64,000 nucleotides of DNA from assembly GCF_000384295.1 (NCBI RefSeq), contig NZ_KB913037.1:10491508-10555507 (forward strand), given 5' to 3'. The DNA is from Amycolatopsis balhimycina FH 1894 (GTDB taxonomy: Bacteria; Actinomycetota; Actinomycetes; Mycobacteriales; Pseudonocardiaceae). The notes below the pieces were generated by a model. It had not been told where the DNA came from. It ran no database searches and worked only from the letters and a program-made list of their open reading frames with translations. Position numbers and translations under genes: made by a program. Positions 1 through 64,000 of this stretch are shown here, piece after piece (within the stretch, counting starts at the first letter, position 1; each line of letters starts with the position of its first letter).

Positions 1-80
1 GCCTTGACCAGTTCGTCGAGCAGGTCCTCGTCCGCCGCCATCGCGTCGAGCACCTGCCTGATCAGCGGTGACGCCGGCAC
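1..80 (-). CDS. 5' end of an unidentified protein, runs off the window
   Basis: The first 26 codons of a minus-strand gene begin at a GTG at 80. A GGGAGG-type ribosome site lies five to six bases upstream (86-92). The peptide starts VPASPLIRQVLDAMAADEDL and looks like the acidic, helical start of a cytosolic protein. Too little is visible to name a family. Its upstream region is shared with the divergent gene at 271 and contains a perfect inverted repeat at 97-115. Confidence 0.5.
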   Translation of the reverse strand, partial: MPASPLIRQVLDAMAADEDLLDELVK

Positions 81-96
81 GGCACCTCCCCACCCC

Positions 97-115
97 GTTG
101 TGGCACGGCCACAAC
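97..115. promoter_or_regulatory. Perfect inverted repeat in a divergent promoter region
   Basis: GTTGTGGC and GCCACAAC are separated by three bases. The repeat lies just upstream of the minus-strand start at 80 and between two divergent genes, so it is a plausible operator. No regulator can be assigned. Confidence 0.4.
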
Positions 116-270
116 ACCGTGTGCGCGATGTTGGGCGAGCGGCCCTACCGGAGCGGCTCCGGTGGCCGGTTATCGTGAGAATACCGGACAGTAACCCCGT
201 TCCTCCGCGAACGCGATTCCCTGGCTTTCGCGAGGTCACCACACCTCTTCAGCGTCGAAAGGTGTTTGCC

Positions 271-1539
271 GTGCCCATTTCCCCGAACAGCCGCCGACGG
301 CGGTCCTACCTCTCGCGCCTGGCGTACCTGGTCTCCGCCTCCGCCCTGGTGGCGACCGCTATCGCGGTCCCGGCGAGCGGCGCCCCGGCGGCGCTGCGGG
401 AGGTGATGTTCGTCGGCAACAACTGGGAAGGCACGGCGGACGTCATCCAGTCCCGGGGCTCCTTCGCCCGCATCGGGCGGGTGAACATCATCCCCGACAA
501 GGACCAGCGGCTCGCGGAGATCTACCTGAACCCGGTCAAGCTGGCGTTCTTCCTCGGCATCCGCAACGGCCCCGGTGAGGGGCACGACCAGTTCGTCGAC
601 GACATGTACACCACGCCGGACGGCACTTCGGTGGTCGCGTCGCGGCCGAGCTTCGCCGACGTCGTCTCGATCAGCCTCGCCACCGGCCGGATCAACTGGC
701 GCTTCCCGGTGTCGGGCTTCCGCGCCGACCACATGGCGGTGTCGCCGGACGGCCGCCGCGTCGCCGTCTCGGCCTCGACGTCCAACACCGTGCACGTGCT
801 GGACATCGGCACCGGGCAGCAGGTGGGCTCGTTCGCCACCGGGGACAAGCCGCACGAGAACGTCTTCACCGACGGCGGCCGGTATCTGTGGAACATGTCG
901 ATCGGTGAGGTCAACACCGACCTCGACGACCCCGGCTGGGACTTCACCAAGGGGGACCGGCACATCACCGTCGTCGACGCCGCCACCTTCCGCCAGGTCA
1001 AGGTGATCGACATGCGGCAGCGGCTCGACGCCTTCGGGCGCAGCGACCTTTCGGACGCCGTCCGGCCGGTCGCGTTCACCCCGGACGGGTCGAAGCTGTA
1101 CTTCCAGGTTTCGTTCTTCAACGGCTTCGCCGAGTACGACGTCGCGACCGACAAGATCACGCGGGTCAAGGAGCTGCCGAAGAACCCGGCCACCAGCGAC
1201 GACCGCAAGACTTTCGTCAACGACTCGCGCCACCACGGCCTGTCGATGAACCCGGCGGGGACCAAGCTCTGCGTCGCCGGGACCATGGACGACTACGCCA
1301 CGGTCGTCGACCGGACGTCCCTGCAGCCGGGACCGCTGGTGCCCGCGGTGAAGCCGTACTGGGCGACGGTGAGCGGCGACGGCAGCGCGTGCGTGATCTC
1401 CGAGGCCGGCGCGGACCAGGTCACCGCCATCGACTTCGCGACCGGGCGGAAGCTCGTTTCGGTCCCGGTCGGCGACCACCCGCAGCGGGTCCGCATCGGC
1501 CACGTGCCCGACGGCTGGACGGGCCCGGCGACCTCCTGA
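271..1539 (+). CDS. Secreted YncE-like beta-propeller protein
   Basis: A 422-residue protein with an N-terminal export signal: an Arg-rich start (SRRRRSYLSRL) followed by a hydrophobic stretch ending near PASGAPA, about residues 10-40. The rest is made of repeated blade-like units of the YncE/lactonase-type seven-bladed propeller, such as VSPDGRRVAVSASTSNTVHV, FTPDGSKLYF and VSGDGSACVISEAGADQVTAI. Proteins of this family bind ligands or act as lactonase-like or scaffold proteins outside the cell; no catalytic residues can be pinned here. The GTG at 271 is chosen because GAAAGG lies eight bases upstream and translation gives a clean signal peptide; the open frame extends further upstream without a better start. 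It ends in a large convergent hairpin. Confidence 0.7.
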   Translation: MPISPNSRRRRSYLSRLAYLVSASALVATAIAVPASGAPAALREVMFVGNNWEGTADVIQSRGSFARIGRVNIIPDKDQRLAEIYLNPVKLAFFLGIRNGPGEGHDQFVDDMYTTPDGTSVVASRPSFADVVSISLATGRINWRFPVSGFRADHMAVSPDGRRVAVSASTSNTVHVLDIGTGQQVGSFATGDKPHENVFTDGGRYLWNMSIGEVNTDLDDPGWDFTKGDRHITVVDAATFRQVKVIDMRQRLDAFGRSDLSDAVRPVAFTPDGSKLYFQVSFFNGFAEYDVATDKITRVKELPKNPATSDDRKTFVNDSRHHGLSMNPAGTKLCVAGTMDDYATVVDRTSLQPGPLVPAVKPYWATVSGDGSACVISEAGADQVTAIDFATGRKLVSVPVGDHPQRVRIGHVPDGWTGPATS

Positions 1540-1550
1540 TTCGCGCAAGT

Positions 1551-1601
1551 TCGTGAAGGCCACCTTGAGGAACTTCAAGTTCCTCAAGGTGGCCTTCACG
1601 A
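1551..1601. terminator. Perfect 25-bp-arm palindrome between convergent genes
   Basis: A stem of two 25-base arms around a single central base (1576), reading TCGTGAAGGCCACC at the left edge and mirrored perfectly on the right. It fills the gap between the stop of the plus-strand propeller gene (1539) and the stop of the minus-strand gene (1605), so it probably terminates both. It has no T-tract. It belongs to a class of TGAA/TTCA palindromes also found at 3457, 7447 and 62022. Confidence 0.75.
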
Positions 1602-1604
1602 GCT

Positions 1605-2039
1605 TCAGGAGATGGCGAAGGCCGCGGTCAGCCAGCCGCGGACCTCTTCGTCCACATCGGACACGGCGCGCAGGCTCAGCTTGTGCCCGACGCGCGGCCC
1701 GCTCGCCCAGTTCGCCGGGGCGATGCGGGCCGTTTCGATCGGCCGCGGCAGCCACAGGTACACCAGGACGTCACGCGACCGCGGGCGCAGCTCGGCCAGC
1801 TTCCGGTCCCGTTTGAGGAACACCCCGACTTTGACGGCGTCTTCGTGGACGTCGCCGAGGGTGCGCAGATGCCCGACGACGGCGTCGTAGACCGCACGCT
1901 GCCACGGAGCCTTGCCGGCGAACGTCTCGTCGACGGTGCAGCCGGGGACGCACGTGTGCCCCTGGCGGGCGCGCGCGAACTCGCGGTCGCAGCGCGGGCA
2001 CGTCCACCGGGTCGGCATGCCGTCCAGGATGGCACTCAC
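1605..2039 (-). CDS. DUF5655-type protein with N-terminal Cys motif
   Basis: A 144-residue cytosolic protein. It opens with a small Cys/His motif (WTCPRCDREF then HTCVPG) that could bind zinc. This is followed by a DUF5655-like domain with WQRAVYDAVVGHL near the start and VGVFLKRDRKLAELRPRSRD and VYLWLPRP in the middle. The biochemical role of this family is not known to me. The GTG start at 2039 overlaps the TGA of the upstream MarR gene (GTGA), indicating translational coupling; an internal ATG at 2018 is an alternative start. Confidence 0.65.
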   Translation of the reverse strand: MSAILDGMPTRWTCPRCDREFARARQGHTCVPGCTVDETFAGKAPWQRAVYDAVVGHLRTLGDVHEDAVKVGVFLKRDRKLAELRPRSRDVLVYLWLPRPIETARIAPANWASGPRVGHKLSLRAVSDVDEEVRGWLTAAFAIS

Positions 2040-2500
2040 AGTGCCGCCGGGCCGAGCGCCGGGATGGTGGCGGCCGCGTGCACCAGCTGCCGGGCCGCCG
2101 CGCCCGCGGCGGCCCGCTGCGACGGCGGCAGCTTGTCCAGCAGCGCGCCCAGCGCGGCGTGCCGGCGGTCGAGCATCCGCGCCACGATCTCGTGCCCGGT
2201 CTCGGTGACCTCCAGCGTGACGACGCTGCGGTTGCCGGGGCTGCGGCCGCGAGCCACGTAGCCGAGGGCTTCCAAGCGGTCGGCCAGCCGCGTCACCGAG
2301 GACGCGTTGACGCCCATCGCCACCGCCAGCTGCGAACTCGGGACCCGGCCGAGGCGGTCGAGGATCAGCAGCAGCCGCGACTGCGGGAACGACACCTCGG
2401 GTGGGGCCGCGTGCGCGCATTCCCACGCGATCCCGACCAGGACCACGGTGAGGCTGTCGAGCGCGGCCACATCCGGGTCGGCGTCTTGGATGGGTTGCAT
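2036..2500 (-). CDS. MarR-family transcriptional regulator
   Basis: A 154-residue winged-helix regulator. The MarR core is clear: SFPQSRLLLILDRLG, then the recognition region VAMGVNASSVTRLADRLEALG and the wing GRSPGNRSVVTLEVTETG, followed by a C-terminal dimerisation helix. Proteins of this type usually repress their own operon and release DNA on binding small phenolic or oxidative ligands. It is co-transcribed with the DUF5655 gene. The ATG at 2500 is chosen as the start that gives a normal-length MarR; the frame is open further upstream. A CTTGC-N5-GCAAG inverted repeat lies ten bases upstream, well placed for autoregulation. Confidence 0.85.
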   Translation of the reverse strand: MQPIQDADPDVAALDSLTVVLVGIAWECAHAAPPEVSFPQSRLLLILDRLGRVPSSQLAVAMGVNASSVTRLADRLEALGYVARGRSPGNRSVVTLEVTETGHEIVARMLDRRHAALGALLDKLPPSQRAAAGAAARQLVHAAATIPALGPAAL

Positions 2501-2509
2501 GCCGCAATA

Positions 2510-2524
2510 CTTGCCAACCGCAAG
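2510..2524. promoter_or_regulatory. Candidate MarR operator (CTTGC-N5-GCAAG)
   Basis: A perfect 5-base inverted repeat immediately upstream of the MarR start codon, in the position expected for an autoregulatory site. The second MarR gene in this window (start 25688) also has a TTGC/GCAA palindrome upstream. Confidence 0.45.
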
Positions 2525-2721
2525 AGCATCGGTCAAGATGGACATCCCCGGCGCTCGCCGGCGGTTCCGGCCGTCTCGGCCGCAGCTCAATTTTTCGTGG
2601 CCGAAGGCTGCTCCCTGCGCTGAATCCGTTGGCACGTAAGACATTCATAAGGATTTCGCTGAACCTCCCCGCGACGACGTCCGTGTACCCCGTACCGAAC
2701 TGTCGTCAGAAGGAGGAACCC

Positions 2722-3435
2722 ATGCCGGATCACCGTGGCATGACGGGCCGCGCCAAGGCCCGGACCGCGCTGGTCGTGGTGGCCACGCTCGCCGTGGTCG
2801 GCGTGGGCTCGGTCATGGTGCTGAACGCCAGCGCCCAGACCGCGCCCGGCTCGACGCAGGCGCAGGTCCCGGCGCACAGCCCGGGCATGGCCGGCATGCA
2901 GCTGGGCTCGGCCGCCCAGCCCGGGGCCGCGAACGACGTGGCCGGCGCCGGACCGGTCACCGAGCTCGACAAGACGTTCCTTGTCAAGGTCCGCCAAGCC
3001 GGGCTCTGGGAGATCCCCGCGGGCGACCTCGCGCAGACCCACGCCAGCAGTGAACAGGTGAAGCGCGCCGGGCTGCACCTGCTGGACGGGCATTCGCACC
3101 TCGACCAGCTCGTCCGCGAGGACGCGAAGATCCTCGGCGTGACACTCCCGGACCTGGCCACCCCCGAGCAGCAGGGCTGGGTCCGCCAGCTGACCAACGC
3201 CCAGGGCCTGGAGTTCGACAAGCTGTTCGCGAACCTGCTCCGCGCGTCGCACGGCAAGATCTTCGCGACCATCGCCGAAGTCCGCGCCGGCACGCAGAAC
3301 GACGTCATCCGGCGGCACGCGACGCAGGCGAACCAGACCGTCCTCGACCACATGACGGTCCTGGAGGACACCGGGCTGGTCGACGCGACCACGATCGCCG
3401 ACGTCGCCGCGGCGGTGAACCCGCCGGCGAAGTGA
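2722..3435 (+). CDS. DUF4142 (ferritin-like) secreted/anchored protein
   Basis: A 237-residue protein with a hydrophobic N-terminal segment (ALVVVATLAVVGVGSVMVLNA, about residues 18-37) acting as signal or anchor. A low-complexity Ala/Gln/Met linker follows (including SPGMAGMQLG), then a helical DUF4142 domain: DKTFLVKVRQAGLWEIPAGD, SEQVKRAGLHLLDGHSHLD and FANLLRASHGKIF. DUF4142 is a ferritin-like four-helix family of unknown function, often extracytoplasmic. The ATG at 2722 follows an excellent AGGAGG site. The gene stands alone and ends at a convergent hairpin. Confidence 0.8.
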   Translation: MPDHRGMTGRAKARTALVVVATLAVVGVGSVMVLNASAQTAPGSTQAQVPAHSPGMAGMQLGSAAQPGAANDVAGAGPVTELDKTFLVKVRQAGLWEIPAGDLAQTHASSEQVKRAGLHLLDGHSHLDQLVREDAKILGVTLPDLATPEQQGWVRQLTNAQGLEFDKLFANLLRASHGKIFATIAEVRAGTQNDVIRRHATQANQTVLDHMTVLEDTGLVDATTIADVAAAVNPPAK

Positions 3436-3456
3436 CGACGGGGTTCTCGCACGTCG

Positions 3457-3501
3457 TGAACGACTCTTTCACCTCGTCCGACGACAGGAAAGAGTCGTTC
3501 A
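3457..3501. terminator. Hairpin between convergent genes (14-bp arms)
   Basis: TGAACGACTCTTTC and its exact complement flank a 17-base loop. It sits between the stop of the DUF4142 gene (3435) and the stop of the minus-strand regulator (3520), so it is a likely bidirectional terminator of the TGAA palindrome class. Confidence 0.7.
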
Positions 3502-3519
3502 TGACACCGCCGCCGCGCT

Positions 3520-5313
3520 CTACCGGGCCGGGGGCACGATGCCGTACTCGTGGATCTTGCGGTAGATCGTCGCCCGGGAGATGCCGAGCAGCTTGGCCGC
3601 GCGGACCTTGTTGCCGTCCGCGTCTTCGAGGCACCGCACGATGGCGTCCCGCTCGATCGACTCGAACCGGTTGAGCGGCCGCCGCGTCACCGCGTGGAAC
3701 TCGGCCGGGAGGTCGCCCGGGTGGATGGTGCCCGCGCGGCGGCGCTGGGCCGCCACGCGCAGCACCTGGTGGAGCTGGCCGGTGTTGCCCGGCCACTCCG
3801 CCCGCATCAGCAGGTGCAGCGCCGCCGCCGAGCAGGTCAGCCGGCCGCCGTAGCCGAGCTTGCTCAGCACCAGCGGGACCAGCTCCGCCAGGTCCTCGAC
3901 GTGGTGGCGCAGCGGCGGCACCCGGACTGTCCGTGGGAACGCCTTGAGCAGCTCGGCCAGCGCCGGCTCGGTCTCGGCCTCCGGCACGAGGGTGGCCACC
4001 ACCCATGGCGCGCCCGGGTCCTCGCGCAGGGTCCGCAGGACCGCGGCCAGCGCGGTGGCCGCCGGGGCCGTCAGGCGATCGGCGTGCCGGATCACCAGCG
4101 TACGGATCGGGGCTTCGGCGTGTTCGCGCAGCAGCGCGTCCCAGTCCGTGCCGGGCGCCGCGTCAACGGTGAGCAGCCGAGCCGCCGGGTGGTGCCGCTG
4201 GTGCAGGCCCTTGGCCAGGGTCAGCTTGCCGGAGCCCGGCTCGCCCTCCAGCGCGACCCACTCGCCGCGCCGGTGGCCGGTGTCGAGGTCGTGGCCGCAG
4301 CGCAGCCACAGCGGCGCCGAGCCGACGACGCCCGGCAGGTACAGGGGCACCGTCGGCGTCGCCGCCGCGAGCGTCTCGTCCGCTTCGATGAGTTTCACCG
4401 ACAGGACGCCGCCCGCGGTGTCGGTCGCCCGCTGCCCCGGGACGCGGCGGCAGAAGACGCGGACCCGCAGGCCACTGGACAGGGCCAGGGTCGCCGGCGT
4501 CCGCCGTCCCTCGGCCAGCGCTTCGGTGGCGTGGCCGAGCAGGACCGACTGGTCGGCCGGGTCGAGCAGCTGCCGGGCCCGGTCGTTCATCATCACGATG
4601 TCGTCGTTGAACGCCAGCACGATGCCGGTCCACCGGCGGCACGTCTGCAGGTAGGCCTGGAAGAGGATCATCTCCCGCAGGTCGCTGTGCCGCAGCAGGG
4701 CCTGGCGGATCTGCTCGGCCGTCGAGCGGGCCAGCGCGACGAGCAGGCCGCCCGCGTCCTTGTACCAGCAGGTGAGGTCGACCGCGCCGACCTTCTTGCC
4801 CGAGATCGGGTGGTGGATCGGCACGCCCGCGCACGCCAGGTTCTCCAGGTGCTCGGCGTAGTGCTCGTGGCCGAACACCGTCGTCGGGCGGCCGTCCTCC
4901 AGCGCGGTGCCGATGCCGTTGGTCCCGACGGACTGCTCGCCGTAGCTGAACCCGGGCACCAGCTCGACGCGCTCCAGGTGCCGGGCCAGGTCGGCGTCGC
5001 CGGTCCGCTGGGTGAGCACGACGCCGCTCGCGTCGGTGAGGATGAGGCTGATCGGCTGGCCTTCGAACTGCTCGCCGAGCTTGTGCAGCACCGGCTCGGC
5101 GCCGCGGACCAGGGGGCTGTCCGGGTGCTGGTCGCCGAGGTAGAGCGGGTCGATCCGGTCGGCTTCGACCCGGAACTCCCGCGAACGCCGCCACGAGGCG
5201 AGGATCGTCTGCCGGACCGCGCCGTCCGGCACCGGTTCGGCGGTCAGGAAGCGCACCCGGCTGCGGGCCAGTTCGCCGTCGGCGAGCAGGGTGCCGGGCG
5301 CCATCTCGTCCAC
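3520..5313 (-). CDS. mimR: AcoR/MimR-type activator of the propane monooxygenase operon
   Basis: A 597-residue regulator with the layout of bacterial enhancer-binding proteins. The N-terminal sensory part contains a GAF-like region (GFSYGEQSVGTNGIGTALE, HHPISGKKVGAVDLTCWYKD), about residues 40-210. An AAA+-like central region has a Walker A sequence GEPGSGKLT. The C-terminal Fis-type HTH is KVRAAKLLGISRATIYRKIH. The GAFTGA loop needed to contact sigma-54 is absent and the Walker B region is poor (TLVIRHADRL). Actinobacterial relatives such as MimR act without sigma-54. The gene is divergent from the prm operon, and GTCTCA-N3-TGAGAC boxes in both upstream intervals are its likely targets. The GTG at 5313 follows GGGAGG. 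The symbol is assigned from family and position. Confidence 0.8.
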   Translation of the reverse strand: MDEMAPGTLLADGELARSRVRFLTAEPVPDGAVRQTILASWRRSREFRVEADRIDPLYLGDQHPDSPLVRGAEPVLHKLGEQFEGQPISLILTDASGVVLTQRTGDADLARHLERVELVPGFSYGEQSVGTNGIGTALEDGRPTTVFGHEHYAEHLENLACAGVPIHHPISGKKVGAVDLTCWYKDAGGLLVALARSTAEQIRQALLRHSDLREMILFQAYLQTCRRWTGIVLAFNDDIVMMNDRARQLLDPADQSVLLGHATEALAEGRRTPATLALSSGLRVRVFCRRVPGQRATDTAGGVLSVKLIEADETLAAATPTVPLYLPGVVGSAPLWLRCGHDLDTGHRRGEWVALEGEPGSGKLTLAKGLHQRHHPAARLLTVDAAPGTDWDALLREHAEAPIRTLVIRHADRLTAPAATALAAVLRTLREDPGAPWVVATLVPEAETEPALAELLKAFPRTVRVPPLRHHVEDLAELVPLVLSKLGYGGRLTCSAAALHLLMRAEWPGNTGQLHQVLRVAAQRRRAGTIHPGDLPAEFHAVTRRPLNRFESIERDAIVRCLEDADGNKVRAAKLLGISRATIYRKIHEYGIVPPAR

Positions 5314-5401
5314 GTGACCTCCCGTTTCCCGCGGCCCACGTGGGTGCGGGCACACCCGTTGTGCCGCCCGTCCAGCCTAGGCGTGCGGCGCCGGTGCCGG
5401 T

Positions 5402-5416
5402 GTCTCAAATTGAGAC
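5402..5416. promoter_or_regulatory. Activator box 1 (GTCTCA-N3-TGAGAC)
   Basis: GTCTCAA and TTGAGAC flank a single base, a perfect 15-bp dyad between the divergent regulator (start 5313) and the 76-aa gene (start 5451). The same 6-3-6 dyad recurs at 5693-5707. It is a probable binding site of the neighbouring AcoR/MimR-type activator. Confidence 0.65.
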
Positions 5417-5450
5417 GCTCCCGGCGGCGCGGCGGCGGTGCGATGGAGCC

Positions 5451-5681
5451 ATGGCCGCCGAGACGTACAACCCCTGGACGATCGTGAACCTGGTCTTCGC
5501 GCACCTGGCCGAGCAGGGGCTGCATCCCGCCCTCGGCGCGGACGGCCACCCCGGCGAACCCGCCGCCGCGCTGCTGCGCACCTTCGGGATCGTGCCGACC
5601 GTCGAAGGTGACGCGCGGGTGCAGGCCGGGATCCACGACGAGCTCGCCGCCCTGCGCGCGCGGCTGCTCGACACACCCTGA
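5451..5681 (+). CDS. Small conserved-looking protein of the prm locus
   Basis: A 76-residue, acidic cytosolic protein beginning MAAETYNPWTIVNLVFAHLA, followed by GLHPALG, then AALLRTFGIVPTVEGDARVQ and a C-terminal helix ELAALRARLLDTP. No domain is recognised. It lies between two copies of the activator box, in the same direction as prmA, so it is probably expressed with the monooxygenase. The ATG at 5451 fits the start of compact coding; no strong ribosome site is visible. It could be an accessory or regulatory partner, but the sequence gives no function. Confidence 0.6.
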   Translation: MAAETYNPWTIVNLVFAHLAEQGLHPALGADGHPGEPAAALLRTFGIVPTVEGDARVQAGIHDELAALRARLLDTP

Positions 5682-5692
5682 GCAGCGGTTCT

Positions 5693-5707
5693 GTCTCAGA
5701 TTGAGAC
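5693..5707. promoter_or_regulatory. Activator box 2 upstream of prmA
   Basis: GTCTCA-GAT-TGAGAC, the same dyad and spacing as the box at 5402-5416. It lies 79 bases before the prmA start. No sigma-54 -24/-12 promoter is visible between box and gene; a sigma-70-like TTAATG at 5730-5735 is possible. Confidence 0.65.
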
Positions 5708-5709
5708 CC

Positions 5710-5726
5710 GCGTCCGCCGCGGACGC
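5710..5726. promoter_or_regulatory. Perfect dyad next to activator box 2
   Basis: GCGTCCGC and GCGGACGC flank one base, starting three bases after the second activator box. It could be a second operator or a short 5'-leader hairpin upstream of prmA. Confidence 0.35.
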
Positions 5727-5785
5727 CCCCTTAATGGTGAACGCAGGACGCCCCGGGCGGCGAACCACGGATAAGGAGCTGATCC

Positions 5786-7435
5786 ATGAGTCGCCAGAGT
5801 GTGGCGAAAGCCCACCAGAAGATCCAGGAACTGTCGTGGGAACCGGCGTACCACACCCCGGTTTCGCACTACGGCACCGACTACACCTTCCAGAAGGCCA
5901 AGAAGAAGGACCCGTTGAAGCAGGTCCTCCGCTCGTACTTCCCGATGCAGGAGGAAAAGGACCACCGGGTCTACGGCGCCGAGGACGGCGCGATCCGCGG
6001 CAACATGTTCCGTCAGGTCCAGGAGCGCTGGCTGGAGTGGCAGAAGCTGTTCCTGTCGATCATCCCGCTGCCGGAGATCTCCGCGGCGCGGGCGATGCCG
6101 CTGCTGTTCCGCACGGTCCCGAACCCGGAACTGCACAACGGCCAGGCGATCCAGATGATCGACGAGGTCCGGCACTCGACGATCCAGCAGAACCTCAAGC
6201 GTCTGTACATGCAGAACTACATCGACCCGGCGGGCTTCAACTCGAGCCTGCGCAACTTCCAGAACGACTACTGCGGCACCATCGGCCGCCAGTTCGCGGA
6301 AGGCTTCATCACCGGGGACGCCATCACCGCGGCGAGCATCTACCTCACGATCGTCGCCGAAACGGCGTTCACGAACACGCTGTTCGTCGCCATGCCGGCC
6401 GAAGCCGCCGCGAACGGCGACTACCTGCTGCCGACGGTGTTCCACTCGGTCCAGTCCGACGAATCCCGCCACATCAGCAACGGCTACGCGACGCTGCTGA
6501 TGGCGTTGTCCGACGAAAGCAACCACCAGCTGCTCGAACGCGACCTGCGCTACGCGTGGTGGAACAACCACGCCGTCGTCGACGCGGCGATCGGCACGTT
6601 CATCGAGTACGGCACCAAGGACCGCCGCAAGGACCGCGAAAGCTACGCGGAAATGTGGCGCCGCTGGATCTATGACGACTACTACCGCTCGTACCTGGTC
6701 CCGCTCGAGAAGTACGGGCTCGTCATCCCGCACGACCTCATCGAAGAAGCCTGGAACCGGATCTGGAACAAGGGCTACGTCCACGAAGTCGCGCAGTTCT
6801 TCGCCACCGGGTGGCTCGCCAACTACTGGCGCATCGACCCGATGACGGACAAGGACTTCGAGTGGTTCGAGTACAAGTACCCGGGCTGGTACGACAAGTA
6901 CGGCAAGTGGTGGGAGAACTACAACCGCCTCGCGACGCCGAACGGGCACCACCCGATCGTCGCCGAGGACGTCGGCTACGTGTACCCGCACCGCTGCTGG
7001 ACCTGCATGGTGCCGTGCCTCATCCGCGAGGACATGGTGGTCGACGAGGTCGACGGCCAGCACCGGACGTACTGCTCGGAGACCTGCCGCTGGACCGACG
7101 CCGAGGCGTTCCGGCCCACCTACCAGGGCCGCAACACGCCGAACATGGGCCAGCTGGTCGGCGCCCGCGAGTGGGAGACGCTCTACCACGGCTGGAACTG
7201 GGCCGACGTCGTCTCCGACATGGGCTTCGTCCGCGACGACGGCAAGACCATGGTCGCCCAGCCGCACCTGGACCTCGACCCGAAGAAGATGTGGACGCTC
7301 GACCACCTGCGCCGGATGCCCGAGGTGCAGTCGCCGAACGTGCTGCTCAACCAGATGACCGCCGAGCAGCGCGCCGCGTTCGTGGCCGACTACAACCGCC
7401 AGGGCCCGGCCGGGCGCCCGGCGCCGCAGGCCTGA
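5786..7435 (+). CDS. prmA: Propane 2-monooxygenase hydroxylase, large subunit
   Basis: A 549-residue soluble diiron monooxygenase alpha subunit (PrmA/MimA type). It carries the two carboxylate-histidine metal motifs of the family, [12 protein letters not shown] and [13 protein letters not shown], plus an earlier helix glutamate in the [17 protein letters not shown] region. Length is normal. The subunit holds the non-haem diiron centre that hydroxylates propane to 2-propanol; related enzymes also attack ketones and phenols. A C-terminal Cys-containing stretch ([15 protein letters not shown]) is present. Start ATG 5786 follows AAGGAG. It is the first gene of the monooxygenase operon and is followed by two tandem palindromes before prmB. 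Confidence 0.95.
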
Positions 7436-7446
7436 CACGACGGGAA

Positions 7447-7505
7447 GGGCGGCACTTTCACGTGAAAGTGCCGCCCCCAGGTGGGCACTTTCACGTGAAA
7501 GTGCC
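7447..7505. repeat. Two tandem perfect palindromes inside the prm operon
   Basis: Two copies of a perfect palindrome with core CACTTTCACGTGAAAGTG lie at 7447-7476 (30 bp in full) and 7484-7505 (22 bp), offset by 33 bases. They occupy the gap between the prmA stop and the prmB start. As RNA, each arm could fold on itself or pair with the other copy, giving partial termination or an mRNA-processing site. They belong to the same palindrome class seen at 1551, 3457 and 62022. Confidence 0.8.
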
Positions 7506-7518
7506 GGATTGGGGCGGG

Positions 7519-8547
7519 ATGGCGGAGAAGCACCGCGTCCGGTTCGAGCCGGTCGGGATCGAGATCGACGTCGCCGAGGACCAGACGATCCTGCGCGCCG
7601 CCGCCGAGCAGGGCGTCATGCTCATGCACGGCTGCAAGGAAGGGCAGTGCGCGGCCTGCAAGTCGTTCCTCCTCGACGGCGACGACGTCGAACACGACCG
7701 GTATTCGACCTTCGCGCTCCCCGACTACGAAAAGGAGGAAGGCTTCACGCTGCTGTGCCGGGCCCACGCCTACGAAGACCTGACGATCGAGCTGCTCAAC
7801 TACGACGAGGAGATGATCCAGTCCGGCCTGCCGATCCAGGAGGCCACGGTCGAGGTCGTCGCCAACGACCCCGTCACCCACGACCTGCGGCACCTGGTGG
7901 TCCGACTGGACGGCGACCTCAAGTTCTTCCCCGGCCAGTATCTGGACTTCGCCGTCCCGGGCACCGAGGAGACGCGGTCGTTCTCCATGGCCAACACCTC
8001 GGCGCGTGACGGGCTCTTGGAGTTCGTCATCAAGATCTACCCCGACGGGTTGTTCTCCCGGTTCCTGGCCGCCGAAGTCGCGGTCGGCGACCGGCTCCGG
8101 GTGACCGGCCCGTTCGGGGTGTTCACCCTCCGGGACAACCCGAACGCGGACCTCGTCTTCGTCGGCGGCGGGGCCGGGATGGCGCCGATCCTGTCCCTGC
8201 TGCGGTCCATGGCCGAGCGCGGCCTCGACCGGACGGCGACCTTCTACTACGGCGCCCGCCGCCGGCGCGACCTCTGCTTCGAGGCGGAACTGCGGGAGCT
8301 GGAGGCGAAACTACCCGGCTTCCGTTACGTACCAGCACTTTCCGAGCCGGGCGACGACGACTGGACCGGCGAAACCGGCTTCGTCACCGACGTCCTGCGC
8401 CGGGCCGGCGCCGACCTCACCGGAGCCGACGCCTACGTCTGCGGGCCGCCGCCGATGGTCGAGGCCGCGCTGGAACTGCTGCCCGCGCTCGGCGTCGACG
8501 GCAAGCGCGTCTTCTACGACAAGTTCACCACCACGGGCGAAGGGTAA
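7519..8547 (+). CDS. prmB: Propane monooxygenase reductase
   Basis: A 342-residue electron-transfer subunit. The N-terminal plant-type 2Fe-2S ferredoxin domain has the cysteine pattern HGCKEGQCAACKS, with a fourth Cys in TLLCRAHAYED. This is followed by an FAD-binding domain (ETRSFSMANTS, the RxYS-like motif) and an NAD-binding domain (VFVGGGAGMAPILSLLR and YVCGPPPMVEAA). It passes electrons from NADH to the diiron hydroxylase. The frame is open far upstream, inside prmA, but ATG 7519 with GGGG four bases before it gives the normal family length. It lies directly after the double palindrome. Confidence 0.93.
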   Translation: MAEKHRVRFEPVGIEIDVAEDQTILRAAAEQGVMLMHGCKEGQCAACKSFLLDGDDVEHDRYSTFALPDYEKEEGFTLLCRAHAYEDLTIELLNYDEEMIQSGLPIQEATVEVVANDPVTHDLRHLVVRLDGDLKFFPGQYLDFAVPGTEETRSFSMANTSARDGLLEFVIKIYPDGLFSRFLAAEVAVGDRLRVTGPFGVFTLRDNPNADLVFVGGGAGMAPILSLLRSMAERGLDRTATFYYGARRRRDLCFEAELRELEAKLPGFRYVPALSEPGDDDWTGETGFVTDVLRRAGADLTGADAYVCGPPPMVEAALELLPALGVDGKRVFYDKFTTTGEG

Positions 8548-8554
8548 GGAACCC

Positions 8555-9724
8555 ATGACAGCCACCCAAGAACGCAGCGTGCCCAAGCCGGCGTTCACCG
8601 ACGCCGAAGCGGGCGCGAAGGTCTTCCCCGACTCCGATGCCCGGCAGTTCAACTACTTCACCGCCGCCAAGCGCAAGCAGAGCCACTACGAGGACGTCAC
8701 CGTCGAGGTCCAGCCCGACCCGCGGCACTACCTGTCCCAGGGCTGGCTCTACGCCTTCGCCGACGGCAAGGCCGGGTACCCGCTGGAATGGACCGCGCTG
8801 AAGGCGTGGGGCTCGGACCGGCCGGTGCCCGAGCGCGGCCCGGGGTCCGGCGGCAAGGGCTACGACTGGCCGGCCCTGGGCTGGCACGAGTTCCGCGACC
8901 CCAACGAGGAGTGGGAGCTCACCCTCTACCGCTACAACGCGAACGTCGTGCGCCAGCTGAACCAGAACGTCGACGCCGCCCGCCAGGCCAAGGCGTTCGA
9001 GCAGTGGAACCGCAACTGGGTCGACTTCGTCGCCAAGCACGTCGGCGCCTGGATGCACGTCGACCACGGCCTCGGCCTGTACCTGTTCGCCAACGCCAAC
9101 CGCCGCGCCCCGACGAACATGCACAACAACGCGATCTCGGTGAACAGCATGCATCGCATCCGCGCGGCGCAGGACCTGGCGCTGTACAACCTGACGCTGA
9201 CCGAGGAGATCGAGGGCTTCGACGGCGCGGCCCACCTGGCCACCTGGAACGAGGACCCGGCCTGGCAGGGCGTGCGCGAGACCGCCGAGCAGCTGACCGG
9301 GATCTGGGACTGGGGCGAGGCGATCTTCGCCGCCAACGTCGTCTTCGAGCCCCTCGTCGGCGAGCTGTTCCGCAGCAACCTCGTCCAGCAGGCCGCGCCC
9401 GCCAACGGCGACTTCGTCACCCCGACGTTGATCGGGGCCGAGGAGTTCGACTTCTCCGAACGCGACCTCCGCTACACGAAACCGCTGTTCCACCTGCTGA
9501 TCAACGACAAGGAGTTCGCCGACCACAACAAGGCGCTGCTGCAGAAGTGGCTCGAGGACTGGGTGCCGCGCTGCATCGCCGCCGCCCGCGTGCTGCAGCC
9601 GCTGTGGTCGCAGCCCGACGCCAAGCCGATCCGGTTCGAGGACGGTCTCGACCGCGTGAAGAGCCGGTTCGCCGGCATCCTGTCCGAATTGGGCCTCAAG
9701 GCACCCGAGGAGCTGGGCCAGTGA
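8555..9724 (+). CDS. prmC: Propane monooxygenase hydroxylase, small subunit
   Basis: A 389-residue beta subunit of the soluble diiron monooxygenase family. It has the ferritin-like fold without the metal ligands of the alpha subunit. Typical stretches are FNYFTAAKRKQSHYEDVTVE near the N terminus, WNRNWVDFVAKHVGAWMHVD and NNAISVNSMHRIRAAQDLAL. It forms the (alpha-beta)2 hydroxylase with PrmA. The start ATG 8555 is seven bases after prmB and preceded by AAGGAA. Its stop overlaps the GTG of prmD (GTGA), indicating coupled translation. Confidence 0.93.
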   Translation: MTATQERSVPKPAFTDAEAGAKVFPDSDARQFNYFTAAKRKQSHYEDVTVEVQPDPRHYLSQGWLYAFADGKAGYPLEWTALKAWGSDRPVPERGPGSGGKGYDWPALGWHEFRDPNEEWELTLYRYNANVVRQLNQNVDAARQAKAFEQWNRNWVDFVAKHVGAWMHVDHGLGLYLFANANRRAPTNMHNNAISVNSMHRIRAAQDLALYNLTLTEEIEGFDGAAHLATWNEDPAWQGVRETAEQLTGIWDWGEAIFAANVVFEPLVGELFRSNLVQQAAPANGDFVTPTLIGAEEFDFSERDLRYTKPLFHLLINDKEFADHNKALLQKWLEDWVPRCIAAARVLQPLWSQPDAKPIRFEDGLDRVKSRFAGILSELGLKAPEELGQ

Positions 9725-10092
9725 CCATCTTCAAAACCGCGGAAAGCCCGTTCAAGGCCGACAACACCGCATCGAACATGTGCGGTTTCACCCTGATGAA
9801 CAACCAGGTCGGCGCGATCATCGCCGAAGTCATGGCCACCAAGGACAACGTGACCGTGACGCCCTTGCCGTCGATGATCCGCGTCGACGCGCGGGGCCGG
9901 ACGGACCTGGTCTACGCCGAAGTCGACGAGGCCGCCGGTGAGGAAGAGGGCTGGTTCAACGCGGCCGAGTTCGAGGAGAGCATGTCCACCCACTACGGGC
10001 GGATGATCCACGAGGACGACCGCACGATCATGTTCGCCAACCCCGAGGACGCGGCGGAATACCTCGATTTCGACCTCAAGCCCATTCGCTAG
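9721..10092 (+). CDS. prmD: Propane monooxygenase coupling protein
   Basis: A 123-residue effector/coupling subunit of the MmoB/DmpM type, without cofactor. The family core is visible in NMCGFTLMNNQVGAIIAEVM and VTVTPLPSMIRVDA. It binds the hydroxylase and tunes substrate access and electron transfer. The GTG start at 9721 overlaps the prmC stop. The gene ends before two strong hairpins, so transcription of the downstream accessory genes may be reduced relative to prmABCD. Confidence 0.92.
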   Translation: MTIFKTAESPFKADNTASNMCGFTLMNNQVGAIIAEVMATKDNVTVTPLPSMIRVDARGRTDLVYAEVDEAAGEEEGWFNAAEFEESMSTHYGRMIHEDDRTIMFANPEDAAEYLDFDLKPIR

Positions 10093-10108
10093 ACAACCAA
10101 TTTCTTTC

Positions 10109-10153
10109 GGGGGCTCCGGGTGGCGGAGCCCCCGGCCCGGGGCGAAGCCCCGG
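10109..10153 (+). terminator. Tandem hairpins between prmD and the accessory genes
   Basis: The first stem is a perfect 10-bp GGGGGCTCCG arm pair with a 5-base loop (10109-10133). The second is a perfect 7-bp CCGGGGC pair with a GAA loop (10137-10153). Neither has a T-tract. The position after prmABCD suggests a partial terminator or a 3'-end stabiliser that separates hydroxylase genes from accessory genes. Confidence 0.6.
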
Positions 10154-10192
10154 AACAACACAGCACTCGATCCGGCTCAGGAGGATCAACGA

Positions 10193-11230
10193 ATGTACGA
10201 AAAAGACGGCGAGAAATACTTCGTGGTGGACGCCCACACCCACTTCTGGGACGCGAGCCCGGAGAACTGGGTGGAAGGGCAGGAGGAATACGCCAAGGGC
10301 TGGATCGAGTGCTTCCACGCCTACCAGGGGCTCGGCCCGAAGGAGACGCACTGGCCGATCGACCGGTTCCAGAAGTACTCCGAGGAGCTGATGATGCACG
10401 ACCTCTTCGAGGTCGGGCACGTCGACAAGGCCATCTTCCAGCCGACCAACCTGCGGCAGTGGTACAAGACGGGCTTCAACACCACCGAGAACGACGGCGC
10501 GCTGGCCGAGAAGCACCCCGACAAGTTCCTCGTGAACACCACCTTCGACCCGCGGGAAGGCGACGCGGGGATGAAGGCGTTCGAGGAGCGCGTGAAGCGG
10601 TACGACTGCAAGGGCGTCAAGCTCTACACCGCCGAGTGGCGGGGCGGCTCCCGCGGCTGGAGCCTCAAGGACCCCGCCGCGGCTCGCTACCTCGAGAAGT
10701 GCGAGGAACTCGGCGTCACCAACGTCCACATCCACAAGGGACCGACGATCTGGCCGCTGGACAAGGACGCCTTCGACGTGTCCGATGTGGACCAGGTCGC
10801 GACGAGCTTCCAGGGCCTGAACTTCATCGTCGAGCACGTCGGCCTGCCGCGCATCGAGGACTTCTGCTTCATGGCCACCCAGGAGCGGAACGTCTACGCG
10901 GGGCTCGCCGTCGTCGTCGGCGGCCTGATGCACGCCCGCCCGAAGTTCTTCGCGAAGGTCATGGGCGAGCTGATGTTCTGGCTCGGCGAGGACAAGCTGA
11001 TCTTCGGCGCGGACTACGCCATCTGGGAACCGAAGTGGCAGGTCGAGGGCTTCGTGGACTGGAACATGCCGGCCGACGACGAGCTGTCGGACTTCGCGCC
11101 GCTGACCGTCGACCAGAAGAAAAAGATCCTCGGGCTGAACGCCGCCCGCCTCTACGGCATCGACGTCCCCGAGGAGCTGCGGCTCCCGGACCCGAAGACC
11201 GTCGAGCCCGTCGGCGTGCCGAACTCATGA
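10193..11230 (+). CDS. Amidohydrolase-2 family protein of the prm operon
   Basis: A 345-residue TIM-barrel metal-dependent hydrolase or decarboxylase. Metal-binding histidines are visible in VVDAHTHFWDASPENW (HxH), NVHIHKGP and IVEHVGLPRIEDF, with an aspartate in LIFGADYAIWEP. Amidohydrolase-2 proteins cleave or decarboxylate small acids and lactones; the substrate here is unknown. Homologous genes sit in the same place in mycobacterial mim clusters. It starts at ATG 10193 after AGGAGG and overlaps the next gene by ATGA. Confidence 0.85.
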   Translation: MYEKDGEKYFVVDAHTHFWDASPENWVEGQEEYAKGWIECFHAYQGLGPKETHWPIDRFQKYSEELMMHDLFEVGHVDKAIFQPTNLRQWYKTGFNTTENDGALAEKHPDKFLVNTTFDPREGDAGMKAFEERVKRYDCKGVKLYTAEWRGGSRGWSLKDPAAARYLEKCEELGVTNVHIHKGPTIWPLDKDAFDVSDVDQVATSFQGLNFIVEHVGLPRIEDFCFMATQERNVYAGLAVVVGGLMHARPKFFAKVMGELMFWLGEDKLIFGADYAIWEPKWQVEGFVDWNMPADDELSDFAPLTVDQKKKILGLNAARLYGIDVPEELRLPDPKTVEPVGVPNS

Positions 11231-11918
11231 CCACGCTGGTGACCGGGGCCCGCGCCGCCGTGTGGGCGGCGCTGGGCACCGTCCGGGATCCCGAACTGGA
11301 CGAACCCCTCACCGACCTCGGGTTCGTGGCCCGCTGCGAGGTGAGCGACGAGGGCCACGCCGTCGTCCGGCTGCGGCTGCCGACGTACTTCTGCGCGCCC
11401 AACTTCGCGTTCCTGATGGTGGCCGACGCCTACGATGCCGTGGCCGGCGTGCCGGGCCTGACCGGGCTCGACATCCGCCTCGACGACCACTTCGCGTCCG
11501 ACGTCATCAACCGCGGGGTGGCGGCCCGGCAGGGGTTCGTGGCGTCGTTCGAGGGCGAGGCCGTCGACGAGCTGGACACCCTGCGGTACGACTTCGTCCG
11601 CAAGGCCGTGCTGGCGGGCACCGACCGCGTCTGCCGGTCCCTGGGCCGAGACCCGCAATCGCTGACCCTCGGCGACGTCCCGCCGAGCCCCGACTTGGCC
11701 CGGCTCCGGACCCGCCGCCGCGAGCTGGGCCTTCCCGCCGAAGACGGCGACCCGCTGCTGCTCGACCCGGCCACCGGGCGAGCTGTGTCCGCGGCCGACG
11801 CGAAGCGGCACCTCGCCTTCGCGCGGCTGACCCGTACGAGCATGGAGGCCAACTCGGGCGTCTGCCGCGGCATGCTGCGTGCGCGGTACGCCCTGACCAG
11901 CGAAGAGGAGGGCACGGG

Positions 11919-11922
<4 letters not shown>
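11227..11922 (+). CDS. DUF59/MIP18-like iron-sulphur or metal-assembly protein
   Basis: A 231-residue cytosolic protein. The N-terminal half is a DUF59 (MIP18/SufT-like) domain with the signature GTVRDPELDEPLTDLGFV and a central YFCAPNFAFLM; the C-terminal half is helical and charged. DUF59 proteins help assemble or insert Fe-S clusters, and a role in maturing the monooxygenase reductase or the diiron site is plausible from context, not proven. The ATG at 11227 overlaps the preceding stop, and its own stop overlaps the ADH start, so all three genes are translationally coupled. Confidence 0.8.
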
Positions 11923-14646
<2,724 letters not shown>

Positions 14647-14677
14647 ACTCCACGTCCATCAGCCTGCGGAGTGCGGA

Positions 14678-14716
14678 GGTCGCCCCGCCGGAGTCCTGAG
14701 CCCCGGCGGGGAGACC
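14678..14716. terminator. Hairpin between groEL and the TIR gene
   Basis: Arms AGGTC-N-CCCCGCCGG and the complement CCGGCGGGG-N-GACCT have 11 loop bases and one internal mismatch. It lies between two convergent stops (14646 and 14751), so it is a likely bidirectional terminator. Confidence 0.6.
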
Positions 14717-14750
14717 TTCCCGCGCCCCGCGGCAGCGGCCGCACTGGAGT

Positions 14751-16268
14751 TCACCCCCGGCCGGACACCACCAAAGAATCCAGGCGTGCCGCGTACATGA
14801 CATAGGGATCGAGGTACCAGCTGGTGTCGATCCGGACGGCGGCCGAGCGGTGCCGCAGCATTTTCAGCGCTGCACCCACGTCGAAGGGGACGAGACGGCC
14901 CAAATCGATCAGCTCGGGCGCGGAAAACGTCGTGGTTTGCAGCTCATTCGCCTTCGACAGGAAGGTCCGCTCAGCTGACGTCATCCGGTCGAGGACGCCG
15001 TGTGCCGGCGCGAAGATCGCGCCGCCGACCGTTCCGGTGGGGTCGAGATCGTCCGCGAAAGCCCGGTAAGACAGCAGCCCGTGCCGATCGCGAAGGTGGT
15101 CACCGACGGTGACCAGTGCGGCCGCATTGTGCCCCAGTCGTTCAGCCAGCTGGTCGCGTGCAGCGCGATCTTGGTCGTCGTCCGGCAAGCGGTAGGCGTC
15201 CAGCAGCGTCGCGGCGTCGCGTGACGGCAACGGACCGACGCGCACGACCGGCAGACAGTCGCGGAAGATGTCGTCTTCGCAGACGAGGATCGTCCGGACT
15301 GCGCTGTCAGTGGGAAGCGGAAGGGTCTCGAGCAGCTCAGGTCCTACGCCGGCGGGGATGTCGTCGACGATGAGCAAGCTCGCACCGTCCGAGCGTCCGT
15401 CGCTCCTTGCCGGTTGCTCCCCGCCGGTGCCCGGCAGCGTGGCCTCGTACCGGAGCCTCAGAGATTCAGGATCGGCCGACGAGCCTTTGAGGCTCACCCA
15501 CCGCACGCCGCCGGGGAACGCTCCGGCGAACCGCCAGGCGTACGTGGTGGCCAATGCCGTCTTGCCGGCGCCCGGCAGTCCCGACACGGCGACGAACGAA
15601 CCGCATGCGGATTCGTCGATCAACGGGTAATCGGCGGCGTGCAAAGCAGTGTGGAGATCCCAGAGTTCACGGTACCGCCCGACGAAGTTCCGCACGATGC
15701 CTGCCCGGGATGCGGGCCAACGCGGGGGAGCGGCCGGGAGAACAGTTCCGATGGGAGTGGTGAGCGCCGCGGCCCGCTTGGCGATGAGGCCCGCGGTGGA
15801 GGCCGTACCGGCGTCGGGTACCGCGAACTTGGCGTCGGCCAGTTGGATCGGGCGTAGGTGGCCGGTTCCCGGCTCGGGGTTGATCACCATGATCCGGCCG
15901 CACGGATCGCCTTCACGCTCACCGGCGAGGAACACCATCAAGAGCTCATGCTGGCACGCAGCTCGCTCCGCGTAATCCGTCGAGAAGTAGGCGACGAGTG
16001 TCTTCGACTCGCTCAACGCCGTCCGGATACTCTTGGTGATCCCGGAGTAGCACTCGATGCTCTCGTCGACGAAGACGCGCGCTCCGAGCGTGCGAAGCTC
16101 GTTGGCGAGTTGTCGTCCCGCTTCCCGGTCTGGCCCGGAGAAGGACAAGAAGACATCGTATTTCGCGTCCAGCAAGTCGTTTGGTCCTCTCGGGTGTTGA
16201 CGACTTGCGCGCACGTCGCCACGGGTAGCGGCCGAAGGCCTGGGTCCCCCATTTGTACCAGCGCTCAC
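14751..16268 (-). CDS. TIR-domain STAND NTPase
   Basis: A 505-residue protein. Residues about 36-150 form a TIR domain: YDVFLSFSGPDREAGRQLAN, then ARVFVDESI, and the alpha-C helix ACQHELLMVF, whose glutamate (E108) matches the NADase catalytic position. An NB-ARC-like P-loop NTPase follows, with FVGRYREL, Walker A SGLPGAGKTAL (about 229-239) and Walker B SLLIVDD (about 297-303). A helical C-terminal part without obvious repeats completes the protein. Bacterial TIR-STAND proteins are typically NAD-depleting defence effectors. It is divergent from a second STAND gene with a shared palindrome between them. The GTG at 16268 has no ribosome site, so it may be leaderless; a TTG near codon 32 is an alternative. 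Base composition is visibly less GC-biased than the neighbours. Confidence 0.82.
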   Translation of the reverse strand: MSAGTNGGPRPSAATRGDVRASRQHPRGPNDLLDAKYDVFLSFSGPDREAGRQLANELRTLGARVFVDESIECYSGITKSIRTALSESKTLVAYFSTDYAERAACQHELLMVFLAGEREGDPCGRIMVINPEPGTGHLRPIQLADAKFAVPDAGTASTAGLIAKRAAALTTPIGTVLPAAPPRWPASRAGIVRNFVGRYRELWDLHTALHAADYPLIDESACGSFVAVSGLPGAGKTALATTYAWRFAGAFPGGVRWVSLKGSSADPESLRLRYEATLPGTGGEQPARSDGRSDGASLLIVDDIPAGVGPELLETLPLPTDSAVRTILVCEDDIFRDCLPVVRVGPLPSRDAATLLDAYRLPDDDQDRAARDQLAERLGHNAAALVTVGDHLRDRHGLLSYRAFADDLDPTGTVGGAIFAPAHGVLDRMTSAERTFLSKANELQTTTFSAPELIDLGRLVPFDVGAALKMLRHRSAAVRIDTSWYLDPYVMYAARLDSLVVSGRG

Positions 16269-16279
16269 ACTGCGTGGCA

Positions 16280-16310
16280 GCGTTACATCGTTCCCTTTAT
16301 CTTGTAACGC
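16280..16310. promoter_or_regulatory. Perfect inverted repeat between the two STAND genes
   Basis: GCGTTACA and TGTAACGC are separated by 15 bases in the divergent intergenic region (16269-16400). It would overlap the promoter of the TIR gene. The HTH domain of the facing fusion protein is one candidate binder. Confidence 0.5.
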
Positions 16311-16400
16311 CGGTGGGCTGCGCCCGTGACTTCACGCTCAGTGGCTGTGCCGGATGATGGGGTAGCGGTTGCCAGACCGTGGCGGGCCGGAGGAGGCGAC

Positions 16401-19400
16401 GTGGACGAAGACTGGAAGCCCTTCGGCCGGAGGGTGCGCGAACTCCGGATGGCCGCCGGCCTGTCCACCAGGGCGCTCGGCGACCTGATCCACTACAGCA
16501 AGGCGCAGGTCAGCCGGGTTGAGCAGGGGCATTCTCCACCGACGACGAACTTCGCGGCCGCGTGTGACCGCGTCTTCGGCACCGGGGGTGAGCTGGCGAG
16601 GGCAGCCGCGAAGCGCGCGGTCGGTGACCGGCGGATGGCCGCCGAACCCGCGTTCGACCTGCCTGCCGGTCCGAACAGGTTGATCGGACGGGCCGCGGAG
16701 GTCGAAGCTTTGCAAGACCACTTGGCGGATGCCGGCCACCGCCCCGGCGGCCGCGTGTGCGTGTTGCACGGCTTGCCCGGTGTCGGCAAGACGGCGATCG
16801 CCTTGCGTGTCGCTGAGCTGTTCCACGCCGAGTACCCCGACGGTCGCCTCTACCTCGACATGCAGGGGTACAACCCGGACAGTCAGCACGTGTCGGAAGA
16901 AGAGGCACTCGATCGTGTGTTGCGACGCCTGGGAGTTCCCGGCGAGCTGGTTCCGAGGAACACCGACGACCGCGGCGCGTTGCTTCGTCAGAAATTGGCC
17001 GGCCGACGCGTCCTGCTGATTCTCGACAGTGTGAAGAACGCGCAGGAGATCGGCCGCCTGCTGCCCCCGAACGGGCGGTCAGCGGTGATCATCACGAGCC
17101 GCCGGCCGCTGACTTCGCTAGCGGCCACTCTCGTCAGGCAAGTCGCGACGCTCGCCCCTGGCGAATCGGCTGACCTGTTCCGCGCTGTTGCGGGGCTGCG
17201 GCCTGGTTCGGACGAACGAGGTGATCCGGCGGTGATCGAAGAAATCACCCGAATGTGTTACCACCTTCCCCTTGCGCTTTGTATCGTCGCCTCGCGATTC
17301 CGCGACAACCCCGTGCGCCGCCTCGAAGACGTCGCCGCTCGCCTGGCCGACGAGGCCGTGCGTCCCCGCGAATTCGACGACGGCGTGCGGAGCATGACCG
17401 CGGTCTTCGCCGCAGCCTGCGCGACTTTGTCCGACCCTCAACAGACGATGCTCGCGCTCACCGCTTTGCATCCGGGCCCGAGGATCGACCCGTATGCGGC
17501 GGGAGCTCTCGCGGGACTCGCCCCCGACGCGGCGGAGTACCTGCTCGACGAGCTCATCCGGTCCGGAATGCTGGAGCGGCATTCGCACAACGCGTACCGC
17601 TTGCACGACATGCTGCGGGACCACTTGCGTCGTCCGGGGATCGGCATCCTGTCCGAGGGGGAGGCTGTCGCGGGCCGCCGCCGGCTGTTCGACTATTTCC
17701 TGCACACGACCGCCGCCGCGAACAGCAGTGGCAACGAACACCGCTACCGGATCCCGGTCGAGCCGCCGTCGGCACCGGTGACGAGCCCGGCGTTCGCGGA
17801 CGCGGAAGCGGGGAAGAAGTGGATGGACCTCGAGGTCGACAACTTCCTTCCGCTGGTGCAAGAGATGGCCGCCCAGGGAAACGACGCCGAATGCTGGCAG
17901 TTCGTCCACAACCTGCGGGAGTACTTCTACGCGACCAAGCAGTGGGAGCTCATGGTCGCTTGTTTCAAGCAGGCGGTCGAGCCCGCGAGGCGCACTGGTG
18001 ATCACCGGGCATTGGGCGTCACGCTCAACGGCCTGGGTCTGGCGCTCGGCCAGCTCGGCGAGCCGGACGAGGCGATGCGCCTCTACTCGCGCGCAAGGGC
18101 CGAGTTCGTCACCGCCGAGGACCCCTACGGCGAGATGAACGTGGTGGCGAACCATGCTTGGCTCGCCTACGAGAACGGGGATCGCGAAGTCGCACTGGGA
18201 CACGCGAAAACAACCTGGCAGTTCTACGAGAGAGAGCACCAGCGGTTCAACGCGGCCATCGCGCTGGACCTCATCGCGCGATGTCAGCTGGGGCTCGGTC
18301 TGCTGGAGGAGGCCGAAACCCATTTCCGGCGGGCCCTCGTCGAGTTCGGCGAGCTGGGATTCCGGGATGGCGACGTCGCACAGCTGCTGTCCCACCTCGG
18401 TGAAACGGAGCTGCGTCTCGACCGGACCACAGCAGCCGGGGACCACTACCGGGAGGCCGTGGAGCGGGCTCGCGCCGGCGGAGCCACGAGGGAAGAAGCA
18501 GTGGCGTTCGAGGGCCTCAGCCGGGTGGCTGCCGCGTCCGGTGACGTGGTGGAGGCGGCCGCGCACCGCGCGGCAGCGACCGCTTTGTACGAAGAAGTCG
18601 GTGCTACGGCCGACATCACGCGGCTCCGAGAAGAATCGTCGACGCACCACGCCGTGGCGGAGTCGCCGACGGCGCGCGTCAGCGCAACGGAGACCGCGTC
18701 AAGGCCGGCCGAGCCAGGATGCGGTGAGGTGGCGACGCAGGCCCGCGTTTTGGTGCGCCGGCGGCTGCGGGTGCTCGCCGTGAACACGGAATGGACGTCG
18801 CTGAACGGCGGGCTGAGCACGTTCAACCGAGAGCTGTGCAAGGCCCTGGCGGCACAAGACGCCGAGGTCTATTGCTCGACGCCGTTCGCTTCCGAGGAGG
18901 AGCGACGTGACGCCGGCGAGATGGGCGTCGCCTTGGTTCACCCGCCACCGGCTCTCAACGCGCCCGAGACAGCGCTTTCCCGGCCTCCACGCTTGCCGGA
19001 GGGCATCGTCCCGGACGTGGTGATCGGTCATGGCCGCAAGACGGGTGAGCCGGCTATGTGGCTGGTCGACGACCACTTCCGCGACGCCAAGCTGGTGCAC
19101 TTCTGCCACGTGATTTCCGATCGTGTCGAACTCGAAAAGGTGTACGACTCCGATGAGGATCCAGTCCTCGAAGCCGACAGGCGCTATGAGGAGGAGTTCA
19201 CCATCGCCGCCCGCGCGGACCTCGCGATAGGTGTCGGGCCGGTGTTGCACCACTACCTGCGCGATCGGCTCCACGGCACCCCGGGAAGGCCCCCGATCCG
19301 GTTTGATCCGGGGTTCGACGCGGCGGACGTGCTCGCCGGACTGCCCCCGGTCAGCGACACCGTTCGAGTGCTCATGGTGGGCAGGCTCTCTCGTCGTGAG

Positions 19401-19979
19401 GCGCAGGTGAAAGGCATCGACCTGCTGGCCCGGGCACTCGGGCACGCTCTCAAACAGCGAGGCCCGGGTGACCCTGAAGTAGAACTCGTACTTCGTGGCG
19501 TCGAGGCCAAGGAAGGGAAGCCGTTGGCCGACGAGGTCCGGGCTTGGGCGGGGATGCCTTCGTTGCGTGTTGTCCCTCGTCCATATTCGCCCAAGGCCGC
19601 TACTTTGGCCCAGGACTTGCACCAGGCGAGTGTCGTGGTGATGCCCTCTCGCACCGAAGGCTTCGGCCTGGTGGGGCTGGAGGCGATCACCGCGGGGGTG
19701 CCGACCTTGGTGAGCAGACGCAGCGGCTTGGGCGCGTTGCTCGAGGAAGAGCGTGCGGACCTGTCGGTCGAACTGAACCGAGTGCTTCCCGTGACAGACG
19801 ACGAAGGAGTGGATGCCCTGCGCTGGGGCGACGCGCTGGCCGCCGTGCTGAACCATCCTAAGCCCGCCTTCTTCGCCGCGAGGCAGCTTCGCGACGAGCT
19901 TTCGGCGAAACGAACCTGGGCGATGTCCGCCAAGAAGCTGATCGAGTCGGTGCACGCGTTGACCCGCGCCAACGCGTAG
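16401..19979 (+). CDS. HTH-NB-ARC-TPR-GT4 glycosyltransferase fusion protein
   Basis: A 1192-residue multidomain protein. Residues about 8-60 are a Xre-type HTH (GLSTRALGDLIHYSKAQVSR). Residues about 92-350 are an NB-ARC ATPase with NRLIGRAAEVEAL, Walker A HGLPGVGKTAI (123-133) and Walker B VLLILDS. A helical arm with LHDMLRDHLRRP follows. Residues about 530-735 form TPR-like repeats (TLNGLGLALGQLGEPDEAMR, IARCQLGLGLLEEAETHFRR). Residues about 785-1190 are a GT-B family-4 glycosyltransferase: NGGLSTFNRELCKALA at the N lobe, VLMVGRLSRREAQVKG, and the retaining EX7E motif EGFGLVGLE. HTH-NB-ARC-TPR proteins are common actinobacterial regulators; a C-terminal glycosyltransferase is unusual and suggests an effector. 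GTG 16401 follows GGAGGAGG. Substrate and partner are unknown. Confidence 0.85.
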   Translation: MDEDWKPFGRRVRELRMAAGLSTRALGDLIHYSKAQVSRVEQGHSPPTTNFAAACDRVFGTGGELARAAAKRAVGDRRMAAEPAFDLPAGPNRLIGRAAEVEALQDHLADAGHRPGGRVCVLHGLPGVGKTAIALRVAELFHAEYPDGRLYLDMQGYNPDSQHVSEEEALDRVLRRLGVPGELVPRNTDDRGALLRQKLAGRRVLLILDSVKNAQEIGRLLPPNGRSAVIITSRRPLTSLAATLVRQVATLAPGESADLFRAVAGLRPGSDERGDPAVIEEITRMCYHLPLALCIVASRFRDNPVRRLEDVAARLADEAVRPREFDDGVRSMTAVFAAACATLSDPQQTMLALTALHPGPRIDPYAAGALAGLAPDAAEYLLDELIRSGMLERHSHNAYRLHDMLRDHLRRPGIGILSEGEAVAGRRRLFDYFLHTTAAANSSGNEHRYRIPVEPPSAPVTSPAFADAEAGKKWMDLEVDNFLPLVQEMAAQGNDAECWQFVHNLREYFYATKQWELMVACFKQAVEPARRTGDHRALGVTLNGLGLALGQLGEPDEAMRLYSRARAEFVTAEDPYGEMNVVANHAWLAYENGDREVALGHAKTTWQFYEREHQRFNAAIALDLIARCQLGLGLLEEAETHFRRALVEFGELGFRDGDVAQLLSHLGETELRLDRTTAAGDHYREAVERARAGGATREEAVAFEGLSRVAAASGDVVEAAAHRAAATALYEEVGATADITRLREESSTHHAVAESPTARVSATETASRPAEPGCGEVATQARVLVRRRLRVLAVNTEWTSLNGGLSTFNRELCKALAAQDAEVYCSTPFASEEERRDAGEMGVALVHPPPALNAPETALSRPPRLPEGIVPDVVIGHGRKTGEPAMWLVDDHFRDAKLVHFCHVISDRVELEKVYDSDEDPVLEADRRYEEEFTIAARADLAIGVGPVLHHYLRDRLHGTPGRPPIRFDPGFDAADVLAGLPPVSDTVRVLMVGRLSRREAQVKGIDLLARALGHALKQRGPGDPEVELVLRGVEAKEGKPLADEVRAWAGMPSLRVVPRPYSPKAATLAQDLHQASVVVMPSRTEGFGLVGLEAITAGVPTLVSRRSGLGALLEEERADLSVELNRVLPVTDDEGVDALRWGDALAAVLNHPKPAFFAARQLRDELSAKRTWAMSAKKLIESVHALTRANA

Positions 19980-19988
19980 CAGCGCTGT

Positions 19989-20588
19989 TCAGCGTATGAG
20001 GCCGTGCCGGGACAGCTCGTGCCCGGCCAGCTTCTCGATGACGTCCCGGTCCCGCTCCCGCCAGCCGGTGGCCGCCGCGTCCACGGAAGCCAGGCGCCGC
20101 AGCGGCTGCGTGGCCAGGGCCCGCAGCGCGAGCAGGTCCAGCCCTTCGTCGCCGAGGGTCCGCAGGTGCGCGGCCGCGGTCGCGCGGCGGGTGAAGTGCC
20201 AGCGCAGTGGCAACCACGTCACCACGAGCGTCAGCACCGGCAGCGCGATGATGATGGCCGCCATCCACCAGGCCAGGTTCTCCACCGCCTCGATCTGCCA
20301 GTGGCCTGCGTCGGCGAACTTGTTCCCGACGGCGGAACCGCCGTGCAGGGCCTTGGCGAGCGCGTTCCCGACGAACGGGATCCCGCCGGCCGTGTTCGCC
20401 GCCGAATCGAACGTGCCCCGCAGCCCGGTCCCGGCGTCGACGAGCCCGTCCCCGGGCGCGCGCAGCTTCATCACCTGGTCATACACCGACGTCCCCAGCC
20501 ACACCGCCAGGACGACGAGCAACAGGGCGAGCAGGTCGCTGACGAGCTGGGCGGTGCGGCGGATCGGCCGTTCGGCGTAGAGCTGCAT
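19989..20588 (-). CDS. Two-TM membrane protein of unknown function
   Basis: A 199-residue protein with one hydrophobic segment near the N terminus (LVSDLLALLLVVLAVWLGTS, about 14-35) and a second near the middle (WMAAIIIALPVLTLVVTWLP, about 113-132). The intervening loop is rich in Gly/Ala (TAGGIPFVGNALAKALHGG). The C-terminal tail is charged and cytosolic. It has no recognised domain. The ATG at 20588 has AAAGG about eight bases upstream. It is convergent with the GT4 fusion gene (only nine bases apart) and divergent from the GNAT gene; a TetR-type operator in the shared upstream region could also affect it. Confidence 0.7.
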   Translation of the reverse strand: MQLYAERPIRRTAQLVSDLLALLLVVLAVWLGTSVYDQVMKLRAPGDGLVDAGTGLRGTFDSAANTAGGIPFVGNALAKALHGGSAVGNKFADAGHWQIEAVENLAWWMAAIIIALPVLTLVVTWLPLRWHFTRRATAAAHLRTLGDEGLDLLALRALATQPLRRLASVDAAATGWRERDRDVIEKLAGHELSRHGLIR

Positions 20589-20666
20589 CGGGGCGCCTTT
20601 CGCGGTGGGGGAGCGCGGCCACGGCAACGTACCCGGCACCCCGCCGGGCGAACCGCCACGGTGGTC

Positions 20667-20682
20667 TATGACGGCGGTCATA
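20667..20682. promoter_or_regulatory. TetR-type operator 1 (TATGAC-N4-GTCATA)
   Basis: A perfect 16-bp dyad, extended to 18 by one further C/G pair. It lies 35 bases before the GNAT start and 79 bases before the divergent membrane-protein start. The same motif occurs at 20717-20732 and 21185-21200. Confidence 0.65.
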
Positions 20683-20716
20683 GTGTGGCCGGCGCCGCAG
20701 TGTGTTCTCATGGGAC

Positions 20717-20732
20717 TATGACCATCGTCATA
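20717..20732. promoter_or_regulatory. TetR-type operator 2 overlapping the GNAT start codon
   Basis: TATGAC-CATC-GTCATA, centred exactly 50 bases from operator 1. Its ATG is the GNAT initiation codon, so repressor bound here would block initiation directly. Confidence 0.6.
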
Positions 20733-21359
20733 AGGGTCGCCGACCGCGAGTGTGTCGCCACCCTCGTCGCGGCTTGCTCGCCGGACAGTCTCCGGCGCCG
20801 GTTCATGATGGGCGGCCCGGCCCGGCCCACCGAGGTTTTCGACCGCTACCAGCGGTTCCTGCTCGCCGGCCCGCCGGCCGGTGTCGCGTTGCTGGCCTTT
20901 TCCGGCGGCACTCCGGTGGGCCTGCTCAACTTCGTCGCGGAGACGCCGGGCGAGGCCGAGGTCGGGGTCCTGGTCGCCGACGCGTGGCAGCGGCAGGGGA
21001 TCGGCAGCGCGCTGAGCCGGTGGCTGTGGGCGTCCGGGCGCTGGCCGGGCTGGACCGTGCGGGCCACTGTCCAGGCCGGGAACGCCGGAGCCGAGGCGCT
21101 GCTGCTGGGCCAGGGCTTCCGGCCGGTACCGGCGTACGAGCGCGGCGAACGCGACTTCGCGCTCGTCGTGCCGGACTGGGCTACCATGACGGACGTCATG
21201 AAGGAGGCGGTCGATGACCAGGACACCGCGCGAGCGGATGGTGCTCAGTGCCGCGCAGCTGGTGCGGATCCACGGTGTCGGGGCGACCGGCATGCGGGAC
21301 GTGGTCGCCCACGCCGAAGCGCCGCGGGGGTCGCTGCAACACTACTTTCCGGGCGGTAA
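20718..21359 (+). CDS. GNAT-family acetyltransferase
   Basis: A 213-residue protein whose first 155 residues are a GNAT domain: CSPDSLRRRFMMGGP, GGTPVGLLNFVAE, the acetyl-CoA-binding VLVADAWQRQGIGSALSRWL (R/QxxGxG/A motif) and a last strand GFRPVPAYERGERDFALVV. The substrate is unknown. The frame has no stop after the domain and runs 146 bases into the tetR gene in a different frame, giving a non-domain Arg-rich tail. This long overlap is unusual and could reflect loss of the original stop. The start codon lies inside an operator-like dyad and has no ribosome site, so a leaderless transcript is possible. Confidence 0.7.
   Translation: MTIVIRVADRECVATLVAACSPDSLRRRFMMGGPARPTEVFDRYQRFLLAGPPAGVALLAFSGGTPVGLLNFVAETPGEAEVGVLVADAWQRQGIGSALSRWLWASGRWPGWTVRATVQAGNAGAEALLLGQGFRPVPAYERGERDFALVVPDWATMTDVMKEAVDDQDTARADGAQCRAAGADPRCRGDRHAGRGRPRRSAAGVAATLLSGR
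21185..21200. promoter_or_regulatory. TetR-type operator 3 (CATGAC-N4-GTCATG)
   Basis: A third copy of the ATGAC-N4-GTCAT dyad, 14 bases upstream of the tetR start and immediately before its ribosome site. It may allow separate autoregulation of tetR. Confidence 0.55.
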
Positions 21360-21822
21360 GGACCAGCTGATCGCCGAAGCCGTCGCCTGGGCTGGGGATT
21401 ACGCCGCCCGGCGCGTGGCCCGCGTCGCCGCGAAGCTCGAGGACCCGACGCCCGGGAAGCTGTTCGAAGCCATGGCTGCTCAGTGGCGCGACGAGTTCAC
21501 GACCGCCGGTTTCGACGCCGGCTGTCCCCTGGTCGCGACGGTCGCCGACACGGCCGCGACCAGCGGCGACCTGCGTGAAGCGGTCGGCAAGGCCTTCGAT
21601 GGCTGGCAGCGGCCGGTCTCGGCCACCCTCGAACAGCTCGGCGTGCCGCCGGTTCGTAGCTCGTCTCTTGCCGTGCTCATGCTCAGTGCTTTGGAGGGGG
21701 CCATTGTGCTGGCTCGGGCGCATCGGGACGTTGCGCCGCTCGATACTGTTGTTGCTGAACTGCGTCCGCTGCTCGATGGTGCTGTTGATCGGCGGCGGCG
21801 TCGGTCGTCTATTGTGGACTGA
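21214..21822 (+). CDS. TetR-family regulator (LmrA/YxaF-like)
   Basis: A 202-residue regulator. The N-terminal HTH has MVLSAAQLVRIHGVGATGMR, then RGSLQHYFPGGKDQLIAEAV. The C-terminal ligand domain carries AGCPLVATVADTA, a feature of the LmrA/YxaF_C subfamily. It follows AAGGAGG at 21201-21207. It lies downstream of and overlapping the GNAT gene. Three near-identical dyads at 20667, 20717 and 21185 are its probable operators, making a compact autoregulated GNAT-tetR unit. Confidence 0.87.
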   Translation: MTRTPRERMVLSAAQLVRIHGVGATGMRDVVAHAEAPRGSLQHYFPGGKDQLIAEAVAWAGDYAARRVARVAAKLEDPTPGKLFEAMAAQWRDEFTTAGFDAGCPLVATVADTAATSGDLREAVGKAFDGWQRPVSATLEQLGVPPVRSSSLAVLMLSALEGAIVLARAHRDVAPLDTVVAELRPLLDGAVDRRRRRSSIVD

Positions 21823-21855
21823 ATTACTGGGCTTTCAAGATGCGGCTTCGCCGTG

Positions 21856-21920
21856 GCGTGGGAAATCGGCGCTTCTCGGGTTGTCTTCTCGTTGTGGTCG
21901 GCAGCGCCGATTCCCCACGC
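21856..21920. repeat. Long imperfect inverted repeat before the DUF222-HNH gene
   Basis: Two 18-base arms (GCGTGGGAAATCGGCGCT and its complement with one mismatch) flank a 29-base loop. It lies 34 bases after the tetR stop and 110 bases before the HNH gene. It may be the tetR terminator or an end feature of the 13E12-like gene unit. Confidence 0.5.
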
Positions 21921-22029
21921 ACCGAGTCCCTTCCGCCTTTCTCGTAGGTGTTCTGCTGCTGTGACAGGTTGGCTTTGGTGGTACCTGATCGTGTGATGAC
22001 AGGTGTTCGATTGTCGGTATTCTTGAGTT

Positions 22030-23259
22030 ATGGCCGAACATGCGATCTGGCAAGCTGATGCGGTGGCACTCGCCGACCGTCTCGGTGAGCTGTTCGCGTG
22101 CATGCGGTCTGCTGAGGCTGAAGTTGGTGCGTTGGTGGTGGAGATCGAGCGGCGGGGTGTGCTGGAGCTGTTCGGCTACCGGTCCGTTCCCCGGCTGCTC
22201 GAGCATCTGGTGGATGTCCCGAAATCCTCGGCCGAGCGGATCGTGAAACGCGCCCGGGCCATCAACCCTGGCGCGACCCTCGACGGCACCCCGATTCCCG
22301 CAGTCGCTGCTGCCACGGGCGTTGTGGCTCGGTCGGGGCGGTTGAGTAACCCGATGATCGATGTGATTGTCGGGGTGTTGCAGGATGTTCCGCCTGAGCA
22401 TCGTGAGGGTGCCGAGCAGCATTTGCTTACCTTTGCTGAGGAGGCCGGGCATCGGCAGGTCGCCGCGCTCGGCGCCCGGATCCTGGCCCACCTCGACCCC
22501 GACGGCACCGAACCGGACGACACCGAAATCACCACCCCCACCCGGGAACTGTCGTTGCGGCGCAAGCGGACCGGGATGTGGGAGATCAGCGGCAAGCTGG
22601 ATGATGAGACCGGTGCCCGCGCCAGTGCGCTGCTGGACTCGCTTGCTCAGCGTCGCAGCACCGGCGAGGGTCCCGACTTGCGGTCTCCGCAGGAGCGTTA
22701 CGGCGATGCGTTCTCCGACGCGGTCGATCTGGCGTTGAATGGCCCGGAGTTGCCGAGGCAGGCTGGTGAACGCGCGCACGTGATGGTCGCGGTCTCGCTG
22801 GAGGACTTGAAGTCCGGGATCGGCACCGCCCTCCTGGGTGATACCGGAACAATCTCCGCGGCCGAGGCGCGGTTGCATGCCTGCGACTGCAAGATCATTC
22901 CCGTGGTCCTCGGCGGCCAGAGCGCACCCCTTGATGTTGGGCGCCTGCGGCGGCTGGTTCCCACGGGGATCCGGCATGCCCTCTACCTGCGTGACCGGGG
23001 TTGTGCTTTCCCGGGGTGTCATCGGCCGCCCCGGCATTGTCAGGGCCACCACGTTCGCCATTGGGCGGATGGTGGTCCAACGGAGCTGGGCAATCTCGTG
23101 CTGATGTGCGCCCACCACCATCGGCTGGTGCATCGCTCCGGGTGGGAAGTTCGCATCGCCGCCGACGGTCTCCCGGAGTTCCTACCGCCGGTGTTCCTGG
23201 ACAAGCAGCGAAAACCCAGGCGCAACAACCTCCACCAACCCCTGCCCTTCGCGGCATAG
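22030..23259 (+). CDS. DUF222-HNH endonuclease (13E12-repeat family)
   Basis: A 409-residue protein typical of the actinobacterial 13E12 family. An N-terminal helical DUF222 region (LFGYRSVPRLLEHLVDVPKS, RIVKRARAINPGA) is followed by a C-terminal HNH nuclease: RDRGCAFPGCHRPP, then CQGHHVRHWADGGPTELGN and LMCAHHHRLVH. The two CxxC-like pairs and the histidines of a ββα-metal nuclease are present. These genes are multicopy and often linked to mobile or repeated DNA, but their role is unknown. GC content is visibly lower than in flanking genes. ATG 22030 has no strong ribosome site. A strong terminator follows. Confidence 0.85.
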   Translation: MAEHAIWQADAVALADRLGELFACMRSAEAEVGALVVEIERRGVLELFGYRSVPRLLEHLVDVPKSSAERIVKRARAINPGATLDGTPIPAVAAATGVVARSGRLSNPMIDVIVGVLQDVPPEHREGAEQHLLTFAEEAGHRQVAALGARILAHLDPDGTEPDDTEITTPTRELSLRRKRTGMWEISGKLDDETGARASALLDSLAQRRSTGEGPDLRSPQERYGDAFSDAVDLALNGPELPRQAGERAHVMVAVSLEDLKSGIGTALLGDTGTISAAEARLHACDCKIIPVVLGGQSAPLDVGRLRRLVPTGIRHALYLRDRGCAFPGCHRPPRHCQGHHVRHWADGGPTELGNLVLMCAHHHRLVHRSGWEVRIAADGLPEFLPPVFLDKQRKPRRNNLHQPLPFAA

Positions 23260-23276
23260 ACAACCGAACACGGGGA

Positions 23277-23304
23277 AGGCCCGCAGCCACACGGCTGCGG
23301 GCCT
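23277..23304 (+). terminator. Strong hairpin after the HNH gene
   Basis: A perfect 12-bp stem (AGGCCCGCAGCC and complement) with a 4-base ACAC loop and no T-tract, 18 bases after the HNH stop. The SDR gene ends further on at 23430 on the other strand. Confidence 0.7.
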
Positions 23305-23429
23305 ACACCCACGCGCGTCAATGCCGGATCGGCTCAACTACCCGAGGATCCCGAGGCGCCAGGCATAAGCGAAATGCACAGCAGCCGTCCATCTCCTACC
23401 GCAGGAAGGGCGCGACCGGCGATCGGCCG

Positions 23430-24197
23430 CTACGTGTGTGTCCCGCCGTCCACGCGGATCTCGGTGCCCGTGATGAACTCGCCGTCGTCCGACGCCAGCA
23501 TCGCCACCACTCCCGCCACCGCCTCCGGGCGGGCCACCGGGTTGCCCACCTCCGTTGTCAAGCCTGTCGGCAAGATCGGGAGCAACCTCCCGAACAGCGT
23601 GAAGTCGGGATCCTTCGGCAGCCAGCTCACCGCCGAGTCCGTGATGCCGCTCTTCACGCTTCCCGGTGCGATGCTCACCGCGCGCAGGCCCTGCTTGGCG
23701 TACTCCAGCGCCAGCGAATGCGTGAACGCCTGGATGCCGCCCTTGCTCGCGCTGTACGCCGCCATGTACGGGTGGGCGAACGACGCCGACGTCGAGCTGA
23801 AGTTCACCACCACGCCCTTGCCGCTCTCGAGCAGGGCCGGCAAGGCCGCGCGTGTCACCAGGAACGTTCCCGTCAGGTTCACCGCGAGCACGCGGTTCCA
23901 CAGCTCCAGCGACGTCTCGTGCGTGTGCGACGCCAGCAGGATCCCCGCCGCGTTGACCAAGACGTCGAGGCCGCCGAGGTGGTCGATCGCGGCGGTCGTG
24001 CCCTCGGCCACCGACGTCTCGTCGGACACGTCCATGGTGAACGTCTTCAGGCCGGGAGACCCCGGCAGCTCGTCGACGCCCTTGACGTCGGTGGCGACGA
24101 CTTTCGCCCCTTCGTCGAGCAGGCGCAGGGTGGTGGCCCGGCCGATGCCGGAACCGGCGCCGGTGACCAGGACTCGGCGATCGCGCAGGCGTTCCAT
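23430..24197 (-). CDS. Short-chain dehydrogenase/reductase
   Basis: A 255-residue classical SDR. The cofactor motif is VTGAGSGIGRAT near the N terminus, the NAAG stretch is LVNAAGIL, and the catalytic Ser and Tyr-x3-Lys lie in NFSSTSASF and YSASKGGIQAF. The C terminus ends with the usual TGTEIRVDGG. An aspartate after the second strand (VVATDVKG) favours NAD over NADP. The substrate is not identifiable. It lies 22 bases downstream of the hydroquinone reductase gene on the same strand, so co-transcription with marR and that gene is likely. ATG 24197 has GGTGA nearby. Confidence 0.87.
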   Translation of the reverse strand: MERLRDRRVLVTGAGSGIGRATTLRLLDEGAKVVATDVKGVDELPGSPGLKTFTMDVSDETSVAEGTTAAIDHLGGLDVLVNAAGILLASHTHETSLELWNRVLAVNLTGTFLVTRAALPALLESGKGVVVNFSSTSASFAHPYMAAYSASKGGIQAFTHSLALEYAKQGLRAVSIAPGSVKSGITDSAVSWLPKDPDFTLFGRLLPILPTGLTTEVGNPVARPEAVAGVVAMLASDDGEFITGTEIRVDGGTHT

Positions 24198-24219
24198 GGT
24201 GATCACCGTAACCAAGAAA

Positions 24220-25203
24220 TCAGAGCGCGGGCACCCTCTCTTCGGCGGGCGGCGGGCCGGGCGGGGTGCCGTCGCCGAACGGGCGGCCGCCCAGCTGCTC
24301 GCGGTCGTGCGGGGTCAGCCAGCCGGACACGTCCGGGCCCAGCGGGACGATGCCCGTCGGGTTCACGTTCTTGTGCACCACGTAGTAGTGCTCCTTGATC
24401 TGGGCGAAGTCGATCGTGTCGCCGAACCCGGGCGTCTGGAACAGGTCGCGGGTGTAGGCCCACAGCACCGGCAGCTCGGCCAGCTTCTGGCGGTTGCACT
24501 TGAAGTGGCCGTGGTAGACCGCGTCGAACCGCACCAGCGTCGTGAACAGCCGGACGTCCGCCTCGGTGATCGTGTCGCCGACCAGGTACCGCTGGTCCGC
24601 CAGCCGCTCGGACAGCCAGTCGAGCCGGGCGAACAGCTTCCGGTAGGAGTGCTCGTACGCCTCCTGGGAGCGGGCGAACCCGCACTGGTACACCGCGTTG
24701 TTCACGTCGGTGAACACCTTCTGCGCGACGTCGTCGATCTCGTCCCGCAGCTTCTCCGGGTAGAGCTCCGGGGCGCCTTCGCGGTGGTAGGCCGTCCACT
24801 CGGTCGACATGTCCAGCGTCATCCGCGCGAAGTCGTTGGTCACGACCTTGCCGCTCGGGATGTCGACGAAGGCCGGCACGGTGATCCCGCGCGGGTAGTC
24901 CGGGTCGCGCTTGAAGAACGCTTCCTGCAGCCGCTCGATGCCGAGCACCGGGTCACGTCCGTCCGGGTCGAGGTCGAAGCTCCAGCTCCGCTCGTCGTGC
25001 ACCGGCCCGGCGATGCCCATCGACAGCACCGGCTCCAGACCCAGCAGCCGCCGCACGATCACCGCGCGGTTCGCCCACGGGCACGCGCGGGCGACGACCA
25101 GCCGGTACCGGCCGGGCTCTACGGGCCAGCCGTCGCGGCCGTCGGCGGTGATGCGGTCCGGGAGGTAGTTCAGGTCCCGCTTGTACTCGCCCTTGTCGGT
25201 CAT
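24220..25203 (-). CDS. Glutathionyl/mycothiolyl-hydroquinone reductase-like GST
   Basis: A 327-residue thioredoxin-fold transferase of the YqjG/EcmA (omega-class) type. The catalytic cysteine motif is ARACPWANRAVIVRRLLG. Other hallmarks are the DPVLGIERLQEAF and VTVPAFVDIPSGKVVTNDF substrate-thiol region and the C-terminal helical domain YLVGDTITEADVRLFTTLVR. Such enzymes reduce thiol-conjugated hydroquinones; in actinomycetes the thiol would be mycothiol rather than glutathione, an inference. It lies eight bases after the marR stop with GAGGA before its ATG, so the two form an operon. Confidence 0.85.
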   Translation of the reverse strand: MTDKGEYKRDLNYLPDRITADGRDGWPVEPGRYRLVVARACPWANRAVIVRRLLGLEPVLSMGIAGPVHDERSWSFDLDPDGRDPVLGIERLQEAFFKRDPDYPRGITVPAFVDIPSGKVVTNDFARMTLDMSTEWTAYHREGAPELYPEKLRDEIDDVAQKVFTDVNNAVYQCGFARSQEAYEHSYRKLFARLDWLSERLADQRYLVGDTITEADVRLFTTLVRFDAVYHGHFKCNRQKLAELPVLWAYTRDLFQTPGFGDTIDFAQIKEHYYVVHKNVNPTGIVPLGPDVSGWLTPHDREQLGGRPFGDGTPPGPPPAEERVPAL

Positions 25204-25211
25204 CGGCGTCC

Positions 25212-25688
25212 TCAGCAGTCGTCGGTCGGGGGAGCGGTGTCCAGTGCCGCGGCCAGCCGGGCCAGCACCGGCCCGGCCGCGCGGATGTCCTCGGCGCTCA
25301 GGTGGTCGAACACCGAAGCCCGCACGCGGGCGAGGTGGCCGGGGTAGGCCGCCTCCAGTCTGGCCGACCCCGCCTCGGTCAGCACGGCGTTGGACGCGCG
25401 CCCGTCCTCGGCGCACCGGCGCTTCTCGACCAGGCCACGGCGGGTCAGGTCGTCGACCACCCGGCTGATCCGGCTCAGCGACAGGCCCGTCGTCGCGGCC
25501 AGCGCCGAGATGCGGAGCAGGTGATCCGGCGCCTCGGACAGCGCGACGAGCACCCCGTAGTCGGTGATGGTGAGGCCCGTCTCAGGCAGGAAGTGGTCCT
25601 CGAGCGCGCGCGGCAGCGCCGTCATGATGCGCATCAGCGGCCGCCAGAAGGCGGCTTCGTCGAGGTCGAGCGCGGAGGTATCACCCAT
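25212..25688 (-). CDS. MarR-family regulator of the hydroquinone reductase
   Basis: A 158-residue winged-helix protein. The recognition region is TTGLSLSRISRVVDDLTRRG, the wing KRRCAEDGRASNAVLTEAGS, with flanking dimerisation helices. It is the first gene of an operon with the GST-type reductase and probably the SDR. MarR proteins in such contexts usually sense quinones or other electrophiles. A TTGCGCAA palindrome 26 bases upstream of its ATG (25688) is a candidate autoregulatory site that also faces the divergent yceI gene. Confidence 0.85.
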   Translation of the reverse strand: MGDTSALDLDEAAFWRPLMRIMTALPRALEDHFLPETGLTITDYGVLVALSEAPDHLLRISALAATTGLSLSRISRVVDDLTRRGLVEKRRCAEDGRASNAVLTEAGSARLEAAYPGHLARVRASVFDHLSAEDIRAAGPVLARLAAALDTAPPTDDC

Positions 25689-25713
25689 TCCGGCGAGTCT
25701 ACCGAAAGCTTGC

Positions 25714-25721
25714 TTGCGCAA
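25714..25721. promoter_or_regulatory. Candidate MarR operator TTGCGCAA
   Basis: An 8-bp perfect palindrome, preceded by an additional TTGC half-site, in the divergent interval between marR and yceI. Confidence 0.4.
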
Positions 25722-25795
25722 CCAGCCAAAGTGAGTACAGTGTCGTTGAACCCTCAATCACCAGGGGGCGCCACCACGAGGAGAGAAGAACAGCG

Positions 25796-26353
25796 ATGAC
25801 CAGCGCGACCACCTACCCCCAGCTGACCGGCGAGTACACCATCGACCCCTCGCACTCGCGGATCGGGTTCGTCGCCCGGCACGCCATGGTGACCAAGGTG
25901 CGCGGCAGCTTCAACGACTTCACCGGTTCCGCCACCATCGACGGCGACGCGCCGGAGAAGTCGTCGGCCCAGGTCACCATCCAGGCCCACAGCATCGACA
26001 CCCGCAACGCCGACCGCGACGGGCACCTGAAGAGCAACGACTTCCTGTCGATGGACGAGTACCCGCAGATCACCTTCGCCTCGACCGAGATCAAGCAGAC
26101 CGGCGACACGAGCTTCGAGGTGACCGGCGACCTGACGATCAAGGACGTCACCCGTTCGGTGACCATCCCGTTCGAGTTCGAGGGCTCCGCCAAGGACCCG
26201 TTCGGCAACGACCGGATCGGCTTCGAGGGCTCGACCACGGTCAGCCGCAAGGACTACGGCATCACCTGGAACGCCGCGCTCGAGACCGGCGGCGTGCTGG
26301 TCAGCGACAAGGTCACGCTGGAGTTCGAGATCTCCGCGATCAAGTCCGCCTGA
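25796..26353 (+). CDS. YceI-family protein
   Basis: A 185-residue YceI-like lipocalin-fold protein. Family stretches are EYTIDPSHSRIGFVARHAM, FNDFTGSATIDG, NRDG-like ADRDGHLKSNDFLSMDEYP and DLTIKDVTRSVTIPFEFEG. YceI proteins bind long polyisoprenoids in a hydrophobic channel; this copy has no signal peptide, so it is probably cytosolic, as is usual for actinobacterial members. ATG 25796 follows GAGGAGAG. It is divergent from a marR gene, which may control it. A strong terminator follows. Confidence 0.9.
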   Translation: MTSATTYPQLTGEYTIDPSHSRIGFVARHAMVTKVRGSFNDFTGSATIDGDAPEKSSAQVTIQAHSIDTRNADRDGHLKSNDFLSMDEYPQITFASTEIKQTGDTSFEVTGDLTIKDVTRSVTIPFEFEGSAKDPFGNDRIGFEGSTTVSRKDYGITWNAALETGGVLVSDKVTLEFEISAIKSA

Positions 26354-26362
26354 TTTCCGGGA

Positions 26363-26392
26363 GCGGGAACCGGCTTCAGCGCCGGTTCCCGC
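26363..26392 (+). terminator. Terminator hairpin after yceI
   Basis: A perfect 12-bp stem (GCGGGAACCGGC and complement) with a 6-base loop, nine bases after the yceI stop. Confidence 0.75.
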
Positions 26393-26434
26393 AGGTCCCC
26401 GTTAAACCGGTGTCGCGCAGACCCGCCGGGACGC

Positions 26435-26440
26435 GACAAT
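26435..26440 (+). promoter_or_regulatory. Probable -10 element for a leaderless transcript
   Basis: GACAAT lies seven bases before the ATG at 26448, and no ribosome site is present. This spacing is typical of leaderless actinobacterial mRNAs. No convincing -35 element was found. Confidence 0.4.
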
Positions 26441-26447
26441 CCCCGGT

Positions 26448-27335
26448 ATGTCCACCGTCACGCCCTTCGCAGTCCTAGCGCTGATCGGCGCCGTCTCCGG
26501 GGCGTTCACGGCGTGGTTGCTCCTGCGCCGGCACCGGTACGCCGAGGTGGTCCACCCGGCCGCCGCGCCCGAGGCCATCGACCCCGTGATCGAGCGGAAG
26601 ATCTTCGCCGACGAGTGCGACGTGCGGCTGACGGGTGTGCACGAGTTTGCCGACCTCGCGGACCGCGATCCGTCGTTGCGGCAGGACTTCGTCGACCAGT
26701 TCTTCGTCCAGCTGGGCTACACGTGGCCCGAGTCCGCGGCCTGGCAGGCGAAGCTCTGGCCGGTGCTGCTGAGGCGACTGCGGCGCGGGTCACCGGAGTT
26801 CTGGCCGGGGATGAACCTCTACCCGAAGGCGATGGTGCTCCACGATGTGGATCTGCGAGGCTGCGAAGTCGGCGACGCCTTCTTCCGCCAGGTGCATTTC
26901 GCCGGAGACGCCCGCTTCGACGGCGCGGTCTTCACCGGGTCGGTGAGCTTCGAGGAAGCCTGGTTCGCTCGGCACGCCTTCTTCGGCGGCACGCGGTTCG
27001 GGGCGGACGCCGACTTCGAGCGCACCACGTTCACCGGCACGGCCGCCTTTCCCCGGATCACCACGCACGGGCAGTTGTGGTTCGACGCCGCCCGGTTCTC
27101 GGCTCGCACGGACTTCGCCGGCGCTTCTTTCGGTGACGATGTGTCGTTCGAGGGCGCCGGTTTCGCCGGCCCCACGTCGTTCCGGGACACCCGGTGCGCC
27201 GCGGATGTCCTGTTCGGCGGCGCGCGCTTCAGCGGCCACGCGGACTTCACGGGAGCGACGGCTGCGGGCTTCCTCTTCACCGGGGCGCGCGCCCGGACGG
27301 ACGCGCACGTGCGGCGGGCCTGGCCGCCGGGCTGA
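26448..27335 (+). CDS. Membrane-anchored pentapeptide-repeat-like protein
   Basis: A 295-residue protein with one N-terminal membrane segment (FAVLALIGAVSGAFTAWLLL, about 7-26). A helical middle region follows, then from about residue 130 a run of pentapeptide-like repeats in which a central Phe recurs every five residues: DARFDGAVFTGSVSFEEAWF, AHAFFGGTRF, ADFERTTFTGTAAF, FAGASFGDDVSFEGAGFAGP. Such repeats fold as a right-handed quadrilateral beta-helix and mediate protein contacts; no enzyme function is implied. The promoter looks leaderless. The gene is convergent with the GH31 gene, only two bases from its stop. Confidence 0.75.
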   Translation: MSTVTPFAVLALIGAVSGAFTAWLLLRRHRYAEVVHPAAAPEAIDPVIERKIFADECDVRLTGVHEFADLADRDPSLRQDFVDQFFVQLGYTWPESAAWQAKLWPVLLRRLRRGSPEFWPGMNLYPKAMVLHDVDLRGCEVGDAFFRQVHFAGDARFDGAVFTGSVSFEEAWFARHAFFGGTRFGADADFERTTFTGTAAFPRITTHGQLWFDAARFSARTDFAGASFGDDVSFEGAGFAGPTSFRDTRCAADVLFGGARFSGHADFTGATAAGFLFTGARARTDAHVRRAWPPG

Positions 27336-27337
27336 CC

Positions 27338-29341
27338 TCACCCGGGCATGATCGGCAGGTCCGCCCCGTCGCGGAGGAACACCGGGATGCGCTCCGGCGG
27401 GGCCGCCGCCTCGATCCAGTCGCCGCCTTCGTGGCGCGAGCCGGTCACCGCGTCGGTCCACGTCGCCCCCGCGGGCAGGTATACCCGCCGCCCGGTGACG
27501 CCGGGTTCGAGCACCGGCGCCACCAGGACGTCCGGGCCCAGCAGGAACTGGTCCGACACGTCCCAGGCCGCCGGGTCCGCGGGGAAGTCGACGAACAGCG
27601 GCCGCATCGGCGGGACACCCTGCTCGTGCGCCACCCGCATCTGGTCCATCAGGTACGGCCGCAGCCGTTCCCGCAGCCGCAGGGACGCGGTGATCGCCTC
27701 GAACGCGTCGGAACCGTACGACCAGACCTCGTTCGGGCCGCCGGTCATCTCCGGGCCGAAGGCGGGGCGCGGGTCGCGGTAGCCGTGCAGGCGGAACAGC
27801 GGGCAGAACACCCCGTACTGGAACCAGCGCACCATCAGCTCGCGATATTCGGGCGACGAAGGGTCGCCGCCGTGGAAGCCGCCGATGTCCGTGGTCCACC
27901 AGGGGATCCCGGCGACCGCCACGTTGAGCCCCGCCCGCACCTGCGCCCGCAGCGACGCCCACGTCGCCCCGACGTCGCCCGACCAGAGCGCGGCCCCGAA
28001 CCGCTGGCTGCCCGCCCACGCCGAGCGGCTGAGCAGCACGACCTCGTCGTCGCCTTCGGCGCGGATGCCGTCGTGGAAGGTCTGCGCGTTCGCGTGCGGG
28101 TAGAGGTTGAACACCTCCGCACCAGGGCCGGCGTGGAAGCCGAGGTTGTGCGGGTGGCCGGGCTGGATCTCGGGCTCGTCGCCGTCCAGCCACCACGCGC
28201 GGACGCCGAGGTCGTAGTAGTTCTGCTTGACCTTGCCCCAGACGAACTGCCGCGCCGCGGGGTTCGTCGCGTCGTAGAACGCCACCGGCATCTCGACGTC
28301 GAAGCCCTTGTCCTTCCACGGCGCGTGGAACGGGACACCGTTCTCGGTGGCGACCAGCAGGCCGTTCTCGTGCAGCTCCCGGTAGTTCTCCGACTGCGGG
28401 TTGACCGACGGCCACACCGACACCATCAGCTTGACGCCGAGTTCGGACAGCTCCCGCACCAGCCCCGCCGGGTCGGGCCACTCGGCCGGGTCGAACTTCC
28501 AGTCGCCCAGGTGCGTCCAGTGGAAGAAGTCCGCCACGATCACCGACAGCGGCAAGCCGCGCTCGTGGTACTCCCGCGCCACGGCCAGCAGCTCGTCCTG
28601 GGTGCGGTAGCGCAGCTTCGACTGCCAGAACCCGGCCGCCCACTCCGGCAGCATCGGCGCGTGGCCGGTCGCGTCGGCGTAGTGGCCGAGGATCTGCCGT
28701 GGCCCGTCGCCGGTGGTGACCCAGTAGTCGATCTGACGCGCGTCGTCGGCGACCCAGCGGGTGCCGTTGGCGGCCAGTTCGACGCGGCCGACGGCGGGGC
28801 TGTTCCACAGGAACCCGTAGCCGCGGCTCGACAGCAGGAACGGCACCGACACCTCGGCGTTGCGCTGCACCAGGTCGAGCACGAGGCCCTTCTGGTCGAG
28901 CCGGCCGTGCGTGCGCTGCCCGAGGCCGAAGATCCGCTCGTCGTCGTAGGCGGTGAACCGCTGTTCGAGCCGGCCGTAGCCGTTGCGCGACGGCATGAAC
29001 AGCCGCGCCCCCGGCCACCAGAAGTGCGCGCGCTGCTCCGACAGCAGCTCCTCGCCGGTGTCCGTGCGGACGAACCGCAGCTGCGCGTCGATCCCGGTGT
29101 CGGTGTCGGCGATCTCGACGATCGCGGTGAGCGCGCCGTTGACCACCCGGCCGGAGCGCTCGGACGCCTCCGCGGTGGCGGCGGACGGCTTCGCGGGCAC
29201 GAGCGCCCCCGGGACGTCGTCGAGGATGCGGTGCCGTCCGGCGCGTACGCGCAGGCTGCCGTCGCCCCACGGCTCGATGCGCAGCACCTCGTGCCGCACG
29301 CGGACTTCGAGCGAGCGGCCGTCTTCGGTCGTGGCGATCAC
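27338..29341 (-). CDS. GH31 glycosidase, probable alpha-xylosidase
   Basis: A 667-residue intracellular family-31 glycoside hydrolase (no signal peptide). The N-terminal beta-sandwich includes ERIFGLGQRTHGRLDQKG. In the catalytic barrel the nucleophile aspartate is in VRAWWLDGDEPE, and further motifs are VIVADFFHWTHLGDW, WWTTDIGGFHGG and PLFRLHGYR. The family splits alpha-xylosyl or alpha-glucosyl bonds; the WLDGDEPE context fits alpha-xylosidases. Next to a sugar ABC importer and a large GH3, a role in degrading imported xyloglucan-type oligosaccharides is plausible. GTG 29341 follows AAGGAG. Confidence 0.82.
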   Translation of the reverse strand: MIATTEDGRSLEVRVRHEVLRIEPWGDGSLRVRAGRHRILDDVPGALVPAKPSAATAEASERSGRVVNGALTAIVEIADTDTGIDAQLRFVRTDTGEELLSEQRAHFWWPGARLFMPSRNGYGRLEQRFTAYDDERIFGLGQRTHGRLDQKGLVLDLVQRNAEVSVPFLLSSRGYGFLWNSPAVGRVELAANGTRWVADDARQIDYWVTTGDGPRQILGHYADATGHAPMLPEWAAGFWQSKLRYRTQDELLAVAREYHERGLPLSVIVADFFHWTHLGDWKFDPAEWPDPAGLVRELSELGVKLMVSVWPSVNPQSENYRELHENGLLVATENGVPFHAPWKDKGFDVEMPVAFYDATNPAARQFVWGKVKQNYYDLGVRAWWLDGDEPEIQPGHPHNLGFHAGPGAEVFNLYPHANAQTFHDGIRAEGDDEVVLLSRSAWAGSQRFGAALWSGDVGATWASLRAQVRAGLNVAVAGIPWWTTDIGGFHGGDPSSPEYRELMVRWFQYGVFCPLFRLHGYRDPRPAFGPEMTGGPNEVWSYGSDAFEAITASLRLRERLRPYLMDQMRVAHEQGVPPMRPLFVDFPADPAAWDVSDQFLLGPDVLVAPVLEPGVTGRRVYLPAGATWTDAVTGSRHEGGDWIEAAAPPERIPVFLRDGADLPIMPG

Positions 29342-29361
29342 GAGGGTCTCCTTGAGAAGAT

Positions 29362-30177
29362 TCAGTCTTTGACGGCGCCGCTGGTCAGCCCGGCGACGAC
29401 GTAACGCTGGGCGACGACGAGCAGGATGGCCGCGGGGACCGCGGCGAGGACGGCGGTGGCCATGATCCCGTTCCAGTCGGCGGACTGGTTGCCGACGAAC
29501 CGGTAGATGCCCACCGTGATGGGCTCGAACACCTGCCCGGTGGTGAGGGTGACGGCGAACAGGAAGTCGGCCCAGGCGAACAGGAACGAGAACAGCCCGG
29601 CCGTGACCAGCGCGTTGCGGCTGACCGGCAGGATGATCGAGAAGAACGTCCGCCAGTACCCCGCACCGTCCACCCGGGACGCTTCGGTGAGCTCCTTCGG
29701 CACGGAGATCATGAACGCCCGCAGCAGCAGGATGGCGAACGGGATGGTCGCGGTCGAGTCCGCGAGGACCAGCCCGAGGTAGCTGTCGATCAGGCCGAGG
29801 TTGCTGAACACGGTGTAGAGCGCGTTGGCCATCACGATGCCGGGGATCATCTGCACGATGAGCAGCACGAACACCAGCACCGGGCCGCCGCGCACCTTGA
29901 GCTGCGCCAACGCGTACGACGCGGGTGCCGCCACCAGCAGCGACACGAGCACCGCGCCGAGCGCGACGATGACGCTCGAGAGCAGGTTCGGGCCCTGCGT
30001 CGCGACGGCCTTCCGGTAGCCGTCCAGGGTGCCGCCGACCGGGAAGAACGCCGGGTCCGGGCGCAGCAGCGCGCCGCTCGGCTGCAGGGACGCGTTGACC
30101 ATCCAGTACAGCGGGAACAGCAGCACCGCGACGATCAGCACGCCGGCCACGGTCCGCGGCCAGTTCGACGTCTTCAT
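29362..30177 (-). CDS. Sugar ABC transporter permease (MalG type)
   Basis: A 271-residue inner-membrane permease with six predicted membrane segments, starting VLIVAVLLFPLYWMVNASLQ. The ATPase-contacting EAA loop is ELTEASRVDGAGYWRTFFSI. It ends with AGLTSGAVKD, usual for this family. It pairs with the upstream permease, whose TGA it overlaps (ATGA), and serves the lipoprotein encoded first in the operon. No ATPase gene is adjacent, so a shared MsiK-type ATPase elsewhere is expected, as in other actinomycete sugar importers. Confidence 0.88.
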   Translation of the reverse strand: MKTSNWPRTVAGVLIVAVLLFPLYWMVNASLQPSGALLRPDPAFFPVGGTLDGYRKAVATQGPNLLSSVIVALGAVLVSLLVAAPASYALAQLKVRGGPVLVFVLLIVQMIPGIVMANALYTVFSNLGLIDSYLGLVLADSTATIPFAILLLRAFMISVPKELTEASRVDGAGYWRTFFSIILPVSRNALVTAGLFSFLFAWADFLFAVTLTTGQVFEPITVGIYRFVGNQSADWNGIMATAVLAAVPAAILLVVAQRYVVAGLTSGAVKD

Positions 30178-31115
30178 GCCGCCGCCTCCGCCAACGTCGC
30201 CTTCGCCGAGCGCAGGTACAGCAGCCCGAACACGGTCGCCACCACGATGAGGACGTTCCCGACCGCCGCGCCCTGGCCGAACGCGAAGTCCTGGAAGGAC
30301 AGCCGGTACGACCACGTTGTCAGCGTCTGCGTCGCGTTGGCCGGCCCGCCGCCGGTGACGACCATGATCACGTCGAACACCTTGATCGTGTAGACCAGCC
30401 CGAGCATGAGCACGATGCCGGTGACCGGCCGCAGCAGCGGCCAGGTGACGTGCCGGAACCGCTGCCACGCGCCGGCGCCGTCCAGCGCCGCGGCTTCGTA
30501 GAGCGACGCCGGGATCGCGCGCAGCCCGCCGTGCAGGATCACCAGGTTGAACGGGATGCCGATCCAGATGTTGGTGAGGATCACCGCCGGCAGCGCCCAG
30601 CTCGTGCTGCTCAGCCACGGGACCGCGTCGAGCCCGACGAACCGCAGGCCCGCGTTGAGCACGCCGTGGTCCTGGTCGAACATCCACCGCCAGATCGCCC
30701 CGCTGACCACCAGCGGGAGCAGCCACGGCAGCAGGAGCAGCGACCGCAGCAGCGCGCTGCCGAGGAAGCGGCCGTTGAAGAACACCGCGAGCGCCAGGCC
30801 GATGCCGAACTGGAAGACCAGCGACCCGGCGGTGAACAGCGCCGTGTTGAGCGCCGCCGTCGAGAACAGCGGGCTGCTCAGCACGGCGGAGTAGTTCGAG
30901 AAGCCGACGAACGGCGCTTCGCCGGTGTAGAACGACTTCACCGTGTAGTTCTGGGTGCTCATCACCAGGTTCGCGACCAAGGGATAGCCGAAGAACACGA
31001 TGATGTAGGCCAGTGCCGGCAGGAGGAACGCCCACGCGGCGAACCGGGTGTCCCGCCGGGACTTCCGGTTCGCGCGGGGCGGTGCCGAGACCGTCGGGGC
31101 GGCGGTGACCGTCAC
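30174..31115 (-). CDS. Sugar ABC transporter permease (MalF type)
   Basis: A 313-residue permease with a basic, Pro-rich cytosolic N terminus, then six membrane segments (AWAFLLPALAYIIVFFGYPL first). The EAA loop is SLYEAAALDGAGAWQRFRHV. A typical FDVIMVVTGGGPANATQTL sequence follows it. It is the partner of the MalG-type permease. The GTG start at 31115 overlaps the stop of the binding-protein gene (GTGA). Confidence 0.88.
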   Translation of the reverse strand: MTVTAAPTVSAPPRANRKSRRDTRFAAWAFLLPALAYIIVFFGYPLVANLVMSTQNYTVKSFYTGEAPFVGFSNYSAVLSSPLFSTAALNTALFTAGSLVFQFGIGLALAVFFNGRFLGSALLRSLLLLPWLLPLVVSGAIWRWMFDQDHGVLNAGLRFVGLDAVPWLSSTSWALPAVILTNIWIGIPFNLVILHGGLRAIPASLYEAAALDGAGAWQRFRHVTWPLLRPVTGIVLMLGLVYTIKVFDVIMVVTGGGPANATQTLTTWSYRLSFQDFAFGQGAAVGNVLIVVATVFGLLYLRSAKATLAEAAA

Positions 31116-32353
31116 GAACCGCTCGCCTGCTGTGCGGCCTTGAGGGCCTGGTCGACCGGCGTCTTCCCGGTCAGTGCCGCCTGGAGCGCGTCGGCCAGCG
31201 CCTGCGACACCTTCGGGTACTTCTCGCCGAGCTCGGCGGTCCGGGAGCGGGCCGTGCCGACCTCGTCGACGAACGCCTGCATCGCCGGCTGCTCGGTGCC
31301 GAACTTCTGCGCCGTGGCCGTCTTCGACGGGATGTAGGCGTGCGCCTTGCTCCACTCGAGCATCGTCGGCTCGGACAGGATGCAGGAAAGCACCTTGCCG
31401 GCGGCCTGCTGGGCGGGACCGCTGGTGACCGGCACGGTGCCGACCTCGCCGCCGAGGGCGACCACCGGCTTGCCGCCGGCCTGCGGAACCGGGATCGGCA
31501 CGACGCCGTAGTGCAGGGACTTCTGCTCGTCGAGCCGGGCGATGTTCCACGACCCGTTGATCATCATCGCCGCGTTGCCGCCGACGAACTGGTCGGCGAC
31601 GTCGTTCTGGTTCCAGGTCACCACGGACTTCGACGCCGAACCGGAGTTCACCAGGTCGGTGACGTACTGCAGGGCCTGCGTCGACTGCGGCGAGTCCAAT
31701 TGGGACAGTTCGGCGCCGTTGCTCCAGAAGAACGGGAGGAACTGCCAGGTGCCCTCTTCGGACGGGATCGCCGAGAAGGCGAGGCCGTACTTGCCGCCCT
31801 TGGTCAGCTTCGCCGAGGCGGCCTTCAGCTCGTCCCAGGTCTTCGGCGGCTCGACGCCCGCGGCCTGCAGCAGGTCCTTGTTGTAGATGAGCGCGAGGCC
31901 GTTGACGCCGGGGGCGACGCCGTACAGCTTGTCCTGGTAGGTCCCGGCCTTGACGATGCTCGGGTAGAAGCCGTCGGTGGTGATGCCGTAGTCGGTCAGC
32001 GGGGTCAGCGCGCCGGTGGCGGCGACCTGCTGCAGCGTCGGGTTGTCGGTGAAGAGCAGGTTCGGCAGCGTCTTGGAGCTGGCGCTCTGCAGGACCTTCG
32101 GCAGCATCTGGTTGGTCGGCACCTTCTGCCGCTCGATCTTGATCCCGGTCTGCGTGGCGCAGGTGTCGAGGATCTTCTGCCACGCGGCCGAGCCTTGCTC
32201 GTCGGCGTAGTAGTCGAGCTCGGTGATCGACGTGGCGGCCGGAGCGCCGGCGCCGTTCGACGCGGACGGGGCCGGGCTGGGGCTGCAGGCGGCCAGCAGC
32301 ACGGCACTCGTGGCGCTCGCGGTCAGAACGAGGGCGCGACGGGCTACGGACAT
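31112..32353 (-). CDS. Sugar-binding lipoprotein of ABC importer
   Basis: A 413-residue family-1 solute-binding protein. The signal peptide ends in a lipobox VLLAACSP with lipidated Cys23. The mature part begins with a Ser/Ala-rich linker and then has typical binding-protein blocks: LPNLLFTDNPTLQQVAATGA, LYGVAPGVNGLALIYNKDLL and AAMMINGSWNIARL. It captures oligosaccharides outside the cell for the two permeases encoded downstream. ATG 32353 follows GAAGGAG. It is the first gene of an operon with the two permeases and GH31, lying 41 bases after a lacI gene on the same strand. Confidence 0.9.
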   Translation of the reverse strand: MSVARRALVLTASATSAVLLAACSPSPAPSASNGAGAPAATSITELDYYADEQGSAAWQKILDTCATQTGIKIERQKVPTNQMLPKVLQSASSKTLPNLLFTDNPTLQQVAATGALTPLTDYGITTDGFYPSIVKAGTYQDKLYGVAPGVNGLALIYNKDLLQAAGVEPPKTWDELKAASAKLTKGGKYGLAFSAIPSEEGTWQFLPFFWSNGAELSQLDSPQSTQALQYVTDLVNSGSASKSVVTWNQNDVADQFVGGNAAMMINGSWNIARLDEQKSLHYGVVPIPVPQAGGKPVVALGGEVGTVPVTSGPAQQAAGKVLSCILSEPTMLEWSKAHAYIPSKTATAQKFGTEQPAMQAFVDEVGTARSRTAELGEKYPKVSQALADALQAALTGKTPVDQALKAAQQASGS

Positions 32354-32394
32354 GGTGATTCTCCTTCAGCGGCGGAGCAGAACCGGGACCGGGA

Positions 32395-33402
32395 CTAAGG
32401 GCGGGGCGCGGCGGTGCTTTCGCGCCGGGTGAGGCGAGGCCCGAGCAGCCGGACCTCCGGGGTGGTGTGGCCGGCGAGCCGGCGCATGGTCATTTCGACG
32501 GCCTGGGTGCCGACCTCCTCGGCCGGGATGGCCACGTTGGTCAGCGAGACGACGTGCTGCTCGGCCATGCTGTCCGGGCACACGGCGATGACCGAGATGT
32601 CCTCGGGCACCCGCAGGCCGCGGTGGCGCAGGTCCGACAGCAGCCCGGGCAGCACGGCCTCGTTGTGCACGACCAGGCCGGTCAGGTCCGGGTCGGCGGC
32701 GAGCAGGTCGTCCACGCAGGCGCTCACCGCTTCGTAGGAGTGGGCGCACGCCCGGGATTCCGCCCGCACCCCGCGGCTCTTCGTGGCTTCGTCGAAGCCG
32801 CGCAGGAACCGGGTCGCGTAGCTCGTGCCGCGCCGGTAGACCGCGGGGGAGGGGCCGATCAGCGCGATCGAGCGGTGGCCGAGCTCGGCCAGGTGCGCGA
32901 CGCACGTGGTGCCGGCGGCGGTGAAGTCGAGATCGACGCAGCTCAGCCCGGCGGGGTGGTCGGGCACGCCGATGAGCACCACCGGCAGGTCGAGCGCCAG
33001 CAGCATCGGCACCCGCGGGTCGGCGGTTTCGACGTCCATCACCATCAGCGCGTCGGCGATCGCCGACGACGCCACCCGCTGCAGCGCGGCCGGTCCTTCG
33101 TCCTTGGTGAGCAGCAGCAGGTCGTGGTCGTACGCGCGGGCCGCGGTGACCGCCGAGGCGACGAACTCCATCACGACGGCGACGTTGAGGTCCGTGCGCA
33201 GCGGCACGACCAGGGCGAGCACGTTGGTCTTGCTGCTGGCCAGCGCCCGCGCCCCGGCGTGCGGGTGGTACCCGAGCTTGCGGATGCTGTCCTCGACCAG
33301 CCGCCGGGTCTTCGGCGAGATCGAGCGTTTCCCGCTGATCACGTACGACACCGTGCTGGGGGCCACGCCGGCCGCGTTGGCGACGTCGTTGATCGTGACC
33401 AC
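32395..33402 (-). CDS. LacI-family repressor of the glycan locus
   Basis: A 335-residue LacI/GalR regulator. The N-terminal HTH spans residues 2-23, with DVANAAGVAPSTVSYVISGK, then the hinge region YHPHAGARALASSKTN and a periplasmic-binding-like sensor domain (NVLALVVPL, IALIGPSPAVYRRGTS). It lies directly upstream of the importer operon and divergent from the GH3 gene, so it likely represses both in the absence of sugar. GTG 33402 follows AGGAGG. Candidate operators with central CG lie in the 347-base intergenic region: a CGTCGAA-N4-TTCGACG dyad and a CebR-box-like dyad. Confidence 0.88.
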   Translation of the reverse strand: MVTINDVANAAGVAPSTVSYVISGKRSISPKTRRLVEDSIRKLGYHPHAGARALASSKTNVLALVVPLRTDLNVAVVMEFVASAVTAARAYDHDLLLLTKDEGPAALQRVASSAIADALMVMDVETADPRVPMLLALDLPVVLIGVPDHPAGLSCVDLDFTAAGTTCVAHLAELGHRSIALIGPSPAVYRRGTSYATRFLRGFDEATKSRGVRAESRACAHSYEAVSACVDDLLAADPDLTGLVVHNEAVLPGLLSDLRHRGLRVPEDISVIAVCPDSMAEQHVVSLTNVAIPAEEVGTQAVEMTMRRLAGHTTPEVRLLGPRLTRRESTAAPRP

Positions 33403-33621
33403 GGGCGGCCTCCTGGGGACGGGCGAGCGGTGCGGTGTCGAAGCGCATCGACGATGGCACGAAGGTAAGTGACACACGCCGGAAACACAAGCATCATTCA
33501 CCGTTCGCCCGCATTCGATTCGATTTCGACAGCGGGTGTGTTCGTCGAAAGTGTCGAAGGTCCCTGTTGAGGACAGTTTTTGCAGCTCAGCGCCGGAGTG
33601 CGGCGATTCGACCATGGTGTC

Positions 33622-33635
33622 TGGGAGCGTTCCCA
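33622..33635. promoter_or_regulatory. CebR-box-like operator TGGGAGCGTTCCCA
   Basis: This matches the Streptomyces CebR cellobiose box TGGGAGCGCTCCCA at 13 of 14 positions and is extended by one further C/G pair. It sits just upstream of the -35 element of the GH3 promoter. Confidence 0.55.
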
Positions 33636-33642
33636 GGAACTC

Positions 33643-33671
33643 TTGACCGGATGCTCACCCGGCTGTAATAG
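33643..33671 (+). promoter_or_regulatory. Sigma-70 promoter for the GH3 gene
   Basis: TTGACC (33643-33648), a 17-base spacer, then TAATAG (33666-33671). Transcription would begin near 33678, about 72 bases before the GTG start. Confidence 0.65.
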
Positions 33672-33715
33672 TCGTCACGCTCCCCACCCCTTCGACGCGA
33701 ATGTTTGCGCCGCGC

Positions 33716-33733
33716 CGTCGAAACGATTCGACG
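33716..33733. promoter_or_regulatory. LacI-type operator CGTCGAA-ACGA-TTCGACG
   Basis: A perfect 7-4-7 dyad located downstream of the promoter and just before the GH3 ribosome site, where bound repressor would block elongation. It is built of the same TTCGAC half-site repeated through this region. Confidence 0.6.
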
Positions 33734-33749
33734 ATTCCGGAGGCTGTCC

Positions 33750-36677
33750 GTGCGCCACTCCCTCTTCCGCCGTGCTCTCGTCCCGGCGGTGGCCGCGACC
33801 CTGCTGCTGGCCCCTTCGCCGGCGCTCGCGGCGGCCCCGCCCCCGTTCCGCGATCCGTCGCTGCCCCTGGCGACGCGGATCGACGACCTGCTGTCTCGCC
33901 TGACGGCGGACGAGAAGATCTCCCTGCTGCACCAGTACGAACCGGCCATCCCGCGGCTCGGCATCGGCGTGTTCAAGACCGGCACCGAGGCGCTGCACGG
34001 CATCGCGTGGTCGACCGACTACGACAACAAGGGCGCCGTCGTCAAGGCGGACGGCACCGTGTTCCCGCAGGCCATCGGCCTCGCCAGCACCTGGGACCCG
34101 GCACTGGTCAAGCAGGTCGGCTCGGCCGTCGGGCAGGAGGCGCGCGGCTTCAACGCGCGGAACCCGACGCTGTGGGGCCTCAACCTCTGGGCGCCGGTGG
34201 TGAACCTGCTGCGCGACCCGCGGTGGGGCCGCAACGAAGAGGGCTACTCCGAGGACCCCCACCTCACCGGGGAGCTCGCGACCGCCTACGGCCGCGGCAT
34301 CCAGGGCGACGACCCGCGGTACCTGCAGGCCGCCCCCACGCTCAAGCACTACCTCGCCTACAACAACGAGGTCAGCCGCGACACCAGCAACTCCTCGGTG
34401 CCGCCCAAGATCCTGCACGACTACGACGAGCAGGCGTTCAAGATCCCGCTGGAGGCCGGCGCGGCCAACGCCGTCATGCCGTCGTACAACCTGGTCAACG
34501 GGCGGCCGAACACGGTGAGCCCCGACCTCGGCGGCAAGCTGCGGCAGTGGGCGCCCCAGGACATCGCCGTCGTCAGCGACGCCGGCGCACCGTCCAACCT
34601 GGTCAACTCCGAGAAGTACTACGCCACCAAGGCCGAGGCGGACGCGGCGGCGATCAAGGCGGGGCTCGACAGCTTCACCGACAACGACACCGACGGCTCG
34701 ATCACCGCCGCCGCGGTCAAGGAGGCGCTGAGCAAGGGCCTGCTGACCATGGCCGACGTCGAAAAGGCCGACCGGCACCTGCTTTCGCTGCGGTTCCGGC
34801 TCGGCGAGTTCGACCCGCCGGGACGCAACCCCTACGCGAAGATCACACCGGCCGTCATCAACTCGCCGGCCCACCAGGCCCTCGCCCGCAAGGCCGCCGA
34901 CGAGCAGGTCGTGCTGCTGCGCAACAACGGCGGCGCGCTGCCGCTGGACGCCGCGCGGAACAAGAAGATCGCGGTCGTCGGCCCGCTCTCGAACACGTTG
35001 TACGAAGACTGGTACAGCGGCGCGATGCAGACCAAGGTCACCCCGGTGCAGGGCATCAAGGAGCGGCTCGGCTCGGCGGGCACGGTCGCGTCGTCGGAAG
35101 GCGTCGACCGGATCGCGCTGAAGGACCTCTCGACCGGCCGGTACCTGACCGCGCCGACGACCACGGGGAAGGTGACTGCCGGCGGGACCATCGCGGGCAC
35201 CACCGAATCCTTCGACGTCTACGACTGGGGCGCGGGCAAGAACACCCTGCGGGCGGCCGCGAACGGCAAGTTCCTCAGCTACTCCGGCGGCGCCCTGGTG
35301 AACGACGTCGACCAGCCGGCCGGCTGGTTCGTGCAGCAGCAGCTGAAGCTCGACGCCCAGCCCGACGGCAGCTACGTGCTCGAATACGCGGGCAACGAAG
35401 TGAACGAGCCGTGGTTCGGCCCGAACAAGTTCGCCGTCGTCGGCGCCGACGGGGTCCTGACGATCTCCTCGCCGGACGCCGCGCACGCGACCAAGTTCGG
35501 CCGTGACGTGCTCACCAGCGGGGTCGGCAGCGCGGTCGCCGCCGCCAAGGACGCGGACACCGCCGTCGTCGTGGTCGGCAGCATGCCGTTCATCAACGGC
35601 CGCGAGGCCAACGACCGGACCAGCACCGAGCTCGCCCCGGCGCAGCGCGCGCTGATCGAGGCCGTGCAGAAGGCCAACCCGCACACCGTCGTCGTGGTGG
35701 AGAACAGCTATCCGACGACCGGCTGGGACACGCTGTCCGTGCCGGGCATCGTGTGGACCAGCCACGCCGGGCAGGAGACCGGGCACGCGGTCGCCGACGT
35801 GCTCTTCGGCGACAAGGACCCGAGCGGGCGGCTGACGCAGACCTGGTACGCCTCCGACGCCGGGCTGCCGAGCATCCTGGACTACGACATCGCGAAGACC
35901 GGGATGACGTACCAGTACTACCGCGGGAAGCCGTTGTTCCCCTTCGGGTACGGGCTCAGCTACACGAGCTTCCGCTACAGCGGCGTGCGGGCCGTCCAGG
36001 CCGGCGGCAAGGTCCAGGTGAGCGTCGACGTGACGAACACCGGCGCCCGCGCCGGGACCGACGTCGTCCAGCTCTACTCGAAGAACGCCGGCGTGCAGCG
36101 GTTGCGGGACTTCTCGAAGGTGACCCTGGCGCCGAAGCAGACCCGTACGCTGCGGTTCGAGGTGCCCGTCGCGGACCTGGCGTCCTGGGACGTCTCGCGG
36201 GACCGGTCCGTGGTGGCGGCGGGGGTCTACGAGTTCTCGGTGGGCCGCAACGCCGCCGAACTTTCGGCACCGCAGCCGGTCTACGTGCCGGGCGAGCGGG
36301 CCCTGCCGCGCGACCTGAGCCGTCCGACGCAGGCCCAGAACTTCGATGACTACTCCGGGACGACGTTGACGGACACGTCGAAGGTTTCGGGTACCTCGGT
36401 CGCGGGCGTGGCCGGGAGCTGGGTGGCGTACCGCGATGTGGCCTTGAACGGCCCGGCGCGCTTCTCGGCTTCGGTGTCGGCGCCGGCGTCATCGCGTGTC
36501 ACGATCCGCCTGGACTCGCCGACCGGCCGTGTCTTGGGAACGGCTTCGGTGCCGAGCACAGGTGACCGGTACGCGTACACGACGGTGACCGCCGCACTGG
36601 CGAAGGCCGCCGGCCGCCACGACGTGTACCTGACCTTCGACGGCCCGGTGAACGTGGCGACGTTCTCGCTGCGGTGA
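33750..36677 (+). CDS. Large secreted GH3 beta-glycosidase with trefoil-like insert and C-terminal CBM
   Basis: A 975-residue secreted enzyme. The signal peptide is FRRALVPAVAATLLLAPSPA. The GH3 N-terminal barrel carries the catalytic aspartate in IAVVSDAGAP, with NLLRDPRWGRNEEGYSEDP and APTLKHYLAYNNE. The second GH3 domain (LLRNNGGALPLD, FPFGYGLSYTSF) is interrupted at about residues 450-570 by a beta-trefoil/fascin-like insert with TGRYLTAPTT, NGKFLSYSGGALV and FGPNKFAVVGADGVLTI. A fibronectin-III-like domain and a C-terminal CBM6-like beta-sandwich follow. It probably releases beta-linked xylose or glucose from plant oligosaccharides outside the cell. GTG 33750 follows CCGGAGG. Confidence 0.85.
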   Translation: MRHSLFRRALVPAVAATLLLAPSPALAAAPPPFRDPSLPLATRIDDLLSRLTADEKISLLHQYEPAIPRLGIGVFKTGTEALHGIAWSTDYDNKGAVVKADGTVFPQAIGLASTWDPALVKQVGSAVGQEARGFNARNPTLWGLNLWAPVVNLLRDPRWGRNEEGYSEDPHLTGELATAYGRGIQGDDPRYLQAAPTLKHYLAYNNEVSRDTSNSSVPPKILHDYDEQAFKIPLEAGAANAVMPSYNLVNGRPNTVSPDLGGKLRQWAPQDIAVVSDAGAPSNLVNSEKYYATKAEADAAAIKAGLDSFTDNDTDGSITAAAVKEALSKGLLTMADVEKADRHLLSLRFRLGEFDPPGRNPYAKITPAVINSPAHQALARKAADEQVVLLRNNGGALPLDAARNKKIAVVGPLSNTLYEDWYSGAMQTKVTPVQGIKERLGSAGTVASSEGVDRIALKDLSTGRYLTAPTTTGKVTAGGTIAGTTESFDVYDWGAGKNTLRAAANGKFLSYSGGALVNDVDQPAGWFVQQQLKLDAQPDGSYVLEYAGNEVNEPWFGPNKFAVVGADGVLTISSPDAAHATKFGRDVLTSGVGSAVAAAKDADTAVVVVGSMPFINGREANDRTSTELAPAQRALIEAVQKANPHTVVVVENSYPTTGWDTLSVPGIVWTSHAGQETGHAVADVLFGDKDPSGRLTQTWYASDAGLPSILDYDIAKTGMTYQYYRGKPLFPFGYGLSYTSFRYSGVRAVQAGGKVQVSVDVTNTGARAGTDVVQLYSKNAGVQRLRDFSKVTLAPKQTRTLRFEVPVADLASWDVSRDRSVVAAGVYEFSVGRNAAELSAPQPVYVPGERALPRDLSRPTQAQNFDDYSGTTLTDTSKVSGTSVAGVAGSWVAYRDVALNGPARFSASVSAPASSRVTIRLDSPTGRVLGTASVPSTGDRYAYTTVTAALAKAAGRHDVYLTFDGPVNVATFSLR

Positions 36678-36678
36678 C

Positions 36679-37500
36679 CTACGGTTTCCGCCCGACGCCC
36701 GCGTAGGGGAGGGAGTTGACCGACGGGTCTTCGGACATGTCGCCGACTCCCTCCGGGTGCCACATCGCGCAGCCGACCAGGCCCGGTTCGACCAGGTCGA
36801 AGCCCTGGAAGAACCGGAGCACCTGGTCGTGCGTGCGCGGGAACGGCCGGTTCTGCTGGTTCTGCCGGCTCGTGTACACCTCGATCGCCTCGTCGAGGCC
36901 CGCCGAACCGGAGTCCGCCGCGACGTGCGTGACGGCGAGGAAACTGCCCGGCGCGAGCCGGTCGTGGTAGCGGGTCAGGATGCCCTCCGGATCCCACGAG
37001 TCGGGCACGAAGTGCAGCAGCAGCAACATGAACAGCCCGATCGGCTGCTCGGGGTCGAGCAGCCGGCGCGCCGGCTCCGCGTCGAAGATGTCGTTGACGT
37101 CGCGCAGGTCGGCCTGGAGCACCGCGCAGTTGTCGTTGCCCTGCAACAGCAGCTCGCTGTGCGCGACCGCGACCGGCTCGCGGTCGACGTAGACCACCCG
37201 GCACGCCGGGTCGGCCTGCTGGACGATCTCGTGGAGGTTCCCCGCCGTCGGGATGCCGGACCCGATGTCGAGGAACTGCCGGACCCCGGCGTCGACCATG
37301 TACCGCGCGGCGCGGCGCAGGAAGGCGCGGTTGAGCCGGGCCGCGTCCCGGACCCCGGGCATGATCTTCAGGATCTGCTCCCCGAGCGCCCGGTCGGCGG
37401 CGAAGTTGTGGTCGCCGTCGAGCCAGAAGTCGTACACCCGCGCCGGGTTCGGCACCGTGGTGTCGATCTCCGGCGGTACCCAGCTCGCTTCCCCGGTCAC
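36679..37500 (-). CDS. DUF574-family SAM-dependent methyltransferase
   Basis: A 273-residue member of the DUF574 methyltransferase family, which is expanded in streptomycetes and relatives. The hallmark N-terminal motif is PNPARVYDFWLDGDHNFAAD; the SAM-binding glycine motif is FLDIGSGIPTAGN; the acidic end of strand 2 is VVYVDREPVA. The substrate is unknown for most of the family. The GTG at 37500 has GGGAGG four to five bases upstream and is preferred over an earlier in-frame GTG at 37512. The stop is two bases from the convergent GH3 stop. Confidence 0.85.
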   Translation of the reverse strand: MTGEASWVPPEIDTTVPNPARVYDFWLDGDHNFAADRALGEQILKIMPGVRDAARLNRAFLRRAARYMVDAGVRQFLDIGSGIPTAGNLHEIVQQADPACRVVYVDREPVAVAHSELLLQGNDNCAVLQADLRDVNDIFDAEPARRLLDPEQPIGLFMLLLLHFVPDSWDPEGILTRYHDRLAPGSFLAVTHVAADSGSAGLDEAIEVYTSRQNQQNRPFPRTHDQVLRFFQGFDLVEPGLVGCAMWHPEGVGDMSEDPSVNSLPYAGVGRKP

Positions 37501-37624
37501 GGGACCTCCCACCCCTCGAGCACTCCGAAGTGGCGCAGTTTAGCGCTCTCATCCGTTCGTGTGGACTCGCGCTCGGCGGACCGGCCGCCCGGCTAGGGTG
37601 GCCCGGTCACGAGGAGGCGAGGCC

Positions 37625-38989
37625 ATGCCGAACCCGCGTCCCGTTCCCGGTCGCTTGCCTGTGCTCGGGCACACCGTGTCCCTGCTGCGCGACCCGCTGA
37701 AGCTCTTCACTTCCCTTCCGGCGCACGGAGAAGTCGTCGAACTCCGTCTCGGGCCGCTGCCGGTGCACGTGGTCACCACGCCGGAGCTGGCCTGGCAGGT
37801 GCTGGCCACCGACGCCGACAAGTTCGACAAGGGCCTGGTCTTCGACAAGATGCGGCCCCTCTTCGGTGACGGCCTGGCCACCTCGAACGGCGAGCTCAAC
37901 CGCCGCCAGCGCCGGCTGGTGATGCCCGCCTTCGGCCGCGCGCGGATCGCGGGCTACGCCGAAAACACCATGACGAAACTGGCCGCCGCCCTGGTGGATT
38001 CGTGGCAGCCGGGCGAAGTCGTCCAGTTCGACCAGTGCATGCAAGACCTGGTGCTGACCGTCGCCGGGCAGACGCTGTTCTCCACCGCGCTCGGCGACGA
38101 GGCGCTCGAAGAGATCCGGCGTTCGATCCCGGTCATGCTGAAGTACGTGCTCGTCCGCGCGTTTTCGCCGAAATTCGTGGAGAAGCTGCCGATCCCGCCG
38201 AACCGGAAGTTCGACGCCGCGGCCGCGCGCCTGCGCGAGGTGATCGGCGAAACCGTCGTCGCCGCCCGCGAAGACGGCGCCGACCACGGCGACCTGCTGT
38301 CGATGCTGCTGCTGGCCCGCGACGAGGACACCGGCGAGGGCATGTCCGACCGGCAGGTGCACGACGAGGTCATCACGATCCTGACGACCGGCGCCGAGAC
38401 CACCGCCGTCGCGCTGGCCTGGTTTTTCCACGAGCTCGGGCAGCACCCGGACGTCGAGCGCCGGTTCCACGCCGAAGTCGACAGTGTCCTTGGGGGCGGC
38501 GGGGTCCTTGGGGGCGGAGTCCTTGGTGGCCGGGCCGCGCGCTTCGAGGACCTGCCGGATCTCGGTTACACACAACAGATCGTCAACGAGATCGTCCGCC
38601 GCACCCCGCCGCTGATCCTGATGCGCCGCGCCCGCGAGGACGTCGAACTCGGCGGGGTGGCGATCCCGGCGGGCAGCGAGGTCGCCGTCAGCCAGCACAC
38701 CCTGCACCGCGATCCGCGCTGGTTCCCCGAGCCGGACCGGTTCGACCCGGACCGCTGGGCGCCCGGCCGCGCCGCGGAACTGCCGAAGGGCGCGTACATC
38801 CCGTTCGGCGCGGGCGCGCGGCTGTGCCCCGGGCACGTGTTCGCGCCGACGGAGATCGCCATCGTGGCGGCGACGATCGGAGCCCGCTGGCGCCTGGATC
38901 CCGTGCCCGGCAAGAAGGTGTACGCGCAGATCAAGGCCACGATGCAGCCGAACCGGCTGCCGATGACCGTGGTGCCCCGCCGGACCTGA
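37625..38989 (+). CDS. Cytochrome P450
   Basis: A 454-residue haem monooxygenase. The I-helix oxygen-activation motif is TTGAETTAVALAWFF, the K-helix ExxR lies in IVNEIVRRTPP, and the haem-binding loop is FGAGARLCPGH with the axial cysteine. Sequence style (PVLGHTVSLLRDPLKLFTSL) resembles the fatty-acid or terpene-oxidising CYP families with bacterial membrane-like N termini removed. The substrate is unknown, and no redox partner is adjacent. A Gly/Val/Leu repeat (VLGGGGVLGGGVLGG) is inserted in a surface loop and arises from a DNA tandem repeat. ATG 37625 follows GAGGAGG. Confidence 0.9.
   Translation: MPNPRPVPGRLPVLGHTVSLLRDPLKLFTSLPAHGEVVELRLGPLPVHVVTTPELAWQVLATDADKFDKGLVFDKMRPLFGDGLATSNGELNRRQRRLVMPAFGRARIAGYAENTMTKLAAALVDSWQPGEVVQFDQCMQDLVLTVAGQTLFSTALGDEALEEIRRSIPVMLKYVLVRAFSPKFVEKLPIPPNRKFDAAAARLREVIGETVVAAREDGADHGDLLSMLLLARDEDTGEGMSDRQVHDEVITILTTGAETTAVALAWFFHELGQHPDVERRFHAEVDSVLGGGGVLGGGVLGGRAARFEDLPDLGYTQQIVNEIVRRTPPLILMRRAREDVELGGVAIPAGSEVAVSQHTLHRDPRWFPEPDRFDPDRWAPGRAAELPKGAYIPFGAGARLCPGHVFAPTEIAIVAATIGARWRLDPVPGKKVYAQIKATMQPNRLPMTVVPRRT
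38486..38530 (+). repeat. Short tandem repeat inside the P450 gene
   Basis: GTCCTTGGGGGCGG occurs at 38486-38499 and 38504-38517, with a truncated third copy from 38519. It encodes three successive Val-Leu-Gly runs in an otherwise normal P450, in the loop between the I helix and the K helix. Confidence 0.6.
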
Positions 38990-39062
38990 CGGTGCCGATT
39001 CCACTACCGGGTGTAGTGTTCCGGGGTCCTTCAGCCCGCCCGTTTCGGAAGGGGAATGCGGT

Positions 39063-40169
39063 TTGAGACGGCCGCTCAAACTGACGTCGGTGTTGTCCGC
39101 CTGCGGTGTCCTGCTCGCGTCGCTGACCGCGGCGGCGCCCGCCGAGGCCGCCGAGGCCGCCGCGATCTCCTGCGGCGACACGGATCTGCCGGTCACCGGT
39201 CCCGGCCTGCCACCGCTGGTCCCGGGTTCCCCCGCGACCGTGCACGGCCGCCTGTGCCTGCCCGCCGGTGCTGGGCCGGATACCGTCCAGCTGCTCGTGC
39301 ACGGCGGGACGTACAACAGCGCCTACTGGGACCTGCCGTACGAACCGGCGCGCTACTCCTACCAGCGCGACATGGCCGCCCACGGCTACGCGACCTTCGC
39401 CGTGGACCAGCTCGGCGCCGGGCGCAGCAGCCGTCCCCTGAGCCTGCCGCTGTCGGTCTGGGCCGCGGCCGAGTCGATGCACGAGGTGGTCGGGCACCTG
39501 CGGGCCGGGCGCGTCGGCGGGGTGCCGTTCGCGAAGGTGGTCATCGTCGGGCACTCGGTCGGCTCGGGCACCGTCGCGGCGGAGGCGTCGACCTACCACG
39601 ACGTCGACGGCGTCGTCCTCACCGGCATCACGCACCTGCCCGCGCTGCCGGTGCTGGCGCTGGGCGCGGCCCTCGGCCTGCAGCCCGCGTTCGCCGACGA
39701 ACAGCCGGCCCACCTGGGCAGCGACCCGTTGTACTTCACCACGAAACCGGGGGCACGGGCCGGGCTCTTCTACGCCGCCGGGGACGCCGACCCGGGCGTG
39801 ATCGCGGCCGACGAAGCGACCAAGGACCAGGTTTCGGTGCCCGGGATGGGCACGGTCGCGTTGTTCGGTATCGTGCTGCCGGCGACGTGGGGAATCGCCG
39901 CACCGGTTTTCCAGGTGGTCGGGGAAAAGGACGTCCTTTTCTGCGGCCTTCTGGCGTTGCGTGACTGTTCGGACGCCGGCGTGTTGCGCGCGCAGGAGGC
40001 GCCGTACTACGCCGATCCGTCGAAGCTTTCGATGTACGTCCTTCCGGGTGCCGGGCATTCCGTGGCGTTGCACGAAAACGCCGGGGAATACCGGGACGCC
40101 ACCCGTTCGTGGCTGCAGAACCGCCTGGGGATCGCTCCGCAGGGTTATCACTCGATCGGACGAAACTGA
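39063..40169 (+). CDS. Secreted alpha/beta hydrolase
   Basis: A 368-residue exported hydrolase. The signal peptide is LKLTSVLSACGVLLASLTAA followed by AAPAEAAEA. The alpha/beta-hydrolase core shows the oxyanion HG motif VHGGTYNSAYWD, the nucleophile elbow VIVGHSVGSG (Ser), and the final catalytic His in VLPGAGHSVAL; the acid is probably in QVVGEKDVLF. Substrates are likely esters or lactones, but nothing fixes them. The TTG start at 39063 follows GAAGGGG and yields an intact signal peptide. The gene is 73 bases after the P450; a functional link is possible but not shown. Confidence 0.8.
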   Translation: MRRPLKLTSVLSACGVLLASLTAAAPAEAAEAAAISCGDTDLPVTGPGLPPLVPGSPATVHGRLCLPAGAGPDTVQLLVHGGTYNSAYWDLPYEPARYSYQRDMAAHGYATFAVDQLGAGRSSRPLSLPLSVWAAAESMHEVVGHLRAGRVGGVPFAKVVIVGHSVGSGTVAAEASTYHDVDGVVLTGITHLPALPVLALGAALGLQPAFADEQPAHLGSDPLYFTTKPGARAGLFYAAGDADPGVIAADEATKDQVSVPGMGTVALFGIVLPATWGIAAPVFQVVGEKDVLFCGLLALRDCSDAGVLRAQEAPYYADPSKLSMYVLPGAGHSVALHENAGEYRDATRSWLQNRLGIAPQGYHSIGRN

Positions 40170-40226
40170 AACCGTGGGCACCCGCACCATTTCACGGCAG
40201 GATGTATCGGTTCCCCCGACCGGAGG

Positions 40227-42353
40227 GTGCTCGAGAACCTTGGACAGCCTGAGGTGACTGCTCCCCGTCCCCGCGGTGACGACCCGCGGCAGAAGCCGTC
40301 CGCCGAACGCGCGGCGCGGCGGCTCGGCACGCTCGCGCGCAAATGGGGTTACCTGATCAGTACCACCGCCTACCTCCCGCACACCCCCGAAGAGATCGAG
40401 CGTGAGCTGACGGCGCTGGCCGGACGGCTGTTCGACGCCGTCGCGAGCGACCCGCCGGACACCGCCGATGCCGCGGCGGCCGGCGGACGGCTCGTCGAGC
40501 TGCGGTGCGTCGGCGCGGACAGCCTGCGCCGCAGCCTGGAAGTGCTCGGCAAGGCCCTGCTGCACGAGCCGGAGCTGCGCCGGGTCGACGGGCTCGCCGA
40601 GCGGCTCGTGCTGGTGCTCGGCGCGCTCAGCTCCGGCTACGGCGAGATGCTGCGCGAGGACATCCAGAAGCGGCAGGAGGGCCTCAGCCGCGCGCTGCTC
40701 AAGGTCGAGCAGGAGACGCGGCAGAAGCAGGTCATCAGCCGCGCGCAGTTCGAGGAGGTGTTCGCCGGCTCCGCCAGCGGCGTCGCGCTCAGCGAGCTCG
40801 ACGGGCGCGTGCTGCGGGCCAACGCCGCGCTCGCCAAGACGCTCAACCGCACGCCGGCCGAGATCGCCACCCTGACCCTGTTCGACCTCGTCCACCCCGA
40901 CGACGTCGAGCAGCTCCGCGCGGGCTACCGGGACCTGGTCGCCGGCCGGCTGCACCGGCTGCGCACCGGCCGCCGCCTGGTCGGCAAGGACGGCGAGCCG
41001 ATGTGGGCCACCTTCGCCGCGTCGGTGATCCGCGACTCCGTCGGTACGCCCCGGCAGCTGCTGACGATCGTCGACGACGACACCGAGGTGTCGCTGCTGC
41101 AGCGGCGGCTGAGCCACCAGGCCCTGCACGACGTGCTGACCGGCCTGCCCAACCGCCAGTTCTTCAGCACCCGCCTCGAAACCCTGCTTCGCGACGCCGA
41201 CCCGGTCCACGGGGCGACGCTGTTCCACCTCGACCTCGACGGCTTCTCGCAGATCAACGGCGGGCTCGGCCAGGACCTCGGCGACCGGGTGCTGCGGGGT
41301 GTCGCGGCGAAGCTGAAGGTGGTGTTCGACCGGGAAACGGCCCTCGTGGCACGCCTCGGCGGCGACGAGTTCGGGGTGCTGGTGCAGAACGCGGCGGAGA
41401 CCCCCGACGTGGTGACCCTCGTCCACCGGATCACCCACGAACTCGCCGAGCCGGAGTACGTCGACGGGCAGCACGGGGTCGCGGTGTCGGCCGCCATCGG
41501 CGTCGTCCACCGGCCGCCGCGGGACATCACGCCCGCGGAGCTGCTTCGCGCGTCGGGTTTGACCCTGCGCCGCGTGCAGCGGACGGGGATCCAGTGGGGC
41601 CTGTTCGACCGCGAGCTGGACCGGCGCGACCGGCACGAATTCGGCCTGGCCGCGTCGCTGGCGGGCGCCTGGGAGAACGGCGAGATCGTCGTCGGCTACC
41701 GCGCACTGGTGCCCGCGGGCGCCGACGCGGTCGAAAGCCTCGAGGCGCGGCTGCGCTGGAACCACCCGTCCGAAGGCGTGCTGCCGCACGAGACGTGCGT
41801 GCGGCTTGCCGCGGAGACCGGGCTGGCGCTGCCGCTCGGCACGTGGCTGCTGCGGACGGCGGCCGAGCGGCTCGCGGCGTCCGGGCTCGACGTGCCGCTC
41901 GTCGTCGAGCTCACCGCACAGCAGGCCGCCGACCCCGAGCTGGTGGGCGAGATCCGCCGGGTGCTCGGCGACACCGGCTTGGCGCCCTCGCGGCTGCGCC
42001 CCGGCTTCCCGGCGGCCGGCCTGGCCGCGTCCGGCGACGCGGCCGACAACTTCAAGGTGCTGGCGGAAATCGGCGTGCCGGTGGAGATCCACGGCTTCGG
42101 CGACGTCACCTGCCTCACGGAGTGGCCGGTGCGCGCGGTCCGCCTGGTGGCGAACCTGGTGGCGCGCCGGGACCACCCGCTGGTGACGGGCACGCTGTCG
42201 GCGTTGATCGACGCGGCGCACGCGGCCGGGGCCGAGGTCGGCGTGACCGGTGTCGAGACGCGCGAGCAGGCCGCGTGGTGGCGGGATCGCGGCGCGGACC
42301 GGTTGTCGGGCCCGGCGTACCCGGAGCTCCCGGCCGGGTTGCCCGGCTGCTGA
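40227..42353 (+). CDS. PAS-GGDEF-EAL protein with degenerate EAL
   Basis: A 708-residue cyclic-di-GMP signalling protein without membrane segments. An N-terminal helical region is followed by a PAS domain (EVFAGSASGVALSELDGRVL). The GGDEF domain has an intact ARLGGDEFGVLVQ active site and LTGLPNRQFFSTRL. The EAL domain is degraded: the EAL motif reads ESLEARLRWNHP and the later DDFG motif reads IHGFGDV, so phosphodiesterase activity is doubtful. It is therefore probably a diguanylate cyclase with a c-di-GMP-binding or inert EAL. The start is uncertain: GTG 40227 or GTG 40254, neither with a good ribosome site. Confidence 0.82.
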   Translation: MLENLGQPEVTAPRPRGDDPRQKPSAERAARRLGTLARKWGYLISTTAYLPHTPEEIERELTALAGRLFDAVASDPPDTADAAAAGGRLVELRCVGADSLRRSLEVLGKALLHEPELRRVDGLAERLVLVLGALSSGYGEMLREDIQKRQEGLSRALLKVEQETRQKQVISRAQFEEVFAGSASGVALSELDGRVLRANAALAKTLNRTPAEIATLTLFDLVHPDDVEQLRAGYRDLVAGRLHRLRTGRRLVGKDGEPMWATFAASVIRDSVGTPRQLLTIVDDDTEVSLLQRRLSHQALHDVLTGLPNRQFFSTRLETLLRDADPVHGATLFHLDLDGFSQINGGLGQDLGDRVLRGVAAKLKVVFDRETALVARLGGDEFGVLVQNAAETPDVVTLVHRITHELAEPEYVDGQHGVAVSAAIGVVHRPPRDITPAELLRASGLTLRRVQRTGIQWGLFDRELDRRDRHEFGLAASLAGAWENGEIVVGYRALVPAGADAVESLEARLRWNHPSEGVLPHETCVRLAAETGLALPLGTWLLRTAAERLAASGLDVPLVVELTAQQAADPELVGEIRRVLGDTGLAPSRLRPGFPAAGLAASGDAADNFKVLAEIGVPVEIHGFGDVTCLTEWPVRAVRLVANLVARRDHPLVTGTLSALIDAAHAAGAEVGVTGVETREQAAWWRDRGADRLSGPAYPELPAGLPGC

Positions 42354-42479
42354 ACCCTGGCTCGTTACGCCGAATGGCGCAAGGAAAGTAGGCCGTTCGG
42401 ACCTGTCGCGTGAAGTGATCTCCTCATTACCCTCCAGTAGCAGGCAGTGGTGCCGATCACAGTCGCTCCGGGAGGTCCC

Positions 42480-42899
42480 ATGGCGTCGCGCGTCCGAGGA
42501 CCCGGCTCCGAAGACCGGCGCGAACTGCGGCTCAGGCACGTCGCCGGCTGTCTCCCGTGCACGCTCAAGTGCGCGTACTGCGGGCTGCCGGTGCGGCTGG
42601 CCGGGCCGGGTGGTCACCCCGGCTACGGCGTCGTCGAAGAAGTGACCGGCGATCTCGTGCTGCTGCACCGCTTCTGCCGCAGCGCGCTCGGCCGCTGCCG
42701 GACGCGGGGGTGCGTGCTGCGGCGCGCCCACCTCGGCCGCGCGACCGAGCAGTACGAAACCGGCCGGCGGCGGCCCGGGCGCTACCAGCGCCTCGGCGTC
42801 CGCCGATCGTCCGACCTCGATCTGTACCGGAAACACTGGCGGGTCGCGAAGATGCGGTACGCGTGCAAGGCGTGCCGGTACTACACCGGCTCGCACTGA
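42480..42899 (+). CDS. Cys-rich putative zinc-binding protein
   Basis: A 139-residue basic protein with cysteine clusters: GCLPCTLKCAYCGLPV, then HRFCRSALGRCRTRGC and a C-terminal YACKACRYYTGSH. The spacing suggests two or three zinc-ribbon-like knuckles. No family is recognised. ATG 42480 follows a clear GGGAGG. It lies 31 bases before the Fe-S oxidoreductase gene on the same strand, so it may be co-transcribed with it. Confidence 0.6.
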   Translation: MASRVRGPGSEDRRELRLRHVAGCLPCTLKCAYCGLPVRLAGPGGHPGYGVVEEVTGDLVLLHRFCRSALGRCRTRGCVLRRAHLGRATEQYETGRRRPGRYQRLGVRRSSDLDLYRKHWRVAKMRYACKACRYYTGSH

Positions 42900-42930
42900 G
42901 CCGGTCCTTCCATCACGACGCGGAGGACTC

Positions 42931-45030
42931 GTGCTCGTTCGTCTCATCCTCGGTCTGCTCATGACCGTCGTCGGCCTCGCCGTCGCCGGCAAGCGAGTGG
43001 CCTTCCTGTACCGGCTGATCAAGGCGGGCCAGCCGGACGCCAAACGCTCCGACGACCTGGGCGCCCGGGTCTTCGCGCAGGTGCGCGAGGTGTTCGGCCA
43101 GCGCAAGCTGCTGAAGTGGTCGGTGCCCGGCCTGGCGCACTTCTTCACGTTCTGGGGCTTCGTGATCCTCGCTTCGGTGTACCTCGAGGCGTACGGCGCG
43201 CTCTTCGACGAGCGGTTCGCCATCCCGTGGATCGGCCACTGGGCGGTGCTCGGCTTCCTGCAGGACTTCATCGCCGTCATGGTGGCCGTCTCGCTGGGCG
43301 TGTTCGCGGTGATCCGCGTCCGCAACGCCCCCGAGCGCAAGGACCGTGCGTCGCGCTTCTACGGCTCGCACACCGGCGGCGCGTGGCTGATCCTGATCAT
43401 GATCTTCAACGTCGTCTGGACGATGTTCTTCTTCCGCGGCGCTTCTTCGGCGTCCGGCAACTTCCCCTACGACTCCGGCGCGTACGTCTCCCTCGGCGTC
43501 GGGAACCTCCTGGAGCCGCTCGGGCACTCGACGACCGAGGTGCTGGAGACGGTCGGCCTGCTGCTGCACATCGGCGTCATGCTGGTGTTCCTGTCGATCG
43601 TGCTCTACTCCAAGCACCTGCACATCTTCGTGGCGCCGATCAACGTCTCGGCGAAGCGGCTGCCGGACGCGCTCGGCCCGCTGCTGCCGATGGAGTCCGG
43701 CGGCAAGCCGATCGACTTCGAGGACCCGGGCGAGGACGACACGTTCGGCCGCGGCAAGATCGGCGACTTCACGTGGAAGGGCATGCTGGACTTCGCGACC
43801 TGCACCGAGTGCGGCCGCTGCCAGTCGCAGTGCCCGGCGTGGAACACCGGGAAGCCGTTGTCGCCCAAGCTGCTCATCATGGGCCTGCGCGACAACCTCT
43901 TCGAGGAGGCGCCTTACATCCTCGCGGGCACCGAGCACGAACAGGCGCGCCCGCTGGTCGGCCCGGAGGCCGACGGCGGCGTCATCGACCCGGACGTGCT
44001 GTGGTCCTGCACCACGTGTGGCGCGTGCGTCGAGCAGTGCCCGGTGGACATCGAGCACGTCGACCACATCGTCGACATGCGCCGTTACCAGGTGATGATC
44101 GAGTCGGCGTTCCCGACCGAGCTGGGCGGGCTGTTCAAGAACCTGGAGACCAAGGGCAACCCGTGGGGCCAGAACAACTCGGAACGCCTCGCCTGGACGA
44201 AGGACCTCGGCTTCGACGTCCCGGTGTTCGACGGCGAGCTGGCCGAGGACGTCGAGTACGTCTACTGGGTCGGCTGCGCGGGCGCCTTCGACGACAACGC
44301 CCGCAAGACCGTCCGCGCCACGGCCGAGCTCCTGCACATCGCCGGGGTGAAGTACGTGGTGCTCGGCAAGGAGGAGTCCTGCACCGGTGACCCGGCGCGC
44401 CGCGCGGGCAACGAGTTCCTCTTCCAGATGATGGCGCAGCAGACCGCGGAGACCCTCAACGCCGTGTTCGAGGGCCGTGAGCCGCGGCTGCGCAAGATCG
44501 TCACGACCTGCCCGCACTGCCTGAACACCCTCGGCCGCGAGTACCCGGACCTGGACGGGCACTACGAGGTCGTGCACCACACGCAGCTGCTCAACCGGCT
44601 GGTGCGCGGCGGGCAGCTGACCCCGGTCAAGCCGGTGGAGGAGGGTCCCCGCGTCACCTACCACGACCCCTGCTACCTCGGGCGGCACAACAAGGTCTAC
44701 ACGCCGCCGCGCGAGCTGGTCGGCGCGACGGGCGCGACGCTCGAGGAGATGCCGCGGCACGCGGACCGGGCCCTGTGCTGCGGCGCGGGTGGCGCGCGGA
44801 TGTGGATGGAGGAGCAGATCGGCAAGCGGATCAACCTCGAGCGGGTGGACGAGGCGATCGCCACGGACGCCGAGACGATCGTGACCGGCTGCCCCTTCTG
44901 CCGGGTGATGCTCACCGACGGCCTGGTCCAGCGCCAGAGCGAGCAGAAGGCGGAGAACGTCGACGTCCGCGACGTCGCCCAGCTGCTGCTGGAGCGGGTG
45001 AAGGCCCCCGCACCCGCGACCGAACCCTGA
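42931..45030 (+). CDS. etfD: EtfD-like membrane Fe-S oxidoreductase
   Basis: A 699-residue membrane protein. Residues 1-230 have about five membrane helices like the NarI-type cytochrome b subunit (GLAHFFTFWGFVILASVYLE, AWLILIMIFNVVWTMFFF). Next are two 4Fe-4S cysteine motifs, CTECGRCQSQCP and CTTCGACVEQCPVD, and then two CCG-type domains (TYHDPCYLGRHNK, ALCCGAGGARMWMEE, TGCPFCRVM). The arrangement matches mycobacterial Rv0338c, called EtfD, which passes electrons from electron-transfer flavoprotein to the quinone pool during beta-oxidation. GTG 42931 follows GGAGG. No etfAB is adjacent. Confidence 0.82.
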   Translation: MLVRLILGLLMTVVGLAVAGKRVAFLYRLIKAGQPDAKRSDDLGARVFAQVREVFGQRKLLKWSVPGLAHFFTFWGFVILASVYLEAYGALFDERFAIPWIGHWAVLGFLQDFIAVMVAVSLGVFAVIRVRNAPERKDRASRFYGSHTGGAWLILIMIFNVVWTMFFFRGASSASGNFPYDSGAYVSLGVGNLLEPLGHSTTEVLETVGLLLHIGVMLVFLSIVLYSKHLHIFVAPINVSAKRLPDALGPLLPMESGGKPIDFEDPGEDDTFGRGKIGDFTWKGMLDFATCTECGRCQSQCPAWNTGKPLSPKLLIMGLRDNLFEEAPYILAGTEHEQARPLVGPEADGGVIDPDVLWSCTTCGACVEQCPVDIEHVDHIVDMRRYQVMIESAFPTELGGLFKNLETKGNPWGQNNSERLAWTKDLGFDVPVFDGELAEDVEYVYWVGCAGAFDDNARKTVRATAELLHIAGVKYVVLGKEESCTGDPARRAGNEFLFQMMAQQTAETLNAVFEGREPRLRKIVTTCPHCLNTLGREYPDLDGHYEVVHHTQLLNRLVRGGQLTPVKPVEEGPRVTYHDPCYLGRHNKVYTPPRELVGATGATLEEMPRHADRALCCGAGGARMWMEEQIGKRINLERVDEAIATDAETIVTGCPFCRVMLTDGLVQRQSEQKAENVDVRDVAQLLLERVKAPAPATEP

Positions 45031-45106
45031 CCGGTTCACCCGTTCGCCACGCATCTTCCCGCCGCGGCCCGGCTCTGCAGGGAGTCGGGACGTGGTGGGA
45101 GGAACG

Positions 45107-45643
45107 ATGGGGCGACGGGACTCGGCGACGATCGAGACACTCGACGGCGCGGTCGCGAGGTTGGCGGTGCGGCGGGGTGCGTGGCTGGTCGGCCGCGGGC
45201 CGGAGGCGGACCTGAGGCTGTATTCGGATCGGGTGAGCCCCCGGCACGCGTGGCTCCGGCGGGACGCGCGCGGCACCTGGGTGTCCGACGCGGGTTCGCG
45301 CACCGGCACGCTGGTCAACGGCGAGCCGCTGGCACCGCGGCAGGCCCGGCTGCTGCGCACCGGTGACCGTGTGACCTTCGGGTCGATCAGCGCCGTCTAC
45401 ACCGACGCGCTCCCGGCGGACGACGAACCGCCGGTCTTCGCGGAAACGGCGGCGGGCCGGGGAACGGCCCGGCTGGCGGGCCTGGTCCTCGGCCCGCTGC
45501 TGACCGTGGCCGGGTTCGGGCTGGGAGCGTGGCGGGTGCTCCGGCACGTCGGAGCCGTCGGCCTGTGGCCCGGCGTGGTCTTGTTCGCGCTGGGCATCGC
45601 GGTGACGGCGGTCAGTGTGGCGCTGGCTGGCCGTCCACAGTAG
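45107..45643 (+). CDS. FHA-domain membrane protein
   Basis: A 178-residue protein. The N-terminal half is a forkhead-associated domain: WLVGRGPEADLRLYSDRVSP, then SPRHAWLRRD, and DAGSRTGTLVNGEPL, containing the phosphothreonine-binding Arg/Ser/Asn positions. Two C-terminal membrane segments follow (LAGLVLGPLLTVAGFGLGAW, GVVLFALGIAVTAVSVALA). It would dock phosphothreonine partners of Ser/Thr kinases at the membrane. ATG 45107 follows GGGAGG. Its last 32 bases overlap the convergent MFS gene. Confidence 0.8.
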   Translation: MGRRDSATIETLDGAVARLAVRRGAWLVGRGPEADLRLYSDRVSPRHAWLRRDARGTWVSDAGSRTGTLVNGEPLAPRQARLLRTGDRVTFGSISAVYTDALPADDEPPVFAETAAGRGTARLAGLVLGPLLTVAGFGLGAWRVLRHVGAVGLWPGVVLFALGIAVTAVSVALAGRPQ

Positions 45644-46934
45644 ACATGACCACAGTGGACGGTGCGGCCTTGGCGCCCAGCTCCGCGGTCGGCACCAGGT
45701 AGGTTTCCCTGGCCGTCGCCGCGGCGATCGCCGCCGCCACGCACACCGCCGCGGTGAAGATCGCGACGCCCAGCCAGTCGTCCTTCGCCGAGCCGATCGC
45801 CGCGACGACGCTGGGTGCGAACCCCGCCACCGCGAAGCCGATCTGGGTGCCGATCGCCATGCCCGACAGGCGCACCCGGGCGCTGAACATCTCGCCGTAG
45901 AGCGCGGGCCAGACGCCGTTGACACCCGAGTACGCCACCCCGAACAACACGATGCCGAGCACGAACAGCAGGGCGTACGAGCCGATCGAGATCGACCACA
46001 GGTACGGGAAGATCAGGACACCGCACAGCAGGCACCCGGTGATGAACACCGGCTTGCGGCCGACGCGGTCGGCGAGCCCCGCCAGCAGCGGGATGGCGGC
46101 CAGCGCGACGACGTTCGCGAGGACGCCGACCCAGAGCATCGGGGTGCGCGCCAGGCCGATCGTGTTGACCGCGTAGCTCAGCGCGTAGACGGTGAAGATC
46201 GTGCTCACCGAGGCGATCGTCGCGGCGACGACCACGCGCAGGACGTCCACCCAGTGCCGGCGGAACAGCTCGGCGACCGGCAGCTTCGCGACCTCGGTGC
46301 GTTCGAACACCGGCGTCTCGGCGAGCTTGCGGCGGATCACGAAGCCGACGACCACGACGAGCGCGCTGCCCCAGAACGGTACCCGCCAGCCCCAGCTCAG
46401 CAGCTGGTCCTGCGGCAGCGTGGCGACCGGGAGGAAGATCGCGGTGGCCAGGATCTGACCGGCCTGGGTACCGCTGAGGGTGAAGCTGGTGAAGTAGGCG
46501 CGGCGCCGTTCCGGAGCGTGCTCCAGCGACATCGAGTTCGCGCCCGCCTGCTCGCCGGCCGCGGAAAGTCCTTGCAGCAGCCGGAGAACGACCAGCAGGA
46601 CCGGCGCCAGGACGCCGACGCTCGAGTACGTGGGCAGGCAGCCGACGGCGAACGTCGCGACGCCCATCAGCAGCAGGGTGAAGACGAGCACGCGCTTGCG
46701 CCCGAACCGGTCGCCGACGTGGCCGAGGACGAACGCGCCGACCGGCCGGGCGAGGTAGCCGACGCCGAAGGTGGCCAGGGCCAGCAGCGTGCCGGTGGCG
46801 GGGGAGGAGGCCGGGAAGAAGACCTTGTTGAAGACCAGTGCGGCGGCGGTGCCGTAGATGAAGAAGTCGTAGTACTCGAGCGCGCTGCCGATCCAGGCGG
46901 CCAGCGCAGCCTTGCGGGGCATCGATCCGGTCAC
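45612..46934 (-). CDS. MHS-family MFS transporter, probable quinate/shikimate importer
   Basis: A 440-residue twelve-helix transporter of the metabolite:H+ symporter family: IGSALEYYDFFIYGTAAALV at helix 1 and GHVGDRFGRKRVLVFTLLLM in the loop 2-3 signature. MHS members include the shikimate importer ShiA. The regulatory context supports this substrate: a dyad at 46988-47007 upstream closely matches the operator between the neighbouring tetR and shikimate dehydrogenase genes. The GTG at 46934 has AGGAG about eight bases upstream. Confidence 0.82.
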   Translation of the reverse strand: MTGSMPRKAALAAWIGSALEYYDFFIYGTAAALVFNKVFFPASSPATGTLLALATFGVGYLARPVGAFVLGHVGDRFGRKRVLVFTLLLMGVATFAVGCLPTYSSVGVLAPVLLVVLRLLQGLSAAGEQAGANSMSLEHAPERRRAYFTSFTLSGTQAGQILATAIFLPVATLPQDQLLSWGWRVPFWGSALVVVVGFVIRRKLAETPVFERTEVAKLPVAELFRRHWVDVLRVVVAATIASVSTIFTVYALSYAVNTIGLARTPMLWVGVLANVVALAAIPLLAGLADRVGRKPVFITGCLLCGVLIFPYLWSISIGSYALLFVLGIVLFGVAYSGVNGVWPALYGEMFSARVRLSGMAIGTQIGFAVAGFAPSVVAAIGSAKDDWLGVAIFTAAVCVAAAIAAATARETYLVPTAELGAKAAPSTVVMSTVDGQPAPH

Positions 46935-46987
46935 GGGGACGATCTCCTGACGTCTGTGCTTCGTTGCTCAGAGTCGGCGGGAAGCAA

Positions 46988-47007
46988 TGTACGGTCTAGT
47001 TAGTTAA
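46988..47007 (-). promoter_or_regulatory. TetR-type operator at the MFS promoter
   Basis: TGTACGGTCTAGTTAGTTAA resembles the better dyad at 47766-47785. On the minus strand both contain ACTAG-N2-CGTACATT, whose TACATT could be the -10 element, so the operator would cover the promoter. Confidence 0.5.
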
Positions 47008-47049
47008 TAGAGAGTGCGAGACCGGACCCCGGGTGTCAAGAGGGGGATT

Positions 47050-47691
47050 TCAGGCGGTCAGGTAGTCGATCACCAGGTCGCCGAGCATCGTGCGGTAGTG
47101 CTCGCGCCGGGCCGGGTCGAGCATGTCGCGGCCGAAGATCGCCTGGAACGTGTGCCGGTTCGCCAGCCGGAACACGCAGAACGAGCTGATGATCATGTGG
47201 ACGTCGAGCGGGTCGGCGTCGGCGCGGAAGCGGCCGGCCGCGCGCCCGCGCTGGAGGACGACCGTCAGCCCGCCGAGCGCCGGGTCGGCCAGCCCGGCCA
47301 GGATCTCCGACTGCGCGAGGTGCTCGGCGTGGTGGATGTTCTCGATGCTGACCAGCCGGATGAAGTCCGGGTTCGCCTCGTGGTGGTCGAACGTCAGCCC
47401 CGCCAGCTGCCGGAGTGCGTCCTCCGGGGCCAGGTGCTCGACGTCGACCTGTTTTTCCAGGGCGCGGATCGCGGAGTACGCCTGCTCCAGCACAGCGATG
47501 TAGAGCTGTTCCTTGCCGCCGAAGTAGTAGTAGATCATCCGCTTGGTCGTGCTGGTGCGGGCTGCGATCTCGTCCACGCGGGCGCCGGTGTAGCCCTTGT
47601 CCGCGAACTCCCGCGTGGCCACCGCGAGGATGTCGGCGCGCGTGCGTTCCTTGTCGCGCTGGCGCTCGGCCTCCGACGATGGTGCGGCCAC
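47050..47691 (-). CDS. TetR-family regulator of quinate/shikimate genes
   Basis: A 213-residue TetR repressor. The HTH includes ADILAVATREFADKGYTGA and TKRMIYYYFGGKEQLY; the C-terminal domain is ligand-binding. It lies between the divergent MHS transporter and dehydrogenase genes and is the obvious candidate to bind the two matching dyads at 46988 and 47766. The inducer would probably be an intermediate of the quinate/shikimate pathway. GTG 47691 follows GGGAGGGAG and gives the normal TetR length; the longer open frame upstream is ignored. Confidence 0.87.
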   Translation of the reverse strand: MAAPSSEAERQRDKERTRADILAVATREFADKGYTGARVDEIAARTSTTKRMIYYYFGGKEQLYIAVLEQAYSAIRALEKQVDVEHLAPEDALRQLAGLTFDHHEANPDFIRLVSIENIHHAEHLAQSEILAGLADPALGGLTVVLQRGRAAGRFRADADPLDVHMIISSFCVFRLANRHTFQAIFGRDMLDPARREHYRTMLGDLVIDYLTA

Positions 47692-47765
47692 CGGGCTCCC
47701 TCCCCTGCAGGTGAACGGCCCCACTCTAGCCCAGCCCTTCCGTCCGGGCGGGCGGCGCGCTACCG

Positions 47766-47785
47766 TGAACGTACTAGTTCGTACA
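47766..47785. promoter_or_regulatory. TetR operator in the tetR/dehydrogenase divergent region
   Basis: TGAACGTACTAGTTCGTACA is a 20-bp dyad with only two mismatched pairs, centred on ACTAGT. It lies 20 bases before the dehydrogenase start and 75 bases before the tetR start. Confidence 0.65.
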
Positions 47786-47805
47786 TTAGCTTCGGAGGGC
47801 GCGGC

Positions 47806-48654
47806 GTGACCAGCTACCTGATCGGCCTCGTCGGCACGGGCATCGGGCCGTCCGCCAGCCCGGCGCTGCACGAACGCGAGGCCGACGAGCTCGGCCTCCG
47901 CTACGTCTACCGCCTGCTGGACCTCGACGTGCTAGGCCGTCCGGTCGCCGACGTCGTCGAAGCGGCCCGGCTCGCCGGGTTCGACGGCCTCAACGTCACC
48001 CACCCGGCCAAGCAGGCGGTCCTGGAGCACCTCGACGAACTGTCCCCGGAGGCCGAAGCGCTCGGCGCGGTCAACACCGTCGTCTTCGAGCGAGGCCGCG
48101 CGATCGGGCACAACACCGACGCCACCGGCTTCGCCCGCAGCCTCGGCCGCGGCCTGCCCGACGTCCGGATGGACGAGGTCGTCCTCCTCGGCGCCGGGGG
48201 AGCGGGCGCGGCCGTCGCGCACGCGTTGCTTTCCCTGGGCGCCAAGCGGCTCACCGTTCACGACGTCGACGGCGCCCGGAGCGCCAAGCTGGCCGGCGCG
48301 CTCCGCGAGCGGTTCGGTACCGGCCGCGCGCGGACCGGCGGGCTCGACGCCGTCGGCCACGCCGACGGCCTGGTGCACGCGACCCCGACCGGGATGGCCG
48401 CCCACCCCGGCTCGCCGGTCCCGGCGGAGCTGCTGCACCCGCGGCTGTGGGTCGCCGACATCGTCTACCGGCCGCTGGAAACCCCGCTGCTGGCCGCCGC
48501 CCGCGCCCGCGGCTGCCGGGTGCTGCACGGCGGCGGCATGGTCGTGCTGCAGGCCGCCGAGTCGTTCCGGCTGTTCACCGGCGTCGACCCGGACCCGGCG
48601 CGGATGCTGCGGCACTTCGACGCCCTTGAAGGGGAGACCGCCCGTGCCGCCTGA
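47806..48654 (+). CDS. qsuD: Quinate/shikimate dehydrogenase
   Basis: A 282-residue AroE-fold dehydrogenase. Substrate-binding stretches are GPSASPALHEREADELGL and LNVTHPAKQAVLEHLD, with the catalytic Lys in HPAKQ. HNTDATGFARS carries the catalytic Asp, and the cofactor loop is VLLGAGGAGAAVAHALLS; the acidic VHDVDG after strand 2 favours NAD. This points to a catabolic quinate/shikimate dehydrogenase rather than biosynthetic AroE. It overlaps qsuB by 11 bases. GTG 47806 follows GGAGG. The gene symbol follows the corynebacterial qsu pathway by analogy. Confidence 0.85.
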   Translation: MTSYLIGLVGTGIGPSASPALHEREADELGLRYVYRLLDLDVLGRPVADVVEAARLAGFDGLNVTHPAKQAVLEHLDELSPEAEALGAVNTVVFERGRAIGHNTDATGFARSLGRGLPDVRMDEVVLLGAGGAGAAVAHALLSLGAKRLTVHDVDGARSAKLAGALRERFGTGRARTGGLDAVGHADGLVHATPTGMAAHPGSPVPAELLHPRLWVADIVYRPLETPLLAAARARGCRVLHGGGMVVLQAAESFRLFTGVDPDPARMLRHFDALEGETARAA

Positions 48655-50446
48655 ACCCCGCACCGCGATCGCCACCGTCTGCCTGTCCGGCACCCTCGAA
48701 GACAAGCTGGCCGCGGCCGCCGCGGCCGGGTTCGACGGCGTCGAGCTGTTCGAGAACGACCTGGTCGTCTCGCCGTCGAGCCCGGCCGAGATCCGCCGCC
48801 GCTGCGCCGGCCTCGGCCTCTCGATCGATCTCTACCAGCCCTTCCGCGACTTCGAAGCCGTCCCGCCCCGGCTGCACGAGGCCAACCTGCGCCGGGCGCG
48901 GCACAAGTTCGACGTCATGGCCGAGCTCGGCACGGACACCGTGCTGGTCTGCTCCTCGGTGTCGCCGGACGCCATCGACGACGACGAACTGGCCGCCGAG
49001 CAGCTGTACGCGCTCGCGGACCTCGCCGCCGCCCGCGGCCTGCGGATCGCCTACGAAGCCCTCGCCTGGGGCAAGCACGTCAACGGCTACGAGCACGCTT
49101 GGCGCATCGTGCGGCGCGCCGCGCACCCCGCGCTCGGCGTCTGCCTCGACAGCTTCCACATCCTGTCGAAGGGACACGACCCGGCGCCGATCCGGGCCAT
49201 CCCGGGCGACAAGATCTTCTTCCTCCAGCTCGCCGATGCCCCGCGCCTGCCGATGGACGTGCTGCCGTGGAGCAGGCACCACCGGCTCTTCCCCGGCCAG
49301 GGCGACTTCGACCTGACGGCGTTCACCGGGCACGTGCTCGCCGCCGGCTACCGCGGCCCGCTGTCGCTGGAAGTCTTCAACGACGTCTTCCGCCAAGCCG
49401 ATCCGAGGCCGGCCGCCGTCGACGCGATGCGGTCGCTGGTGGCGCTGAAGGAGTCGCTCGGCGTCCTGGACCTGCCGTCCGCGCCGGCGCTGACCGGTCA
49501 CGCGTTCGCCGAGGTCGTCACCGACCCCGGCGCCGGGCGCGTCCTGGCGAGCCTGGGCTTCGCGCGCACCGGTGTGCACCGGACCAAGCCGGTCGAGCTG
49601 TGGGAACAGGGCGACGCCCGCGTGGTCGTCAACGAGGGCGGTCCGGCGCACGGCGCCGTCGGCGCGGTCGCGCTGGCGAGCACCGACCCGGCCCGCTCGG
49701 CTCGCCGGGCCGAAGCCCTGCTCGCGCCGGTCCTGCCGCGGGTCCGCGGGCCCCGGGAGGCCGATCTCGCGTCGGTCGCCGCACCGGACGGCACCGAAGT
49801 GTTCCTGTGCGGCAACGACGACTGGCGCGACGACTTCGTCCCGACCGGCGAGACCGCGCCCGGGGCGGGCGTCTTCGGAATCGATCACGTCGCGCTCACG
49901 CAGCCCTTCGACCACTTCGAGGAGGCCGCGTCGTTCTACCGCGCGGTGTTCGGGCTGACGCCGTCGCCGGTGACGGAGTTCGCCGCGCCGTTCGGGCTGG
50001 TGCGCAGCCGCGGCCTTTCGGCCGGGACCGTGCGGCTGACCTTGGACAGCGCCCTGGTGCGGCGCGGCGAATGGGCGCCCGCGGTACCCGAACCGCAGCA
50101 CGTCGCGTTCGCCTGCTCGGACGCCGTCGCGGCGGCGCGGGCGATGCGCGCGCTGGAAGCGCCGCTGCTGGAGATCCCCGGCAACTACTACGACGACCTC
50201 GAAGCCAGGCTCGACATCCCGCCGGACCGGATCGCCGCGCTGCGGGCGAACTCGGTGCTGTACGACCGTGACTCCCGCGGTGAGTTCCTGCACTTCTACA
50301 CCGCGTTCGCCGGCGAACGGGTGTTCTTCGAGGTGGTGCAGCGGATCGGGGAGTACCGCGGGTTCGGCGTGGTCAACGCGCCCGTGCGGATGGCCGCGCA
50401 CCGGGCGCGCCGGTACGCCGGGCCGCCGGTGAAAACACCCGCCTGA
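48644..50446 (+). CDS. qsuB: 3-Dehydroshikimate dehydratase fused to an HPPD-like domain (QsuB type)
   Basis: A 600-residue two-domain enzyme. The N-terminal half is a sugar-isomerase-type TIM barrel: FDGVELFENDLV, LGLSIDLYQPFRDFE, the metal ligands in RIAYEALAWGKHVNGYEHAW, GVCLDSFHILSKG and LSLEVFND. It converts 3-dehydroshikimate to protocatechuate. The C-terminal half (from about residue 290) is a vicinal-oxygen-chelate fold resembling 4-hydroxyphenylpyruvate dioxygenase, with FGIDHVALTQPFDHFEEAAS and FLHFYTAFAGERVFFEVVQR. Corynebacterium QsuB has this fusion. GTG 48644 follows AAGGGGAG and overlaps the dehydrogenase stop. Confidence 0.88.
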   Translation: MPPEPRTAIATVCLSGTLEDKLAAAAAAGFDGVELFENDLVVSPSSPAEIRRRCAGLGLSIDLYQPFRDFEAVPPRLHEANLRRARHKFDVMAELGTDTVLVCSSVSPDAIDDDELAAEQLYALADLAAARGLRIAYEALAWGKHVNGYEHAWRIVRRAAHPALGVCLDSFHILSKGHDPAPIRAIPGDKIFFLQLADAPRLPMDVLPWSRHHRLFPGQGDFDLTAFTGHVLAAGYRGPLSLEVFNDVFRQADPRPAAVDAMRSLVALKESLGVLDLPSAPALTGHAFAEVVTDPGAGRVLASLGFARTGVHRTKPVELWEQGDARVVVNEGGPAHGAVGAVALASTDPARSARRAEALLAPVLPRVRGPREADLASVAAPDGTEVFLCGNDDWRDDFVPTGETAPGAGVFGIDHVALTQPFDHFEEAASFYRAVFGLTPSPVTEFAAPFGLVRSRGLSAGTVRLTLDSALVRRGEWAPAVPEPQHVAFACSDAVAAARAMRALEAPLLEIPGNYYDDLEARLDIPPDRIAALRANSVLYDRDSRGEFLHFYTAFAGERVFFEVVQRIGEYRGFGVVNAPVRMAAHRARRYAGPPVKTPA

Positions 50447-50466
50447 GCAAGGACCGCGCCGCGACG

Positions 50467-50498
50467 CCGCCCTGGGAAGTCTTTCCCGGGGCGGTTTT
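50467..50498 (+). terminator. Rho-independent terminator of the qsu genes
   Basis: A 12-bp stem (CCGCCCTGGGAA and complement, one G-U pair) has a 4-base loop and is followed by TTTT, 21 bases after the qsuB stop. Confidence 0.8.
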
Positions 50499-50681
50499 CG
50501 CTGTGTCAAGGAACGGGCGCGCACCGATTTTGCCCCGCCGGCCGGTGAAAAACGTTCCGGACACCCTCCTATTGGGACGACTTCTGTCGGCTGCCAAGCC
50601 ATCTCCGGTGACCGCCCGGCTACGCGCGGTCAGAGTGCCCGGTGCGTTTACAACGTTCCGGCAACCGCCTTGACAGGGCCG

Positions 50682-50695
50682 GTGGTACGTACCAC
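50682..50695. promoter_or_regulatory. Perfect dyad GTGGTACGTACCAC in the das-like promoter
   Basis: A 14-bp perfect palindrome just after the TTGACA -35 element (50670-50675), inside the promoter spacer. Its TGGT/ACCA outer bases match the DasR box. Confidence 0.6.
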
Positions 50696-50707
50696 TCTAA
50701 CCCCAAC

Positions 50708-50723
50708 ATTGGTCTACACCATT
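50708..50723. promoter_or_regulatory. DasR-box-like site ATTGGTCTACACCATT
   Basis: Compared with the DasR consensus ASTGGTCTAGACCAST (S = G/C), 13 of 16 positions match. It lies 62 bases before the binding-protein start. It supports control by a DasR-like GntR regulator that is not encoded in this window. Confidence 0.55.
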
Positions 50724-50769
50724 TGGGGCGCTCGGCTTCGGTGGCCGGGCATGGAAAGGACGGCATCGA

Positions 50770-52071
50770 GTGAAACGCTGGCTCAAGCTGGCGGCGGGCG
50801 CCGCCGCACTCACCCTCGCGACAGCAGGCTGCGCGGGCTCCAGCGGTTCGGGCACCGCGGCCTCGTCGAGCGGCAATGCACCGCTCAGCGGCACCGTCAC
50901 GGTCTGGCTGATGACCGGGTCCGCGCCGACCACCCTGACCGACGCGCTCCACAAGGAGTTCGAGGCCGCGCACCCCGGGGTCAAGGTCAAGTACGAAATC
51001 CAGCAGTGGGACGGCATCCAGCAGAAGCTGACCACCGCGCTGGCCAGTGGCAACCCGCCGGACGTCATCGAGATCGGCAACACGCAGACCGCGTCGTTCG
51101 CCGCGCAGGACGGCGTGCTGACCGACCTGACCGCCGACAAGGACAGCTTCAACGGTTCGCAGTGGCTGAAGGGGCTCGCCGACTCCGGCACCTACAACGG
51201 CAAGGTCTACGGCGTCCCGTTCTACGCGGCCAACCGCGAAGTCATCTATCGCAAGGACATGTTCGACCAGGCCGGCATCACCAAGACGCCGGCGTCGAAC
51301 GACGAGTGGCTCGACGCGATCGGCAAGCTGAAGACGAAGTTCGGCTCCGACCCCGAGTTCCAGGCGCTCTACATGCCGGGGCAGAACTGGTACGCGCTGC
51401 TGTCGTTCATCTGGGACAACGGCGGTGACGTCGCCAAGGCCGACGGCAAGAACTACAAGGCCACGCTCGAGACGCCGGAAGCCAAGGCCGGCCTGGAGTT
51501 CTACAAGAAGCTCGTCGACGCCTCCGGCACCAAGGCGCCGAAGGACGCCGACGAGGCCAAGCCGCAGCAGGCGACCATCTACGGCGCGGGCAAGGTGGCC
51601 ATGATGATCGGCCTGCCGTGGGAGCTCCCGACCGCGGCGAAGACCGACCCGAGCCTGACCGCCAAGACCGGCGCGTTCGCCATCCCGAGCAAGACCGCCG
51701 GCCAGAGCGCCCCGGTGTTCCTCGGCGGCTCCAACCTGGCGATCCCGGCCAACAGCAAGAACGTTGCCGCGGCCAAGGAGTACATCAAGCTGATCTCCAG
51801 CGCGAAGTACCAGAGCCAGTTCGCCGCCGCCGGCGTCGTGCCCGGCTCGTCGACCGACCTGTCCGGCCTGGACAAGGACGCGCTGGGCAGCGTCATGGCG
51901 AAGGCCTCGGCCAACGGCAAGGCCGTGCCGGCCAGCCCGAAGTGGGGCGACGTCGAGTCCGGGCAGAACCCGGTCAAGGACATGCTGACCGCGTACCTGA
52001 CCGGCAAGAAGACGATCGACCAGGCGACCGCCGACGCCGACGCGGCTCTGAACAAGCTCATCGGCGGATGA
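50770..52071 (+). CDS. dasA: DasA-like chitobiose-binding lipoprotein
   Basis: A 433-residue solute-binding protein. The signal peptide ends in a lipobox TLATAGCAGS with lipidated Cys21. Features resemble the Streptomyces chitobiose-binding protein DasA: VTVWLMTGSAP, NPPDVIEIGNTQTASFAAQD, VPFYAANREVIYRKDMFD and a Trp-containing ligand stretch IGLPWELP. It delivers N,N'-diacetylchitobiose or GlcNAc oligomers to the permeases encoded next. The GTG at 50770 has AAAGGA about ten bases upstream. DasR-type sites precede it. The symbol is based on similarity and operon structure. Confidence 0.8.
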   Translation: MKRWLKLAAGAAALTLATAGCAGSSGSGTAASSSGNAPLSGTVTVWLMTGSAPTTLTDALHKEFEAAHPGVKVKYEIQQWDGIQQKLTTALASGNPPDVIEIGNTQTASFAAQDGVLTDLTADKDSFNGSQWLKGLADSGTYNGKVYGVPFYAANREVIYRKDMFDQAGITKTPASNDEWLDAIGKLKTKFGSDPEFQALYMPGQNWYALLSFIWDNGGDVAKADGKNYKATLETPEAKAGLEFYKKLVDASGTKAPKDADEAKPQQATIYGAGKVAMMIGLPWELPTAAKTDPSLTAKTGAFAIPSKTAGQSAPVFLGGSNLAIPANSKNVAAAKEYIKLISSAKYQSQFAAAGVVPGSSTDLSGLDKDALGSVMAKASANGKAVPASPKWGDVESGQNPVKDMLTAYLTGKKTIDQATADADAALNKLIGG

Positions 52072-53054
52072 CAGCGACCGCGAATGTGACGATGCCGGCG
52101 GGGGAGATCCCGCCGGCATCGCCGCGCGCCGCCCGGGCCGGGAAGCGCAGGCGGGGCCGGCTCGGCGACCGGATCCTCCCGTACGTGCTGCTCCTGCCCG
52201 CACTGGCCGCGATTCTCGTCCTGCTCGCCTGGCCGCTGGTCCAGGTGATCGGCATCAGCCTCCGCAAGCTCGACATCGGCGAGCTGATTTCCGGCAAGGC
52301 CGTCTGGGTCGGGCTCGACAACTACACGAACACCCTGGCCGACCCGCAGTTCTGGGCGATCACCGTCCGGACGCTGGTGTTCACCGCCGCCCTCGTGGCC
52401 GCCACCATCCTCGGCGGTCTCCTGCTCGCGGTGCTCATGCGCCACCTCGGCCCGGTCGTGCGGACCATCCTGCAGGTGACGCTCATCCTGGCCTGGGCAA
52501 CGCCGGTGATCGCCACGACCACGGTGTTCCAGTGGATCTTCGACGAGCAGTACGGCATCCTCAACAAGACCCTCGACCGGCTCGGGTTCTCCGGCTTCAT
52601 CGGGTTCTCGTGGTTCTCCAGCGGCACCAGCACGCTCACCGTGATCGGGCTGCTCATCGTGTGGCAGGCCGTGCCGTTCGTGACGTTCTCGCTCTACGCG
52701 GGCCTCGTCGGCGTCCCGCAGGAGCAGTACGAGGCGGCCGGCATGGACGGCGCCGGGCCGTGGCAGACGTTCCGCGCGGTCACCTGGCCCAGCATCCGGG
52801 CGATCACCACCATGGTGACGTTCCTGTCGGTGCTGTGGGACTTCAACGCCTTCGCGCAGATCTGGGCGATCCGCGAGGGCGGCCCCGACGGCGAGAGCAC
52901 CACCCTGGCCGTCGTGCTCTACCTCAAGGGCATCGCGGGCAACCACTTCGGCGCGGCGGGCGCCATCGCGACGCTGATGCTGATCCTGCTCGCGCTCATC
53001 ACGGGCCGGTACATCCAGCTGCTCGTCCGGACCCCGGAAGGTGATCTCAAGTGA
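52068..53054 (+). CDS. dasB: DasB-like ABC sugar permease
   Basis: A 328-residue MalF-type permease with six membrane segments (PYVLLLPALAAILVLLAWPL first). The EAA loop is QYEAAGMDGAGPWQTFRAVT. A C-terminal helix ends in TGRYIQLLVR. The ATG overlaps the binding-protein stop (ATGA) and its own stop overlaps the next GTG, so the three transport genes are translationally coupled. No ATPase gene is adjacent; a shared MsiK-like ATPase is expected elsewhere. Confidence 0.85.
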   Translation: MTATANVTMPAGEIPPASPRAARAGKRRRGRLGDRILPYVLLLPALAAILVLLAWPLVQVIGISLRKLDIGELISGKAVWVGLDNYTNTLADPQFWAITVRTLVFTAALVAATILGGLLLAVLMRHLGPVVRTILQVTLILAWATPVIATTTVFQWIFDEQYGILNKTLDRLGFSGFIGFSWFSSGTSTLTVIGLLIVWQAVPFVTFSLYAGLVGVPQEQYEAAGMDGAGPWQTFRAVTWPSIRAITTMVTFLSVLWDFNAFAQIWAIREGGPDGESTTLAVVLYLKGIAGNHFGAAGAIATLMLILLALITGRYIQLLVRTPEGDLK

Positions 53055-53881
53055 GGAAGCCGCTGCCGCAGCGGATCGCGCTCTCGGTCGTCGGCGTGGT
53101 CCTGGCGTTGCTGATCTTCTTCCCGACGTACTGGATGTTCGTCACGTCGCTGAGGACGCCGGGCCAGATCCTCTCGCCCAAGTACGACCTGATCCCGACG
53201 TCGTTCTCGTTCGGCAACTTCGCCACGGCGCTGGCCCGGGACAACTTCCCGACGTACCTGCTCAACAGCCTGATCGTCACGGTCGGCGCGGTGCTCTGCG
53301 CCCTGGTCGCCGGGACACTGGCGGCGATCCCGCTGTCGCGGCTGCGCTTCACCGGCCGCCGGGGGTTCCTGCTGCTGGTCATGGTGTCGCAGCTGGCGCC
53401 GACGTCGGCGCTGTTCCTCCCGCTGTTCCTGCTGATGCGGGACGCCGGGCTGCTCAACACGCTGCCGTCGCTGCTGCTGGTCTACTTCGCGACCACGCTG
53501 CCCTTCACGGTCTGGATGCTCTACGGCTTCGTCAACGGGATCCCGTACGAGCTGGAGGAGGCCGCGATGATCGACGGCTGCAGCCAGACCGGCGCGTTCC
53601 GCCGGGTGACGCTGCCGCTGCTCGCGCCCGGACTGGTCACCACGTCGGTGTTCAGCTTCATCACGGCGTGGAACGAGTACCTGTTCGCCCTGGTGTTCAT
53701 GACCGAGAAGTCGAAGGAAACGCTGCCGGTGTGGCTCGCGTCGTTCCGCACGGCGTTCGCGACCGACTGGGGCGGGGTGATGGCCGCGTCGGTCGTCTAC
53801 GCCCTGCCGGCGTTGATGTTCTTCCTGCTCGTGCAGCGCAAGCTCGTGTCCGGCGTGGTCGCCGGCGCGGTGAAGGGATAG
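53051..53881 (+). CDS. dasC: DasC-like ABC sugar permease
   Basis: A 276-residue MalG-type permease. The first membrane segment is IALSVVGVVLALLIFFPTYW; the EAA loop is ELEEAAMIDGCSQTGAFRRV; it ends in VSGVVAGAVKG. It forms the channel with the DasB-like permease. GTG 53051 overlaps the preceding stop (GTGA). The following glycosidase gene starts four bases after its stop. Confidence 0.85.
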   Translation: MRKPLPQRIALSVVGVVLALLIFFPTYWMFVTSLRTPGQILSPKYDLIPTSFSFGNFATALARDNFPTYLLNSLIVTVGAVLCALVAGTLAAIPLSRLRFTGRRGFLLLVMVSQLAPTSALFLPLFLLMRDAGLLNTLPSLLLVYFATTLPFTVWMLYGFVNGIPYELEEAAMIDGCSQTGAFRRVTLPLLAPGLVTTSVFSFITAWNEYLFALVFMTEKSKETLPVWLASFRTAFATDWGGVMAASVVYALPALMFFLLVQRKLVSGVVAGAVKG

Positions 53882-53884
53882 CCG

Positions 53885-55324
53885 GTGCCGTCTCCGGAGA
53901 AACTCGCCGAAGCCGTCCTCCTGCCCGGGTTCGCCGGGACGACCGCGCCGGACTGGCTCCGACGCCGGATCGCCGGGGGAATGGGCGGGGTGATCCTCTT
54001 CGGCCGCAACGTCGTCGACGACGAGCAGGTCGCCGCGCTCACCGCGCAGCTGCGCGGTGAGCGGGACGGCGTCGTGGTCGGGATCGACGAGGAAGGCGGT
54101 GACGTCACCCGCCTCGACGTGAACACCGGGTCGTTCGTGCCGGGCCCGCTCGCCCTCGGCGCGGCCGGCGACCCGGAGCTGACCACCGCCGTCGCCGCCG
54201 CGCTCGGCGAGCGCCTGGCGGCCTGCGGTGTCACCGTCAACCTCGCACCGTGCGCGGACCTGACGCTGGCGGCCGAGGACCCGATCATCGGCGTCCGCGC
54301 GTTCGGATCCGACCCGGCGAAGGCGTCGCAGCACGTCGCGGCTTACGTGACGGGCCTGCAGAAGTACGGCGTCGCGGCGTGCGCCAAGCACTTCCCCGGC
54401 CACGGCGCGGCGACCGAAGACTCGCACGTCGCCCTGCCGGTGCTGCCCCGCACTCCGGCGGAACTGCGGGAGATCGAGCTGGTCCCGTTCGCCGCGGCGA
54501 TCCGGGCCGGCGTGCGCTCGATCATGTCGGGCCACCTGGTCGTGGCGGCCTGGGGCGACGAGCCGGCCACGCTCAACCGGACGGCGCTCACCGACGTCCT
54601 GCGCGGCGAGCTCGGCTTCACCGGCGCGGTGATCACCGACGCCCTCGAGATGGGCGCGGTGTCCGGCGCGTACGGGCGGCACGACGGCCTCGGCCGGTCC
54701 GCCGTCCGGGCCCTCGAAGCGGGCGCGGACGCGCTGTGCCTGGGCGGCGCGGCGTTCGAAGCGGACGCCCTCGACGCGACCGCGGCGGCGATCGTCGCGG
54801 CGGTCGAAGCGGGGGAGCTGCCCCTGGAGCGGCTCGAGGAGGCGGCTTCGCGGACGGCGGCGCTGGGCACCGGCCCCGCGCCGGCGCAGCCGGGCCCGGT
54901 CGACCGGCGGCTCGGCCTGGAGGCGGCCCGCAAGGCGCTCCGGATCCGGGGTGAAGTGCGGCTGGATGGCCCGCCACTGGTCGTCGACGTCCGGACCGAG
55001 CCGACCATCGCGGCCGGGCCGATGCCGTGGGGCCTCGGCCCGCACCTCGCCGAGCTGGTGCCGGGCACGCGAGCGCTCACCGTGACCCCCGACGACGCCG
55101 AAGCGGTGCTCGAAGCGGCCCGGGACTTCCGCAGCGTCGTCGTGGTCACGCGGGAGGCGCACCGGCACCCGCGGGTGCGCGCCCTGCTCGCCGCACTGTC
55201 CACTGTGGACTTCATTCGCGTGGAGACCGGGGTGCCGGGCCCCGGCGACGGCGACGGCCCGCGGATCGACACGTTCGGCGGCTCGTACGTCAGCCTGCGC
55301 GCCGCGGCCGAGTATCTGGCCTGA
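53885..55324 (+). CDS. NagZ-type GH3 beta-N-acetylhexosaminidase
   Basis: A 479-residue intracellular family-3 enzyme. It contains the diagnostic KHFPGHGAATEDSH stretch, in which the His/Asp dyad of N-acetylglucosaminidases serves as acid/base. Other motifs are VVGIDEEGGDVTRL near the N terminus and the nucleophile aspartate in GAVITDALEMGAV. There is no signal peptide. It would cleave imported chitobiose to GlcNAc, fitting its place as the last gene of the das-like operon, where Streptomyces dasD encodes a similar enzyme. A less likely role is peptidoglycan recycling. Confidence 0.85.
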   Translation: MPSPEKLAEAVLLPGFAGTTAPDWLRRRIAGGMGGVILFGRNVVDDEQVAALTAQLRGERDGVVVGIDEEGGDVTRLDVNTGSFVPGPLALGAAGDPELTTAVAAALGERLAACGVTVNLAPCADLTLAAEDPIIGVRAFGSDPAKASQHVAAYVTGLQKYGVAACAKHFPGHGAATEDSHVALPVLPRTPAELREIELVPFAAAIRAGVRSIMSGHLVVAAWGDEPATLNRTALTDVLRGELGFTGAVITDALEMGAVSGAYGRHDGLGRSAVRALEAGADALCLGGAAFEADALDATAAAIVAAVEAGELPLERLEEAASRTAALGTGPAPAQPGPVDRRLGLEAARKALRIRGEVRLDGPPLVVDVRTEPTIAAGPMPWGLGPHLAELVPGTRALTVTPDDAEAVLEAARDFRSVVVVTREAHRHPRVRALLAALSTVDFIRVETGVPGPGDGDGPRIDTFGGSYVSLRAAAEYLA

Positions 55325-55436
55325 ATCGCCCTTTCGTCTTTTTGCCGTTTCTCCAGAAGCCCGGCCGGCGTTTGTACGCGCCTTGTACCGGTGCCCGCCA
55401 GTCTGCTGGCACACCGGAAAACTGGAGGACGGAAGC

Positions 55437-56195
55437 ATGAAAATGGGCATCGTGAAGCGCGTGGCCGGCGTGGCCGGTATCGCCGTGGCGATCGCGGTCG
55501 TCGGGGCGAGCCCGGCATTCGCGGCGACCGGGACGGTGCACACCGACTCGGGCGCGGCGCTGACCGTGCGGTCGACCCCGAGCACCTCCGCGGGTTCGGT
55601 CGGCAGCATCGCCGACGGCACCGCGGTGACCATCTCCTGCCAGACCAACGGGTCGACGGTCGACGGCAAGTACGGCACCAGCGACATCTGGGACAAGGTG
55701 GGCAACGGCTACATCAGCGACGCCTACGTCTACACCGGCTCGGACGGCCGCGTGGCCCCCGACTGCGACGGCACGACGCAGACCTGCTCCACCTCGGGCC
55801 TCGGGGACCACCGGACCTGCGCGGAGGCGGTCGCCTACGCCAAGACCCGCGTGCACACCGGCAACGACCCGGCCTACTACCGCTGGTGCGACCGCATCAA
55901 CGCGCAGAACTACGGCTTCACCGCGTCCGGCTCGGACACCGCCTACATCCACTGGACGCAGATCCCCGCCTCGCTGAAGCACCCGGGCGACTACCAGGTC
56001 CCGGCCGGTGGCCTGGCGTTCTTCTCCAACGGCGGGTCCGGCCACACGATGATCTCGATCGGCGGCGGCGAGTTCCTGTCGAACGACATCAACGGCCCGG
56101 GCAGCTACGGCAAGACGACGATCGCGGCGATCAAGAGCACCTGGGGCCAGACCTACGTCGGCTGGGCGCAGCCGTGGTTCAAGGTGAACCACTGA
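55437..56195 (+). CDS. Secreted SH3b/CHAP-like cell-wall protein
   Basis: A 252-residue exported protein. The signal peptide is VAGIAVAIAVVGASPAFAA. An SH3b domain follows (TVHTDSGAALTVRSTPST, GNGYISDAYVYTGS). The C-terminal domain resembles NlpC/P60 or CHAP hydrolases, with RTCAEAVAYAKTRVH, GGLAFFSNGGSGHTMISIGG and EFLSNDINGPGS; a Cys-His pair is plausible as the catalytic site but not certain. It probably acts on peptidoglycan. ATG 55437 follows GGAGGACGG. A 20-bp perfect terminator stem follows the gene. Confidence 0.75.
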   Translation: MKMGIVKRVAGVAGIAVAIAVVGASPAFAATGTVHTDSGAALTVRSTPSTSAGSVGSIADGTAVTISCQTNGSTVDGKYGTSDIWDKVGNGYISDAYVYTGSDGRVAPDCDGTTQTCSTSGLGDHRTCAEAVAYAKTRVHTGNDPAYYRWCDRINAQNYGFTASGSDTAYIHWTQIPASLKHPGDYQVPAGGLAFFSNGGSGHTMISIGGGEFLSNDINGPGSYGKTTIAAIKSTWGQTYVGWAQPWFKVNH

Positions 56196-56210
56196 CGCGG
56201 TGACCGCCTG

Positions 56211-56259
56211 ACGCGAACGGGCCCCTGTCCACCTTCCCCGGACAGGGGCCCGTTCGCGT
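56211..56259 (+). terminator. Very strong hairpin after the SH3b gene
   Basis: A perfect 20-bp stem (ACGCGAACGGGCCCCTGTCC and complement) with a 9-base loop, starting 16 bases after the stop. Confidence 0.85.
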
Positions 56260-56323
56260 CCGCCGCACTGCGGCAGGATCGATCTCGGACTCTCCCTGTT
56301 TCTCCACCGCGAAGGGGACACCG

Positions 56324-57802
56324 ATGACGGTCCCGATCATCCCGGGATTCCACCCCGACCCGTCCGTCTGCCGGGCCGGCGGCACCTACTACCTGGCGAA
56401 CTCGAGCTTCGAGTACGTGCCCGGCGTCCCGATCCGCCGCAGCACCGACCTCGTCTCCTGGGAGCTCGTGGGGCACGCGCTCACCCGGCCCGGCCAGCTG
56501 CCGCCGGGCGAGGGCGTGGCGAGCGGTGGCGTCTTCGCTCCGACCCTGCGGCACCACGACGGCCGGTTCCACCTCGTGACGACCAACGTCCTCGAGCCGC
56601 GCGGGCACCTGATCGTGACCGCCGAGGATCCGGCCGGTCCGTGGTCCGACCCGGTGTACGTGGCCGGCACGGCCGGGATCGACCCGGACCTCTGCTGGGA
56701 CGACGCCGGGGTCTGCCACCTCACGTGGGCGTCGTTCCTGCCCACGCTGACCGGCATCGCGAGCGTGCCGATCGACCCGGGCACGGGCGCAATGCTCGCC
56801 GAGCCGCGGCTGTTGTGGAACGGCACCGGCCTCGCCGCCCCGGAAGGCCCGCACCTGTACCACGTCGACGGCTGGTGGTACCTGATGCTGGCGGAAGGGG
56901 GCACCGAGCGCGGCCACGCCGTCACGATCGCGCGCGCCCGCAGCCTGGAGGGCCCCTACGAGCCCGCGCCCGCGAACCCGATCCTGACGCACCGCAGCAC
57001 CACCCACCCGGTGCAGAACACCGGGCACGCCGACCTGGTCGAGTGCGCCGACGGCAGCTGGGCGATGGTGTACCTGGGGGTCCGGCCGCGCGGCAAGACA
57101 CCGCAGTTCCACGTCAACGGCCGCGAGACCTTCCTGGCCGGCGTCGATTGGGTGGACGGCTGGCCGGTCGTGGCCGAGGACCGGTTCACGATCGAGCCGG
57201 CGGACAACAGCTTCACGGACGGCTTCGCGACCGCCGAACTGCACCCGCGCTGGGTGGCACCCGGCGCCGGCCCGGAGACGTTCACCCGCTGGGCCGGACC
57301 GGCCGAGCTGCGCCTCACGGCGGACGCCGGCCGAGCGGCACCACCGGCCCTGCTGACCCGGGCCCTCGACGAGCAGTGGACCGCCTCGGCGGCACTGGAC
57401 GTCTCCGGCGGTACGGCGAAGTTCGTGGTCCGCCTCGACGACCGGCACTGGTACGGCCTCGTCGCCGACGGCGCCTCGGTGACGGCGACACTGGTCATCG
57501 GCCCGGCGGTCCACGCCGTCACGAAGGTCGCGTCGGGTCCCCGGGTGTCCTTGCGGATCCGCGCGCTTCCGGGTGCGTCCCAGGAGCCGGACCTCCTCGA
57601 GCTGTCCGTGCTCCGGCAGGACGGGCGGGCGGAGGTCCTCGGCTCGTTCGACGGACGGTATCTGTCCACGGAGGTCGCGACCGGCTTCACCGGCCGCATG
57701 ATCGGCGTGGAAGTCCTCGACGGCACGGCGACGCTGCATGAGTTCGGTTATTCGTCCGGTGTGGGCACCGCCGGCAGCCACGGGGCCGATCGTCAGGACT
57801 GA
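56324..57802 (+). CDS. GH43 beta-xylosidase/arabinofuranosidase
   Basis: A 492-residue intracellular family-43 enzyme. The five-bladed propeller shows the general-base aspartate in IIPGFHPDPSVCR, a pKa-modulating Asp in GIDPDLCWDD and the general-acid Glu in APEGPHLYHVDGWWY. A C-terminal beta-sandwich follows (from about residue 300: WTASAALDVSGGTAKFVVRL), usual in GH43 subfamily 11-like xylosidases. It would act on beta-1,4-xylo-oligosaccharides or arabinosides. ATG 56324 follows GAAGGGGA. It stands alone and is convergent with an ArsR-type gene. Confidence 0.87.
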   Translation: MTVPIIPGFHPDPSVCRAGGTYYLANSSFEYVPGVPIRRSTDLVSWELVGHALTRPGQLPPGEGVASGGVFAPTLRHHDGRFHLVTTNVLEPRGHLIVTAEDPAGPWSDPVYVAGTAGIDPDLCWDDAGVCHLTWASFLPTLTGIASVPIDPGTGAMLAEPRLLWNGTGLAAPEGPHLYHVDGWWYLMLAEGGTERGHAVTIARARSLEGPYEPAPANPILTHRSTTHPVQNTGHADLVECADGSWAMVYLGVRPRGKTPQFHVNGRETFLAGVDWVDGWPVVAEDRFTIEPADNSFTDGFATAELHPRWVAPGAGPETFTRWAGPAELRLTADAGRAAPPALLTRALDEQWTASAALDVSGGTAKFVVRLDDRHWYGLVADGASVTATLVIGPAVHAVTKVASGPRVSLRIRALPGASQEPDLLELSVLRQDGRAEVLGSFDGRYLSTEVATGFTGRMIGVEVLDGTATLHEFGYSSGVGTAGSHGADRQD

Positions 57803-57808
57803 AGGACG

Positions 57809-58339
57809 TCAGCCGTCGCGTTTGACGTGGTGCAGCACGAAGATCCCGCCGATCGCCGGGCGGCCGGTGCGTTCGGAGTCGGTCGCCACGTACTCGTCCA
57901 GCACCGCCAGGATCCGGCGGTCGAGTTCCTCGACCTCCTCGGGGGACAGGTGCAGCAGGAACTTCTCGTACACCGCCACCGAGTCCGGGCCCGCTTCGCG
58001 CAGCTCCTCCTGGAAGATCTCGATGGGCGCGAACCGCGTCTCGGCGTCCGCGCTCGCCAGGGGGCCGTCCAGCCACCACGTTTCGTTGTTCGAGCGGTAC
58101 GGCTTCTCCAGCGCGCCGCTCGGGCCGGTGCGGACCGGGGCCGGCTCCAGGAGGCCCGCGGCCACCAGCTGCCGCACGTGGTGCAGGACCGTGCCGGGGT
58201 CGCGGCCGAGGCGGTCGGCCAGCTGCTTGTTCGTCAGCTCCTCGACCAGGCACAGCCGCATGATGCGCAGCCGCAGGGGGTGGCCGAGCGCCTTCGCCTC
58301 CTCGGGGGTCGCGGGCCGGCGACGGCGGGGTTCGGTCAT
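57809..58339 (-). CDS. ArsR/HTH_20 regulator of the divergent MFS gene
   Basis: A 176-residue winged-helix protein. The HTH region is ALGHPLRLRIMRLCLVEE, NKQLADRLGRDPGTVLHHVR and QLVAAGLLEPAP. The C-terminal half is a helical effector-like region rather than a metal site; the cysteine in LRLRIMRLCL is isolated. Such HTH_20 proteins control adjacent drug-efflux genes. It is divergent from an MFS transporter, with two TCCATCGATG repeats between them. ATG 58339. Confidence 0.82.
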   Translation of the reverse strand: MTEPRRRRPATPEEAKALGHPLRLRIMRLCLVEELTNKQLADRLGRDPGTVLHHVRQLVAAGLLEPAPVRTGPSGALEKPYRSNNETWWLDGPLASADAETRFAPIEIFQEELREAGPDSVAVYEKFLLHLSPEEVEELDRRILAVLDEYVATDSERTGRPAIGGIFVLHHVKRDG

Positions 58340-58360
58340 GAACGGAGCGTAGTCGATCGT

Positions 58361-58388
58361 TCCATCGATGGAGAAAAGTCCATCGATG
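58361..58388. promoter_or_regulatory. Repeated ArsR-type operator TCCATCGATGGA
   Basis: A perfect 12-bp palindrome at 58361-58372, followed 18 bases on by a second TCCATCGATG (58379-58388). It lies in the divergent arsR/MFS region, and the second repeat contains the proposed MFS start codon. Confidence 0.6.
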
Positions 58389-59627
58389 TGCGACCCTCGA
58401 TCAGTGAGCGGACTCGGAGGTACCTACTGGCGGCTGTGGTCCGCCGCCGGCCTGTCCAGCCTCGCCGACGGCGTCCTGAAGGTCGCCCTGCCGCTGATCG
58501 CCGTGGGCTACACGCGCTCGCCGGTGCTGATCGCGGGCCTGGCCTTCGCCTTCAGCCTGCCGTGGCTGCTCTTCGCGCTGCCCGCCGGCGCGCTCGTCGA
58601 CCGGCTCGACCGGCGGCGCGCGATGCTCACCGCGAACGTCCTCCGCGGCGGGCTGCTCGCCGGGGTGCTGCTCCTGACCGTGCTGGGCGGGGGATCGATC
58701 TGGGCGCTGTACGTCGTCGCGCTCGGGGCCGGCTCCGCCGAGACCGTCTACGACACCGCGGCCCAATCGATCGTCCCGCAGGTCGTCGGCCGGACCCGGC
58801 TGGCGCGCGCCAACGGCCGGATGTACGCCGTCGAGCAGACCGCCAACGAGTTCGCCGGGCCGCCGCTGGCGGGGTTGCTGGCCGCGGCCGGTGCCGGGGC
58901 CGCGTTCGGCACGCCGGTGGTGCTGTGGGCAGCGGCCGTCGCGGTCCTGCTGCTGGTGCGCGGCCCGTACCGGGTTCCCCGCGACGGGCGCACCACGCTG
59001 CGCGCCGACATCGCCGAAGGACTGCGGTTCCTCTGGCACCACAAGGTCCTGCGGACGTTCACCGTCATGGTCGGCGCGTTCAACTTCGCCACCGGCGCCA
59101 CGTTCGCCGTCCTCGTCCTCCACGCGGTCGGCCCCGGATCGGCGATGGGCCTGTCCGCACCGGCGTTCGGGCTGCTGATGGCGAGCGTCGCCGCGGGCAG
59201 CCTGGCCGGGTCGTTTCTCGCCGAGCCGGTCGAACGGCGGCTCGGCCGCGTCCGCGCGCTGTGGGTGTCGTGGCTCGCCGGCGGGCTCACGGTCGGCGTG
59301 CTCGCGGTGACCGCCGACCCCTACGCGGTCGGGGTGGTGTTCTTCGCCGGCGGCGCCGGACTCCTGGTGTCGAACGTGGTGATGGTGTCATTGCGCCAGC
59401 GGCTCACCCCCGACCGGTTGCTCGGCAGGCTCAACAGCAGTCACCGGCTCGTGGCCTGGGGCACCAAGTCCCTCGGCGCCCTGGCCGGCGGCGCGATCGC
59501 GCAGGCGGCCGGCCTGCACGCGGTGTTCGTGCTGATGGGTGTGCTGGCGCTCGGCGCGGTGGCCGGGCTCTCCGGGGTGACGGAAGACGTGCTCGCGGCG
59601 GCCGAACGCGACGCGGTCACTCGCTGA
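58386..59627 (+). CDS. MFS efflux transporter
   Basis: A 413-residue transporter with about twelve membrane helices (LSSLADGVLKVALPLIAVGY first; ALPAGALVDRLDRRRAM in the loop 2-3 signature). It resembles the enterobactin-exporter/MFS_3 group, common drug exporters next to ArsR-type regulators. The start is uncertain: ATG 58386 (chosen), ATG 58368 or GTG 58404, none with a ribosome site, so a leaderless mRNA is possible. The 3' end overlaps the convergent YjbR-like gene by 11 bases. Confidence 0.82.
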   Translation: MCDPRSVSGLGGTYWRLWSAAGLSSLADGVLKVALPLIAVGYTRSPVLIAGLAFAFSLPWLLFALPAGALVDRLDRRRAMLTANVLRGGLLAGVLLLTVLGGGSIWALYVVALGAGSAETVYDTAAQSIVPQVVGRTRLARANGRMYAVEQTANEFAGPPLAGLLAAAGAGAAFGTPVVLWAAAVAVLLLVRGPYRVPRDGRTTLRADIAEGLRFLWHHKVLRTFTVMVGAFNFATGATFAVLVLHAVGPGSAMGLSAPAFGLLMASVAAGSLAGSFLAEPVERRLGRVRALWVSWLAGGLTVGVLAVTADPYAVGVVFFAGGAGLLVSNVVMVSLRQRLTPDRLLGRLNSSHRLVAWGTKSLGALAGGAIAQAAGLHAVFVLMGVLALGAVAGLSGVTEDVLAAAERDAVTR

Positions 59628-59982
59628 GCGGGTGGGTCTCCAGGTACGCGGTCCAGACCTTCTTCGGGACGCATATCCGCCAGGCGTCCACGACGAGCTC
59701 GCGCATCTCCTCCGGGCCGATCGCCGCCAGCCGGCAGCGGACCCACCTGTAGCGCATGTCCGACGGCGCCGGCAGGAGGAACTTCTCCGGGTCCCCGGCC
59801 ACCAGCGCCGCACGCTGCTCGCGCGGATAGGCGAAGCCCATCAGTGTTTCGTCAGGCGACAGCGCGAGGAAGACGATCTGCCCGATCCGGAACTTGATCT
59901 GGTCCCGCACGTACGCCTCGTAAGCGCGGGGGAGGCCGGCCGCGAACGCGCGGACCTCGTCACCGGTGACCATGCCTGTCAT
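59617..59982 (-). CDS. YjbR/MmcQ-like protein
   Basis: A 121-residue protein of the YjbR double-wing fold: VTGDEVRAFAAGLPRAYEAY, RIGQIVFLALSPDETLMGFA and a C-terminal PKKVWTAYLETHP. These proteins are DNA-binding-like or unknown in function. ATG 59982 has GGGAG four bases upstream; ATG 59973 is an alternative. It is convergent with the MFS gene. Confidence 0.8.
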   Translation of the reverse strand: MTGMVTGDEVRAFAAGLPRAYEAYVRDQIKFRIGQIVFLALSPDETLMGFAYPREQRAALVAGDPEKFLLPAPSDMRYRWVRCRLAAIGPEEMRELVVDAWRICVPKKVWTAYLETHPLSE

Positions 59983-60036
59983 CCAACTCCCGCGGCCGGC
60001 GGCGCGCCATCCCCGGGCGCGCCGCCGGAACCGGGG

Positions 60037-61467
60037 TCACGACCGGCAGGTCCGTCCGCGGTTGACGCAGTTGACCAGTCCGTTCATGATCCGCTGCGAC
60101 ATCACGTTGGCGAAGTCGTCGTGGTCGGACAGCGGGTTGTGCTTCTCCTGCGGGAAAGCGTCCACTTTGTACTGCTTCTTGAGCTGGATGTCCCGCGGGA
60201 TGTCGTAGGTCAGCGAGATCTGCAGCTGCGGCACGGCCTTGAACCCCTTGGCGCACCGGCCGGACTGGTCCGGGAACACGATGTGCGTGCGGTGGTTGGC
60301 GCTGTCGGTGTTCTTCCCGTCCCAGCAGCTCGGGAACGTGTGGATGCGCTTGACCTTGCTGTTCTGCGGGCAGATCGGGTACTTGTCGGTGACGCGGTTC
60401 TCGAACCCGGTGCACGTCCAGCTCGCCCGGGCGTTGGCCGGCCCGTTGGTCGACACCTTCGCGTCGCCGTAGAGCACGCGCAGGAAGCGCGGCATCGCCA
60501 CGACCTTGCCGACCGGGCTGCCGCGGAAGGTGAGCTGCACCCGCTGCGGGCGCAGGATCTTGCCGTCGTTGCCGGGCAGCTCGTTGTTCTCGTCCTGGCC
60601 GGGCAGCGCGCCGCCGGCAGTGGTGCTCGGCGGCGGCGTGGGCGTTCCCGTGTCCTTGCCCGGCTTCGTCGCGCACGGCGCGAGACCGCCCAGGTCACCC
60701 GGCTTCGGCGCGAACCGGCCGATCGCGATGGCGATCCGGTCGATGATCGCGGCGCGCCGGTCCTTGAGCGGGTTCAGGATCGCGTTGCGGACGAAGTCCG
60801 GGCCGCCCTGGCCCTGCGTCGCCGCGATGCGCTTGTTGGCCTCGTCGGCCTGCGCGTCGAGCTGGTCGAGGTTGCTGTCGACCTCCGCCATCGCCTGGTC
60901 GGGGATGTCGGCGAGCTTGCTGGCGACGTCCGGGCAGGACACCTGGACGGTCTTCGACTCCTGGTCGGCCTGGGCCCGGTCGCCGTCGGGCTTCTTGGCG
61001 GGCTCGTTCTTCTCCGCCTCGCCGGTGTCGATGCGGACGACGGGCCAGAAGTAGGCGGACTTGTCGCCGTTGCGGCAGGTGGTGCCGGCCTTGAGGAGGC
61101 TCTTGTTGTTGGAGTCGGCGTTGGTGGAGAGGTTGCCGACGTAGTCGTGCAGGTGCTGGGCGCCGTTGCGGACGCCGGGCTGGGCGATGAAGTTGTCGGG
61201 GTTGAAGTGCTGGTTCTCGTTGCGGCCGCAGTCCACGGTGAAGGTGCCCGTCGACGCGCCGGTGACCGGCCGCGGGTCGAACTGGTTCGGCTGCACCTTG
61301 AGGATGTCGACGAAGAACGCGGGGTTCGCCTCGTCGGCGCTCGCTTCACCGGTGTTGCCGGTGGTCGTCGCGACGACGATGCCACCGACCGCGATGGCGA
61401 GGGCGAGGCCGCCGGTCGCGATCTTCGTGCGACGGGACAGGCGATGGCGCCCTTGGGTGCGGGACAT
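60037..61467 (-). CDS. Secreted DUF1996 protein
   Basis: A 476-residue exported protein. A Lys/Arg start and hydrophobic stretch (TKIATGGLALAIAVGGIVVA) form a signal or anchor. The DUF1996 domain follows, with ANPAFFVDILKVQPNQFDP, VDCGRNENQHFNPDNFIAQP, HLHDYVGN and the late HTFPSCWDGKNTDSANHRTH. A central region of about 100 residues (QVSCPDVASKLADIPDQAMA to PPPSTTAGG) is inserted in the domain and contains a helix and a Pro/Thr linker. Function is unknown; the family is frequent in fungi and actinobacteria. ATG 61467 follows GGAGGAA. Confidence 0.8.
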   Translation of the reverse strand: MSRTQGRHRLSRRTKIATGGLALAIAVGGIVVATTTGNTGEASADEANPAFFVDILKVQPNQFDPRPVTGASTGTFTVDCGRNENQHFNPDNFIAQPGVRNGAQHLHDYVGNLSTNADSNNKSLLKAGTTCRNGDKSAYFWPVVRIDTGEAEKNEPAKKPDGDRAQADQESKTVQVSCPDVASKLADIPDQAMAEVDSNLDQLDAQADEANKRIAATQGQGGPDFVRNAILNPLKDRRAAIIDRIAIAIGRFAPKPGDLGGLAPCATKPGKDTGTPTPPPSTTAGGALPGQDENNELPGNDGKILRPQRVQLTFRGSPVGKVVAMPRFLRVLYGDAKVSTNGPANARASWTCTGFENRVTDKYPICPQNSKVKRIHTFPSCWDGKNTDSANHRTHIVFPDQSGRCAKGFKAVPQLQISLTYDIPRDIQLKKQYKVDAFPQEKHNPLSDHDDFANVMSQRIMNGLVNCVNRGRTCRS

Positions 61468-61515
61468 GGGGGATTCCTCCGGGTGTCGGGCTGGCGGGAA
61501 GGCACGACACTGAAC

Positions 61516-61537
61516 GGGACGAGCCCAGGCTCGTCCC
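61516..61537. promoter_or_regulatory. Perfect palindrome upstream of the DUF1996 gene
   Basis: GGGACGAGCC and GGCTCGTCCC flank two bases, 49 bases before the DUF1996 start. It is a possible operator or leader hairpin. Confidence 0.45.
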
Positions 61538-62021
61538 CAACAGGTTCGGTCCTAGCAGGGATTACGTCGGCATTGATGAGGGCACGGATCGATTCCCGGC
61601 TGGTCCACTGACCCGACATCAGTGGGCGCGCGGCCACCTGCCCGCGGCCGCGCCGTCAACCGGCTGGTTATCGTTCCGTGATGGAACCTACACCGGGGCT
61701 TGACACCGGGCAAGAAGGTATTTCACCCCATCACGAACTGTCAGGACGGGATTCCGTCTCCGTAGCCGGATGCGGGGAGGAAAGGGCGGTGGGAATTGCC
61801 GAAGAATTGCGCACGGCCGCGGTGGCCCGGCGCGCCCCGGCGTCCCGGCCGTCCGTGCCCCGCCGCGGCTTCCCCGCAGTCCGGTGATCGAAAGGCTGTG
61901 ACCAGGGCTTTTTCCGGCGGCCTGGGGCGTGGCGAAGTTCGTCGGAAAAACTTTGAACCGATCCGAACCCGCGACCGTATCCCTCAGTGAGGCGCGGGGA
62001 ATGCCCGCGGGCGAGCGAAGC

Positions 62022-62044
62022 GACATGAATGAGTCATTCATGTC
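62022..62044. terminator. TGAA-class palindrome after the sigma-factor gene
   Basis: GACATGAATGA and TCATTCATGTC flank one base. It lies 14 bases beyond the stop of the minus-strand ECF sigma gene (62058), a terminator position. Confidence 0.6.
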
Positions 62045-62057
62045 ATCAATCCCGGGC

Positions 62058-62672
62058 TCAGGAAGCGCGTTTGTGCGCGAGCAGGCCCCGCCGCAAAGTG
62101 GTGAGCGCGCGGTGCTGGGCGACGCGGACCGCGCCGGCGCTGCTGAGGCCGACCGCAGTGGCCGTCTCTTCGGCCGAAAGGCCGAGGATGATGCGCAGCA
62201 CCAGGATTTCGCGCTGGCGCGGCGGAAGCGTGTCGAGCAGCCCAGCCGACCAGTCGAGCGCGGCGGAGCGCTCGACCTCCTCGCCTGTCGGGTCCGTGCC
62301 CACCCACCGGTCCGCGGGCGGTTCGGCGACCGGGCTGGTGCGGTCGCGGGCCCGCTGCCGGTGGAAGTCGGACACCTTGTGCGCGGCGATGCCGAAGACG
62401 AACGGCAGGAAGGCCTCGGCGTCGTGGCGGTAGCCGGGCAGCGCGCGCACGATCGCCAGCAGCACGTCCTGCGCGCAGTCTTCGGCATCGGACGAACCGT
62501 CCGGCCACGTGCGGAGCCGGCCGAGGCAGTAGCGGAACACCACCGGGCGCAGCGTGCGCAGCAGCCCGCTCACCGCGGCGCGGTTCCCGCGCACCGCCGA
62601 CCGGACGAGCGCCGGGTCGACCGTGAACGTCGAGGCGGGAGCGCGGCCGTCCTGGGCTGAGTGCGGCGGCAT
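62058..62672 (-). CDS. ECF sigma factor (SigD/ShbA-like)
   Basis: A 204-residue ECF sigma factor. Region 2 is YCLGRLRTWPDGSSDAEDCA, then QDVLLAIVRALPGYR and FLPFVFGIAAHKVSDFHRQ. Region 4 is LDTLPPRQREILVLRIILGL followed by LSSAGAVRVAQHRALTTLRR. It resembles mycobacterial SigD and the actinomycete ShbA group. No anti-sigma gene is adjacent. The ATG at 62672 is preferred over the GTG at 62681 because the AAGGGG site would be too close to the latter. Confidence 0.87.
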   Translation of the reverse strand: MPPHSAQDGRAPASTFTVDPALVRSAVRGNRAAVSGLLRTLRPVVFRYCLGRLRTWPDGSSDAEDCAQDVLLAIVRALPGYRHDAEAFLPFVFGIAAHKVSDFHRQRARDRTSPVAEPPADRWVGTDPTGEEVERSAALDWSAGLLDTLPPRQREILVLRIILGLSAEETATAVGLSSAGAVRVAQHRALTTLRRGLLAHKRAS

Positions 62673-62914
62673 CGGCCTCACCCCTTCCCACGCGATCCCG
62701 ACGACGGACAGTCACGACGCTAGGTCACCCCGCGTGGCCGTCACACCGGCCGGCCGGCCGCCGCGTCCCGGGTCTTCCGACCCTGGTGCCCGGCGCCGCG
62801 GTGTGCGTGCGCCGCCGCCCTCGCGGTGGCCGGGACTAACGGCCCTATCGACGGACCGGATGAACCGATCACGCTGGTGGCCGGGTATTCACAGGAGAAA
62901 CACGGGTACGCACG

Positions 62915-63316
62915 ATGGTGGAAGACGTGGGCTTCGGGCTGCTGCTGGACCGGCAGCAGTGCCTCGCCCTGCTTCGCTCGGCGACCCTCGGACGGGTGAT
63001 TTTCACCCACCGGGCGATGCCCGCCGTGCGTCCGGTGCGCTTCACCGTCGTCGACGACGCCGTGGTCTTCGCCGTACCGGCCGACAGCCCTCTCTACGCG
63101 GGCGCGCGCGACGCCGTCGTCGCCTTCGAAGCCGACGAGTTCGCCGCCGACTTCGGCGCCGGGTGGTACGTCAGCCTGCTGGGGCGCGCCACCGAGTCCG
63201 TCGCCGCCGACCTCGGCGAGCTCACCTGCCCCTGCCGGCCCCGGCCCGGCCGCCGTTTCCTGCGCATCCCGGCCGAGACCATCAGCGGTCACCGCGTCAC
63301 CTGCCACGCCGAGTAA
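62915..63316 (+). CDS. PNPOx-like flavin-binding protein
   Basis: A 133-residue protein of the pyridoxamine-5'-phosphate-oxidase-like split-barrel fold. It contains CLALLRSATLGRVIFTHR at the N terminus, VRPVRFTVVDDAVVFAVPAD and WYVSLLGRATESVA. Such small actinobacterial proteins bind FMN or F420, and some accompany dormancy regulons. The following gene is a GAF sensor kinase, which fits that setting. ATG 62915 has AGGAG rather far upstream (about 17 bases). Confidence 0.78.
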   Translation: MVEDVGFGLLLDRQQCLALLRSATLGRVIFTHRAMPAVRPVRFTVVDDAVVFAVPADSPLYAGARDAVVAFEADEFAADFGAGWYVSLLGRATESVAADLGELTCPCRPRPGRRFLRIPAETISGHRVTCHAE

Positions 63317-63447
63317 CAAACCCGTTCCGTTCCTCGACCCACCGGATGGACGAACCGGATTGGGCCGACATGGGCAGTCGCCTGTGGCACTCTTGACGCC
63401 CCGGGGCAGGCCCGGGGGCACCGGCGAACCAGCGGGGTCGACGAGAC

Positions 63448-64000
63448 GTGGCGGACGAAATCAGCATGCCGGCGATCCTCGCGGCGGTGGGCGGCATCGC
63501 TCACGAGGTCGAGCTGCCGGTCCTGCTGCACCGCGCGGTCACGGCGACGTGCGAGCTGGTGGGGGCCCGGCGCGGGCGGCTGGAACTGCCCGAAGGCGGT
63601 GTCGCCCGGTACGGCAGCGGCGACCCCGGCGCCGGAGCGGTCGAGCTGCCGATCCGCTCGGGCGCGCGGACGTTCGGGACCCTCGCGGTCGAGCCCGGCG
63701 ACGGCGGCGAGTTCGGCCGCCGCGAGCGGGAGGTGCTGGGCGCGCTGACCGCGGCGACCGGGATAGCCGTGGAAAAGGCCCTGCTCGTCGACCAGATGCG
63801 CCGCCGCGAACGCTGGCTCGAGGCGTCCTACGACGTCACCAGGGCCCTGCTCGCGGCGGAGGACCTGCACGGCACGCTCCGGCTGGTCGCCGAACGCGCC
63901 CGCGTCGTCGCCGGCGGGACCGCGGGCGCGATCGCGCGGCCCGACGGCCCGGGACAGCTGGTGTTCGACGTCGTCGAGCCCCCGGGTGAGGACGCCGACC
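63448..64000 (+). CDS. GAF-domain sensor (DevS/DosS-like), cut by the window end
   Basis: At least 184 codons of an open frame starting at GTG 63448 (an ATG at 63466 is an alternative) and running off the window. It encodes one complete GAF domain: LPVLLHRAVTATCELVGARR, LPIRSGARTFGTLAVEPGDG and REVLGALTAATGIAVEKALL. The linker QMRRRERWLEASYDVTRALL follows, and then the start of a second GAF. The RRERWLEA linker between tandem GAFs is typical of DevS/DosS-type histidine kinases; the kinase part is off-window, so a PP2C-type phosphatase output cannot be excluded. Confidence 0.7.
   Translation, partial: MADEISMPAILAAVGGIAHEVELPVLLHRAVTATCELVGARRGRLELPEGGVARYGSGDPGAGAVELPIRSGARTFGTLAVEPGDGGEFGRREREVLGALTAATGIAVEKALLVDQMRRRERWLEASYDVTRALLAAEDLHGTLRLVAERARVVAGGTAGAIARPDGPGQLVFDVVEPPGEDAD

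Follow-up and report, generated by a model that had tools for sequence, protein, structure and literature searches.

Introduction

Fusions of STAND NTPases to a GT4 glycosyltransferase domain (GT4-conflict, PF20706) have already been described. The sections of PMC8195603 devoted to them report AP-ATPase-type and other STANDs with GT4 often at the C-terminus, present GT4-conflict as a predicted counter-invader effector, and mention that TIR or caspase can also be fused at the N-terminus. Fig. 6C of the same paper outlines the nSTAND2 system, a mobile two-gene system in which both proteins are STANDs and GT4 is commonly fused to one of them. TIR–STAND proteins are likewise in print, and according to part of PMC7159879, the TIR-AP-ATPase proteins of the FxSxx peptide and VMAP systems occur in actinobacteria. 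In plants, NLR pairs such as RRS1/RPS4 are portrayed in part of PMC9528088 as NB-ARC receptors encoded head-to-head from a common promoter region, with an extra C-terminal domain in one receptor, and as co-inherited. We found no paper reporting experiments on any STAND-GT4 protein in the literature searched, and the relevant sections of PMC8195603 give predictions.

Here we describe two facing STAND genes in the window, by which we mean the whole 64,000-nucleotide stretch of Amycolatopsis balhimycina FH 1894 DNA that was analysed. In contrast to the described STAND-GT4 fusions, TIR and GT4 are split between the two STANDs, and the GT4 protein carries an N-terminal XRE HTH and is accompanied by a conserved, pair-specific intergenic element. 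Like the nSTAND2 system, the pair is a mobile two-gene unit whose products are both STANDs, but its genes are divergent instead of forming an operon, the TIR domain is on the partner, and neither NTPase is eroded. Pfam returned NB-ARC for one NTPase and a sub-threshold AAA_16 match for the other, that of the TIR protein, and listed no nSTAND model, placing both outside the nSTAND2 family. No description of a facing TIR-STAND/HTH-STAND-GT4 pair was found in the literature searched. An earlier note on this DNA had called the system undescribed; that can be said of the combination only, since STAND-GT4 fusions, some with TIR, and a mobile STAND/STAND-GT4 system appear in the sections of PMC8195603 cited above.

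We favor the view, at a probability of about 0.55, that the pair is one functional unit, a transferable two-STAND immune module in which the GT4 protein serves as sensor and regulator and the TIR protein as executor. The pair is a movable cassette, present in some soil actinomycetes, of two facing genes whose products resemble matched immune-receptor switches, one with a part predicted to destroy NAD and the other with a part predicted to attach sugar. It bears on whether bacterial NLR-like proteins operate as sensor/helper pairs as in plants, on the targets of the conflict glycosyltransferase, and on whether one design evolved twice. With only two genes in 5.3 kb, an intergenic region of its own, no copy at the site in most relatives, and its putative sensor and putative executor on separate genes, the cassette lends itself to direct tests.

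Results

The two genes and their products

Both ORFs lay where the earlier note had placed them, and they face each other as it had claimed: a 505-aa TIR–NB-ARC protein and a 1192-aa HTH–NB-ARC–TPR–GT4 protein are encoded across a gap of 132 bases. The features are as follows.

14718..19988, no strand: rough limits of the insert as judged against empty sites, running from the base of the terminator hairpin that follows the groEL-like gene up to the membrane-protein gene on the right
14751..16268, minus strand: gene for the TIR–NB-ARC protein (a short STAND); its longest ORF encodes 505 aa, and translation possibly begins some codons downstream
15069..15686, minus strand: NTPase of NB-ARC type (residues 195-400), with GLPGAGKT as Walker A (15558-15581) and DD302-303 as Walker B
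15819..16163, minus strand: TIR domain, residues 36-150, with Glu108 at 15945-15947 (TIR_2, 50.3 bits)
16281..16309, no strand: conserved element with an inverted repeat, in the window GCGTTACA-N15-TGTAACGC; in 6/6 pair loci
16401..19979, plus strand: XRE-HTH/NB-ARC/TPR/GT4-conflict gene, 1192 aa; a 1217-aa ORF opening at 16326 is the longest
16422..16604, plus strand: XRE-type helix-turn-helix (HTH_31, 53.2 bits)
16695..17363, plus strand: NB-ARC domain (NB-ARC, 49.8 bits); Walker A GLPGVGKT at 16770-16793
17802..18659, plus strand: TPR superhelix, candidate sensor (TPR_12, 60.3 bits)
18774..19940, plus strand: predicted GT4-conflict glycosyltransferase domain (PF20706); EX7E at 19656-19682

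Because the GTG at 16401 is preceded by GGAGGAGG and agrees with the ortholog starts, a protein of 1192 aa and a gap of 132 bases are the likelier reading. The head-to-head arrangement of NB-ARC genes around a common intergenic region recurred at 6/6 loci. In all six orthologous pairs, the TIR Glu108, the Walker residues (including the Walker A lysine and Walker B aspartates of both NTPases) and the GT4 EX7E motif were invariant, and dN/dS for the pair genes was ~0.10-0.35 in two comparisons. With six orthologous pairs and these dN/dS values, chance is dismissed as the source of the observation.

The TIR domain with its NADase-type glutamate and the intact Walker A, both noted earlier, were borne out. 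The TIR_2 score compares with a Pfam cut-off of 28 bits, and E108 aligned to E100 of plant RUN1, the position mutated to Ala in the solved structure 7s2z. E108 thus occupies the place of the catalytic glutamate of TIR NADase effectors, making the protein a predicted NADase. After the NTPase, a short stretch predicted as a winged helix closes the protein, and no repeats were recognized there. In contrast, four of five long TIR relatives scanned had TPRs above the Pfam cut-off and the fifth had a sub-threshold match. Since the TIR protein, unlike these long relatives, has no TPR match, sensing would rest with its partner. Foldseek with a low-confidence model of the TIR protein returned the plant TIR-NLR RPP1 as top matches.

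Likewise, the architecture of the larger protein stood, with Pfam matches to every domain from the HTH to the GT4 end. The recognition-helix region HYSKxQxSRVE was kept in 6/6 orthologs, and an LHD-type motif lies at 17601-17609, downstream of the NB-ARC domain. In the 1192-aa model, the TPR region was predicted as 16 successive helices, with pLDDT ~70-90 across residues 521-720. PF20706 was covered over all 385 positions at 412.5-415.6 bits, a score well clear of ordinary GT4 enzymes (the next best match in the genome gave 75 bits); its cut-off of 26 bits is weak alone, being passed in 14/14 control genomes. The GT4 domain was C-terminal at 6/6 pair loci and aligned with MshA, including VGRL..KG and the EX7E motif (E1111/E1119, counted from the start of the longest ORF). 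Also aligned with MshA and invariant in 6/6 orthologs were R1020 and K1029, which we take to be donor-site basic residues. The AlphaFold models were built from 4-row alignments (mean pLDDT 55) and were used for fold order only; at TM ~0.1-0.25, the matches to RPP1 and to O-GlcNAc transferase (OGT)/SPINDLY structures speak to fold order, not arrangement.

The intergenic element

Each of 5 pair genomes contained a single copy of the element and 5 other genomes contained none, while the reversed element, used as a control, was found in 0/10 genomes. The arms of its inverted repeat are imperfect and vary in sequence among loci, worst in G004, and their spacing is 15 in the window and 17 (by eye) in most other loci. 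The element is a candidate operator or a candidate bidirectional promoter, the two readings being equally plausible. A rigid palindromic operator, or a single rigid dimer site, is doubtful given the unequal arm spacing and imperfect arms.

Distribution, insertion site and divergence

Both full-length genes were present in the same 5 of 80 same-genus genomes, always adjacent and divergent, and in 0/75 of the others; none of the 80 strongly matched just one of the full-length genes. Strong matches were those >390 bits for the TIR partner (next best 227) and >1500 bits for the GT4 protein (next best 385). The pair was also found in one Saccharothrix genome, so that the co-occurrence looked for in the earlier note was confirmed. 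More distant searches at E 1e-40 found P0001 in at least 8 of 397 genomes of the order (3 candidates scored per genome), and the GT4 domain in at least 4 of 397 order and at least 9 of 394 class genomes (4 candidates scored each). Apart from the window's own, these GT4-domain matches were all at ≤45% identity, none coming from a close relative.

In 23 relatives the genes that flank the window's pair lie <400 bases from each other with no pair between them (5 empty sites compared base by base, 18 more by coordinates), whereas the pair occupies 5.3 kb in the window and one relative (G028). No allele was therefore present in 23/25 genomes having both flanks. Since the two genes co-occur at a site that is empty in most relatives, the pair is an accessory, transferred module outside the core genome, and the core-genome distribution that would have told against the earlier proposal was not observed. 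A monooxygenase/chaperonin gene cluster lies directly left of the pair, contradicting the claim of no metabolic context, even if the pair itself was inserted next to that cluster. Membership in the monooxygenase/groEL cluster was rejected, as relatives retain the groEL-like and right-hand genes together without the pair. A defence-island location, which the earlier note had proposed to check, gained no support: none of ten window neighbors scanned with Pfam was a defence gene, and none was a CHAT or CATRA gene. Claims of lower GC bias held in part. GC3 was 0.78 and 0.81 for the pair genes and 0.91-0.98 for five neighbors (groEL, hydroxylase, amidohydrolase, GST and YceI), but it was equally low in TetR (0.78) and three untrimmed ORFs (0.74-0.85).

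Comparison with the regions around the other pair loci concerned genes in common only. Apart from G028, which shares the site, window and other pair loci had only 30-44% matches, at least ~9 kb away. Unlike the FxSxx and VMAP systems, no third gene common to pair loci of different context was found. In searches for mobile carriers, the GT4 protein had no match among viral contigs, the GT4 domain had only six plasmid matches (32-33%), and the TIR protein had two plasmid matches at 34% and no phage matches. Phage or plasmid carriage was rejected, there being no close copy in the collections searched (not every query in every collection).

The trees of the two proteins were congruent. In one comparison, dS was 0.80 and 0.92 for the pair genes versus 0.10-0.62 for six flanking genes, and in a second it was 0.59 and 0.53 versus 0.09-0.26 for seven. 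Raised dS with low dN/dS fits divergent alleles, both constrained, moving together. Fast evolution by positive selection was rejected: dS is raised too, and dN/dS of 0.10-0.35 points to exchange of old alleles.

Discussion

We infer that the pair serves an anti-invader, possibly anti-phage, purpose, and propose the following sequence of events. Both NLR-like (STAND, NB-ARC) proteins would be expressed from a common divergent promoter region. At rest, the HTH of the GT4 protein would occupy the intergenic element and keep expression low. Capture of an invader protein by the TPR superhelix would switch the NB-ARC domain, releasing the GT4 protein from DNA and inducing the pair. The GT4 domain may then glycosylate the captured protein or the partner, with TPRs feeding the enzyme in the manner of OGT and SPINDLY. 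The activated sensor would nucleate the short TIR–NB-ARC protein, whose assembled TIR domains would cleave NAD+ and stop the infected cell.

Several known systems resemble parts of this arrangement. As in RRS1/RPS4, two NB-ARC genes stand head-to-head, one product bears an extra C-terminal domain, TIR is present and the genes are co-inherited; in contrast to that TNL-ID/TNL pair (as outlined in part of PMC9528088), TIR is on one partner only. TPRs replace the LRRs of plant NLR pairs (in one protein, with no repeats recognized in the other), and the extra domain is catalytically intact in appearance; the likeness is one of organization, not of shown descent. OGT and SPINDLY similarly place a TPR superhelix ahead of a GT-B enzyme, whereas here GT4 stands behind an NB-ARC switch. 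In sequence, those two enzymes belong to family GT41. Thoeris joins a ThsB-type TIR to a ThsA partner, but here the ThsB model scored only 18 bits, and the STAND-GT4 gene is the sole other gene common to all pair loci. CATRA/caspase ternary systems differ in that no CHAT or CATRA gene is common to the pair loci or lies among the ten window neighbors scanned, though such genes are present at other GT4 loci. No known defence family was matched at strength, the best PADLOC scores being 29 bits (TIR protein) and 21 bits (GT4 protein).

The earlier note saw two effectors. If these acted in parallel below a common regulator, with both STANDs doing their own sensing, one killing by NAD+ cleavage, the other by glycosylation of host or invader molecules, and neither ranking above the other, this would account for the retention of Walker and end-domain catalytic residues in both proteins of 6/6 orthologs. 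It also accords with the description of GT4-conflict as a predicted effector domain in the sections of PMC8195603 concerned. We nevertheless regard it as rather unlikely: the TIR protein has no recognized repeat or other sensor, unlike most long relatives scanned, and neither full-length gene was strongly matched without the other in 80 genomes. Sensor plus executor is the likelier arrangement, as TPRs occur in the partner whereas the TIR protein shows none of the repeats present in most long relatives scanned. Chance proximity of unrelated genes we regard as negligible; related domains are found separately in the genus, and nothing further speaks for it, whereas co-occurrence in several flanking contexts, the pair-specific element and the congruent trees all speak against it.

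AfsR carries a SARP part at its N-terminus. Given that the GT4 protein shares an NB-ARC-TPR core with AfsR (8k60, 8jke), aligning at 154 bits to 8k60 and 212 (211.6) to the AfsR model, the pair might instead regulate secondary metabolism or development, as an AfsR-like HTH-NB-ARC-TPR factor tuned by its partner and GT4 domain. This is improbable. Scores fall far under the curated cut-offs (AfsR 1430, HaaT 1125), the N-terminal HTH is of XRE type, the putative target element is matched exactly a single time in every pair genome, and the cassette is sporadic and swapped, not a core gene. AfsR also differs from the protein in the latter's GT4 tail and TIR partner. Model scores led us to reject AfsR, HaaT and FxSxx membership, the FxSxx-COOH TPR model NF040586 giving 39.1 and 71.1 bits where its curated cut-off demands 300. 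The hosts of the pair are filamentous, and the same sensor-executor mechanism could serve mycelial self/non-self recognition or plasmid/conjugation exclusion in place of phage defence. Divergent alleles at one site within much more similar DNA do resemble an incompatibility locus, but the site is empty of any allele in most relatives (23/25, as above), and we give this reading slightly less credence still than the regulatory one.

The TIR protein belongs to a wider clade. In the TIR-STAND clade containing the window's protein, an HTH-STAND-TPR-type neighbor gene accompanied 28/30 rows, compared to 0/10 outside the clade, which suggests that paired STANDs are common in actinomycetes. One linked TIR-STAND outside the cassette (G040) is likewise short, at 497 aa, which counts against the proposed account. 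The GT4 tail and the short TIR partner are probably derived states. Tentatively, and with distinctly less confidence than for the immune module as such, this would be a bacterial sensor/executor NLR pair that arrived separately at the layout known from plants, with facing genes, one promoter region between them, a TIR executor devoid of a sensor, and a sensor into whose C-terminus a further domain is built. Within an old actinobacterial TIR-STAND/HTH-STAND-TPR partnership, GT4 would have been gained and the partner's sensor repeats lost, and an integrated, working TPR-fed glycosyltransferase (an NLR-OGT-like chimera) would tag an invader protein or the partner as the trigger. The rarity of the pair (5/80 genus genomes) weighs against the immune-module reading. 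In its favor, the six further GT4-conflict loci characterized, out of 13 fetched, had the domain fused to or beside CHAT, CATRA, bDLD3, AAA or TIR-NB-ARC proteins.

The pair works like a putative immune module of two STAND proteins, with the organisation of a plant NLR pair. In the plant design, as outlined in parts of PMC9528088, the genes stand head-to-head, share a promoter and carry an integrated domain in the sensor; the likeness is one of organisation.

Layout and conserved residues of the two genes

The genes lie near one end of the 10.86-Mb single-contig genome, as numbered:

14751-16268, - strand: TIR-STAND gene; TIR at residues 36-150, NB-ARC-like NTPase at 195-400
16401-19979, + strand: HTH-STAND-GT4 gene; XRE HTH, NB-ARC, TPRs, full GT4-conflict domain

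The ~100 residues after the NTPase of the TIR protein are predicted to form a winged helix, and a Pfam domain scan of the window protein recognised no repeats. The longest ORF of the GT4 gene begins at 16326, and GGAGGAGG stands upstream of the GTG at 16401. This GTG is the likelier start, so the 1192 aa and the 132 bases between the genes given in the earlier note hold.

We next compared motifs across 6 orthologous pairs (mutual identity 43-90%). Glu108 and Walker A of the TIR protein and the EX7E motif of the GT4 protein, all pointed out from the window sequence, were invariant. In the TIR protein the invariant set comprised Glu108, which aligned with RUN1 Glu100, Walker A (GxPGxGK) and DD302-303. 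In the GT4 protein it comprised Walker A (GVGKT, with K155), D234 and the HD of the LHD motif, together with R1020, K1029 and the EX7E glutamates E1111/E1119, which aligned with MshA. Predicted models of both proteins were weak (mean pLDDT 55). Over its full length, the TIR protein had its best Foldseek matches in the tetramer core of RPP1, a plant TIR-NLR (E 1.8e-9, TM 0.23; weak model); the GT4 protein matched OGT and SPINDLY (TPR then GT-B), the STAND-TPR protein 6mfv and MshA (TM by query 0.1-0.2). At the level of such models, these matches support the order of folds and suggest that the TPRs may present a protein to the glycosyltransferase.

The two genes co-occur

The earlier note had proposed asking whether the two genes co-occur, and they do: both full-length genes were found in the same 5/80 same-genus genomes, as divergent neighbours in all five, and in Saccharothrix. 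The TIR protein exceeded 390 bits in G000, G028, G004, G002 and G076 (next best 227 bits), and the GT4 protein exceeded 1500 bits in the identical set (next best 385 bits), scoring per genome at most 19 and 8 candidates, respectively. The G004 match carries one flagged TGA, upstream of the start; the ORF opens after it and reaches the contig end. By simple arithmetic an identical 5/80 would arise by chance at ~4e-8, a figure that assumes independent genomes, which these are not, since the window and G028 have a site in common, as do G002 and G076. Three relatives of the TIR protein came from a scan of named genomes; the pair was present in Saccharothrix sp. NRRL B-16348 and in Amycolatopsis anabasis, already counted as G004, and Actinomadura latina carried a long TIR-STAND adjoining an HTH-STAND-TPR gene that lacks GT4. 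In total, the pair was found in 6 genomes and 4 flanking contexts.

Maximum-likelihood trees of the TIR and GT4 proteins (midpoint-rooted) had identical topology, with Saccharothrix falling within the Amycolatopsis set in both; one node of the TIR tree scored 93/95 and the remaining inner branches were starred. Between the window and G028, dS was 0.80 for the TIR gene and 0.92 for the GT4 gene, compared with 0.10-0.62 for flanking genes, six in number. For G002 against G076 the values were 0.59 and 0.53, compared with 0.09-0.26 for seven flanking genes, among which ORF 15724 has dN > dS and is probably in the wrong frame. The respective dN/dS ratios of the TIR and GT4 genes were 0.35 and 0.18 (window/G028), and 0.31 and 0.10 (G002/G076). 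Both genes are under constraint and older than the DNA around them, the pattern to be expected if recombination in the flanks exchanges whole cassettes.

Insertion site

The pair sits between a groEL-like gene (left) and a membrane-protein gene (right). In the genus, 36 genomes have a groEL-like ortholog of >=80% identity (count read from the match table); among them, the right-hand gene lay <400 bases away in 23 (11 at 72-88 bases, 12 at 295-391), lay 5.3 kb off with the pair in between in two (window and G028), and was not found at the site in 11 (E 1e-60). Of five pair-free sites read base by base, four held 69-76 bases with a terminator hairpin. That of G024 held 304 bases; there (L142, G024:C1:1466000-1471000) a small membrane-type ORF (~80 codons, our reading by eye) replaces the pair. 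Because of this ORF and the two gap classes, the site may take up insertions repeatedly. No integrase gene or target repeat was seen at the pair insertion.

Loci of different context were compared at >80 bits. Besides the pair, the window flanks matched G002/G076 only in ORFs ~9 kb or more away (30-44% identity), and Saccharothrix and G004 flanks gave one match (49%) several kb off the pair; beyond these, no shared flank gene was detected at that threshold.

The right-hand ORF (19989-21293, - strand, listed as 434 aa) is probably over-long and two things: its C-terminal ~200 residues, a membrane protein, match as a unit and are the conserved part, and the N-terminal part occurs separately, several kb distant in some relatives. 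On the left, 6811-14646 holds a binuclear-iron monooxygenase-type cluster (reductase, hydroxylase, amidohydrolase, alcohol dehydrogenase, with the groEL-like chaperonin last), which we take to resemble the propane monooxygenase mim/prm operons with MimG.

A conserved intergenic element

Five rows were aligned, omitting G076 as a near-copy of G002. The intergenic region was weakly conserved (mean 20%) except for one block with 12/20 columns invariant, CGTTMCATYGTTYCC-N10-12-AACG. Within the block lies an inverted repeat, which in the window reads GCGTTACA-N15-TGTAACGC; at the other pair loci its arms are imperfect, with a spacing that by eye is mostly 17. The first half of the block pattern occurred in 17/143 fetched loci, every one covering the pair. 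The full pattern occurred once in each of 5 whole pair genomes, in none of 5 genomes chosen from the 75 that lack the pair and, when reversed as a control, in 0/10; since it was built from the pair loci its presence there is by construction, and what is informative is that each pair genome has just one copy and the other genomes have none. Single-copy, pair-restricted occurrence, together with an invariant recognition helix, suggests dedicated autoregulation.

GT4-conflict domains and known systems

The end domain of the GT4 protein belongs to GT4-conflict, which at E 1e-40 was found in 4/397 genomes of the order and 9/394 of the class (own genome counted). The 26-bit PF20706 cut-off was reached in 14/14 control genomes and by 20/21 matches in the window genome; ordinary GT4 enzymes pass it, and annotation that relies solely on this threshold therefore overcounts GT4-conflict. 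Thirteen loci elsewhere were fetched and six characterised: GT4 fused to CATRA, adjoining a CHAT protein and STAND-TPR (L130); GT4 with CHAT and STAND-TPR neighbours (L135, L136); a 1329-aa bDLD3-TPR-GT4 fusion (L124:6621-10610); a 1188-aa AAA-GT4 fusion (L127:7097-10663); and a standalone GT4 beside TIR-NB-ARC-TPR and CHAT (L126). From the genus search, L083 (G065:C36:15000-34999) has the same parts as the pair in unfused form: a GT4 gene and a STAND-TPR gene face each other head-to-head, with a TIR-STAND-TPR gene nearby and a further STAND on the other side.

Sections of PMC8195603 describe fusions of STAND proteins to GT4, of which some carry TIR or caspase at the N-terminus, as well as a mobile nSTAND2 system of two genes that includes GT4 or HEPN; TIR-AP-ATPases of other systems appear in parts of PMC7159879. 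By the membership tests made, the pair belongs to none of nSTAND2, Thoeris, CATRA, AfsR and FxSxx. In the titles and abstract openings that literature searches listed, no account of this bacterial TIR-STAND/HTH-STAND-GT4 pair was found.

A wider TIR-STAND/HTH-STAND family

TIR-STAND matches (E 1e-20) were found in 33/80 genus genomes. In counts taken from genus searches and then checked on fetched surroundings, an HTH-STAND match lay within 10 kb in 23 of these (18 in addition to the 5 pair genomes) and was absent from that distance in 10; for three of these ten, G035, G011 and G005, contig ends shorten the surroundings. A 99/100 branch divides the midpoint-rooted 40-row TIR-STAND tree; on one side, 28/30 rows were linked to an HTH-STAND-TPR-type gene (exceptions G061 and G135; 26/28 without L083 and L098, fetched partly for being linked), compared with 0/10 on the other; the HTH was unrecognised in some linked genes, e.g. 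L083. Linked and unlinked rows were intermixed in the HTH-STAND tree (labelled by genome), and hence the TIR partner appears more tied to HTH-STAND than HTH-STAND is to it.

The six GT4 pairs formed a single clade in both trees, with a long-branch warning near them in the HTH-STAND tree. TPRs exceeded the Pfam cut-off in 4/5 long TIR-STANDs scanned (L085, L137, L078, L083) and were sub-threshold in L091 (22.7 vs 30.1), compared with no match in the window protein; a short linked TIR-STAND outside the cassette occurs in G040 (497 aa). Tree placement and the TPRs of long relatives indicate that, in the cassette, the TIR protein probably lost its repeats and the HTH-STAND acquired GT4.

Several wider TIR-STAND/HTH-STAND-TPR loci (L091-L096 and L138; L085-L088) carry recurrent extra genes and look like a larger uncharacterised system. 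These include a ~330-aa protein with a start like ELKxLRKGRG (in L091 this copy matched nothing in Pfam), a SEFIR-NPCBM protein in L096 with a similar ORF in L091, TerD as identified by Pfam in L088, and, by eye, a gene resembling TerC between the two STANDs in L085 and L088. Separately, L152 (G135:C10:16000-35999) holds four tandem ORFs matching TIR-STAND, of 410, 1042, 969 and 370 aa; the fourth is truncated where the fetched stretch ends.
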